A stretch of DNA of 33,580 nt, taken from positions 1-33,580 of the IMG/VR virus record IMGVR_UViG_3300046501_000098; one strand, written 5' to 3'. The notes under the pieces are model-generated. The model was given only the letters and a program-made list of their open reading frames with translations, had not been told where the DNA came from and did not search any database. The translations under genes were made by a program, and so were the position numbers. This stretch comes from a virus. Numbering within the stretch: the stretch's first letter is position 1; each line of letters begins with the position of its first letter. This document shows positions 1 through 33,580 of the stretch, piece by piece.

Positions 1-1
1 G

Positions 2-709
2 CTAGCCGAGACCGACCCTGCGCAGGCAGAGCGGTTCTTCGGTAACCGGATCGTCGCCGGTGCCGGTGCGTGGATCGAGCACAACCTGTGGGAGGCCCGA
101 GCCAATGGCGCCCGCACGGTTGCTGACCGCACGCCGATCGTCCTCGGGTTCGATGGCTCGGACGTGGATGACTGGACAGCCTTTCGCGCTGAGACCCTGG
201 ACGGGTTCCAGTTCACCCCAACGTTTGGGCCCAACCGCCTGCCGACGATTTGGAATCCGGCCGACTATGGGGGTCAGGTTCCACGGCTGGAAGTCAGCGC
301 AGCACTCGACGAGATCATGAAGCGCTATGACGTCAAGCTCCTGTACGCCGACCCGCCTTACTGGGATTCGGAAGTAGATCAGTGGGCAGCGCAGTACGGC
401 GACCGCGTGGTTATCAGTTGGTACACCCGCCGGGTGGTCCAGATGCATGCCGCCGCTGAGCGCCTGAAGACAGACATAGCCAAGGCTGACACCACGTTCA
501 GCCACGACGGTTGCCCGATCACGTCCGGCCACATGCGGAATGCCCGCTCAATGGCTCGACCGCAGGGCCGCTACGTCCTGGCCAAGTCAGCGCAAGACCA
601 AAAGATCGACGTAGCCGTTACATCGATCCTCACTCACGAAGCCGCTATGGATGCCGTTGCTGCTGGCATGGCATCACCTAAGCGCAAGTCCTATTACTAC
701 GGAGCATGA
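2..709 (+). CDS. Terminase large subunit, C-terminal part (5' end outside window)
   Basis: The open frame runs in from the window edge and ends at TGA 707-709, so only about 235 C-terminal residues are visible. This part would hold the RNase H-like nuclease that cuts concatemeric DNA during packaging. Visible support is a hydrophobic strand ending in acidic residues (VLGFDGSDVDDW, around bases 140-175), which fits the first catalytic Asp of terminase nucleases, a second acidic patch (YADPPYWDSEVDQW), and a C-terminal stretch with Met-Asp-Ala repeats. The ATPase half is not visible. Position directly before a portal gene is the canonical phage order. The family call leans on this synteny as much as on motifs. 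Confidence 0.85.
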   Translation, partial: LAETDPAQAERFFGNRIVAGAGAWIEHNLWEARANGARTVADRTPIVLGFDGSDVDDWTAFRAETLDGFQFTPTFGPNRLPTIWNPADYGGQVPRLEVSAALDEIMKRYDVKLLYADPPYWDSEVDQWAAQYGDRVVISWYTRRVVQMHAAAERLKTDIAKADTTFSHDGCPITSGHMRNARSMARPQGRYVLAKSAQDQKIDVAVTSILTHEAAMDAVAAGMASPKRKSYYYGA

Positions 710-720
710 AAGGTGGCCCG

Positions 721-2202
721 GTGGCAACTGAGGCTGAAGCCCTGCGACTCATCGGGCTACTCGAAGATGAGCTACGCACCCGCCGAACGGAGATCGACCG
801 GAACGAGCGCTACTACCGTGGTAAGCAGCCGCTGAGGTTTGCCTCAGATGAGTTCAAGAAGTACCACGGGCAGCGCTACCAGGGCTTTGCAGACAACTGG
901 GTACAGGTTGTGGCTGATGCCCCGGTCGAGCGCCTCACGGTGACGGGTGTCATACCCACCGGTGCCACGCAGGCCGACCCTGAACTGTGGCGTGTCTGGC
1001 AGGAGAACGGCCTAGACGCTGACTCGCAGCTTGGCTTCCTGGGGGCCGTGAACTCCGGCCGTTCCTTCGTGCTCGTCTGGGGCGACCCTGAGGATCCCGA
1101 GACACCACAGGTCACCTTCGAGGATGCCTCACAGTGCATCGTGGCGTATGAGCCTGGCTCGCGTCGCAACCGCCTCGCCGCACTCAAGCGGTGGGAGGAT
1201 GGCGGCGACGACTACGCAACCCTGTATCTCGCTGATGAGGTCTGGAAGTTCAAGCGTGCCCGCAGTGGTCAGGCCCAGAAGTCGACCGGCATACAGGATG
1301 TCGACGACGAGCTAAAGAAGTGGGAACTACGCGACTCGGGCGACGAGCCAAACCCACAGCCCAACCCGCTGGGCGTTGTCCCGATGGTCGAGCTACTCAA
1401 CCGGCCTACCCTGGTTGGCGAGCCTGTCTCGGACATCAGCGGCGTGATCGCGATTCAGGATGCGGTCAACCTCCTGTGGGCGCAGCTATTCACCACGTCT
1501 GACTATGCGTCGTTCCCGACCCGCATCGTCCTTGGCGCTGAACGCCCCGTAGTCCCCGTGCTCGACGCATCCGGCACCATCGTTGGTGAACGACCCGTCG
1601 ACATGGAGAAGTTTGCGGTTGACCGAGTTCAGTTCTTCACGGGCGACAACGTCCGCACCGAGGAATGGTCAGCAGCCAACCTCAACGCCTACGCGGAGAT
1701 CATTGAAACGGCCGTCGGCCACATCGCTGCTCAGACCCGTACGCCTGCCCATTACCTAATCGGCAAGATGGCGAACCTGTCCGGTGATGCGCTGATCGCT
1801 GCTGAGACCGGTCTAGTCAAGCGCGTTGATGAGAAGCAGCTTTGGTTCGGCCAGGCACTCCGCGAAGTGTTCCGCCTGATCGCGCTTGCGCAGGGGGATG
1901 AGGTCAAGGCCGAGGCAATCTCGGGTGGCCGGGTTCTCTGGGCTGATGCCCAGTCCCGCTCGCAGGCGCAGCTAACTGACGCGCTGCTCAAGCTCAAGAC
2001 CCTTGGGTTCCCCTTCGAGTTCCTCGCGCTTCAGTACGGCCTCACGCCGACCGAAGTGGTTGACCTTATGGCCATGCGTGAGAAGGAATCGATGGCTGAT
2101 CCGATGGGCGCATTCACACAGATGCTGTCCAAGGATCCGGCACAGGGAGCAATAACCGATGGCAACCAGCCTCAGGGCGAACCAACACCAGTTGGAGCGT
2201 GA
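721..2202 (+). CDS. Portal protein (SPP1 gp6-like)
   Basis: About 493 residues, the usual size for a siphovirus portal. Portals form the dodecameric ring at one capsid vertex through which DNA enters and to which the connector docks. Sequence signs are the N-terminal RYYRGKQPLRF segment and the central helix-rich region (AYAEIIETAVGHIAAQTRTP, then HYLIGKMANLSGDAL), both typical of the Gp6 portal family. I prefer GTG 721 because an AAAGG Shine-Dalgarno at 709-713 sits 7 bases upstream. The in-frame ATG at 706, overlapping the terminase stop as ATGA, has no well-placed SD and would add five residues. The 3' end overlaps the next gene by 44 bases. Confidence 0.9.
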   Translation: MATEAEALRLIGLLEDELRTRRTEIDRNERYYRGKQPLRFASDEFKKYHGQRYQGFADNWVQVVADAPVERLTVTGVIPTGATQADPELWRVWQENGLDADSQLGFLGAVNSGRSFVLVWGDPEDPETPQVTFEDASQCIVAYEPGSRRNRLAALKRWEDGGDDYATLYLADEVWKFKRARSGQAQKSTGIQDVDDELKKWELRDSGDEPNPQPNPLGVVPMVELLNRPTLVGEPVSDISGVIAIQDAVNLLWAQLFTTSDYASFPTRIVLGAERPVVPVLDASGTIVGERPVDMEKFAVDRVQFFTGDNVRTEEWSAANLNAYAEIIETAVGHIAAQTRTPAHYLIGKMANLSGDALIAAETGLVKRVDEKQLWFGQALREVFRLIALAQGDEVKAEAISGGRVLWADAQSRSQAQLTDALLKLKTLGFPFEFLALQYGLTPTEVVDLMAMREKESMADPMGAFTQMLSKDPAQGAITDGNQPQGEPTPVGA

Positions 2203-3070
2203 GGGACTAGCAAACGCCACAGCGCGGGCAGTACTCGCCGAGTGGTCAAAGGTCAACCCGGACGCCGTGGCGAACAGTTGGGTAAGCCTCCTGCCGCGCG
2301 TCACGGCCATGGTGCAGGCCGGGCAGCTCCACGCCGCTGAGGGTACACACACCTTCATGCGTGAACTGCTCGGCCCACACGCGGTGCTCGATGCTCCGGA
2401 GATTGAACCGGCGCAGTTCGCTAGTACCACCCCGGACGGCCGGAACCTTATGGGTGTCCTGGCTCGCTCCATTCCCACCGTGCTGTCATTCCTCGGCCAG
2501 GGGGAGAGCCTCGCATCATCAATGCTGCGGGGCGCAACCTTCCTGGATTTCGTGGTCCGCACGGTGGTCGCTGATACCGGCAGGCAGGCAGACCAGGCCG
2601 CCATGGTCGCCAATCAGCGAGTGACGTCATACATCCGCGTTGTAGAGGGTGGTTCGTGTTCCCGGTGCCTCATCCTGGCCGGGCGCGAGTACGGCGTCTC
2701 TAGTGGGTTCCTGCGGCATCCTCGCTGCCATTGCACGATGGAGCCAGTCACCCGCGAGCACACGCCTAAGCCTGCGTCCCCCAAGACGCTCTTTGACCGC
2801 TTGTCCGCCACTCAACAGCGCAAGGCTTTTGGCGAGGCGGGGGCAAAGGCGATCAACGATGGCGCCGACATGAGCGACGTAGTCAATGCCCGCAAGGCCA
2901 TGGACTCCGTGGAGATGTTCGGCAAGAAAGTCCAAGTTACCTACGTGAACACAGGTAGTCGGCGCAGGAAGCAACCTCCCCGCCTCACGCCTGAAGAGAT
3001 CTACAAGCAGTCAGACGGCGATCGAGACCACGCTATCCGGCTGCTCCGCAAGAACGGCTATCTCCGATGA
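2159..3070 (+). CDS. MuF-like minor capsid protein
   Basis: 303 residues. MuF-family proteins are minor head proteins that associate with the portal and may be injected or aid head morphogenesis. The C-terminal half carries a clear metal-binding-type cluster: C167-x2-C170, then H187, C190, H191 and C192 (SCSRC ... HPRCHC), followed by a basic tail. This signature recurs in actinophage MuF-like proteins next to the portal. The start at ATG 2159 lies inside the portal gene, with an AGGGAG SD about 10 bases upstream and no better in-frame start near the portal stop. Actinophage annotators sometimes call this a capsid maturation protease. I see no protease motif and prefer MuF-like. Confidence 0.82.
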   Translation: MATSLRANQHQLEREGLANATARAVLAEWSKVNPDAVANSWVSLLPRVTAMVQAGQLHAAEGTHTFMRELLGPHAVLDAPEIEPAQFASTTPDGRNLMGVLARSIPTVLSFLGQGESLASSMLRGATFLDFVVRTVVADTGRQADQAAMVANQRVTSYIRVVEGGSCSRCLILAGREYGVSSGFLRHPRCHCTMEPVTREHTPKPASPKTLFDRLSATQQRKAFGEAGAKAINDGADMSDVVNARKAMDSVEMFGKKVQVTYVNTGSRRRKQPPRLTPEEIYKQSDGDRDHAIRLLRKNGYLR

Positions 3071-3084
3071 CGCAACGTCCGGAG

Positions 3085-3106
3085 CACCTACGAACTTTCG
3101 TATGCG
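3085..3106. repeat. CACCTACG palindrome, copy 1 (degenerate right arm)
   Basis: A 22 bp imperfect palindrome, CACCTACGAA-CT-TTCGTATGCG, alone in the 60 bp gap between the MuF-like and scaffold genes. It belongs to the family repeated at 4703, 15130, 17099, 21244, 24205, 30342 and 32471. No promoter or T-run is obvious here, so a protein-binding or RNA-hairpin role is possible. Confidence 0.75.
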
Positions 3107-3130
3107 CGCAACGCGCTGAGAGGAACACGC

Positions 3131-3778
3131 ATGCCCGAGATTGAGAACGCAGCGGATGAGATCACTACCACTGATGAGGCGACCACGGCGGTTGACGCTG
3201 AGGCTACGCAGGTCAGTGGTGGAGAGTCTGATCCGGATGGCGCCGACCAGCTAGGCGACGCTGGTAAGAAGGCGCTTGACTCCATGAAGGGCAAGTGGCG
3301 CGACGAGCGTACGAAGCGGCAGGAGCTAGAGCGGCGCATCGCTGAGCTAGAGACTGCACCCAAGGGAGAGACCGAGACTCCTGATGCGGACACGATCCGT
3401 GCTCAGGCAGCGCGAGAGGCCAACGAAAAGGCCAACGCGCGAATCCTCCGATCGGAAGTCAAGGCAGCTGCCGCAGGCAAGTTCGCCGACCCGGCCGATG
3501 TCCCGCTGTTCCTAGACCTCACCAAGTTTGAGGTTGACGAGAACGGCGATGTGGACGCGGACGAGATCAACGACGCGATCGAGGAACTACTAACCAGGAA
3601 GCCGCATCTAGCCGCAACGGCACGGCCACGCTTCCAGGGAACCGGCGACGGTGGAGCAGCGCGCAAGGCGTCTGGCCCTACTCAGCTAACACATGAGGAT
3701 CTGGCAAAGATGAGTCCCGAGGCGATCGTCAAGGCGAAGCGCGAGGGACGTCTGTCCAACCTCCTATCTGGCAAGTAG
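3131..3778 (+). CDS. Capsid scaffolding protein
   Basis: 215 residues, very acidic N terminus, rich in Ala, Glu and Lys, with a predicted coiled-coil-like heptad region around residues 45-75 (WRDERTKRQELERRIAELE). The C terminus (KMSPEAIVKAKREGRLSNLL) is the basic helix typical of scaffold tails that contact the capsid shell. Scaffolds nucleate procapsid assembly inside the head and leave before or during packaging. Position directly before the major capsid gene supports the call. A GAGAGGAA SD lies before ATG 3131. There is no visible protease domain, so a separate or host protease, or simple exit, must remove it. Confidence 0.85.
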   Translation: MPEIENAADEITTTDEATTAVDAEATQVSGGESDPDGADQLGDAGKKALDSMKGKWRDERTKRQELERRIAELETAPKGETETPDADTIRAQAAREANEKANARILRSEVKAAAAGKFADPADVPLFLDLTKFEVDENGDVDADEINDAIEELLTRKPHLAATARPRFQGTGDGGAARKASGPTQLTHEDLAKMSPEAIVKAKREGRLSNLLSGK

Positions 3779-3838
3779 CCAACCCCTTTGCGCTGGTCTA
3801 CCTGACCGGCAATCACCCACACAGTAAGGAATCCAAGC

Positions 3839-4684
3839 ATGGCCGTTACTCAGTTCATCCCCACGATCTGGAATGCGCAGCTACTAACTGACTTCCGCGA
3901 GCAGGCTATCGCCGCAGCGCTCACCAACCGTGAGTACGAGGGCAACGCCTCCGCCGGTAACGTCGTCAAGATCGGCTCGGCCGGTGCCATCGCGGTCAAG
4001 GACTACAAGGCTGGTAACGCTGGTGTCCCGCGTACCACGGCTGCTGACACTGTCTCCGCCACCACGGTTGATCTACTGATCGATCAGGAGAAGTCCTTTG
4101 ACTTCTACGTGGACGACATTGACAAGGCGCAGGCCGCCGGTTCGATGGACGCTTACACCCGTTCCGCTGGTGAGGGTCTCGCCGAGGATGCTGACAAGTT
4201 CATCCTTTCGACCGCTGTTGCTGGTGCTGCTGCGGGCAACGTCATTCCGGCGATCACGCAGACCACGCTAACCCCGGCGCAGGTGCTCAACGTCATTCGC
4301 GACATGCGCAAGGCGCTGAACAAGGCCAAGGTTCCCGCCGGTAACCGCGTGCTCGTCATCAACGCCGAGTTCGAGGCGCTGCTCCTGGACAACGCGTCCA
4401 AGCTAACCAACGTCGACCAGAGCGGTTCGCCCGCTGGTCTGCGTGAGGCTTCGCTAGGCCGTCTGCTCGGGTTCGACATCTACACGTCCGAGAACCTGCC
4501 GACCACGGCCAAGTCTCAGGCGCTTGCGTTCTACAAGCCGTCGGTTGCCTACGTCTCGCAGGTCGAGAAGACCGAGGGCATGCGCGCTCAGGACAAGTTC
4601 GCTGACCGCCTCCGTGGCCTTCACGTCTACGGTGCCAAGGTTCTGCGCGCTGGTGTGGGTGTCACCACCTTCACCGCTTCCTAA
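3839..4684 (+). CDS. Major capsid protein
   Basis: 281 residues and the largest product of the head block apart from the portal and MuF-like proteins. It follows the scaffold gene after a 60 base leader with a TAAGGA SD. The sequence shows features of HK97-fold capsid proteins of this size: the N-terminal FIPTIWNAQLL segment, a long alpha-helical middle (TPAQVLNVIRDMRKALN), the strand-rich LVINAEFEALLLDN region, and a C-terminal RGLHVYGAKVLRAGVGV segment typical of actinophage and Gram-positive phage coats. There is no N-terminal delta domain. It is followed at once by a strong hairpin, fitting a need for high, bounded expression. CTA leucine codons are frequent. Confidence 0.92.
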   Translation: MAVTQFIPTIWNAQLLTDFREQAIAAALTNREYEGNASAGNVVKIGSAGAIAVKDYKAGNAGVPRTTAADTVSATTVDLLIDQEKSFDFYVDDIDKAQAAGSMDAYTRSAGEGLAEDADKFILSTAVAGAAAGNVIPAITQTTLTPAQVLNVIRDMRKALNKAKVPAGNRVLVINAEFEALLLDNASKLTNVDQSGSPAGLREASLGRLLGFDIYTSENLPTTAKSQALAFYKPSVAYVSQVEKTEGMRAQDKFADRLRGLHVYGAKVLRAGVGVTTFTAS

Positions 4685-4697
4685 TCCAATCTGCTGA

Positions 4698-4729
4698 GGG
4701 GTCACCTACGAATTTTCGTGGGTGGCCCC
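4698..4729. terminator. Terminator-like hairpin built on the CACCTACG palindrome (copy 2)
   Basis: GGGG at 4698-4701 and CCCC at 4726-4729 extend the 22 bp palindrome into a 15 bp stem (G-T wobbles only) around a two-base centre. No T-run follows, so efficiency is uncertain, and it could act in both directions. The full 32 bp sequence is identical to 24200-24231. It lies 13 bases after the capsid gene stop. Confidence 0.7.
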
Positions 4730-4759
4730 CGGCCCCAACTGAGCATAGGAGGTTGACCC

Positions 4760-4915
4760 TTGGCGCTCGTCATCGGTCCCAATGGTGCAGAGGTCTACAT
4801 CCCGGATGAGGACGCACCCTGCCTAGTCGGTAACGGTGAGCGTGGACACAGCTACGCACCGGAGCCCAAGCCTGAGCCCGTGAAGCGCGCCCCGCGCCGC
4901 ACGACTTCCAAGTAA
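4760..4915 (+). CDS. Small protein after the capsid gene, function unknown
   Basis: 51 residues from a TTG start. A perfect AGGAGG SD at 4747-4752, 7 bases upstream, makes the TTG credible and the gene real. The product begins LVIGPNGAEVYIPDEDAP and ends in a Pro/Lys/Arg-rich tail (EPKPEPVKRAPRRTTSK). Small proteins of this kind often follow the capsid gene in actinophages. Some are head decoration or adaptor-associated proteins, but I see no diagnostic motif and assign no function. It ends 14 bases before the next gene and is probably cotranslated with it. Confidence 0.75.
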   Translation: MALVIGPNGAEVYIPDEDAPCLVGNGERGHSYAPEPKPEPVKRAPRRTTSK

Positions 4916-4929
4916 GAGAGGTGGCCACG

Positions 4930-5499
4930 ATGGCACTTGCACCGTTGGCCACCATCGCCGACCTAGAAGCGCGTGGCGTCACTGTCGCGCCCGAAGAGAC
5001 CGCAGCGGTAAACGTCCACCTAGACGTTGCCTCCACGCTGGTCCGTGATGCCGCCGGTTCGCCCATCAGCGAGTCAGTCAGCACCGTGACCCTGGAAGGT
5101 AGGGGCGGACGCCTGCATCTACCTGGTGGACCCGTGACGGCCGTCTCAGACGTTGTCGTTGATGGGGTGGCAGTCTCGGACTACAAGCTACTGAGCGGCT
5201 CTCTAACGCGCTCCTGTGGCTTTGACTACGGCACAGAGGTTGTCGTCACGTACATGCATGGCCTGTCGACCGTGCCTGCTGACATCGTCGACATCGTCTG
5301 TCGTCTGGTCGGCCAAGAGCTAGTAGCGCTCCGCAACGGTGATGTTGCCTCGCGTGGTATCACGTCCGAGCGTATCGGCGACTACTCGGTTACCTACTCG
5401 GACGCCGAGACCGGAACCATGTGTCTGTCTGAGTATCAGCGCAACCGCCTCGCCGCTCGATTCGGCAACGGCGCAGGGGTCACGGTGAGAAGCCTGTGA
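4930..5499 (+). CDS. Head-to-tail adaptor (gp6/gp15-like connector)
   Basis: 189 residues. Connector proteins at this position bind below the portal ring after packaging and start the neck. The N-terminal helix pair (LATIADLEARG; VNVHLDVASTLVRDAAG) and the beta-rich middle (GGPVTAVSDVVVDGVAV) followed by a helix (VPADIVDIVCRLVGQEL) are the usual adaptor layout. I choose ATG 4930 because AGAGG at 4917-4921 lies 8 bases upstream. The in-frame GTG at 4921 overlaps that SD. It overlaps the next gene as GTGA (5496-5499), a sign of coupled translation through the connector operon. Confidence 0.8.
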   Translation: MALAPLATIADLEARGVTVAPEETAAVNVHLDVASTLVRDAAGSPISESVSTVTLEGRGGRLHLPGGPVTAVSDVVVDGVAVSDYKLLSGSLTRSCGFDYGTEVVVTYMHGLSTVPADIVDIVCRLVGQELVALRNGDVASRGITSERIGDYSVTYSDAETGTMCLSEYQRNRLAARFGNGAGVTVRSL

Positions 5500-5819
5500 G
5501 CCTGGCCCGGTTGATGAACGCGAGTGTCTCCGTGTGGCGCATGTCCTCGGTGCCGGATGGTGCCGGGGGAGAGACCACGTCCCTTGCACAGGTTGCCACA
5601 TCCCGTGCGCTGATCAGCCAACCGTCTGCGTCTGAGCGCATGCTCGCCGACCAGGGCCAGTCTCAGCACTCGCACACGATCCACACCCCGCCGGGCACTG
5701 ATGTCCGCCGGGGCGATGAACTGCGGCATGGCTCCCAAGTCTTCCGAGTCCTCTCGGTGTTTGAGCCTTCCCGCCCCATCTACGTACGCGCTGATGTGGA
5801 GCTGACCCAACATGGGTAG
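5496..5819 (+). CDS. Head-to-tail stopper / head closure protein
   Basis: 107 residues, GTG start overlapping the adaptor stop. Head closure proteins form the ring that retains DNA and receives the tail. The size, the beta-rich content (VSVWRM, QHSHTIHTPPGTDVRRGDEL, RVLSVFEPSRPIYVRADVEL) and the fixed place between adaptor and gp10-like gene fit SPP1 gp16 or HK97 gp9-type stoppers. The HTI..PPGxDVRxGD pattern is common in this family. Assignment rests on synteny plus that pattern. Its stop overlaps the next ATG by 8 bases. Confidence 0.75.
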   Translation: MSLARLMNASVSVWRMSSVPDGAGGETTSLAQVATSRALISQPSASERMLADQGQSQHSHTIHTPPGTDVRRGDELRHGSQVFRVLSVFEPSRPIYVRADVELTQHG

Positions 5820-6216
5820 GCACCCGCGCGCGGCCGGTGGTCGGTCTGGTGTGTCCGTGACTATCAGCGGTAGTGAGGCTCTGCTCAAACAGTTGCAGCA
5901 CACGTCCAGCCGGTTGCACCAGGCCGTTCGCAAGGCGGTAGAGGACGCGTCCAAGGAAGTAGTAGCCAGCACACAGCGGCGGGTCCACGTCGACACTGGC
6001 AACCTCAAAACGTCCGTGGACTACACCATGTCGGACGGCGCGAAGATCAAGTCAGAGATTGGCTGGAAGGATCGGGACGACCGGTACGCCGTGTGGCAGG
6101 AGTTCGGCACACAAGCCATGCCCGCCCGCCCCGCACTAGGCCCGGCCTTCAACGCTGAGAAGCGCAAGATAGTCCGCCGGATTGGAGACGCCATCAACGC
6201 AGTGATCAACGGATGA
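5812..6216 (+). CDS. Tail completion protein, HK97 gp10-like
   Basis: 134 residues. The HK97 gp10 family acts at the head-tail joint or tail end. Family signs are the helix LLKQLQHTSSRLHQAVRKAV, then RRVHVDTGNLKTSV (the conserved V.TGnLk.S pattern, about residues 57-71), and a C-terminal WQEFGTQAMPARPALGPAF segment (the E.GT...PaRPfl.Pa pattern), all in the expected order. ATG 5812 overlaps the upstream stop. A GTG at 5851 is an alternative that would remove a basic, low-complexity start (MGRHPRAAGGRSG). Confidence 0.85.
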   Translation: MGRHPRAAGGRSGVSVTISGSEALLKQLQHTSSRLHQAVRKAVEDASKEVVASTQRRVHVDTGNLKTSVDYTMSDGAKIKSEIGWKDRDDRYAVWQEFGTQAMPARPALGPAFNAEKRKIVRRIGDAINAVING

Positions 6217-6605
6217 TCCCGCTGTTCGCAATTCAGTCCGCCATCTTCGCCAAGCTGAACGCTGATCCGCTACTCGCAGGCAAGGTGTTCGACTACGTGC
6301 CGGACGGAACGGAATACCCGTACGTCCGCATTGGTGAAGCCTCGGACGCTGAAGACAACAGCCTGACTTCACGGGGCTGGTCGACCCTGGCCACCATTCA
6401 TGTCTGGTCTCAGGCTCACGGATTCTCCGAGGGTCTGGCACTGGCCAACAAGGTAACTGAGCTGCTCGACCTAAAGCCCCTCACTGTCAACGGGTACGTG
6501 CACATTGCCACCCGCTACACATCCACCCAAACACTTGTTGACCCGGAGCCTCCGGGGGACATCCGCCACATCGTCATCAGCTTTACCGTCATCACGGAGG
6601 AGTAA
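6213..6605 (+). CDS. Tail terminator protein (DUF3168-like)
   Basis: 130 residues, ATG overlapping the previous stop. Terminator proteins cap the growing tail tube and stop polymerisation at the length set by the tape measure. It matches the DUF3168-like pattern: an N-terminal helix with AIFAKLNADPLL, then a VPDGTEYPYVRIGEA strand, a SRGWSTLATIHVWSQA strand, a helix (EGLALANKVTELLD) and a final R.HIVISFTVITEE strand. Position between the gp10-like gene and the major tail protein is the standard place for this function. Confidence 0.82.
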   Translation: MIPLFAIQSAIFAKLNADPLLAGKVFDYVPDGTEYPYVRIGEASDAEDNSLTSRGWSTLATIHVWSQAHGFSEGLALANKVTELLDLKPLTVNGYVHIATRYTSTQTLVDPEPPGDIRHIVISFTVITEE

Positions 6606-6608
6606 CAC

Positions 6609-7025
6609 ATGTCTGGAATCAACGCGTTCGGAACCAAGCTACAGCGAGGCGACGGCGCAGCTACTGAGGTGTTCGTCAGTATCGCCGACGTCACCGCGCT
6701 TACCCCGCCTGCGCTAAGCCGAGACACTCTCGACGTCACGTCGCACGACAGTGTGAACGGGTGGATGGAGTTTGTGGGCGGCCTGAAGGATCCGGGCGAG
6801 TGCTCCGCTGATGTCAACTACCAGCCTGCCGAGCACGACGAGCTAGTCAGCGACTTTGAGGACGACGTTCCGCGCAACTACAAGATTGTTTTCCCGGACG
6901 GCACCACGTGGGCATTCGCCGCGCTGCTGACCGGTTTCGAGCCCGACGCCCCGTACGACGACAAGCTAGCGGCCACGCTGACTTGGAAGGTCACCGGCAA
7001 GCCGACCATCACCCCCGGAGTCTAA
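6609..7025 (+). CDS. Major tail (tube) protein
   Basis: 138 residues with a good SD (GGAGG at 6597-6601). Tube proteins stack as hexamer rings around the tape measure. Visible features are beta-rich sequence, the RDTLDVTSHDS and GGLKDPGECSADVNYQP segments that recur in Gram-positive siphophage tube proteins, and a C-terminal LTGFEPDAPYDDKLAATLTWKV strand pair ending in GKPTITPG. It is short for the family, consistent with no C-terminal Ig-like decoration domain. It lies between the tail terminator and the frameshifted chaperone genes, which makes the call firm. Confidence 0.87.
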   Translation: MSGINAFGTKLQRGDGAATEVFVSIADVTALTPPALSRDTLDVTSHDSVNGWMEFVGGLKDPGECSADVNYQPAEHDELVSDFEDDVPRNYKIVFPDGTTWAFAALLTGFEPDAPYDDKLAATLTWKVTGKPTITPGV

Positions 7026-7028
7026 GCA

Positions 7029-7430
7029 ATGTCCATTCTCAATCGCGATGCAATCCTCGACGCCGAGGACAAGAACTACGAAGACGTTGACGTTCCGGAG
7101 TGGGGTGGCACTGTCCGTATCGCTGGTATGACCGGTGCCGACCGGAACTCCTACCAGGCTTCCATGGTCGTGCTCAGTCCGAACGGCACTGTTCAGCGGC
7201 TCAACATGCAGGACCAGCTAGCGAAGCTGATCTCTCGCTGCCTCATCGACGAGTCCGGCGAGCGTCTGTTCAGTGACAAGGACATCAAGGCTCTCTCGGC
7301 CAAGTCCGGCGCTGTTCTTGACCGTCTCGGCGATGTTGCCATGCGGCTCTCCGGTCTCCGAAAGGAAGACGTGGAGGCTGCGGCGGGAAAATCCGAGAAG
7401 ACCCTGAGCACCGATTCCACTTCCGACTAG
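7029..7430 (+). CDS. Tail assembly chaperone, upstream product (gpG-like)
   Basis: 133 residues, unshifted product ending at TAG 7428-7430. Chaperones of this type bind the tape measure and recruit tube subunits. The protein has an N-terminal VPEWGGTVRIAGMTGADRN segment and a helix-rich LISRCLIDESGERLFSDKDI region ending near RLSGLRKEDVEAA, the usual gpG-like layout for Gram-positive and actinobacterial phages. The slippery site at 7385-7391 lies 13 codons before its stop, so most copies would end here and a minority would continue as the fusion product. Confidence 0.85.
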   Translation: MSILNRDAILDAEDKNYEDVDVPEWGGTVRIAGMTGADRNSYQASMVVLSPNGTVQRLNMQDQLAKLISRCLIDESGERLFSDKDIKALSAKSGAVLDRLGDVAMRLSGLRKEDVEAAAGKSEKTLSTDSTSD

Positions 7431-7723
7431 CAGCACATCTTGGGTACACGGTCCCGGAACTACTCGCGCGCGTCTCGTCCCGTGAGATCACGGAATGGAT
7501 GGCGTACGAATCGGTTTCGGGGCCGTTGGGTCCTGAGCGCATGGACTCTCTGATTGCCATGTTGACGGCGACTGTCGCTAACACTGCCCGTGGTAAGGGC
7601 ACCAAGGCTTCGACCCCCAAGGACTTCATGCCTAAGTGGGACCGGGGGCAGCGACAGGACTGGCGGGAAATGCTTTCTGCTGTCAAGACGTACAACCGCC
7701 AGATTGGAGGCACAGAGAAGTGA
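7029..7723 (+). CDS. Tail assembly chaperone, -1 frameshift fusion (gpG-T-like)
   Basis: Read as join(7029..7391, 7391..7723), about 231 residues. After AAA at 7389-7391 the ribosome would step back one base and continue in the second frame. That frame is open without any start codon and reads EDPEHRFHFRLAAHLGYTVP, then ELLARVSSREITEWMAYE, the typical downstream chaperone domain with its conserved E-W-x-A-Y pattern. The downstream frame has no SD or plausible start covering this domain, so frameshifting is the simplest way to express it. This is the conserved tail-gene strategy of siphophages. It ends in a 4 base overlap with the tape measure start. Confidence 0.88.
7385..7391 (+). promoter_or_regulatory. 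-1 ribosomal slippery sequence G-GGA-AAA
   Basis: In the upstream frame the codons read GCG-GGA-AAA-TCC, giving the heptamer G GGA AAA that allows both tRNAs to re-pair after a one-base backward slip. It is placed exactly where the upstream chaperone frame and the open downstream frame overlap. Confidence 0.88.
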
Positions 7724-9624
7724 CCCTAGACGACCTAATGGTTTCCATCGGGGTTGATACCAGCGAGCTCGAAAGTGGAATGGATGACGGTGTCCAGCGT
7801 GCTAATAGCAAGCTAGGCGAACTAGGAAAGGGTGCGGCCGGTCTCGCTGCTGGCGTAGGCGTGGGCGCACTCTTCTCCGAGGGATTGCAGGCAGGCGTAG
7901 ACCTCACTGCGGTGAACTCCACGCTTCAGAGTCAGTACGGCCTGACCGAATCTGAAGCGGCCACGGCCGGTAAGGCTGCTGGTGCTGTCTACAGTGGTGG
8001 GTTTGGCGAGTCCATCACTGAAGTGGGGGATGCCGTTGGTGCTGTCACGCAGGCGCTAAAGGGCTTGGGTTCCATGACCGAGGCCGAGACCACGCAGATG
8101 ACCGAAGACGCTCTGACGGTTGCCAATGCGCTAGGCGTAGACGTTGCCGACGCTGCCACGGCCGCAGGCAAGATGATTTCCAACGGCCTGGCCAAGGATG
8201 GTACCGAGGCATTCGACCTGCTGACGCAGGCTTCCAAAACGCTGCCCAAGTCCATGGTTGGCGACATCACTGAAGTGGTCGGCGAGTACGGACAGCAGTT
8301 CAAGCGACTGGGTATCAGTGGCGCCGACGCGTTCGGCATGCTGTCTCAGTACGTCAAGGCCGGTGGTAAGGACATCGACCAGGCCGCCGACATCATCCAC
8401 GAATTCGGCCGTATCACTACGGAGAACACGGCGCAGGCATCTACTGCATTCAAGTCCCTGGGGCTCGACTCCAAGGACATGTTCGCGCGTCTGAAGTCCG
8501 GCGGTAAGGATGCCGAGACTGCCATGGGTGACGCCATCACGGCTATCCAGGGTGTCAAGGATCCGGCCAAGCAGGCTCAGCTAGCCGTTCAGCTATTCGG
8601 CGACATGGCCGGAGAGCAGACGGACGCGCTGTTTGCGATGAACCCTGCGGCTGCTGCTGCGGCATCGGGCATGGATAAGGCGGCAGGATCAGCGGCTAAG
8701 GCCACTGAGAGCATGTCGGCGACGCAGTCCCTTGATGTGGTCTGGCGCTCCATGGCCACCACGATTGGGGAGTCGCTACAGCCTGCGTTGCAGTGGCTAG
8801 GCGACTTCATGACTGCCCACCCGGAAGTAGTGAAGATCGTTGCTGCGGCGCTGCTGGGTCTGGCCATTGCATTCGGCATAGCGACTATCGCTGTGTGGGC
8901 AATGAACTCCGCGATGCTGGCTAACCCGATCTTCTGGATCATTGGCCTTATCGTGCTGATCATCGCCATTGTCATTGCACTGGCGGCGAACTGGGAAGCC
9001 GTGAAGGAGCGACTTCTACAGGCGTGGACCGTGATCAAGGCCGGGTTCCTGGCCGGGTGGAACTACCTGGTCTCCAACGTGTTCCAGCCCCTGGGCCGGT
9101 TCTTCACGCAGACCATTCCCGGTTGGGTCGAGACCGGCGCTAGCTGGGTCAAGTCAAAGTGGAATGACCTGGTGGGTTGGTTCAAGAGCATTCCCGGCCG
9201 CATTTCCAGCGCGCTGCGTGGCATGTGGGACGGCCTAAAGCAGGGGTTCAAGGACGCTGTCAACTTCGTAATCCGTGGTTGGAACAACCTGTCATTCACC
9301 ATCGGTGGCGGGTCGATCATGGGCGTTGACATTCCGAGCATCACTCTCGGAACGCCGAACATCCCTTACCTGGCAACGGGTGGTGTGACCACTGGTCCGA
9401 CCATGGCGATGATTGGTGAAGGCCGCGAGAACGAAGCGGTGCTCCCACTGTCCAAGCTGAACGGCATGCTAAACGCCGCTCGGGTACAGGGCGTAAACGG
9501 GCAGGGTGGATCTCAGCGACTAGTCGTTGATGTCACCGGCTCGGATGAAGACATGAAGCGGCTAATCCGTCGCATCGTGAAGACGCAGGGACGTGGAAGC
9601 GTTCAGACTGCATTCGGTAACTGA
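7720..9624 (+). CDS. Tape measure protein
   Basis: 634 residues from GTG 7720, which overlaps the chaperone stop as GTGA and has a GGAGG SD at 7706-7710. Tape measures set tail length and span the tube. The N terminus (MVSIGVDTSELESGMDDG) and an Ala/Gly-rich helical region (residues 25-330) match the PhageMin_tail type with its KQAQLAVQLFGDMAGEQTDA motif. Two strongly hydrophobic segments follow around residues 367-425 (VKIVAAALLGLAIAFGI; WIIGLIVLIIAIVIALAA). The C terminus has AMIGEGRENEAVLPLSKLNG, another tape-measure hallmark. At roughly 1.5 angstrom per residue this predicts a tail near 95 nm, an inference from the known length rule. Confidence 0.93.
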   Translation: MTLDDLMVSIGVDTSELESGMDDGVQRANSKLGELGKGAAGLAAGVGVGALFSEGLQAGVDLTAVNSTLQSQYGLTESEAATAGKAAGAVYSGGFGESITEVGDAVGAVTQALKGLGSMTEAETTQMTEDALTVANALGVDVADAATAAGKMISNGLAKDGTEAFDLLTQASKTLPKSMVGDITEVVGEYGQQFKRLGISGADAFGMLSQYVKAGGKDIDQAADIIHEFGRITTENTAQASTAFKSLGLDSKDMFARLKSGGKDAETAMGDAITAIQGVKDPAKQAQLAVQLFGDMAGEQTDALFAMNPAAAAAASGMDKAAGSAAKATESMSATQSLDVVWRSMATTIGESLQPALQWLGDFMTAHPEVVKIVAAALLGLAIAFGIATIAVWAMNSAMLANPIFWIIGLIVLIIAIVIALAANWEAVKERLLQAWTVIKAGFLAGWNYLVSNVFQPLGRFFTQTIPGWVETGASWVKSKWNDLVGWFKSIPGRISSALRGMWDGLKQGFKDAVNFVIRGWNNLSFTIGGGSIMGVDIPSITLGTPNIPYLATGGVTTGPTMAMIGEGRENEAVLPLSKLNGMLNAARVQGVNGQGGSQRLVVDVTGSDEDMKRLIRRIVKTQGRGSVQTAFGN

Positions 9625-9639
9625 TAGGAGGGTGGGTCA

Positions 9640-12600
9640 GTGGTCTTTCCGCTGGACATTCGGACTGAGCTATTGCTCAACGGCGCGTGGTCGGACATCA
9701 GCTCTGACGTCTACCTACGCGACGCTAAGCAGATCTCGCGCGGGCGACGTGACCAGGGACAGAACACTGACCCTTCCCGCCTCTCCCTGACCATCAACAA
9801 CCGCTCGGGCAAGTATTCCCCGCGCAATGCCGAAAGCCCGCTGTATGGGCAGATCGGCCGTAACACTCAGATGCGTGTGTCGGTGCCCGCCACCGATAAG
9901 TACCTGAGTCTCAATGGCGACCCTAACGACTACGTCAGTACGCCGGACACTGCGGCGCTGGACATCACTGGGGACCTAGACATTCGGGCCGAGATTCAGC
10001 CCAACTGGTACGGCCCGGATAACCAGATGATCATGGCTAAGTGGGAGGCTCAGGCCGATCAGCGGTCATGGTTCCTGAAGGTGTATCAGGGAGTGCTACA
10101 GCTTCAGTACACGACCGATGGCACCAAGGCGACGACGTGGTTTCACTCCCGCACGCTGACTGAGATCCCGCAGCGCGCGGCCGTACGCGTGACCCTGGAC
10201 GTCGATAACGGCGCCGGTGGTCGCACGGTCCGTTGGTACACCGCCCCTTCGATAGACGGCCCCTGGACGCAGCTAGGACCTGACTCCGTGCTCGCCGGTA
10301 CGGTCTCGGTGTTCAACTCCACGGCACCGCTGAAGATCGCCCCTTATGACGACACCAACATCAAGCCGTACCGTGCGCCGTTCATCGGTCGCGGGTACAA
10401 GTTTGAGGTACGCAACGGCATCAACGGCACGGTGGTTGCTAACCCCGACTTTACAGCGCAGGCCGCTGATGCAACGTCCTTCACGGATGGCGCCGGTCGG
10501 CTGTGGTCCATGCACGGCGGAGCCCAGATTCGTGACCGTGAGGACAGGTTCCTAGGGGAAGTCTCCACCTGGCCCTCTAAGTGGACCCCGGATGAGTCTG
10601 ACGTCTACGTGCCGGTTGAGGCTAACGGCATCCTGCGCCGACTGGGCCAGGGTCTGAAGGCGCTTGACTCGACCCTGCGTCGCCGCATCCCGTCCGGTAA
10701 CCCCGTCGCCTACTGGCCTATGGAGGATGGGAAGTACTCGACCCGTGCATGGTCGCCTATCGCTGGTGTGGACTCTGCGGCACTGGCCGGAGTTGACTGG
10801 GCATCAGCGAGTGATCTGCCATCGTCCGATGCGCTGCCTAAGATCAAGACCGGTGGCACCCTGTCCGCCCCGATTCCGGCGTCAATGCCGTCCGGGGAAT
10901 GGCAAGTTGAGTTCGTCTACAACGCCGATGACAAGATCCCCGATGTCGTCACGCCGGGCCCGGAGTTCATCAGTTTCAGCTCGCCTAACGGCACGGTGAA
11001 GCGCTGGGCATTCATCCTCATGAAGGACACCGCCATCATCCGGGGCTATGACAGCTCCACGAACATGGTTGTGGATCAGGGTGTCAGCATCGGTGATGAC
11101 ATCTACCACGGCTGGACCCGTATGCGTTTCTGGGTCAAGGAGACGGCGGGCACGGTCACATGGCGTCTCGACTGGCAGGATGTGGGCGGTAACGCTGGTG
11201 GCATCGGCCGGACCTACTCGGGTACCGCTGGGCGCCTCAGCGCGATCACTGCCAACTGGGGTGCAGCGCACGAGGGTTGGGCCATTGGTCACCTCTCCGT
11301 TCTGCCCACGTCGGCATCCACGCTGTATGACGGATCCGATGATGCGTACAACGGCGAGACTGCTTGGAACCGCATCATGCGTCTGGGCACCGAAGAGTCT
11401 GTTCCGGTCGAGCGCATCCACGGCCAGGACATCACGTCCGAGCAGGTTGGACCGCAGAAGCCTGAAACCCTGGTGGACCTGTTCGAGGAAGCTGCCGCAG
11501 CGGACAACGGGTTCTTGCTCGAATCGCTGAACCGCGTGGGTCTCGTCTTCCGTGACCGCGCGTCTATGTACATGCAGGAACCGGCACTCACGTTGTCCTA
11601 CAACAAGGCTGGTCTAGCACCGGACTTGGAGCCGGTAGACGATGACAGTGCCGTACGCAACGACATCCAAGTCACCCGCGATGGTGGCTCTGCGGCGCGT
11701 GCGTTCCTGGCCGATGGTCCACTGTCGGTGCAGGCTCCGCCGCTGGGCATCGGTGTCTATGACGAGTCTGTCTCGCTATCCCTCGGCAACGACACACAGC
11801 CCGAACCCATGGCCAACTGGTTGCTACACCTGGGCACGTTCGATGGCGCCCGGTATCCCACGGTCACGGTCATGCTCCACAAGCCCGGGGCTGAGGTGCT
11901 TATCCCGCAGATCCTGAAGCTTCGCGAGGGTGACGTGATCAGGCTGACCGACCTACCGTCGTTCATCTCACATGAAGACGTAGACCTGATCGTGAACGGC
12001 TACAGCGAAGTGCTCGACATGTACCGCTGGGAGATCACCTTCAACTGTTCGCCCGGTGGTCCCTGGCGGGTGGCGCAGGTCGAGAACACCAGCCTGTACG
12101 CCAAGGCTGACACGGACGGTACCAAGCTCGCTCTACCGGTCGGCACCACTGACACCACGCTGATGACCACGGTCACGGCCGGGCCCCAGTGGACCGAGGA
12201 TCCGGCGGATTCCCCGTGGGACATCAAGGTTGCTGGCGAGCGCATGAAGGTCAACGCCGTTGGCTCGGTGCTGAACGGCAACCCGTGGTTCGACACATCG
12301 GCTTCCGGCTGGACTGCCGCCTCTGGCTCGCTTGCTTGGGCGCAGGACATCGTTCACCCGAGGGGCTCGGGCTCCATACGGCTAACGCCAGGCGGAGCCA
12401 CTGAGTCGCACTCGGCTGATGCTGATCTGTCCCCGGTCGGAAGCGTCATCCCTGGTGCCGTGTACAAGATCTGCGGTTGGTTCTACTCGCCCACGGGCTC
12501 GCCGGATATCCGGCCGTCTGTCCACTGGTACACCAGCGCAGGGGTCTTCATCAGTACGTCCGGCGCTGCTCAGCCTGCCGTTCCGGCGGGGAAGTGGACC

Positions 12601-13458
12601 TATTTGGAGGCGACGGCGACTGCTCCTGCCACGGCTGGACGCGCGAAGATGCGGGCACGCCAGGGTGGAACGCCCCCGGTTAGTCAGGTGTGCTACGCGT
12701 GGGGACTCCGGCTGATGGGCCCTGGCAATGGGCGGGCAGTATCTGACACGTTCACGCGCACTGCGATCACTGCTGGCTGGGGCACGGCGGATACGGGCCA
12801 GGCGTGGACACCGGTACAGGTGTCCGGATCAGCCACAGACTTTGCGGTCAGTGGTGGGCTCGGACAGCACATCCACAGTACAAAGAACATCCTCCGCCAC
12901 ACGCTGATTCCTGCCCCCTCGGCCGATGTGGACCTGATCACCGATTGGGCGATGGATAAGACAGCACTCACTGACTCCAACTACATGTTCCTGTTTGGGC
13001 GTTACACCGACACCACGCACATGTACTTCGCGCGCGTACAGGTGGTCGGGGGTACGCAGGCGATGAACCTGACAATCCGTAAGCGCAATGGTGCTGAGAC
13101 TCAGGTGGGCGGATCCGTCGCGCTGGGCACGTTCGCTGTGAACACCTTCTACACCACACGGTTCCAGATCAGCGGGTCCACGCTCCGGGCTAAGTCCTGG
13201 TTGCGCTCTGCCGCTGAACCGGCCGCATGGCAGCTAGAAGTCACTGACACGGACCTGACTGCCGCAGGCTCCATCGGCTTCCGCTCGCTGGTCGGTAGCA
13301 ACAGCACGCAGGTTCTACCGGTCACCATCTCAGCGGACAACTTCAAGGAACTGGGTACGCAGCGGTTCACGGTTACGCGGTCCGTCAACGGCGTCGTCAA
13401 GCCCCAGGTAGCGGGCACTGCAATCGCGCTAGCTGATCCCGCTATCGCTTCACTATAG
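9640..13458 (+). CDS. Large minor tail protein with LamG-like and carbohydrate-binding-like domains
   Basis: 1272 residues, GTG start with AGGAGG at 9626-9631. Probably a tail-tip protein that contacts the host surface. Visible regions: an N-terminal tail-tip part (residues 1-85); a concanavalin/LamG-like sandwich at about 88-265 (YLSLNGDPNDYVSTP; IMAKWEAQADQRSWFLKV); a long middle with a second WPMEDG/LamG-like region near 365-580; a baseplate-like region near 590-830. Next comes a short conserved domain (WDIKVAGERMKVNAV ... FTVTRSVNGVVKPQVAG) split by about 365 residues (875-1239). The insert looks like a CBM4/9-type jelly roll (NPWFDTSASGWTA) plus another LamG-like unit (VSDTFTRTAITAGWGTAD). 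Domain calls are by eye. Confidence 0.85.
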   Translation: MVFPLDIRTELLLNGAWSDISSDVYLRDAKQISRGRRDQGQNTDPSRLSLTINNRSGKYSPRNAESPLYGQIGRNTQMRVSVPATDKYLSLNGDPNDYVSTPDTAALDITGDLDIRAEIQPNWYGPDNQMIMAKWEAQADQRSWFLKVYQGVLQLQYTTDGTKATTWFHSRTLTEIPQRAAVRVTLDVDNGAGGRTVRWYTAPSIDGPWTQLGPDSVLAGTVSVFNSTAPLKIAPYDDTNIKPYRAPFIGRGYKFEVRNGINGTVVANPDFTAQAADATSFTDGAGRLWSMHGGAQIRDREDRFLGEVSTWPSKWTPDESDVYVPVEANGILRRLGQGLKALDSTLRRRIPSGNPVAYWPMEDGKYSTRAWSPIAGVDSAALAGVDWASASDLPSSDALPKIKTGGTLSAPIPASMPSGEWQVEFVYNADDKIPDVVTPGPEFISFSSPNGTVKRWAFILMKDTAIIRGYDSSTNMVVDQGVSIGDDIYHGWTRMRFWVKETAGTVTWRLDWQDVGGNAGGIGRTYSGTAGRLSAITANWGAAHEGWAIGHLSVLPTSASTLYDGSDDAYNGETAWNRIMRLGTEESVPVERIHGQDITSEQVGPQKPETLVDLFEEAAAADNGFLLESLNRVGLVFRDRASMYMQEPALTLSYNKAGLAPDLEPVDDDSAVRNDIQVTRDGGSAARAFLADGPLSVQAPPLGIGVYDESVSLSLGNDTQPEPMANWLLHLGTFDGARYPTVTVMLHKPGAEVLIPQILKLREGDVIRLTDLPSFISHEDVDLIVNGYSEVLDMYRWEITFNCSPGGPWRVAQVENTSLYAKADTDGTKLALPVGTTDTTLMTTVTAGPQWTEDPADSPWDIKVAGERMKVNAVGSVLNGNPWFDTSASGWTAASGSLAWAQDIVHPRGSGSIRLTPGGATESHSADADLSPVGSVIPGAVYKICGWFYSPTGSPDIRPSVHWYTSAGVFISTSGAAQPAVPAGKWTYLEATATAPATAGRAKMRARQGGTPPVSQVCYAWGLRLMGPGNGRAVSDTFTRTAITAGWGTADTGQAWTPVQVSGSATDFAVSGGLGQHIHSTKNILRHTLIPAPSADVDLITDWAMDKTALTDSNYMFLFGRYTDTTHMYFARVQVVGGTQAMNLTIRKRNGAETQVGGSVALGTFAVNTFYTTRFQISGSTLRAKSWLRSAAEPAAWQLEVTDTDLTAAGSIGFRSLVGSNSTQVLPVTISADNFKELGTQRFTVTRSVNGVVKPQVAGTAIALADPAIASL

Positions 13459-13466
13459 GAGTACAC

Positions 13467-15128
13467 ATGGTCGCAATACCGGTCGCGCAATGGCTACCCG
13501 GAATGGACATTACCGCCGGTCGGCTGGAGTCCATGAACCAGTCGACTGGACTAACGGTTACGAACTACGGGGCCGATCCGTCCGGTGCTGTGAACTCTGA
13601 CGCTGCGATACAGCTAGCGCTCAACGATGCACGAGACAGGGGCGGGGCGCTAGTACAGGTCCCGCCCGGCATCTACCTCCTGGGCGCTACCCTGCGCATC
13701 TACGGGAACACTCGCCTGTCCCTGGCGCAGGGTGCTGAGTTCCGGCGCAACCACGGTGGCACCATGCTGCTGAACGGTGACGCTGGTCAGTCGTTCGGTG
13801 GGTACACCGGATACAGCAACATCACCATTGAGGGTGGACTCTGGAACATGCGCGGCACCACGCCGGGTATGACGTCCTCGGCTATGTGCATCTCAATTGG
13901 CCACACCAGCAACGTAGTTGTGCGGGACCTAGAGATTCGCGACCTACCTGGTTACCACGGCGTCGAGTTCAACAGCACCATCCATGGGCGAGTGACCGAC
14001 TGCCTGTTCCGTGGCTACGTGGACCCGGGTGGGCGCGACTTCTCCGAGGCTGTCCAGATCGACCTAGCCAAGAGCTCAGCGGAGTTCGGCGGGTTCGGCC
14101 CGTACGACCACACACCCTCGGAAGACATTGCCGTAACCGGCTGCTACTTCGGCGCCTCGGGCACCGCTGGTACTACCTCCTGGCCCCGTGGTGTGGGCTC
14201 TCACGCTGCCACCATCACCAAGTACCACCGCCGGATCCGGATCAGTGACAACACCTTTGAGGGCATCACTCAGTACGCCGTGAGCGCCTACAACTGGGAG
14301 GACGTCACGGTTACCGGCAACACCTTCAACGGCTGTGGTAGTTCGGTCCGCGTGCGCTCGGTCATCCTCACCGACACCGAGGACACGAAGCTGCCGGATG
14401 GCACGCAGACGAGTGCTTCGCAGGTGATGCGTAACTACACCATCACCGGCAACACCATGCGCGAGGGGGCCGGGTACGACGCTGCAATCATCGTGCGTGG
14501 CGAGACCAGCGGCACGGTGCTGAACGTGTCCATCGTGGGTAACACCATCGACACGACCACCAACGGTGAGCACGGTATCCAGCTAGTGCAGGTGTCCCGC
14601 GTCACTGTCGCTGACAACGTCATTGCCAACGTCTCCGCAAGTGGCATCAGCACGGACAGCCTCAACAACACGACGATCACCGGCAACGTGGTGTGGACTC
14701 CGGGCGCCCACGGAATCACGATGGTGTCCTGTGACCACTCGACCGCCACGGGTAACCAGGTTCGTGACGCAGCGAATAACGGCATTCTGATTCAGGGCGG
14801 AAGCAACCTGCATCTACGGGGCAACTTCATCAAGGGTCCTGGTCGTGCCACCACCAAGGTTTGGTACGGCATTCGGCTGTCGACTAGCGCATCGTCTATC
14901 TCGATCACTGGCAACAAGTGTCGACCGAACGGCTCGGGCAATGAGGCTAAGTACGGCCTGTCGATCTCGGCCACGTGTGACCTGGTCCACCGGTACGGCA
15001 ACGACTTCCGTGGCTCGCAGTGGACGGGTGGTGATACTGGCTCCGCTGGTGGCACCACCGTGACGGGCGCCGGTATCAACGATGAGGGCAGCACGAACCT
15101 GAACACGTCGGCCACCGACCTGGTCTAA
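13467..15128 (+). CDS. Tail spike, pectate-lyase-like right-handed beta helix
   Basis: 553 residues, AGGAG SD upstream of ATG 13467. After a 30-residue head-binding-like N terminus comes VTNYGADPSGAVNSDAAIQL (31-50), the diagnostic start of the pectate lyase 3 superfamily, then LVQVPPGIYLL. The remainder is rich in parallel beta-helix rungs with N/D-T-V-T-G-N-x-F/I repeats (ITGNTMREG, IVGNTIDTT, ITGNVVWTP, ATGNQVRDA). Such spikes bind or cut surface polysaccharide during adsorption. I cannot identify catalytic residues, so binding without cleavage is possible. It is the last tail gene before lysis. Confidence 0.88.
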   Translation: MVAIPVAQWLPGMDITAGRLESMNQSTGLTVTNYGADPSGAVNSDAAIQLALNDARDRGGALVQVPPGIYLLGATLRIYGNTRLSLAQGAEFRRNHGGTMLLNGDAGQSFGGYTGYSNITIEGGLWNMRGTTPGMTSSAMCISIGHTSNVVVRDLEIRDLPGYHGVEFNSTIHGRVTDCLFRGYVDPGGRDFSEAVQIDLAKSSAEFGGFGPYDHTPSEDIAVTGCYFGASGTAGTTSWPRGVGSHAATITKYHRRIRISDNTFEGITQYAVSAYNWEDVTVTGNTFNGCGSSVRVRSVILTDTEDTKLPDGTQTSASQVMRNYTITGNTMREGAGYDAAIIVRGETSGTVLNVSIVGNTIDTTTNGEHGIQLVQVSRVTVADNVIANVSASGISTDSLNNTTITGNVVWTPGAHGITMVSCDHSTATGNQVRDAANNGILIQGGSNLHLRGNFIKGPGRATTKVWYGIRLSTSASSISITGNKCRPNGSGNEAKYGLSISATCDLVHRYGNDFRGSQWTGGDTGSAGGTTVTGAGINDEGSTNLNTSATDLV

Positions 15129-15129
15129 G

Positions 15130-15151
15130 CACATCCGAAAATTCGTAGGTG
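15130..15151. repeat. CACCTACG palindrome, copy 3 (reverse orientation)
   Basis: CACATCCGAA-AA-TTCGTAGGTG, lying two bases after the tail spike stop. The asymmetric centre (AA rather than TT) shows it is inverted relative to the copies at 4703 and 17099. Its last base touches the next hairpin. Confidence 0.78.
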
Positions 15152-15188
15152 GGTCAGGCGGCATCACGCTGCCTGGCCCCCTTCTCTT
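15151..15188 (+). terminator. Terminator after the tail operon
   Basis: A 9 bp stem, GGGTCAGGC (15151-15159) with GCCTGGCCC (15171-15179), one G-T wobble, followed by CCCTTCTCTT. The stem sequence is shared with the terminator at 21205. It separates tail genes from the lysis cassette. Confidence 0.7.
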
Positions 15189-15200
15189 GAAAGGCTCAAC

Positions 15201-16019
15201 ATGGCTCGCATGTCCGGCGCTACCTGGCGCCCGATTCCCGTCAACTTCACCAAGGGTGGACAGGACTCCGTTCGCGGTGTGGTCATTCACATCATGGCTG
15301 GCACCCTCGCTGGTACGGATTCCTGGTTCCGCAACTCCGCTGCGCAGGCTTCGAGCCACTTCGGTACCGGCAAGGCTGGAGCGCTGTACCAGTGGGTTGA
15401 CACGGCCGACCGTGCATGGGCGCAGGCTGGCGGTAACCGTGACTGGCTCAGCGTCGAGAACGAGGGTAAGGGCGGCGACTCCCTAACCAGCGAGCAGATG
15501 GACAAGTGCGCGGCGGTCCTGGCGTGGGCTCACAAGACCTATGGCGTCCCGCTGCAGCTTGCCTCGGGCACCACCGGCAAGGGTCTCGGCTACCACGCCA
15601 TGGGCGGCGCTGCGTGGGGTGGACACACTTCCTGCCCCGGAACCAAGATCGTGGCTCAGCTAGGCGAGATCCTGGCCCGTGCTAAGAAGCTTGCCGGTGT
15701 GGTTCCGCCCAAGCCCTCGGCGCCCGCGAAGCGTGTTGACCTTTCCAACATCATCGCCGCCGCTAAGGCTGACCCCAAGGCGGCGCAGGGCAAGGGACTA
15801 CACGAGGCTGACACGAAGCTTGTTGAGGCAGCGCTAAAGGCCGAGGGCCTGCTAGTTGCGGCCTACGCCTCGGATGGTGCGTTCGGCACTGCAACCGTCA
15901 AGGCGTTCGCCGCCTGGCAGCGCAAGCTAGGTTTCAGCGGGAGCGACGCGGACGGCATTCCCGGTAAGTCGTCCCTGACCGAACTAGGCAAGCGGCACGG
16001 CTTCACTGTCGTTGCCTAA
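15201..16019 (+). CDS. Endolysin: N-acetylmuramoyl-L-alanine amidase with C-terminal wall-binding domain
   Basis: 272 residues, GAAAGG SD. It would cleave the bond between N-acetylmuramic acid and L-Ala of peptidoglycan to release progeny. Residues 1-165 are an Amidase_2/PGRP fold: VVIHIMAG with zinc ligand candidate H30, YQWVDTADRAWAQAGGN, SVENEGKGG (E87), then GLGYHAMGG (H132) and WGGHTSCPG (H142, C145) as the other ligand candidates. A Pro/Lys/Ala linker (168-178) leads to a C-terminal region (205-272, SDGAFGTATVKAFAAWQRKL; GIPGKSSLTELGKRHGF) that matches PG_binding_1. No signal peptide is seen, so it should depend on a holin. Confidence 0.93.
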   Translation: MARMSGATWRPIPVNFTKGGQDSVRGVVIHIMAGTLAGTDSWFRNSAAQASSHFGTGKAGALYQWVDTADRAWAQAGGNRDWLSVENEGKGGDSLTSEQMDKCAAVLAWAHKTYGVPLQLASGTTGKGLGYHAMGGAAWGGHTSCPGTKIVAQLGEILARAKKLAGVVPPKPSAPAKRVDLSNIIAAAKADPKAAQGKGLHEADTKLVEAALKAEGLLVAAYASDGAFGTATVKAFAAWQRKLGFSGSDADGIPGKSSLTELGKRHGFTVVA

Positions 16020-16031
16020 CGGGGGGCTGGC

Positions 16032-16271
16032 ATGCCGGAGCAGGATCCGCTAGGAGTCAACATCAGCGCGCGCGAAATCTATGACCAAATCGTTGGTCTA
16101 CGGGATGACGTGCGTTCGCTGGTCCAGTCAAACGCTGAAGTGGGCAAGGTTCTCGATGACCACGAGACTCGCCTCCGCAGCGTCGAGCGCTGGAAGTACG
16201 CCGTTCCCACCGCAACTGTCGGCGCCATAGTCAGCGCCGGTATCACGATAGCTAAGGCACTAGGAGCATAA
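16032..16271 (+). CDS. Putative holin or holin-associated membrane protein
   Basis: 79 residues, starting 12 bases after the endolysin stop with a GGGGGG-type SD. The N-terminal two thirds are a charged helix (IYDQIVGLRDDVRSLVQSNA) of the kind found before the membrane anchor in XhlA or DUF2746-type lysis proteins. A single C-terminal hydrophobic segment (VPTATVGAIVSAGITIAKAL, residues 58-77) would span the membrane. The role as holin is inferred from topology and place. It could also be a partner of the next gene. Confidence 0.7.
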   Translation: MPEQDPLGVNISAREIYDQIVGLRDDVRSLVQSNAEVGKVLDDHETRLRSVERWKYAVPTATVGAIVSAGITIAKALGA

Positions 16272-16460
16272 ATGGCAGATCACGCCGCAGGCACAACCGG
16301 CATCAAGGCAGCGCTAAGCGACGCAGGGACGTGGCTATGGGCGAACCGGCGCAAGGTCGCTACGGGTGTGCTGGTCGCGCTTCCGTTCGTCTCGCGCTAC
16401 TTCCCGGCGTTCCCCACGGATGAGATCGTTCACGTGGTCCGTCTGTTCCTTGGCGCCTAG
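16272..16460 (+). CDS. Small membrane protein of the lysis cassette, second holin candidate
   Basis: 62 residues, ATG directly after the TAA of the preceding gene (no gap), so translation is probably coupled. One hydrophobic segment is clear (VATGVLVALPFVSRYFPAF), flanked by Arg/Lys (ANRRK) before it, and a second weaker amphipathic stretch (EIVHVVRLFLGA) follows. Actinophages often carry two small membrane proteins after the endolysin, one holin and one antiholin or pinholin-like. The sequence alone does not tell which is which. Confidence 0.65.
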   Translation: MADHAAGTTGIKAALSDAGTWLWANRRKVATGVLVALPFVSRYFPAFPTDEIVHVVRLFLGA

Positions 16461-16461
16461 T

Positions 16462-16479
16462 CGGTAACCCACTCGCTAG
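16462..16479 (+). promoter_or_regulatory. CGGTAACC element, copy a
   Basis: CGGTAACCCACTCGCTAG begins one base after the holin-region stop and ends 36 bases before the dNMP kinase start. It is one of six nearly identical intergenic copies. Function is not known: promoter, operator or RNA processing site are all possible. Confidence 0.75.
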
Positions 16480-16481
16480 TT

Positions 16482-16509
16482 CCTCCCCAGGACTACCAAC
16501 CTGGGGAGG
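16482..16509 (+). promoter_or_regulatory. Hairpin covering the dNMP kinase ribosome binding site
   Basis: CCTCCCCAGG (16482-16491) pairs perfectly with CCTGGGGAGG (16500-16509) around an 8 base loop. The right arm contains the only SD-like sequence (GGGGAGG) before ATG 16516. In mRNA the SD would therefore be sequestered. It may also act as a terminator of the late operon, but no T-run follows. Confidence 0.65.
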
Positions 16510-16515
16510 GACCGT

Positions 16516-17052
16516 ATGTACAACATCGGGATCATCGGCAAGGCTCGCAGCGGAAAGGACACGGCGGCACTCGCGCTAGTCGCTGAACTCCACTACACCC
16601 GCCTTGCGTTCGCCGACCCGCTCAAAGAACTCGCGCTTGCCATCGATCCGCTGATCCCTACCGGCTACGGCGTTCACGCCCGGCTCTCTGCGCTCATCCG
16701 TGACGTCGGCTGGGAGTACGCCAAGGACCACTATCCGGAAGTCCGGCGCCTGTTGCAGCGGACTGGCGGGGGAGTGCGCGAGATCGATGAGACGTTCTGG
16801 CTCACGGCCACGCGTAAGAAGCTGAACGCCGCTGAGGCGTACAACATCCCCGTGGTCGTCACCGATGTCCGGTACCCCAACGAAGCGAACATGCTGCGAT
16901 CCCGTGGCTTCCGCTTGATCCGCATCACCCGGCCCGGCGTAGCCGATGACCAGCACGACAGTGAGACGGCGCTCGACACGTACCCCGCTGATCTCACCAT
17001 CGAGAACACCGGCACCGTCAATGACCTGCGACAGGCGATCATCCCTGCGTAA
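16516..17052 (+). CDS. Deoxynucleoside monophosphate kinase
   Basis: 178 residues. It would phosphorylate dNMPs to dNDPs for phage DNA synthesis, like T4 gp1. The P-loop is at the N terminus, GKARSGKDT (residues 8-16), followed by LAFADPLKELAL, the typical substrate-side segment of phage dNMP kinases. TDVRYPNEANMLRSRG and RITRPGVADDQHDSE (the HxSE-type end) complete the family pattern. The SD sits in a hairpin, suggesting translational control. A terminator follows five bases after the stop. It is the first gene on the replication side, where CTA codons become rare. Confidence 0.88.
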   Translation: MYNIGIIGKARSGKDTAALALVAELHYTRLAFADPLKELALAIDPLIPTGYGVHARLSALIRDVGWEYAKDHYPEVRRLLQRTGGGVREIDETFWLTATRKKLNAAEAYNIPVVVTDVRYPNEANMLRSRGFRLIRITRPGVADDQHDSETALDTYPADLTIENTGTVNDLRQAIIPA

Positions 17053-17057
17053 CCCTG

Positions 17058-17090
17058 ACCCCCTGACCTTCACGGGTCGGGGGGTCTTCT
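17058..17090 (+). terminator. Terminator after dNMP kinase
   Basis: An 11 bp stem, ACCCCCTGACC (17058-17068) with GGTCGGGGGGT (17075-17085), one wobble pair, a 6 base loop, followed by CTTCT. It isolates the following promoter from upstream transcription. Confidence 0.8.
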
Positions 17091-17098
17091 GCGTTGGG

Positions 17099-17120
17099 CC
17101 CCTACGAATTTTCGTATGTG
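17099..17120. repeat. CACCTACG palindrome, copy 4, abutting a promoter
   Basis: CCCCTACGAA-TT-TTCGTATGTG ends two bases before the -35 box of the promoter at 17123. At this spot the palindrome looks more like an operator or activator site than a terminator. Confidence 0.8.
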
Positions 17121-17122
17121 AG

Positions 17123-17152
17123 TTGACACGCCATCAGCGGCGGACATAGTGT
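17123..17152 (+). promoter_or_regulatory. Strong sigma70-type promoter (P1)
   Basis: TTGACA (17123-17128, consensus -35), 18 base spacer, TAGTGT (17147-17152, actinobacterial -10), then a CCCTCGTAAGG block and a leader of about 40 bases to ATG 17197. The same arrangement recurs at 32494 and 33232. It is the best match to a housekeeping promoter in the window. Confidence 0.85.
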
Positions 17153-17196
17153 GTCCCTCGTAAGGTCGAGACAGTGAAACTCCAGGGGAGAGCATC

Positions 17197-18189
17197 ATGG
17201 CTGAGAACACCGAGAACGTCGAAACCGTCATCGAGCAGATCGGCGCGAACATCGAGCGGGCGGCATCCCTCGTTGAGGCCGAGAACGCCGAGGGTCTCGC
17301 GGAGCTGAGCAAGGAGACCGAGGCCCTGGTTTCCTCGCTGCCCTCCCGTGGCAAGGCGCCGCACGGCGAGACGTGGGCCAAGACCAAGCAGAACATGCGC
17401 AACGACTTCCGCGCCGCCGCTGAGGTACAGGCCAAGCCCGAGCCCAAGGGTAAGGCCGTGGCTAAGGCGGCGCCTGCCGAGCCTGCCATCGACCCCAAGG
17501 ACTACAGCATCTACCAGGGCGTTACTGAGCTGATCGCCGACGGGGCCGAGCGCGTTGCCGAGGGTGTCAAGCTCCACATCAAGACCAGCAACCTTGCCAA
17601 GGAAGCTGCATCCATCATGCTGGACATGTGGCGGCGCATCCCCAACAAGGATGGCAACCCCGACATCATGGGTGACAGCCACGCAGCGAAGGAGGCGGCC
17701 CGTGCGCTGTACGCCAAGGCGGGGGAGGGCTTCCAGGATGACTACGACACTAAGGAGGCGCTCGACAAGCTTCAGCGCTCCGTACAGTCTCAGCGCAGCG
17801 ACGTCCGCGCCAAGTACCTGCGTGAGCTGGACGAGAACCCCGCCGAGCAGAAGCGCTACGCCAAGGCGCTGGAAGCCAAGCCCGAGGGTGTCACCGTGTC
17901 CGAGTTCATCGCTGACCTTTACGGTACGCAGTTGAAGGGGCACGGAGAGTTGGCGCGGGAGCGCTACCAGCTCAAGAAGGAACTTGGTGCTGATGCGCCC
18001 AAGGCGATCGAAGCTGACACCACGCCGGACGAGCGGGTGCAGTCGTTCGTCAAGCGCGTCCGGACCGACTTCGTCAAGGCCAGTCCGGAGGACTTCGAAG
18101 CGGCGAGCGACGAGACCAAGCAGTCGGTACGGGATGAGCTCATGGAACTGCGCGACGCGGTAAACGCCATGATCAAGGCCACCCTGTAG
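17197..18189 (+). CDS. Unknown 330-residue helical protein in its own transcription unit
   Basis: Not recognised. CAGGGGAG SD upstream. The product is highly charged and almost entirely helical by composition. Residues 1-50 are acidic (TENVETVIEQIGANIERAA). A Lys/Ala/Pro-rich linker spans about 78-98 (KPEPKGKAVAKAAPAEPA). A helical core runs to 250, with LAKEAASIMLDMWRRIPN and LDKLQRSVQSQRSDVRAKYL, then a basic/acidic C-terminal helix pair. There are no Cys, membrane segments or catalytic motifs. It is bounded by a terminator, the strongest promoter seen, and a canonical terminator, so it is a single-gene unit expected to be abundant. An early host-interaction or DNA-associated role is speculation. 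Confidence 0.85.
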   Translation: MAENTENVETVIEQIGANIERAASLVEAENAEGLAELSKETEALVSSLPSRGKAPHGETWAKTKQNMRNDFRAAAEVQAKPEPKGKAVAKAAPAEPAIDPKDYSIYQGVTELIADGAERVAEGVKLHIKTSNLAKEAASIMLDMWRRIPNKDGNPDIMGDSHAAKEAARALYAKAGEGFQDDYDTKEALDKLQRSVQSQRSDVRAKYLRELDENPAEQKRYAKALEAKPEGVTVSEFIADLYGTQLKGHGELARERYQLKKELGADAPKAIEADTTPDERVQSFVKRVRTDFVKASPEDFEAASDETKQSVRDELMELRDAVNAMIKATL

Positions 18190-18207
18190 GGCGCCTGAGC
18201 CCCTCAC

Positions 18208-18244
18208 AGCCCCGCCTGGCCCCAGTGGTCGGGTGGGGCTTTTT
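18208..18244 (+). terminator. Rho-independent terminator
   Basis: AGCCCCGCC (18208-18216) pairs with GGTGGGGCT (18232-18240, one wobble), with an inner small stem, followed directly by TTTT. A textbook intrinsic terminator for the 330-residue gene. Confidence 0.88.
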
Positions 18245-18417
18245 CATGCCCGCAGACGGCCGCTCAGCGCTTCTACACAGCGGAGTGGGCACGGCGCCTA
18301 AGCCCAACCCCCTGACCAGCCCTTATGTAGTTATGTAGTTTCAGACCTAATTTCAAGAATCACATAAGAGTCTCTAAGGGATTCTAGAAACTCACTCCGT
18401 TTCTACACTCCTACATC
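18245..18417. other. Non-coding AT-rich gap, candidate origin or control region
   Basis: No gene is seen in this gap. The part from about 18320 to 18410 is clearly richer in A and T than its surroundings. It holds a tandem repeat of TTATGTAG (18323-18338), an inverted match (CTTATGT at 18322-18328, ACATAAG at 18362-18368), a TTCTAGAA palindrome (18382-18389) and two TTCTACAC copies (18271-18278, 18400-18407). Such features can mark a replication origin or a control region. No convincing promoter pair was found. It lies directly before the replication genes. Confidence 0.45.
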
Positions 18418-18435
18418 CGGTAACCCACTCGCTAG
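18418..18435 (+). promoter_or_regulatory. CGGTAACC element, copy b
   Basis: CGGTAACCCACTCGCTAG, 33 bases before the GTG start of the nuclease gene. Identical to copy a, including the C in the variable position. Confidence 0.75.
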
Positions 18436-18468
18436 CCACCTCTTGTAACCAACCGAGAGGGGCCCACA

Positions 18469-19299
18469 GTGGCTATCCGCACTATCCAGCGCAGCGGCTC
18501 GCGCTTCTACTTCAACGAGAACGCCCCGGATATCAAGTACCCCGGCGTGACGTCCGTTGTCGGCATGCTCCCCAAGCCTTTCCTTGCCTACTGGCAGGCG
18601 AAGATGGTGGCCGAACTCGCCGTTGACTCGCTGGACTTCATCGAGCAGATGGCGCAGCGAGACCGTGACGGCGCAGTGCAGTACCTGAAGGGTGCAGCGA
18701 CCCGCTACACCAAGACCCGCGCGAAGGTGGGCAGCGACGCACACGACCTGTTCGAGCGCCTGATCCGGGGGCAGCGTGTCGGCAGGGTCCACCCGGACAT
18801 GGAGCCGTACCGGCGTCACTTCGAGTCGTTCCTCGCTGATGTCCAGCCCGAACTAGTCCGCGCCGAGGATGTGGCCTGGTCCGACACCCACGAGTACGCC
18901 GGTTCGTTCGACGGCATCCTCCGCCTGAAGCTCGACGAGAACGGCAAGCCCGATGCCTCCGGCGAGAGTGCACTCGTCATGGCCGACTGGAAGACGTCCA
19001 AGGCTACCTACCCGGACGTGGCGTTGCAGATGAGCGCCTACGCACACGCTGACTTCATCGTTGACACCTATGGCAACCGTGAGGCCATGCCGGAGTTTGA
19101 CGGCGCGGTGGTCCTTCACATCACACAGGATCAGGCAGCGTTCAAGCCTGTGCGGATCGATGAGGCCGACGTGTTCGCTCAGTTCCTGCACCTGCGTCAG
19201 ACGTTCGAGTGGGACCGGAAGATCAGTAAGACCGTGCTTGGTGACCCGATCTGGTCGACCGATGGTGCGCTGATCACCGGCACACAGCGGCGCGCGTAG
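18469..19299 (+). CDS. Cas4/RecB-family (PD-(D/E)XK) exonuclease
   Basis: 276 residues, GTG start with GAGAGGGG SD. Probably a DNA exonuclease used in phage recombination or replication. The nuclease core is visible in order: KVGSDAHDLFERLI with the motif I His (residues 84-97); EYAGSFDGIL with the metal-binding Asp; VMADWKTSKA, the D-x-K motif; and ALQMSAYAHA, the Q-x3-Y motif of the RecB/Cas4 branch. The four Cys of Cas4 iron-sulfur clusters are absent, so RecB-like is the safer name. It lies upstream of the gp3-like gene and may work with it. Confidence 0.85.
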   Translation: MAIRTIQRSGSRFYFNENAPDIKYPGVTSVVGMLPKPFLAYWQAKMVAELAVDSLDFIEQMAQRDRDGAVQYLKGAATRYTKTRAKVGSDAHDLFERLIRGQRVGRVHPDMEPYRRHFESFLADVQPELVRAEDVAWSDTHEYAGSFDGILRLKLDENGKPDASGESALVMADWKTSKATYPDVALQMSAYAHADFIVDTYGNREAMPEFDGAVVLHITQDQAAFKPVRIDEADVFAQFLHLRQTFEWDRKISKTVLGDPIWSTDGALITGTQRRA

Positions 19300-19302
19300 C
19301 GA

Positions 19303-19320
19303 CGGTAACCGACTCGCTAG
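19303..19320 (+). promoter_or_regulatory. CGGTAACC element, copy c
   Basis: CGGTAACCGACTCGCTAG begins three bases after the nuclease stop. It is 102 bases from the next start, longer than for other intergenic copies because a hairpin leader lies between. Confidence 0.75.
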
Positions 19321-19333
19321 CAACACATCGAAG

Positions 19334-19372
19334 GGGGAGAGAGCGGCAGGCGAAAGAGCCCCGCCTCTCCCC
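19334..19372 (+). promoter_or_regulatory. Leader hairpin before the gp3-like gene
   Basis: GGGGAGAG (19334-19341) pairs with CTCTCCCC (19365-19372), and GCGG (19343-19346) with CCGC (19361-19364), with one bulged A and a 14 base loop. No T-run follows, so it may be a leader structure or mRNA stabiliser rather than a terminator. The ATG at 19423 has no strong SD. Confidence 0.6.
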
Positions 19373-19422
19373 GTTCCAACCTCACAGACTGCGCGCCTGC
19401 GCCTCACAGAATCGAGCCTCAC

Positions 19423-20151
19423 ATGGCCCTCCGCATCTTTGACACCGACCCCGACGCCAAGCCCCGCAAGCGTGAGACCAAGTCGAACTACGAGCAGCCG
19501 GTGTTCCAGTTCCGATCCGGCATGCAGGTGTTCAACAAGCAGGCACGGCGCAACGACCCGGTTTCGCTCGCCAACTGGCGTGTCCTGACTGATGACCCGT
19601 CGGTGGCGCAGGGGATCGCAGAGCTGATGGGTGGCACTCCCGAGGAGCACAACCCGACCGCGAAGCTTCACCTTCACGTGCTCACGGACAGTCCCTCGGT
19701 TGAGATCGTGATCAACGGCTCCAAGGCCATTGAGGACAAGCTGATTCAGTGGGGTGCCGGTGGTCCGGTCCACGAGTGTGACGGCGAGTTCTCGCTACTG
19801 GAGGAGAACCGGGGTGAGCCGTGCGGATGCCCGACGCTGATGTCTGAGCGTAAGGAGCTTGCCCGTCGCCGCCCGCCGCGTGGTCCGGCCCCGTCCATCA
19901 ACGTCACGTTCCGCCTCGCTGGTGTCGGCTACGACTTGGGCCCCGGAAAGCTGATCGCAACGGCCTGGTCCCTCGCTGAGGTCATCCACGAGGTCAAGGA
20001 CGCGCTTGACCAGGTCGACGGCGAGGCGCTTTGCCGACTGGAGATCGAGCACGTGGAGTACGAGACCAAGTCCGGCGAGCACCGCGAGTTCAAGAAGCCT
20101 GTCATCACCGTGCTGGGCAGCTACAACGACGCCATCGGCGAGGAGCGCTAA
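19423..20151 (+). CDS. phiC31 gp3-like protein (recombination directionality factor family)
   Basis: 242 residues, close to the 244 of phiC31 gp3. By eye it follows that family's pattern: a Cys pair region, HECDGEF then EPCGCPTLMSERKELARRRP (near residues 114-148), a PSINVTFRLAGVGYDLGPGK segment, then ATAWSLAEVIHEVKDAL, and a C-terminal half with LEIEHVEYETKSGEHREFKK and PVITV. In phiC31, gp3 binds the serine integrase to switch it to excision. Homologues also occur in replication regions, suggesting another role. No integrase is visible here, so the RDF function is an inference from family. SD is weak, and a hairpin leader precedes it. Confidence 0.68.
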   Translation: MALRIFDTDPDAKPRKRETKSNYEQPVFQFRSGMQVFNKQARRNDPVSLANWRVLTDDPSVAQGIAELMGGTPEEHNPTAKLHLHVLTDSPSVEIVINGSKAIEDKLIQWGAGGPVHECDGEFSLLEENRGEPCGCPTLMSERKELARRRPPRGPAPSINVTFRLAGVGYDLGPGKLIATAWSLAEVIHEVKDALDQVDGEALCRLEIEHVEYETKSGEHREFKKPVITVLGSYNDAIGEER

Positions 20152-20154
20152 ACC

Positions 20155-20322
20155 ATGGGTGCACTGGTCGACTGGGCGACGGTCCTGCGGGGTGAGTCTG
20201 ACGAGACGATCAGGCGCCCTCTCTGGACATTCCCCGCTGAACTACGTCCGTCTGTACTACACGAACGCCGTAGGCGCTTCAAGATCGACGATGAACCTAT
20301 AGGCGATCCCGAGTACTCTTAG
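20155..20322 (+). CDS. Small protein, function unknown
   Basis: 55 residues, ATG three bases after the gp3-like stop, with a GAGGAG SD at 20140-20145, nine bases upstream. The sequence begins MGALVDWATVLRGESDETIR and has a basic centre (LHERRRRFKIDDE). The strong SD and tight spacing make it a real gene, cotranscribed with the gp3-like gene. A small helper or DNA-binding role is possible but not shown. Confidence 0.7.
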   Translation: MGALVDWATVLRGESDETIRRPLWTFPAELRPSVLHERRRRFKIDDEPIGDPEYS

Positions 20323-20328
20323 CCACTT

Positions 20329-20365
20329 GCCCCGACCTGGTGCCCTGCGCATCGGGCCGGGGCCT
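20329..20365 (+). terminator. Terminator-like hairpin
   Basis: GCCCCG (20329-20334) pairs with CGGGGC (20358-20363). Part of the loop can pair further (GCCC with GGGC). A short CCTTA follows, so termination is likely to be partial. Confidence 0.5.
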
Positions 20366-20391
20366 TAGGTGGTAGGAGAGAGGGGCACCCA

Positions 20392-20754
20392 ATGGCATTC
20401 ATCTTCACCCCTGAACGCGACCCGAGGAGAGAGAACGTGACTGAGACCACCTACCGTGCTGGCAGCAAGGTGAAGTACCGAGGCATGACCATGCCCGCTG
20501 AGATCATCTCGGGTCCGCACAAGTCGCCCGGTGCCACCCGCTACCTCATCACCAAGGCTGATGGGAACGTGTCCCTTGTCTCCGAAAATGACCTGTCCCG
20601 CATCGTTCCCCGCCTGGACAAGGTTGCCGGAACCCTGGCCATGGTCCTGTACCGGCGCCCCTACTACTCGCTCGACGGTCACGCTCAGGTGAAGGTGGCG
20701 CAGGCCGCCGCCCGTGCACTCGCCATCGCCGATGAGACAAGGGGTGAGGTCTGA
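20392..20754 (+). CDS. Unknown protein with SH3-like strand pattern
   Basis: 120 residues from ATG 20392 (AGGGG SD six bases upstream). A second start, GTG 20437, has an even better GAGGAG SD, giving a 105-residue product beginning MTETTYRAGSKVKYRGM. The beta-rich N-terminal part (AGSKVKYRGMTMPAEIISGP; RYLITKADGNVSLVSENDLS) resembles a small SH3/KOW-like barrel, followed by a helix. Two ribosome sites may give two protein forms. Function unknown. Confidence 0.72.
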   Translation: MAFIFTPERDPRRENVTETTYRAGSKVKYRGMTMPAEIISGPHKSPGATRYLITKADGNVSLVSENDLSRIVPRLDKVAGTLAMVLYRRPYYSLDGHAQVKVAQAAARALAIADETRGEV

Positions 20755-20918
20755 TGGACAGGGCATACGAGCGTCTCTACATCGCGCTACTGGTCCTGCT
20801 CGCTGTGGCCCGCATCTTCGGTGGCGTCGAGTTCCCCGGTTGGTTCCTGGTCTCACTGGCGCTGCTCATAGCGGTTCAGTGGACCCTCATAATCTTCAGG
20901 ATGGTGTCTCGTGGGTAA
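20754..20918 (+). CDS. Small two-segment membrane protein
   Basis: 54 residues, ATG overlapping the previous TGA, with a GGGGTGAGG-type SD. Two hydrophobic stretches (LYIALLVLLAVARIFG and WFLVSLALLIAVQWTLIIF) are separated by a short GGVEFPG loop, so both ends would lie on the same side of the membrane. It overlaps the next gene by 8 bases. Its role is unknown. Location among replication genes, far from lysis, argues against a holin, but superinfection exclusion or host membrane effects are possible. Confidence 0.72.
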   Translation: MDRAYERLYIALLVLLAVARIFGGVEFPGWFLVSLALLIAVQWTLIIFRMVSRG

Positions 20919-21186
20919 GCGTGGAGTAGTCACCGACTACGCAGGCGAGGAGCTTTACGCGGGGGACCTGGTCACCTACGCGGCTCGCCAGGGCAACCGG
21001 GTGCGCATGACAGACGCTGTGGTCTTGGACGTCACCACGGAGAAGGTCGCCGGTCGACTCATTCCGATGCTGGAAGTTCAGCCCACCGGCGCTGAGTCTG
21101 GCTTCACCCGCAGGCGCACGCTCACTAAGCAGCGAATTGGCGCCGAGCACGTCCGACTAGTCACGCCGGAGTTCACCGCTCAGTAA
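20911..21186 (+). CDS. Small beta-rich protein, function unknown
   Basis: 91 residues, GTG start overlapping the membrane protein gene. The N terminus (YAGEELYAGDLVTYAARQGN; RVRMTDAVVLDVTTEKV) again suggests a KOW/SH3-like barrel as in the 120-residue protein upstream, though similarity is only in pattern. The middle is basic (SGFTRRRTLTKQR). Possibly nucleic-acid binding. A strong terminator follows. Confidence 0.68.
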   Translation: MGKRGVVTDYAGEELYAGDLVTYAARQGNRVRMTDAVVLDVTTEKVAGRLIPMLEVQPTGAESGFTRRRTLTKQRIGAEHVRLVTPEFTAQ

Positions 21187-21204
21187 CACAGCCACATAAC
21201 AGTT

Positions 21205-21235
21205 GGGGTCAGGCTTCGTGCCTGGCCCCTTCTTT
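21205..21235 (+). terminator. Rho-independent terminator
   Basis: GGGGTCAGGC (21205-21214) pairs fully with GCCTGGCCCC (21220-21229, one wobble) around TTCGT, followed by TTCTTT. It closes the small-gene operon before the HNH unit and shares its stem with the 15151 terminator. Confidence 0.88.
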
Positions 21236-21243
21236 GGGTTGAC

Positions 21244-21265
21244 CACATACGAATTTTCGGAGGTG
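21244..21265. repeat. CACCTACG palindrome, copy 5, overlapping an SD
   Basis: CACATACGAA-TT-TTCGGAGGTG. The right arm contains GGAGGTG (21259-21265), the SD of the HNH gene starting at 21271. In RNA the hairpin would hide this SD. In DNA a bound protein would sit just before the gene. Confidence 0.78.
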
Positions 21266-21270
21266 CCGTT

Positions 21271-21690
21271 ATGCAGGTCTGTCGACTATGCGGGCGGGGA
21301 AAGCCCGTTGATCAGTTCCTCGCTGGTAAGGCTAAGAAGCCGAGCAGCGCATGCAGTACGTGCCGACGCAAGGCGCAGGCCAAGCACGTCAAGAACTACT
21401 ACCGGTCGCTACCGCCGGACAAGCGCCACACGGTCACCCACAAGCGGCGTGCCGAGTCCTACGGCGTGGAGCACGTGGAGTACAGCCGGACCGAGATCCT
21501 TCACCGCTGGAATCACAAGTGTGCCTACTGCGGAGCGCATGCCACCCACCTTGACCACGTCGAGCCGCTGAGCCGTGGCGGGGGAGACGTCGAGTCCAAC
21601 ATCGTTCCCGCGTGCCAGACCTGCAACCTTTCGAAGGGGGCCAAGACCCTGGCTGAGTGGTCAGAGACGTTCGGTGAGCCGCCGTTCTAG
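21271..21690 (+). CDS. HNH endonuclease 1 with N-terminal zinc ribbon
   Basis: 139 residues, SD GGAGGTG five bases upstream. N-terminal Cys pairs (CRLCGRGKPVDQF ... CSTCRR) form a probable zinc ribbon. The HNH core is CAYCG, HLDHVEPLSRGGGD, then NIVPACQTCNLSKGAK, with the metal-binding His-Asp-His, the Asn and the structural Cys pairs (C-x2-C twice). Free-standing HNH proteins may be homing enzymes or replication/packaging nicking enzymes. About 31 of 55 C-terminal residues match the second HNH protein at 27631. A CGGTAACC element follows the stop. Confidence 0.88.
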   Translation: MQVCRLCGRGKPVDQFLAGKAKKPSSACSTCRRKAQAKHVKNYYRSLPPDKRHTVTHKRRAESYGVEHVEYSRTEILHRWNHKCAYCGAHATHLDHVEPLSRGGGDVESNIVPACQTCNLSKGAKTLAEWSETFGEPPF

Positions 21691-21694
21691 GCAC

Positions 21695-21712
21695 CGGTAA
21701 CCGACTCGCTAG
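21695..21712 (+). promoter_or_regulatory. CGGTAACC element, copy d
   Basis: CGGTAACCGACTCGCTAG starts four bases after the HNH stop and ends 31 bases before the primase-helicase start. The next bases form a second short inverted match (TCGCT ... AGCGA). Confidence 0.78.
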
Positions 21713-21743
21713 GGACATCAGCGAAGCCAAAGAAGGGAACGCA

Positions 21744-24182
21744 ATGCAGATCAATGACCTGTTGAGTCACTTCGCTGATGTCTCCGAGCAGCCGGACGGG
21801 GGATTCCTCGCAGTGTGCCCGAGCCACGGTGACAGTCGCCCGAGCCTGCGCCTGTGGATCGGTGAGGATCGCAAGGTTCGCATCACGTGCCGCGCCGGTT
21901 GCAAGCCTGCCGAAGTGGTGTTCAGTGCCGGTCTCGGGTGGCCGGACATGTTCGACGTTGAGGGAGACGCCCCGACCGTGGCCAGTGCCAAGCCTGAGCT
22001 TGTTGGACCTAAGCACATCGCCGCCCTGACCATGTACGCGGACGATGCCCGTGATGCCCTGGTCGACTACAGCGACGAGTGGGCGGCCGTTGCCCGTGAC
22101 TATCTCGCTGACCGGTTCGGCATGAGCGTGGACACGGCCTACGAACTGGGGGTCGGCGTAGACGATACGACCGTGAATCCCATGTGGTCTGCTCTGTCTC
22201 CCGCTTACAAGCGCTACGCGCGGCTCACGGTTCCGCTCAATGACTTCAACGGCACGCCGCGAGGCTTGCAGGGTCGGGACCTTACCGGCGACTGTCCGGG
22301 CCGGTGGGTGTCCCTCACTAACCCTGAGGGCTTCCGCTGGGCCCCGTACGGCGTCTTTCGCGGGCAGGGTGGATACGGAGTCACTCTCATCACCGAGGGG
22401 CCCGGAGATGGGCTCACAGCGGTTGCGGTGGGATACGACGTCATCATGGTCCGGGGTGCCTCGCTGGTGGCTTCGCCGGAACTCCTGGAAGAGATCGCCA
22501 ACGGCGTGCGTGGCACTCAGGTAATCGCCTGCGGCGACAACGACCCGGCGGGACAGGCGTTCAACCGGAAGCTTGCCGAGGGACTCAAGCCGTTCGGTGT
22601 TGATGTCTACGCGCTGAGCATCCCGGACAGTGGCCGTAAGTCTGACCTCACGGACTGGCGACAGCTTGAGCCGGTTGAGTTCGCCGCGCAACTGCACTCC
22701 GCTGTGAAGACTGCCCGTCCGGTCAAGGATGCGCACGAGGCTCGCCGCGAGGCTGTCACCGAGGAACTCAGCGAGGCAACCGGCGCCGACATCGTGAGCC
22801 GTGACCAGGGAGCCGAGGCCGGACGCATCCTCGCTTCGCTGATCGAGCGTTACGGCGATTCCGATGCGATGAACGCGCATGCCCTGGTGGCGTGGACCGA
22901 CGGTCGTATCAAGTTCGCCCCCGGCCTCGGGTTCTACACGTGGAACGGTCGCACCTGGGAGCGTTCTGAGGTCAAGGTCCGGCAGGAGATTCACCGCATG
23001 GGCGCCGCACTGGTCATGGCGGGCAAACTCGCCGAGTCCAAGGGCTTCACCATGACGACGCGCATTGACGCACTCATGACTGAGCTTCGCTCGGTGCCCT
23101 CGGTGTACGTCGCTCCGCAGGATTTCGACAACCGGCCGGACCTGCTGAGCTTCCGCAACGGCACTGTCGAATTGCGTACGGGACGCTTGCGGCCCCATGC
23201 CAAGGAAGACATGTTGACGTACTGCCTCGCGATCGAGTTTGACCCTGCGGCACGCTGCCCCCGTTGGGAAGGGTTCCTCACGGAGATCTTTCCGGAGAAC
23301 GCCGACCTAGTCCCGTACATGCAGCGGCTCATCGGCTACGGCATCACGGGGTACACCGACGAGCAGTGCTTTGCGGTGCTGTGGGGTAAGGGTGCCAACG
23401 GCAAATCCGTCCTGACCGACACCCTGTCAACCGTGTTCGGCACCATCACCAAGACAACGCCGTTCGCCACCTTCGAGGAGAAGCAAGGCGGAGGCATTCC
23501 CAACGACATCGCCGCCCTGCGTGGTGCCCGTTTCGTTATGGCATCCGAGGGTGAGTCCGGCCGTCCGATGTCCGAGGCAGTCCTGAAGCGGGTCACCGGT
23601 AAGGACATGGTCTCGGCCCGGTTTCTGCGGCAGGAGTTCTTCGAGTTCAAGCCATCCTTTCTGCTGATGCTCGCCACCAATCACAAGCCCAAGTTCCGTG
23701 GTCAGGATGACGGTCTCTGGCGCCGAGTCAAGATGATTCCGTTCAAGCGGTTCTTTGCTCCGCACGAGCGTGATCATGACCTTGACAAGAAGCTGATTGC
23801 CGAGGCGCAGGGAATCGCAGCGTGGGCGGTCCGTGGCGCTGGTCTCTGGTTCGCCGAGGGCTTGTCCGACCCGGAGACGATCAGTAAGGCAACGACCGAG
23901 TACAAGGAAACTTCGGACACCCTCGCTGGGTTCTTCCCTGGCGTCCTGGTTGCCGAGGACGGTGCGCGACTCGATGGCGCCGAGGCGTACAACAGTTACC
24001 GCGATTGGTGCGAGGCTGAAGGACTTCCCTCTAAGGAGGTGTGGTCACGTCGTGCGTTCTACAGCGCGATGGAGGAGCGGGGTATCCAGCGAGTGCGCGT
24101 GTCCAAGGGGATGGCGCTGGTCGGTATCCGACTCGCTAGCAGCACTGTGAAGACGGGTCCTGGCATCTTCGCCAACGACTAA
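21744..24182 (+). CDS. DNA primase-helicase
   Basis: 812 residues, AAGGGAACGCA leader. It would unwind the fork and make primers. Residues 25-53 are a zinc-finger-like primase region (CPSHGD ... TCRAGC; C25, H28, C49, C53). A Toprim domain follows with TEGPGDG (E218) and ACGDNDPAG (D265, D267). A D5_N-like segment leads to an SF3 helicase: Walker A WGKGANGKS (547-555), the acidic MASEGE strand (599-604), LMLATNHKPK (641-650, sensor) and the LWRRVKMIPF arginines (659-668). All expected motifs are present. The 3' end contains a near-copy of the CGGTAACC element. CTA codons are nearly absent. Confidence 0.93.
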   Translation: MQINDLLSHFADVSEQPDGGFLAVCPSHGDSRPSLRLWIGEDRKVRITCRAGCKPAEVVFSAGLGWPDMFDVEGDAPTVASAKPELVGPKHIAALTMYADDARDALVDYSDEWAAVARDYLADRFGMSVDTAYELGVGVDDTTVNPMWSALSPAYKRYARLTVPLNDFNGTPRGLQGRDLTGDCPGRWVSLTNPEGFRWAPYGVFRGQGGYGVTLITEGPGDGLTAVAVGYDVIMVRGASLVASPELLEEIANGVRGTQVIACGDNDPAGQAFNRKLAEGLKPFGVDVYALSIPDSGRKSDLTDWRQLEPVEFAAQLHSAVKTARPVKDAHEARREAVTEELSEATGADIVSRDQGAEAGRILASLIERYGDSDAMNAHALVAWTDGRIKFAPGLGFYTWNGRTWERSEVKVRQEIHRMGAALVMAGKLAESKGFTMTTRIDALMTELRSVPSVYVAPQDFDNRPDLLSFRNGTVELRTGRLRPHAKEDMLTYCLAIEFDPAARCPRWEGFLTEIFPENADLVPYMQRLIGYGITGYTDEQCFAVLWGKGANGKSVLTDTLSTVFGTITKTTPFATFEEKQGGGIPNDIAALRGARFVMASEGESGRPMSEAVLKRVTGKDMVSARFLRQEFFEFKPSFLLMLATNHKPKFRGQDDGLWRRVKMIPFKRFFAPHERDHDLDKKLIAEAQGIAAWAVRGAGLWFAEGLSDPETISKATTEYKETSDTLAGFFPGVLVAEDGARLDGAEAYNSYRDWCEAEGLPSKEVWSRRAFYSAMEERGIQRVRVSKGMALVGIRLASSTVKTGPGIFAND
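24122..24139 (+). promoter_or_regulatory. CGGTAACC element, copy g, inside the primase gene
   Basis: CGGTATCCGACTCGCTAG, one mismatch (A to T) from the consensus, encoding VGIRLAS near the C terminus of the primase. It lies 117 bases before the DNA polymerase start. Coding constraint and chance cannot be excluded, but 17 of 18 bases match. Confidence 0.55.
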
Positions 24183-24199
24183 CACAACACAACGTCTCT

Positions 24200-24231
24200 G
24201 GGGTCACCTACGAATTTTCGTGGGTGGCCCC
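24200..24231. terminator. Terminator-like hairpin on the CACCTACG palindrome (copy 6)
   Basis: All 32 bases equal those at 4698-4729: GGGG-T, the palindrome, then CCCC, forming a 15 bp stem. It lies between primase stop and polymerase start, and CTTCG rather than a T-run follows. Core palindrome at 24205-24226. Confidence 0.75.
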
Positions 24232-24256
24232 TTCGCGTTCCATAGGAGGTACCCCC

Positions 24257-26107
24257 GTGAAGATCTACCCCTACGCCATCGCCGGTGAGCCGGTACAGGT
24301 CAAGGTTCCGGAAGACTCGCACGACTTGCGCGCGTTCCAGTACTGGTTCCAGGATGCCAACCGGCGCGGACCCATTGCGCTGGACACCGAGACCACCGGC
24401 CTTGACATCTACTCGCCTGGCTACCGCCTGCGCACGGTCCAGTTCGGCGACGCGCGTACGGCATGGGTCATCCACTGGGAGCGAGGCGGGCTCTTTGAGC
24501 AGTTCGCCCGCGAGGCTCTGCGCACGGGCACTAAGTTCCAGATCCACAACGCGCCGTTTGACTGGGCAGTGATCGACCGCCACGCAGGCGTGAGCATTGA
24601 GAGTCTCGCCCCACGCACTATCGACACGCGCCTAAAGGCTGGACTGGTCGACCCCCGTCAACCTCAGGAGGGAGGCCGGGGCACGGCACTGAAGCCGAAT
24701 GCGGCCTACTACATCGACCCTGCGGCCCCGGACACTCAGGGGGACCTTACGGCCGTGTTCCGCTCGCTGAAGCTGACCAAGACAACCGGGTGGGCGGGCA
24801 TTCCGCTGGACCACCCCACTTACAACCTGTACGCCGGTCTCGATGTGCTGCTGACGTCTCGGCTCGACGTGGCCCTAGACAACGAACTGCGCTTGCTCGA
24901 CGTCCGCCCTCGGCTGGTCCAGTACGAGCACGAGATCGCCCGCATCTGCGCCATCATGCAGCGCAAGGGGATGATCCTGGACGTTGACTACGCCAAGCAG
25001 TTGTCATCCACGCTTTCCGATGAGGCGCTCCGCTACGAGGCTCAGGCGCTCCGCTACGGGGTCGAGAACATCAACGCGTCCCGACAGGTCACCGACGCGC
25101 TACAGGCCATGGGGGAGACGCTCACGGACCTGACAGCATCCGGCGCCTTCAAGGCTGATAAGGCCGTCCTGTGTGCGCTCGCTGACCTTGACCAAAACAA
25201 CTGGACGCGACTTGGTGCGCGCACCCCCAACCCGCTCGCTGATGCCATCCTGCGCAGTAAGCGGGCAGGGAAGTGGAACAGCGCGTATGCGCAGACGTTC
25301 TTGGACGTGGCAGACACCGAGGGTCGCATCCACTGTTTCATCAACAGCATGCAGGCGCGAACGGGAAGGATGTCAATCACTCGCCCGGCGCTTCAGACTC
25401 TCCCGTCCAGCGACCAGACGATCCGCCGTGCACTGCTCGCTGAGCCTGGCGAAGTGATGGTCTCGACCGACTTTGCGGCGGTTGAACTGCGCGTGCTCGC
25501 TGCCCTCGGTGACGTGAAGAACATGAAGCGGGCGATAGCCAACGGCGAGGATCTCCACTCGTTCACCGCGCGCATGGTGTTCGGCGAAGGTTTCACCGCG
25601 AAGCATCGCAAGATCTCCAAGGGCATCGCGTTCGGCAAGGTGTACGGCGGAGGCGCTGCCACCATTTCTCGCCAGACTGGTGCGCCCCTGGAAGACGTCC
25701 GGCGTGCGATGGCTGCTTACGACCGGGTGTACCCGGAGATCAAGCGCATGTCCAACCGCATGCAGCGCGAGGCGTACGAGACCGGCATGGTTCACGTGTC
25801 CGTCACTGGTCGTCGCCTGCCGCTGGACCGGGACCGTACCTACGCCGTTGTGAACTACGGGGTGCAGAGTGCCGCACGTGACTGCCTCGGGCAGAGCCTG
25901 ATCAACATGGAGGAATCTGGGCTGCTCGACACGATGCGCCTGCCGATCCACGATGAGGTGCTCTGCTCGGTGCCGCAGGCTGAAGCGGCCGAGTACGCAC
26001 GTGCCATTGAGAAGTGCATGACGTTCGACCTGTACGGCGTGCCGATCGAAGCTGAGGCAGAGATTGGTAAGCGCTCGTGGGGCTCGCTGTACGGCGCTGA
26101 TGTGTAG
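24257..26107 (+). CDS. DNA polymerase I (family A) with 3'-5' exonuclease
   Basis: 616 residues from GTG 24257, chosen for its AGGAGG SD (24244-24249). A GTG at 24224 would lie in the hairpin. The replicative phage polymerase. Exonuclease motifs are LDTETTG (D43, E45), HNAPFDW (D102) and YNLYAGLD. Polymerase motif A is STDFAAVELR (D405; Phe where Tyr is common in DYSQIELR-type enzymes), motif B is HRKISKGIAFGKVYGG (450-465) and motif C is IHDEV (D566). There is no 5'-3' exonuclease domain, as in other phage enzymes. Upstream hairpin 24200 separates it from the primase unless read-through occurs. Confidence 0.95.
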   Translation: MKIYPYAIAGEPVQVKVPEDSHDLRAFQYWFQDANRRGPIALDTETTGLDIYSPGYRLRTVQFGDARTAWVIHWERGGLFEQFAREALRTGTKFQIHNAPFDWAVIDRHAGVSIESLAPRTIDTRLKAGLVDPRQPQEGGRGTALKPNAAYYIDPAAPDTQGDLTAVFRSLKLTKTTGWAGIPLDHPTYNLYAGLDVLLTSRLDVALDNELRLLDVRPRLVQYEHEIARICAIMQRKGMILDVDYAKQLSSTLSDEALRYEAQALRYGVENINASRQVTDALQAMGETLTDLTASGAFKADKAVLCALADLDQNNWTRLGARTPNPLADAILRSKRAGKWNSAYAQTFLDVADTEGRIHCFINSMQARTGRMSITRPALQTLPSSDQTIRRALLAEPGEVMVSTDFAAVELRVLAALGDVKNMKRAIANGEDLHSFTARMVFGEGFTAKHRKISKGIAFGKVYGGGAATISRQTGAPLEDVRRAMAAYDRVYPEIKRMSNRMQREAYETGMVHVSVTGRRLPLDRDRTYAVVNYGVQSAARDCLGQSLINMEESGLLDTMRLPIHDEVLCSVPQAEAAEYARAIEKCMTFDLYGVPIEAEAEIGKRSWGSLYGADV

Positions 26108-26120
26108 CTGAGCGTGAGAT

Positions 26121-26160
26121 GAGGGGCTGACTCCTGTCATGGGGTCGGCCCCTCTCCTAC
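26121..26160 (+). terminator. Terminator after DNA polymerase
   Basis: GAGGGGCTGACTCC (26121-26134) pairs across all 14 positions (two G-T wobbles) with GGGGTCGGCCCCTC (26141-26154) around a 6 base loop. The following TCCTACTTT is only weakly T-rich. Confidence 0.8.
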
Positions 26161-26479
26161 TTTGAGCAAACAAATTTTCTGACGGCGTCTCACCTGCAAA
26201 TCACAGCCGTTACCTACCCCTTAGCCCTGAAGGGTCGATGGTTCGTAGGTAGGACCCGGGGTCACGCCTTGGAATCCACTACAACGATCTCACCTAGTAG
26301 CTGGTCTTACAGGCAGGCAAGTACGAAAGCGCCTTGACCCACCTACGAAAAAACACGTAGAACTCACCTCAGCGAATCGAGTTATCCGGCCGGAGGCTCG
26401 AAGCGCAGACACCCCGCCTGTGGGGTTGCTCTGCTGAACGGTGCTGCCCCTTTGCGCACCAATCCGGCCGGACTCCCTC
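26160..26479 (+). promoter_or_regulatory. Long non-coding control region before the sigma-like gene
   Basis: 320 bases without a gene. Contents: degenerate members of the CACCTACG family (ACAAATTTTCTG near 26169; TTCGTAGGTAGG at 26242-26253; CACCTACGAA with CACGTAG at 26340-26360); a TTGACC (26334-26339), 18 base spacer, TAGAAC (26358-26363) promoter candidate that encloses the last site; two exact copies of the palindromic ATCCGGCCGGA (26384-26394, 26462-26472); and a small hairpin with arms CCCC/GGGG near 26415. It resembles a control or origin region. No tRNA fold was recognised. Confidence 0.55.
26334..26363 (+). promoter_or_regulatory. Candidate promoter overlapping a CACCTACG-type site
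   Basis: TTGACC and TAGAAC with an 18 base gap, as in P1-P3, but the last -10 base is C and the downstream CTCGTAAG block is missing. A degenerate palindrome fills the spacer, suggesting repression if a protein binds there. Confidence 0.45.
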
Positions 26480-26497
26480 AGGTAACCGACTCGCTAG
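26480..26497 (+). promoter_or_regulatory. CGGTAACC element, copy e
   Basis: AGGTAACCGACTCGCTAG (first base A), 33 bases before ATG 26531. The end extends into a perfect inverted repeat TCGCTAG-AGACAT-CTAGCGA (26491-26510). Confidence 0.76.
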
Positions 26498-26530
26498 AGA
26501 CATCTAGCGACCACCTGAAGGAGTCCCCGA

Positions 26531-27634
26531 ATGTCTCTCACCGTTGCTCAGATCGCTTCCGCTCAGTCCAACGACCTGACCGCCATCGGCGCCGTACTGG
26601 CCGAGATGGAGCCCACCGTTACTCGCCTCGCCGCTGAGGCTTCCCGCCGCCTGCCGAACGATCAGCGCGAGGATCTGGCACAGGATGCCCGCGAGGCGCT
26701 GTTCGTGGCGCTGGGCCGCTTCGATGGCTCGAAGGTCAAGGGCGATGTAGTCGACGGGTTCAACGGCTTCATGTTCCAGACGATTCGGGACGCGCTGAAG
26801 GACCGGGTTCGGGAGATGCGCTTCGAGGGTGCGGACAAGGATGCCGTCAAGGTCTTCATGTCCATGCGGGAACAGGCCGGGGACGACCTGTACCTGACCG
26901 CCAAGCTCGCTCAGACGGTTCCGCCCAAGGGTCTGCGCCTCTCTGCCGACCGTGCCGAGGCCGCCCGCATGGCGTTCCAGGGAGCCACCTACCTGATTCA
27001 GCAGGACGGCGACGACGAGTACTCGCTCGCTGACTCCCTCGCTGTGGTCGACGAGACGCCGCAGGTAAACCCCAAGGTGGGCCACGGTGCCGCACTGGAG
27101 GCGCTCGCAGTGCTCCACCGGTACACGACCGCTCGTGAGGTGCTGCGGAAGCTTCCTGCGACCGCTGAGGACGTTGACGCCATCGAAGATGCGATTGCCG
27201 TTCCGCGTGACGCTGATGTTCGCCGCTACGTGCTCGGTGCAATCTCGATCCTGCGTAGCTACGTGAGCACGGTTGCAGACGGCGAGCTTGCCAACGACCT
27301 GCGCGATGTGTCTGACGATCGGCGCGACGAGCGGGCAGCGAAGATCGGCAACGTTCACACGGCCCTCGGCAAGCTGTCGCCCGGTCAGCGTGGAGCCCTT
27401 CACTTCACGTTCGGTATCGACGGTGCGCAGGAGTTCGGCGAGGGTGACGGGTCGGACCTGGCCGGACTCGCTGAGGCCATGGGCACCACCGAGGGCAGCG
27501 CCAAGAAGACCCGCTCTGTTGCGAAGCAGTCGTTTGAGAAGCACTACGTTCCGCTCGTCGCCACCTCCGAGGGCGACGCACAGGAGTGGCACGCTGCTGC
27601 CGCTGAGGCTCGCAAGAACGCCGGGCGTAAGTGA
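26531..27634 (+). CDS. Sigma-factor-like protein
   Basis: 367 residues, GAAGGAG SD. The N-terminal part (about 40-97: RLPNDQREDLAQDAREALFV, ALGRFD, FNGFMFQTIRDALKDRVRE) matches sigma70 region 2 in pattern. The C-terminal part (about 274-342: LGKLSPGQRGALHFTFGID, then LAGLAEAMGTTEGSAKKTR) matches sigma region 4 with its helix-turn-helix. About 175 residues lie between, longer than in ECF sigmas and without a clear region 3. It may redirect host RNA polymerase to phage promoters such as the repeated elements in this window. It could also be an anti-host or non-sigma transcription factor. Its stop overlaps the second HNH gene. Confidence 0.72.
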   Translation: MSLTVAQIASAQSNDLTAIGAVLAEMEPTVTRLAAEASRRLPNDQREDLAQDAREALFVALGRFDGSKVKGDVVDGFNGFMFQTIRDALKDRVREMRFEGADKDAVKVFMSMREQAGDDLYLTAKLAQTVPPKGLRLSADRAEAARMAFQGATYLIQQDGDDEYSLADSLAVVDETPQVNPKVGHGAALEALAVLHRYTTAREVLRKLPATAEDVDAIEDAIAVPRDADVRRYVLGAISILRSYVSTVADGELANDLRDVSDDRRDERAAKIGNVHTALGKLSPGQRGALHFTFGIDGAQEFGEGDGSDLAGLAEAMGTTEGSAKKTRSVAKQSFEKHYVPLVATSEGDAQEWHAAAAEARKNAGRK

Positions 27635-27885
27635 TCGCACCTGCCTACGCCGCCCTGTACCAGTCACACCGACGGGTCAGGGCGGCCCCCTACAAGCGCG
27701 CTGAGATCTTCGCCCGCTGGGGCAATACCTGCTGCTACTGCCCGGCACCGGCCGAGCACCTAGACCACGTCATCCCGCTGAGCAAGGGCGGTGCGGACCG
27801 GGCTCACAACCTGGTTCCCGCCTGCGCCGAATGCAACTTGACCAAGTCAAACCAGAGTCTCGCCGACTGGGCGAGCACCTTCTAA
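27631..27885 (+). CDS. HNH endonuclease 2
   Basis: 84 residues, GTG start overlapping the sigma-like stop (GTGA), so translation is coupled. The HNH core is complete: CCYC, HLDHVIPLSKGGAD and NLVPACAECNLTKSN. It lacks the N-terminal zinc ribbon of HNH 1. By hand alignment 31 of 55 residues are identical to the C-terminal part of HNH 1, so the two are paralogues or related acquisitions flanking the primase, polymerase and sigma block. It ends 10 bases before the ribonucleotide reductase start. Confidence 0.88.
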   Translation: MIAPAYAALYQSHRRVRAAPYKRAEIFARWGNTCCYCPAPAEHLDHVIPLSKGGADRAHNLVPACAECNLTKSNQSLADWASTF

Positions 27886-27895
27886 GGAGATTGTT

Positions 27896-29929
27896 TTGAG
27901 CATCACCCACGCCCCCGCCTTTGGCCCCACTGGGCAGACGGTCTACGAGCGGACCTACCAGCGTGTGAAGCCGAACGGCGAGCGGGAATCGTGGCTGGAC
28001 ACCGTGACTCGCGTGGTGGACGGAAACACGGGCCTGGTGCCTGCGGAGCGGATCGAGCCTGGCGAGCGAGACAGGCTCATTGAGCTCATGTATGACTTCA
28101 AGATCCTGCCCGCTGGTCGGCATCTCTGGGCCTCGGGTGTGCCCGGTCGTCAGTACCTGTTCAACTGCCATGTAAGTGGTTGGGAGCAGTCGCTGAGCGA
28201 GCACTTTGACTTCACCTTCATGCGTCTCATGGAGGGTGGGGGAGTCGGCGCGAACTACTCGTCTCGCTTCCTGAAGCCGTTCGGTGCCCCGGTGCGCCCG
28301 CTTGAGGTACACATCGTCTGCGACCCTGCACACCCGGACTACGAGGCCATGCTCGCCGCAGGTGTCCTCTCTGAGCACTACTCCTACGAGTGGGGCGGCG
28401 CGTTCGCTGTTGAAGACTCCCGCGAGGGTTGGTCCGCTGCAATGGTCGACCTGATCGATACCTACTACCGCGAGGCAAAGCACGCTGAGCGCGTCTATGA
28501 CGTCTCCCGTGTCCGTGGTGCTGGTGCTCCGCTGCGTACGTTCGGTGGCACCGCTTCCGGCCCCCGCCCGTTCGCTCGCATGATGCTCGACATTGCCTCG
28601 GTCATGAATGCCTCGGTTGGTGAAGCCCACGTCTCGCCCCTGGGCGCCATGGAGATGGATCACGCCATCGCTGAGTGTGTGGTATCGGGCGGTAACCGGC
28701 GCTCTGCCCGCATGGCAATGGTCGAGTGGGACGACCCGTCCATTTTCGAGTTCATCAACTGCAAGTCCGATTCGGCGAAGCACTGGACTACCAACATCAG
28801 CGTGGTGATCGACGACGCGTTCATTACCGCGCTGGGCGCCGAGGATCCTCACGCTGTGGCAGTGCATCGCGCAGCGACCGAGGGCATGCTCAACAACGGT
28901 GAGCCGGGTTACTGGAACAAGGATCTGTCCAACGTCGGCGAGCCCAACGAGGTCATTGCCACCAACCCGTGCGGCGAGATCGCGCTCGAAGCGTGGGAGA
29001 ACTGCAACCTAGGACACGTCAACCTTGACGCGTTCGCTCCTACGGCCAAGGGTCAGCGCGTCGACTGGACCGCCGTATTTGAGGCACACCGCTTGATGGC
29101 GCGCTTCCTGATCCGTGCCACCTACGGCGATGTGAACGACCCCAAGCAGGCAGCGAAGCTTGCCCGTAACCGGCGCATCGGTGTTGGCCACTTCGGCGTA
29201 CAGGGTTTCCTCGCCAAGCAGGGTGTTCGTTACAGCAGCGCGCCGGACAACCACAAGTTCATTCGCTCGCTTGAGTGGATGCGCTCCGCTGTTGATGACG
29301 CCGCCGCTGAGTACGCGCATGAACTGCGCATCCCGGTACCGGTGAAGACGACCACGGTTGCGCCCACCGGCACCATCGCCAAGATGCCTGGAGCCACCGA
29401 GGGTATCCACCCCATCTACGCCCGGCACTTCATCCGGCGTGTTCGTTTCAGCGTGGTGGACGAGCGGCAGGCGGCGACGGTCGAGCAGTACCGGGCCGAG
29501 GGTTACACCGTGGAGCAGGACGTGTACGACGCTTCCGGCAACACGGTGGTAGTCGAGTTCCCCACCAAGGAGAAGCTAGTCCAGGAGGTTGAGGCGCTCG
29601 GGTACTCCGCTGGGCTGGTCGAGTCGGCCGATGAAATCCCCTTCGCTGACATGCTCGCGTTCCAGGAGATGTACCAGTCCCACTACGCCAACAACGCCGT
29701 GAGCTTCACGGTGAACATCGCCCCCGGGTCCATCTCGCTGGAAGACGCCATGGAGACCCTGCGCAGCTTCCTGCCGACCCTGAAGGGCACCACCGTGTTC
29801 CCTGACCTCACGCGCCCGCAGAGCCCCTACGAGCGGATGACTGAAGCGGCATACGAGGAGTCGGCGCAGCGAAGCGTAGATGCCTCTTACGACGAAGCCT
29901 GCGCGTCCGGTGCGTGCCCGGTGAAGTGA
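27896..29929 (+). CDS. nrdJ: Class II (adenosylcobalamin-dependent) ribonucleotide reductase
   Basis: 677 residues, TTG start with AAGGAGA SD. It would make deoxyribonucleotides from ribonucleotides with a B12 radical, without oxygen. Key residues match the monomeric Lactobacillus-type enzyme in identity and spacing: C91 (FNCHVS), C359 and E361 (NPCGE), C370 (ENCNLGH; 11 residues after C359, as in C408/C419 of that enzyme), and the C-terminal redox pair C669 and C674 (CASGAC). No NrdA/B-type partner exists. PTGTIAKMPGATEGIHPIYA is the phosphate-binding loop region. A thioredoxin-like gene lies downstream as possible reductant. CTA occurs only about twice. Confidence 0.93.
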   Translation: MSITHAPAFGPTGQTVYERTYQRVKPNGERESWLDTVTRVVDGNTGLVPAERIEPGERDRLIELMYDFKILPAGRHLWASGVPGRQYLFNCHVSGWEQSLSEHFDFTFMRLMEGGGVGANYSSRFLKPFGAPVRPLEVHIVCDPAHPDYEAMLAAGVLSEHYSYEWGGAFAVEDSREGWSAAMVDLIDTYYREAKHAERVYDVSRVRGAGAPLRTFGGTASGPRPFARMMLDIASVMNASVGEAHVSPLGAMEMDHAIAECVVSGGNRRSARMAMVEWDDPSIFEFINCKSDSAKHWTTNISVVIDDAFITALGAEDPHAVAVHRAATEGMLNNGEPGYWNKDLSNVGEPNEVIATNPCGEIALEAWENCNLGHVNLDAFAPTAKGQRVDWTAVFEAHRLMARFLIRATYGDVNDPKQAAKLARNRRIGVGHFGVQGFLAKQGVRYSSAPDNHKFIRSLEWMRSAVDDAAAEYAHELRIPVPVKTTTVAPTGTIAKMPGATEGIHPIYARHFIRRVRFSVVDERQAATVEQYRAEGYTVEQDVYDASGNTVVVEFPTKEKLVQEVEALGYSAGLVESADEIPFADMLAFQEMYQSHYANNAVSFTVNIAPGSISLEDAMETLRSFLPTLKGTTVFPDLTRPQSPYERMTEAAYEESAQRSVDASYDEACASGACPVK

Positions 29930-29930
29930 G

Positions 29931-29948
29931 CGGTAACCGACTCGCTAG
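29931..29948 (+). promoter_or_regulatory. CGGTAACC element, copy f
   Basis: CGGTAACCGACTCGCTAG begins one base after the reductase stop and ends 39 bases before GTG 29988. Confidence 0.77.
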
Positions 29949-29987
29949 ACCCCCAGCACAAGGGAAGAACGACGAACGGAGCACACA

Positions 29988-30152
29988 GTGACTTACAACC
30001 TGCGCAACGGCTTCAAGGTCACCACTCGCAAGGTTGCGGACGGGACGGAGTTCGAGACGCTCAACCCCCAGGGGGAGACGATCAGCACCGTGACGCTGGG
30101 CTACCTGTCCGCCCGTGATCTGGTGCTCGACCTGCGCCGCAAGGCTGCTTAG
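29988..30152 (+). CDS. Small protein, function unknown
   Basis: 54 residues, GTG start with a weak ACGGAG SD. It reads MTYNLRNGFKVTTRKVADGT, then ETLNPQGETISTVTLGYL, and ends in a basic helix (ARDLVLDLRRKAA). It is compact and beta-rich with no motif I can name. It is the first gene after a CGGTAACC element, two bases before the next small gene, so the pair forms a short operon ended by the 30338 hairpin. Confidence 0.65.
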   Translation: MTYNLRNGFKVTTRKVADGTEFETLNPQGETISTVTLGYLSARDLVLDLRRKAA

Positions 30153-30154
30153 TC

Positions 30155-30331
30155 ATGGCTCAGATTGATGCCTCAATCGAGGATTACTCGGCCACTGAGT
30201 TGCTCGCCGACCGGGTGGAGACTTACCGCCTGGCCGTTCGGCTACTCCGCGAGGCTGGCTACGATGCCGAATCGGCGAGTCCGGACGATGCGTTGATGCT
30301 GACGCAGTTCCTGTGTAACGACATCTACTAG
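30155..30331 (+). CDS. Small acidic helical protein, function unknown
   Basis: 58 residues, ATG two bases after the previous stop. No strong SD, so translation is probably coupled. Composition is acidic and helical (ATELLADRVETYRLAVRLLR; ESASPDDALMLTQFLCNDIY). No recognised domain. The terminator-like hairpin follows six bases after the stop. Confidence 0.65.
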   Translation: MAQIDASIEDYSATELLADRVETYRLAVRLLREAGYDAESASPDDALMLTQFLCNDIY

Positions 30332-30337
30332 ACCAGT

Positions 30338-30367
30338 GGGGCACCTGCGAAAATTCGTAGGTGCCCC
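30338..30367. terminator. Terminator-like hairpin on the CACCTACG palindrome (copy 7, reverse)
   Basis: GGGGCACCTGCGAA (30338-30351) pairs over all 14 positions with TTCGTAGGTGCCCC (30354-30367), with one wobble and only AA between. Core palindrome 30342-30363, inverted relative to most copies. TTGGTC follows. It lies between the small genes and thyX. Confidence 0.75.
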
Positions 30368-30405
30368 TTGGTCATCCCAACTACGGAGAGAGGGGCGCAC
30401 GCCCG

Positions 30406-31104
30406 ATGAAGGTTGACATCCTGGCACACACCACGATGCGTGAAGACGTGATGCGCGAGGCTTACGCGTATGACGCGTTCAACGGAGACGACGATGTGCG
30501 CTACAGCGATGCACTCGGCGAAGCGGCAGGCAGGCTCTGCTACAAGTCGTTCCGACGTCCGAACCCGGCCACTGCGTCCAATGATGGCTACATGCTCAAC
30601 ATCCTGCGCCAGGGCCACTACAGCGTGTTGGAGCACGCGAGTGCGACATTCCTGGTTCGTGGCGTGTCCCGTGCCCTACTCGCTGAACTGTCCCGTCATC
30701 GTCACCTCTCGTTCAGCGTGGTGTCTCAGCGGTACGTGAGCTACTCGGACACCGAGCCTGTCATCCCGCCTGCAATCAACCCGCGCACCTTGGAGGCGCA
30801 GACAGTGCGTGATGCGTACGCCGCGAGCCTAGCCACGTACGAGGCACTCGTCACGCAACTGACTGGCATCGGGCTGAAGCGCAAGCAGGCTCGCGAAGCT
30901 GCACGCGCGGTTCTGCCGAATGCCGCCCCGGTCGACATGGTGGTTACCGGCAATCTGCGGGCATGGCGAGACGTCCTCGGCAAGCGTTGGCATGAAGCTG
31001 CTGACGCGGAAATCAAGCAGTTCGCCGGTCTCGTCCTCGGTCACCTTCGCTCCATCGCCCCTAACAGCTTCCAGGATGTTCCGGAGACGCCGTATGCCTA
31101 CTGA
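30406..31104 (+). CDS. thyX: Flavin-dependent thymidylate synthase ThyX
   Basis: 232 residues. ThyX makes dTMP from dUMP with FAD and methylenetetrahydrofolate. The signature [14 protein letters not shown] (97-110) contains the RHR-x7-S ThyX motif and its usual extension to [15 protein letters not shown] (73-84) and [20 protein letters not shown] are further conserved segments. I choose ATG 30406, with GGAGAGAGGGG ending 10 bases upstream. The in-frame GTG at 30361 lies in the hairpin. Its stop region overlaps the next gene by 11 bases. Confidence 0.94.
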
Positions 31105-31315
31105 GACGCCTTACCGCACTGTTTCGCAGATGACCCCCACCGAGTTCCTCGCAGCGCTCACAACGGAGCCTCAGCGCCAAGCAGACGTGTTCGTGAAGCT
31201 GGGCGGCGATCCCGCTGATCACAACTACGCGCGTCTGTCGTTCCTCACCCGGAAGCTTCGCGCTGAAGGTGTCGAGATCCTGTCCAGCCGTTCCAAGGGA
31301 GTGTGGTTGCCGTGA
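31094..31315 (+). CDS. Small winged-helix DNA-binding-like protein
   Basis: 73 residues, ATG 31094 inside the end of thyX, GGAGA SD seven bases upstream. [20 protein letters not shown], then [20 protein letters not shown] and SKGVWLP give a compact winged-helix pattern: helix, turn, recognition helix ([14 protein letters not shown]) and a wing. It may be a phage regulator. The link to any repeat in this window is unproven. Overlaps the thioredoxin-like gene start by 4 bases (GTGA). Confidence 0.72.
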
Positions 31316-31566
31316 ACGAGCGTCTGACCCTGGTTCTGATCGGGGCATCCTGGTGTGCTCCGTGCAAGCGAACTGCCCCTATTGCAGAGCGAGTTGCAGA
31401 GCAAACCGGCGTGGCCTACGAGTACGTGGACGTAGAGACGTACGACAGCCGAGCCAACGGGGTGACTGCCGTCCCGACCCTTCGCCTGTACGACGCTTCT
31501 GACACGGTCATTGAGGAACACATCGGCGCTGCCACCGCTGATCAAATCAGGCTGCTCGTCTCGTGA
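31312..31566 (+). CDS. Thioredoxin-like redox protein
   Basis: 84 residues from GTG 31312, overlapping the previous stop. The active site GASWCAPCKRTAP (10-22) is a WCxPC thioredoxin motif (Ala where Gly is common). The cis-Pro segment TAVPTLRLYD and a glycine near the C terminus (EHIGAAT) complete a short thioredoxin fold. The likely job is reducing the C-terminal Cys pair of the class II reductase. An upstream GTG at 31303 is possible but has poor SD spacing. The ATG-less start and the overlaps on both sides point to coupled translation. Confidence 0.87.
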   Translation: MNERLTLVLIGASWCAPCKRTAPIAERVAEQTGVAYEYVDVETYDSRANGVTAVPTLRLYDASDTVIEEHIGAATADQIRLLVS

Positions 31567-31973
31567 GTCGCCCGGACTGGGACACGTACTTTCTCGCCGG
31601 TGCCGAATGGGTTGCCACACGGGCCGACTGCACGCGGAGCGCCGTTGGTGCCATCCTGGTAAATGCAGCGCATGAGGTTCGGGGGACTGGCTATAACGGT
31701 CCCCCGGCCGGGGTGCCTGGTTGCCTCTCCGAAGGAGCTTGCCCCCGTGGGCAGTTGACCTACGAGCAGTGCGCAGCGAACACCGACTACAGCAACTGCA
31801 CAGCCGACCACGCGGAACGGAACGCCATCCGACACACGCGGCCCGAGGAGCGTCTAGGGGCGACCCTGTACACCACCCGAGCCCCTTGCCCGGCGTGCTG
31901 GACCCTGATCCGTGCGAGCGGGATTGCCCGGGTCGTCTGCCCTACTGCCCGCTGGAAGCTTGCTTTTTCGTAG
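31563..31973 (+). CDS. dCMP deaminase
   Basis: 136 residues, GTG start overlapping the thioredoxin-like stop (GTGA). It would convert dCMP to dUMP, the ThyX substrate. Zinc site: CTADHAERNAI, with the HAE motif, and RAPCPACWTLI, with PCxxC. CTRSAVGAILV and GTGYNGPPAGVPGC are conserved in phage-type dCMP deaminases, and the Cys-rich QCAANTDYSNC insert resembles the second zinc site of that group. Its stop codon lies in a CACCTACG half-site (TTTTTCGTAGGTG), so the end of the gene and the element overlap. Confidence 0.9.
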   Translation: MSRPDWDTYFLAGAEWVATRADCTRSAVGAILVNAAHEVRGTGYNGPPAGVPGCLSEGACPRGQLTYEQCAANTDYSNCTADHAERNAIRHTRPEERLGATLYTTRAPCPACWTLIRASGIARVVCPTARWKLAFS

Positions 31974-31975
31974 GT
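31966..31975. repeat. CACCTACG half-site at dCMP deaminase stop
   Basis: TTTCGTAGGTG-like right half without the left arm. The TAG within it is the deaminase stop codon. Possibly a remnant, or a single-arm binding site. Confidence 0.5.
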
Positions 31976-31995
31976 GACCCCTTACGGTCTGGGGC

Positions 31996-32172
31996 ATGGA
32001 CAACACGACGCACCTGTACGACGCACTCGCCGCCATCCTGAACGCGCTTGAGTCGGCAGGCGAACAGCCGATACCGATTACCTGCCGTGGACATAGCTCG
32101 ATCACTGGTACGGATGGCCGAGTTGAAGCGGACAAGGTCACCGGCCGATGGATCGCACAGACGAACCGATAG
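31996..32172 (+). CDS. Small protein, possibly from a leaderless mRNA
   Basis: 58 residues, ATG 31996. There is no properly spaced SD (GGGG ends one base before the ATG). A weak promoter candidate (TTGCTT 31960-31965, 17 bases, TACGGT 31983-31988) would start transcription at or next to the ATG. Sequence: MDNTTHLYDALAAILNALES, then PIPITCRGHSSITGTDG. No recognised domain. It is followed nine bases later by the next gene. Confidence 0.6.
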   Translation: MDNTTHLYDALAAILNALESAGEQPIPITCRGHSSITGTDGRVEADKVTGRWIAQTNR

Positions 32173-32181
32173 GGAGACATC

Positions 32182-32418
32182 ATGAGCCTGCGTCACGTTG
32201 AGAACATCGCCCGCCTTACCGCCTCGCGCCTTGTCCCTGGTCCCCGCTGTGTGGTCGTTGAGATCGAGTACACAACAGCGGGCGGGGTAGACAAGGTGCT
32301 GAAGTTCTCGCACTCCGAGGCCGAGCAGATCCGCTCACTGATCGGTGAGCAGCTGGACACGATGCCCGCCGGGCCCCGCAAGGCGTCGTTCTTCGCAAGC
32401 CTGAGACGCAAGCGCTGA
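32182..32418 (+). CDS. Small protein, function unknown
   Basis: 78 residues, AGGGAGA SD. It has a beta-hairpin-like middle (RCVVVEIEYTTAGGVDKVLK), a helix (SHSEAEQIRSLIGEQLDTM) and a very basic C-terminal end (FFASLRRKR). Not recognised. It ends the operon before a canonical terminator. Confidence 0.68.
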   Translation: MSLRHVENIARLTASRLVPGPRCVVVEIEYTTAGGVDKVLKFSHSEAEQIRSLIGEQLDTMPAGPRKASFFASLRRKR

Positions 32419-32437
32419 CCCCTATTTGTCCGAGTTT

Positions 32438-32470
32438 GGCCCCTGGTCCTACGGGACTGGGGGCCTTTCT
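32438..32470 (+). terminator. Rho-independent terminator
   Basis: GGCCCCTGGTCC (32438-32449) pairs over 12 positions (two wobbles) with GGACTGGGGGCC (32454-32465) around TACG, followed by TTTCT. It touches the palindrome that follows. Confidence 0.87.
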
Positions 32471-32492
32471 GCATACGAATTTTCGTAGGTGC
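32471..32492. repeat. CACCTACG palindrome, copy 8, abutting a promoter
   Basis: GCATACGAA-TT-TTCGTAGGTGC, one base before the -35 box of P2. Same palindrome-promoter arrangement as at 17099-17152. Confidence 0.78.
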
Positions 32493-32493
32493 C

Positions 32494-32523
32494 TTGCGCG
32501 CGGGTCGCGGATGCGCATAGAGT
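32494..32523 (+). promoter_or_regulatory. Promoter P2
   Basis: TTGCGC (32494-32499), 18 bases, TAGAGT (32518-32523), then TCCACTCGTAAG, the same downstream block as P1 and P3. -35 is a weaker match than in P1. Confidence 0.75.
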
Positions 32524-32560
32524 TCCACTCGTAAGCACAACGGCGAGCAGGGGAGCGGAC

Positions 32561-32929
32561 ATGAACATCACGGTGCGAATCGCAGGCGGACGCTACTACG
32601 GCCAGGTGCGCGACGGTAAGCGCCTGATGTTCCACACCCCTGGCTACCTGACCGAGGCTATGGCCCTGGCGGACGCGAAGTGCTGGACTGCCTTCAACGA
32701 CAAGGGAGAGACCGTGGAAGACATCGTCAAGGACACGCAGACGTTCCAGACCCGCAGCGGGTATGACGGAAGCCTTCAGATCGTCGGCCCGGACCGGATG
32801 CGCGCCACCATCGCGAACGCCGAGCAGTACAAGGTGTCAGTCAGCGTGATGACCAACGACCGGGGCCGGAAGTACATCAACATCCACAACGGCGGATCGT
32901 CTTACGGCCGGTACTTCTACATGAGTTAG
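32561..32929 (+). CDS. Protein of unknown function from promoter P2
   Basis: 122 residues, ATG 32561 with AGGGGAG five bases upstream. It reads as two parts. The first is MNITVRIAGGRYYGQVRDGK, then MALADAKCWTAFNDKG. The second is beta-rich (YDGSLQIVGPDRMRATIANA; YKVSVSVMTNDRGRKYINIH) and ends GGSSYGRYFYMS. No family recognised. It is a single-gene unit between a promoter and a terminator. Confidence 0.78.
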   Translation: MNITVRIAGGRYYGQVRDGKRLMFHTPGYLTEAMALADAKCWTAFNDKGETVEDIVKDTQTFQTRSGYDGSLQIVGPDRMRATIANAEQYKVSVSVMTNDRGRKYINIHNGGSSYGRYFYMS

Positions 32930-32936
32930 GCAGTCT

Positions 32937-32960
32937 GGGCCCCTGGGAGACCAGGGGCCC
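32937..32960 (+). terminator. Terminator hairpin with GAGA loop
   Basis: GGGCCCCTGG (32937-32946) pairs perfectly with CCAGGGGCCC (32951-32960) around a GNRA-type GAGA loop. TGCTATGG follows, so no T-run. Read-through or mRNA 3' end protection is possible. Confidence 0.72.
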
Positions 32961-32996
32961 TGCTATGGTTCTCTCACCACCTACGAAGGAGACGCC

Positions 32997-33185
32997 GTGA
33001 TCATGAAGTTCTGGGAAGACGTCGCAGTAGCCGTCCAGTCCGCACCGCTGGAAGACGAGAAAGTTCTCGTAGTGCTTGCCGCCCCGACCCTGCCGGATGG
33101 CTCGATGGGGGACGTGATCTCGATGACTGCGGAGACTGCCCGGAACCTGCGGAACCGGCTCGACGCAGCGCTACGAGGACTGTAG
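32997..33185 (+). CDS. Small protein, function unknown
   Basis: 62 residues, GTG 32997 with AAGGAG five bases upstream. An in-frame ATG at 33003 is an alternative. Sequence begins MIMKFWEDVAVAVQSAPLED, has a hydrophobic strand (VLVVLAAPTLPDG) and a C-terminal amphipathic helix (SMTAETARNLRNRLDAALRG). The leader contains a CACCTACGAA half-site (32978-32987) that touches the SD, as at the HNH 1 gene. No convincing -35 box was found, though TATGGT (32964-32969) could be a -10. Confidence 0.65.
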   Translation: MIMKFWEDVAVAVQSAPLEDEKVLVVLAAPTLPDGSMGDVISMTAETARNLRNRLDAALRGL

Positions 33186-33193
33186 GAGGAACG

Positions 33194-33222
33194 GCCCCGG
33201 GGGAAACCCTGGGGCTCTTTTT
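33194..33222 (+). terminator. Rho-independent terminator
   Basis: GCCCCGGGG (33194-33202) with CCCTGGGGC (33207-33215), one wobble, GAAA loop, then TCTTTTT. Canonical. The T-run continues into the CACCTACG-type half-site TTTTTCGTATGTG before P3. Confidence 0.92.
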
Positions 33223-33231
33223 CGTATGTGG

Positions 33232-33261
33232 TTGTGCTGACGCATCGCCGTGGTCTAGAGT
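33232..33261 (+). promoter_or_regulatory. Promoter P3
   Basis: TTGTGC (33232-33237), 18 bases, TAGAGT (33256-33261), then TCTACTCGTAAGGA. It nearly repeats P2 downstream of the -10. The half-site TTTTTCGTATGTG (33218-33230) ends one base before the -35. Confidence 0.76.
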
Positions 33262-33300
33262 TCTACTCGTAAGGACGCAGCGAGCCAGGGGAGACACCAG

Positions 33301-33549
33301 ATGTTCACCATCAAGTACAACCGGACCACGAACCACATCGCGGGCATGGAGGTTCGTACCACGGGTGGGGGCAGCGACCAGGGCGGGCACGTCAGCTACT
33401 ACGCGCAGAACACTTGCGGCTCGCTGACCCGGTCTCGCCTGGCTACCGGAGCATCCTTCGAGACCCTGGCCGAGGCTGTAGCGGCTGCTCGCATCACCGG
33501 TGGACGGAAGCTGTGCAAGACCTGCGCAAAGGCCGCAGACGCCGCCTGA
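33301..33549 (+). CDS. Small Cys-containing protein from promoter P3
   Basis: 82 residues, CAGGGGAG SD. N-terminal MFTIKYNRTTNHIAGMEVRT and a Gly-rich segment (GGGSDQGGHVSYYAQ), then NTCGSLTRSR, a helix (FETLAEAVAAARITG) and a C-terminal CKTCAK pair. Three Cys in all could bind a metal, but this is uncertain. Single-gene unit. Family not recognised. Confidence 0.78.
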   Translation: MFTIKYNRTTNHIAGMEVRTTGGGSDQGGHVSYYAQNTCGSLTRSRLATGASFETLAEAVAAARITGGRKLCKTCAKAADAA

Positions 33550-33556
33550 GCCGTTC

Positions 33557-33580
33557 GGCCCCTGGGGGAGACCCTGGGGG
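33557..33580 (+). terminator. Terminator hairpin cut by window end
   Basis: GGCCCCTGGG then GGAGA and CCCTGGGG resemble the stems at 32937 and 33194 (one T-T mismatch). The tail after the right arm lies outside the window. Confidence 0.6.

Follow-up and report, generated by a model that had tools for sequence, protein, structure and literature searches.

A conserved gap upstream of the sigma-like gene gp12 in phiC31-like phages is a candidate repressor-controlled early promoter region with a predicted structured RNA

Results

phiC31 and its relatives are the source of widely used Streptomyces tools. The window analysed here, the whole stretch of 33,580 nucleotides of IMG/VR record IMGVR_UViG_3300046501_000098, belongs to a phiC31-like phage; among named phages, Streptomyces phage Rowa is the closest to it (72% over approximately half of the query). 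The genes on the + strand run in the order repressor c (17197..18189; PF25746 Phage_Repressor_c, E 3.2e-71), exonuclease, primase, DNA polymerase I (24224..26107; PF00476, E 6.5e-59, phrog_17), gp12 (26531..27634; phrog_15865, E 8e-89), class II ribonucleotide reductase and ThyX. gp12 is a divergent sigma-70-family protein, with profile matches to regions 2 and 4 of solved sigma factors (best E 1.1e-7). The ribonucleotide reductase between gp12 and ThyX (27896-29929) is B12-dependent, and none of this class is annotated in the corresponding stretch of Rowa or phiC31. Directly upstream of c lies a strong promoter-like sequence, TTGACA-N18-TAGTGT (17123-17152), which adjoins an operator palindrome at 17099-17120.

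Between the polymerase stop codon (26105-26107) and the gp12 ATG (26531) are 423 non-coding bases (26108-26530). The first-pass annotation had singled out this gap of over 400 bases between polymerase and a sigma-like gene as a control or origin region, and both its size and its location hold. We measured the gap in approximately 20 named phages and in 70 IMG/VR loci, which include near-duplicates; the relatives were retrieved via the neighbouring gene, so the sampling is independent of the gap itself. Absence from relatives would have spoken against a control or origin region, and nearly all of approximately 70 relatives have the gap, among them phiC31, phiBT1, TG1 and Rowa. Its length is mostly 390-540 nt, with shorter gaps at L037 (335), L044 (339), L049 (362), L076 (330) and L098 (292) and in phiSASD1 (234, or 300 by the tblastn start), and longer ones at L101 (596), L087 (824) and in Samy (1387 nt, including ORFs). 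No gap is longer in the annotated part of phiC31 that we examined, and in TG1 only one is. Two distinct gp12 loci (L040 and L051) occur on a single IMG/VR contig, 3300046690_000279 (81,716 bases), which may be chimeric or contain two related phages.

The core of the gap (26230-26365) has 56-78% identity to nine relatives and its RNA part 71-80%; DNA-level identity of gp12 to the same nine is 59-70%. Searches with the phiC31 and Rowa cores matched only the equivalent place in relatives, and blastn of the window's gap alone against phages gave no match. Upstream of approximately 26333 the sequence is conserved (26230..26333; TTC..AGG..GTNACGCCTTSGAATC and TACAACGA..TAGTAGCTGGTC) and structure is slight, with alifold z of -2.1 on the + strand and -2.3 on the - strand. 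A palindrome, GGCATATGCC or one resembling it, also recurs in many gaps, where it takes either of two positions (L033, L050, L056 and L071; L003 at 10194).

No conserved open frame was found by inspection of 18 sampled gaps; the position and reading frame of the longest one change from gap to gap, and the idea of a small protein was dropped. The Euratis record has a 39-residue hypothetical protein annotated within the gap. Among the phage records compared, phiC31 included, none annotates an RNA or promoter there. Rfam gave no match at E up to 1 over 25900-26700, with no family threshold reached, and a tRNA scan found no tRNA.

Two elements of the gap were assigned by comparison. After pol, a terminator-like hairpin, GAGGGGCTGACTCC-TGTCAT-GGGGTCGGCCCCTC (26121..26154, + strand), has a counterpart in group A, the window's own group of relatives, and an annotated terminator in phages Shaeky and Shady. 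Farther downstream, the candidate promoter P1 (26334..26363, + strand) consists of a -35 TTGACC (26334-26339), an 18-base spacer and a -10-like TAGAAC (26358-26363). The first-pass annotation had listed a terminator and a promoter candidate overlapped by a degenerate palindrome site. The hairpin is present, as is TTGACC-N18-TAGAAC with CACCTACGAA across it, but a strict consensus scan called neither a promoter nor an intrinsic terminator in the gap, so P1 and the terminator rest on comparison and not on consensus score. The best counterpart of P1 is TTGACC-N18-TACTAT in the phiSASD1 group. The phiC31 group has TACGTT, TATGTT or TAGTGT at -10 and lacks a clear -35; the window's own -10 is missing its final T, and in several relatives the -10 is poor.

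The sequence within the P1 spacer belongs to a family of operator-like palindromes, CACCTACGAA(NN)TTCGTAGGTG, of which the window has eight good sites outside the gap; a scan allowing ≤7 mismatches gave nine matches against a shuffled mean of 1.0. At P1, the putative repressor half-operator CCACCTACGAA (26339..26349, no strand assigned) matches the half-site of the window's palindromes elsewhere, and its second half is degenerate. This element changes phage by phage in step with each phage's own palindrome elsewhere: it is CACCTACGAA in the window, CACCTACCAA in L036, L054 and L056, CACCTACGGA in L034, L042 and L050, CACCTACAG in L072, CACCTCCGAA in Rowa, CTACTCACGTGAGTAG in phiC31 and CGACTCAATTGAGTCG in phiSASD1. 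Further copies of each are present in the same phage's record, and none was found for Heather and L081 in the stretch of record compared. The natural reading is that the P1 element is a putative repressor site whose sequence depends on immunity type. The operator of the phiC31 group lies over the -35 position, compared with inside the spacer in the window. Two identical 32-base hairpins, GGGGTCACCTACGAATTTTCGTGGGTGGCCCC, at 4698-4729 and 24200-24231, hold the operator palindrome within a terminator-like stem, which suggests a putative dual role, as repressor-binding sites and as terminators.

These sites have parallels in known immunity systems. Like phiC31, the window combines a c gene with many intergenic palindromes, which we take to be the published phiC31 conserved intergenic inverted repeats (CIBs), and it has a half-copy of the palindrome at a candidate promoter. 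phiC31 itself has two CTACTCACGTGAGTAG copies within the gap; in group A, by comparison, the operator at P1 is only half intact. Mycobacteriophage L5 and Streptomyces phage R4 have repressor-stoperator systems. In R4, sites for the repressor are dispersed among the genes, with a further one at an early promoter (PMC10276819). The putative sites of the window are similarly arranged, intergenic with one at a candidate early promoter, but they are palindromic, and two of them lie within terminator-like hairpins.

At the downstream side of the gap, the 17-base element D2, GGTAACCGACTCGCTAG (26481..26497, + strand), is a putative phage-specific promoter. With ≤1 mismatch it has seven copies, all on the + strand in the early region of the window (16463, 18419, 19304, 21696, 24123, 26481 and 29932), and a scan with ≤3 mismatches gave eight matches against 0.10 expected. 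The copies at 16463, 18419, 21696 and 26481 lie 48-53 bases before a start codon, and TG1 has a related motif, CGACTC[GC]CT, 38-51 bases before several early starts. Ingham and colleagues reportedly described 'novel' early promoters of phiC31 in 1993; D2 is likewise repeated, unlike sigma-70 promoters and placed in front of early genes. It is a guess that gp12 recognises D2. A hairpin TCGCTAG/CTAGCGA overlaps the end of D2 and extends to 26510. The extended element described in the first-pass annotation, TCGCTAG-AGACAT-CTAGCGA, is indeed at 26491-26510, but the copy in the gap reads AGGTAACC and not the CGGTAACC given there. The pattern CTACAACGA-N8-TAGTAG gave scattered matches in IMG/VR, which we took as chance.

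Between P1 and D2 lies a predicted structured RNA (26370..26480, + strand) with a predicted start near 26370, identified by folding and a covariance model (RNA fold z -3.06; alifold z -3.98). The corresponding start predicted for phiC31 is at approximately 29,778 in NC_001978, some 7 bases beyond the -10. Its first hairpin, HP1 (26378..26400), has the stem CGAGTT/GGCTCG and a constant loop, ATCCGGCCGGA. The stem pairs vary between C-G, U-A, U-G and G-C, with compensatory change in three of the six pairs and 100% of cells paired in 16 sequences. HP2 (26405..26434; GCAGA..CCC/GGG..TCTGC) has approximately 94% of cells paired and compensatory changes in two pairs, and HP3 (26440..26460; GGTGC/GCACC) is predicted from the minimum-energy structure of the window. 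Over HP1 and HP2 together, 97.3% of cells are paired in the window-group alignment (16 sequences), and the covariation score of 0.190 compares with ≤0.031 for slid controls and was reached in none of 500 shuffles. In the phiC31 group HP1 is invariant and two other hairpins vary, with 92.6% paired compared with ≤50% for slid controls. The region thus has the structure with compensatory changes looked for in a cis-regulatory leader or non-coding RNA, and the RNA that the first-pass annotation had proposed seeking gains support from these changes in the predicted fold. Single-sequence folds of 30 gaps have a mean z of -6.0 on the + strand and -4.5 on the - strand, both beyond shuffles. Over the listed pairs of the phiC31-group alignment, 38 G-U cells compare with 6 A-C cells, an excess that favours an RNA read from the + strand, bearing in mind that the helices were picked by an energy model that permits G-U.

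A covariance model built from the window's group, R1, has one good match in the window. It also matches Rowa (E 7.5e-9), L072, L071 and L077; on Rowa-type phages outside the training set E is 5e-7 to 9e-10, with L073 and L082 weaker, the latter marginal. Nine of ten phage records have a match, with at most one strong match each. In the 8.6 Mb Streptomyces genome G011 the single match lies upstream of a prophage gp12, and with stricter filters this was the sole genome matched among 150 from Streptomyces. A gp12 scan of the species genomes found one prophage locus with the L077 protein and none with the window protein.

The HP1 loop is the first of two exact copies of the palindrome ATCCGGCCGGA, which lie at 26384 and 26462, 78 bases apart, as the first-pass annotation had noted. 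With ≤1 mismatch the window has five matches to it against 1.15 expected, a number reached by 1 of 100 shuffles. Within the second copy (26462-26472) lies a tail, TCCGGCC (26463..26469, + strand), that is complementary to the loop. A palindrome 6 or more bases long lies in the HP1 loop of 59 of 67 phages (88%), compared with 3-43% at other positions in the gap, the flank of the same loop set aside. Several unrelated sequences fill this place, and self-complementary apical loops include TCCGGCCGGA, CTGATCAG, CTTGATCAAG, GCGCGC, ACGCGT, TGCGCA and GTGCGCAC.

In group A, loop and tail are 99% paired yet invariant, and therefore uninformative there by themselves. We sought the complement of each loop 45-135 bases downstream, in its own phage and in swapped phages. 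Among phages without CCGGCCGG (n = 41), loop-tail pairing was 5.78 with own and 5.09 with swapped sequences (0 of 1000 permutations), and in group D (the Shaeky group) it was 7.5 and 5.8 (p 0.0035); the phiC31 group (p 0.05) and the Rowa types (p 0.07) each gave a borderline result. The tail is misplaced in the eight-phage alignment of group D, so the claim of loop-tail pairing rests on these permutation tests. In Shady and Sycamore the loops are non-palindromic and still complementary to their own tails. The minimum-energy fold of the window forms the loop-tail helix and opens HP1, the HP1 stem and the full helix being in competition. Because comparison supports both, a pseudoknot or two alternating states are possible.

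Discussion

On balance, the gap probably serves as the early lytic promoter region of the sigma gene gp12, one that is controlled by the repressor and yields a structured leader or small RNA. Host RNA polymerase would start transcription from P1, beyond the pol terminator. Lysogens would keep P1 shut through repressor c bound at the operator element of its spacer. When the repressor is absent, a transcript would begin near 26370, its first approximately 110 nt would fold (HP1, HP2 and loop-tail pairing) and gp12 would then be read. gp12 might in turn help early-gene transcription, perhaps from D2 elements, one of which stands just before gp12 itself. The conservation, the operator tracking, the compensatory changes, the D2 repeats and the sigma homology are all read directly from the sequences; the use of P1, the binding of repressor there, the role of the RNA as a leader or small RNA and the reading of D2 by gp12 are what we infer. 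The half-site of the phage's own operator over the promoter, the repeated early-gene element and the conservation all back the 'control region' of the first-pass annotation.

The other half of that description, a lytic replication origin at which replication would be primed or activated by a structured non-coding RNA from a repressor-controlled promoter, is a plausible but unlikely alternative. The origin of lactococcal phage c2 makes a non-coding PE1 transcript from the stretch between the first two early promoters (PMC7150918). The gap has a similar order of promoter, structured RNA, second promoter-like element and gene, with the candidate promoters P1 and D2 flanking the stretch, but phiC31-like phages differ from c2 in carrying their own DNA polymerase and primase. 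The position within the primase-polymerase module and the rank of the gap among the longest in phiC31 and TG1 also suit an origin, as does the conserved DNA upstream of P1 (approximately 100 bp), which exceeds the needs of a simple promoter. However, GC skew, which the first-pass annotation had proposed as a check over the whole genome, has no polarity switch at the gap, although this is a weak criterion for small phages. Searches of plasmids gave no match to the gap, and CCTTCGAA-like sites, considered as iterons, are abundant outside the gap too, with no initiator-like repeat confined to it.

We think it improbable that the RNA is a separate trans-acting small RNA ending before D2 rather than a gp12 leader. 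The predicted structure does stop just short of D2, which could itself start gp12 transcription, but no clear terminator separates the tail from D2, and every occurrence of the RNA region that we found is immediately upstream of gp12. The leader, small RNA and origin transcript readings overlap, and the same promoter could serve all of them.

A DNA array of c operators and early-gene elements, with hairpins that are incidental or are protein-binding palindromes, would account for the real and repeated operators and D2, the upstream half conserved with little structure and the palindromic HP1 loop of most phages, but is quite improbable given an HP1 stem that varies by compensation around a constant centre, the G-U excess, and the non-palindromic loops of Shady and Sycamore that still match their own tails.

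Returning to the promoter reading, a further and doubtful proposal is that the transcript belongs to an RNA family whose apical loop is mostly self-complementary whatever its sequence and also pairs with the tail of the same molecule. Such an RNA would dimerise or switch and, under repressor control, would time sigma-factor expression or prime replication. The gap is one of the longest non-coding regions in phiC31 and its relatives, and regulatory annotation of it is absent from the records compared. If the repressor-promoter reading is true, the gap marks the repressor-controlled start of the lytic programme and contributes an RNA, supported by compensatory changes, that is missing from Rfam; it would then be the place to test the trigger of early transcription and the start of replication.
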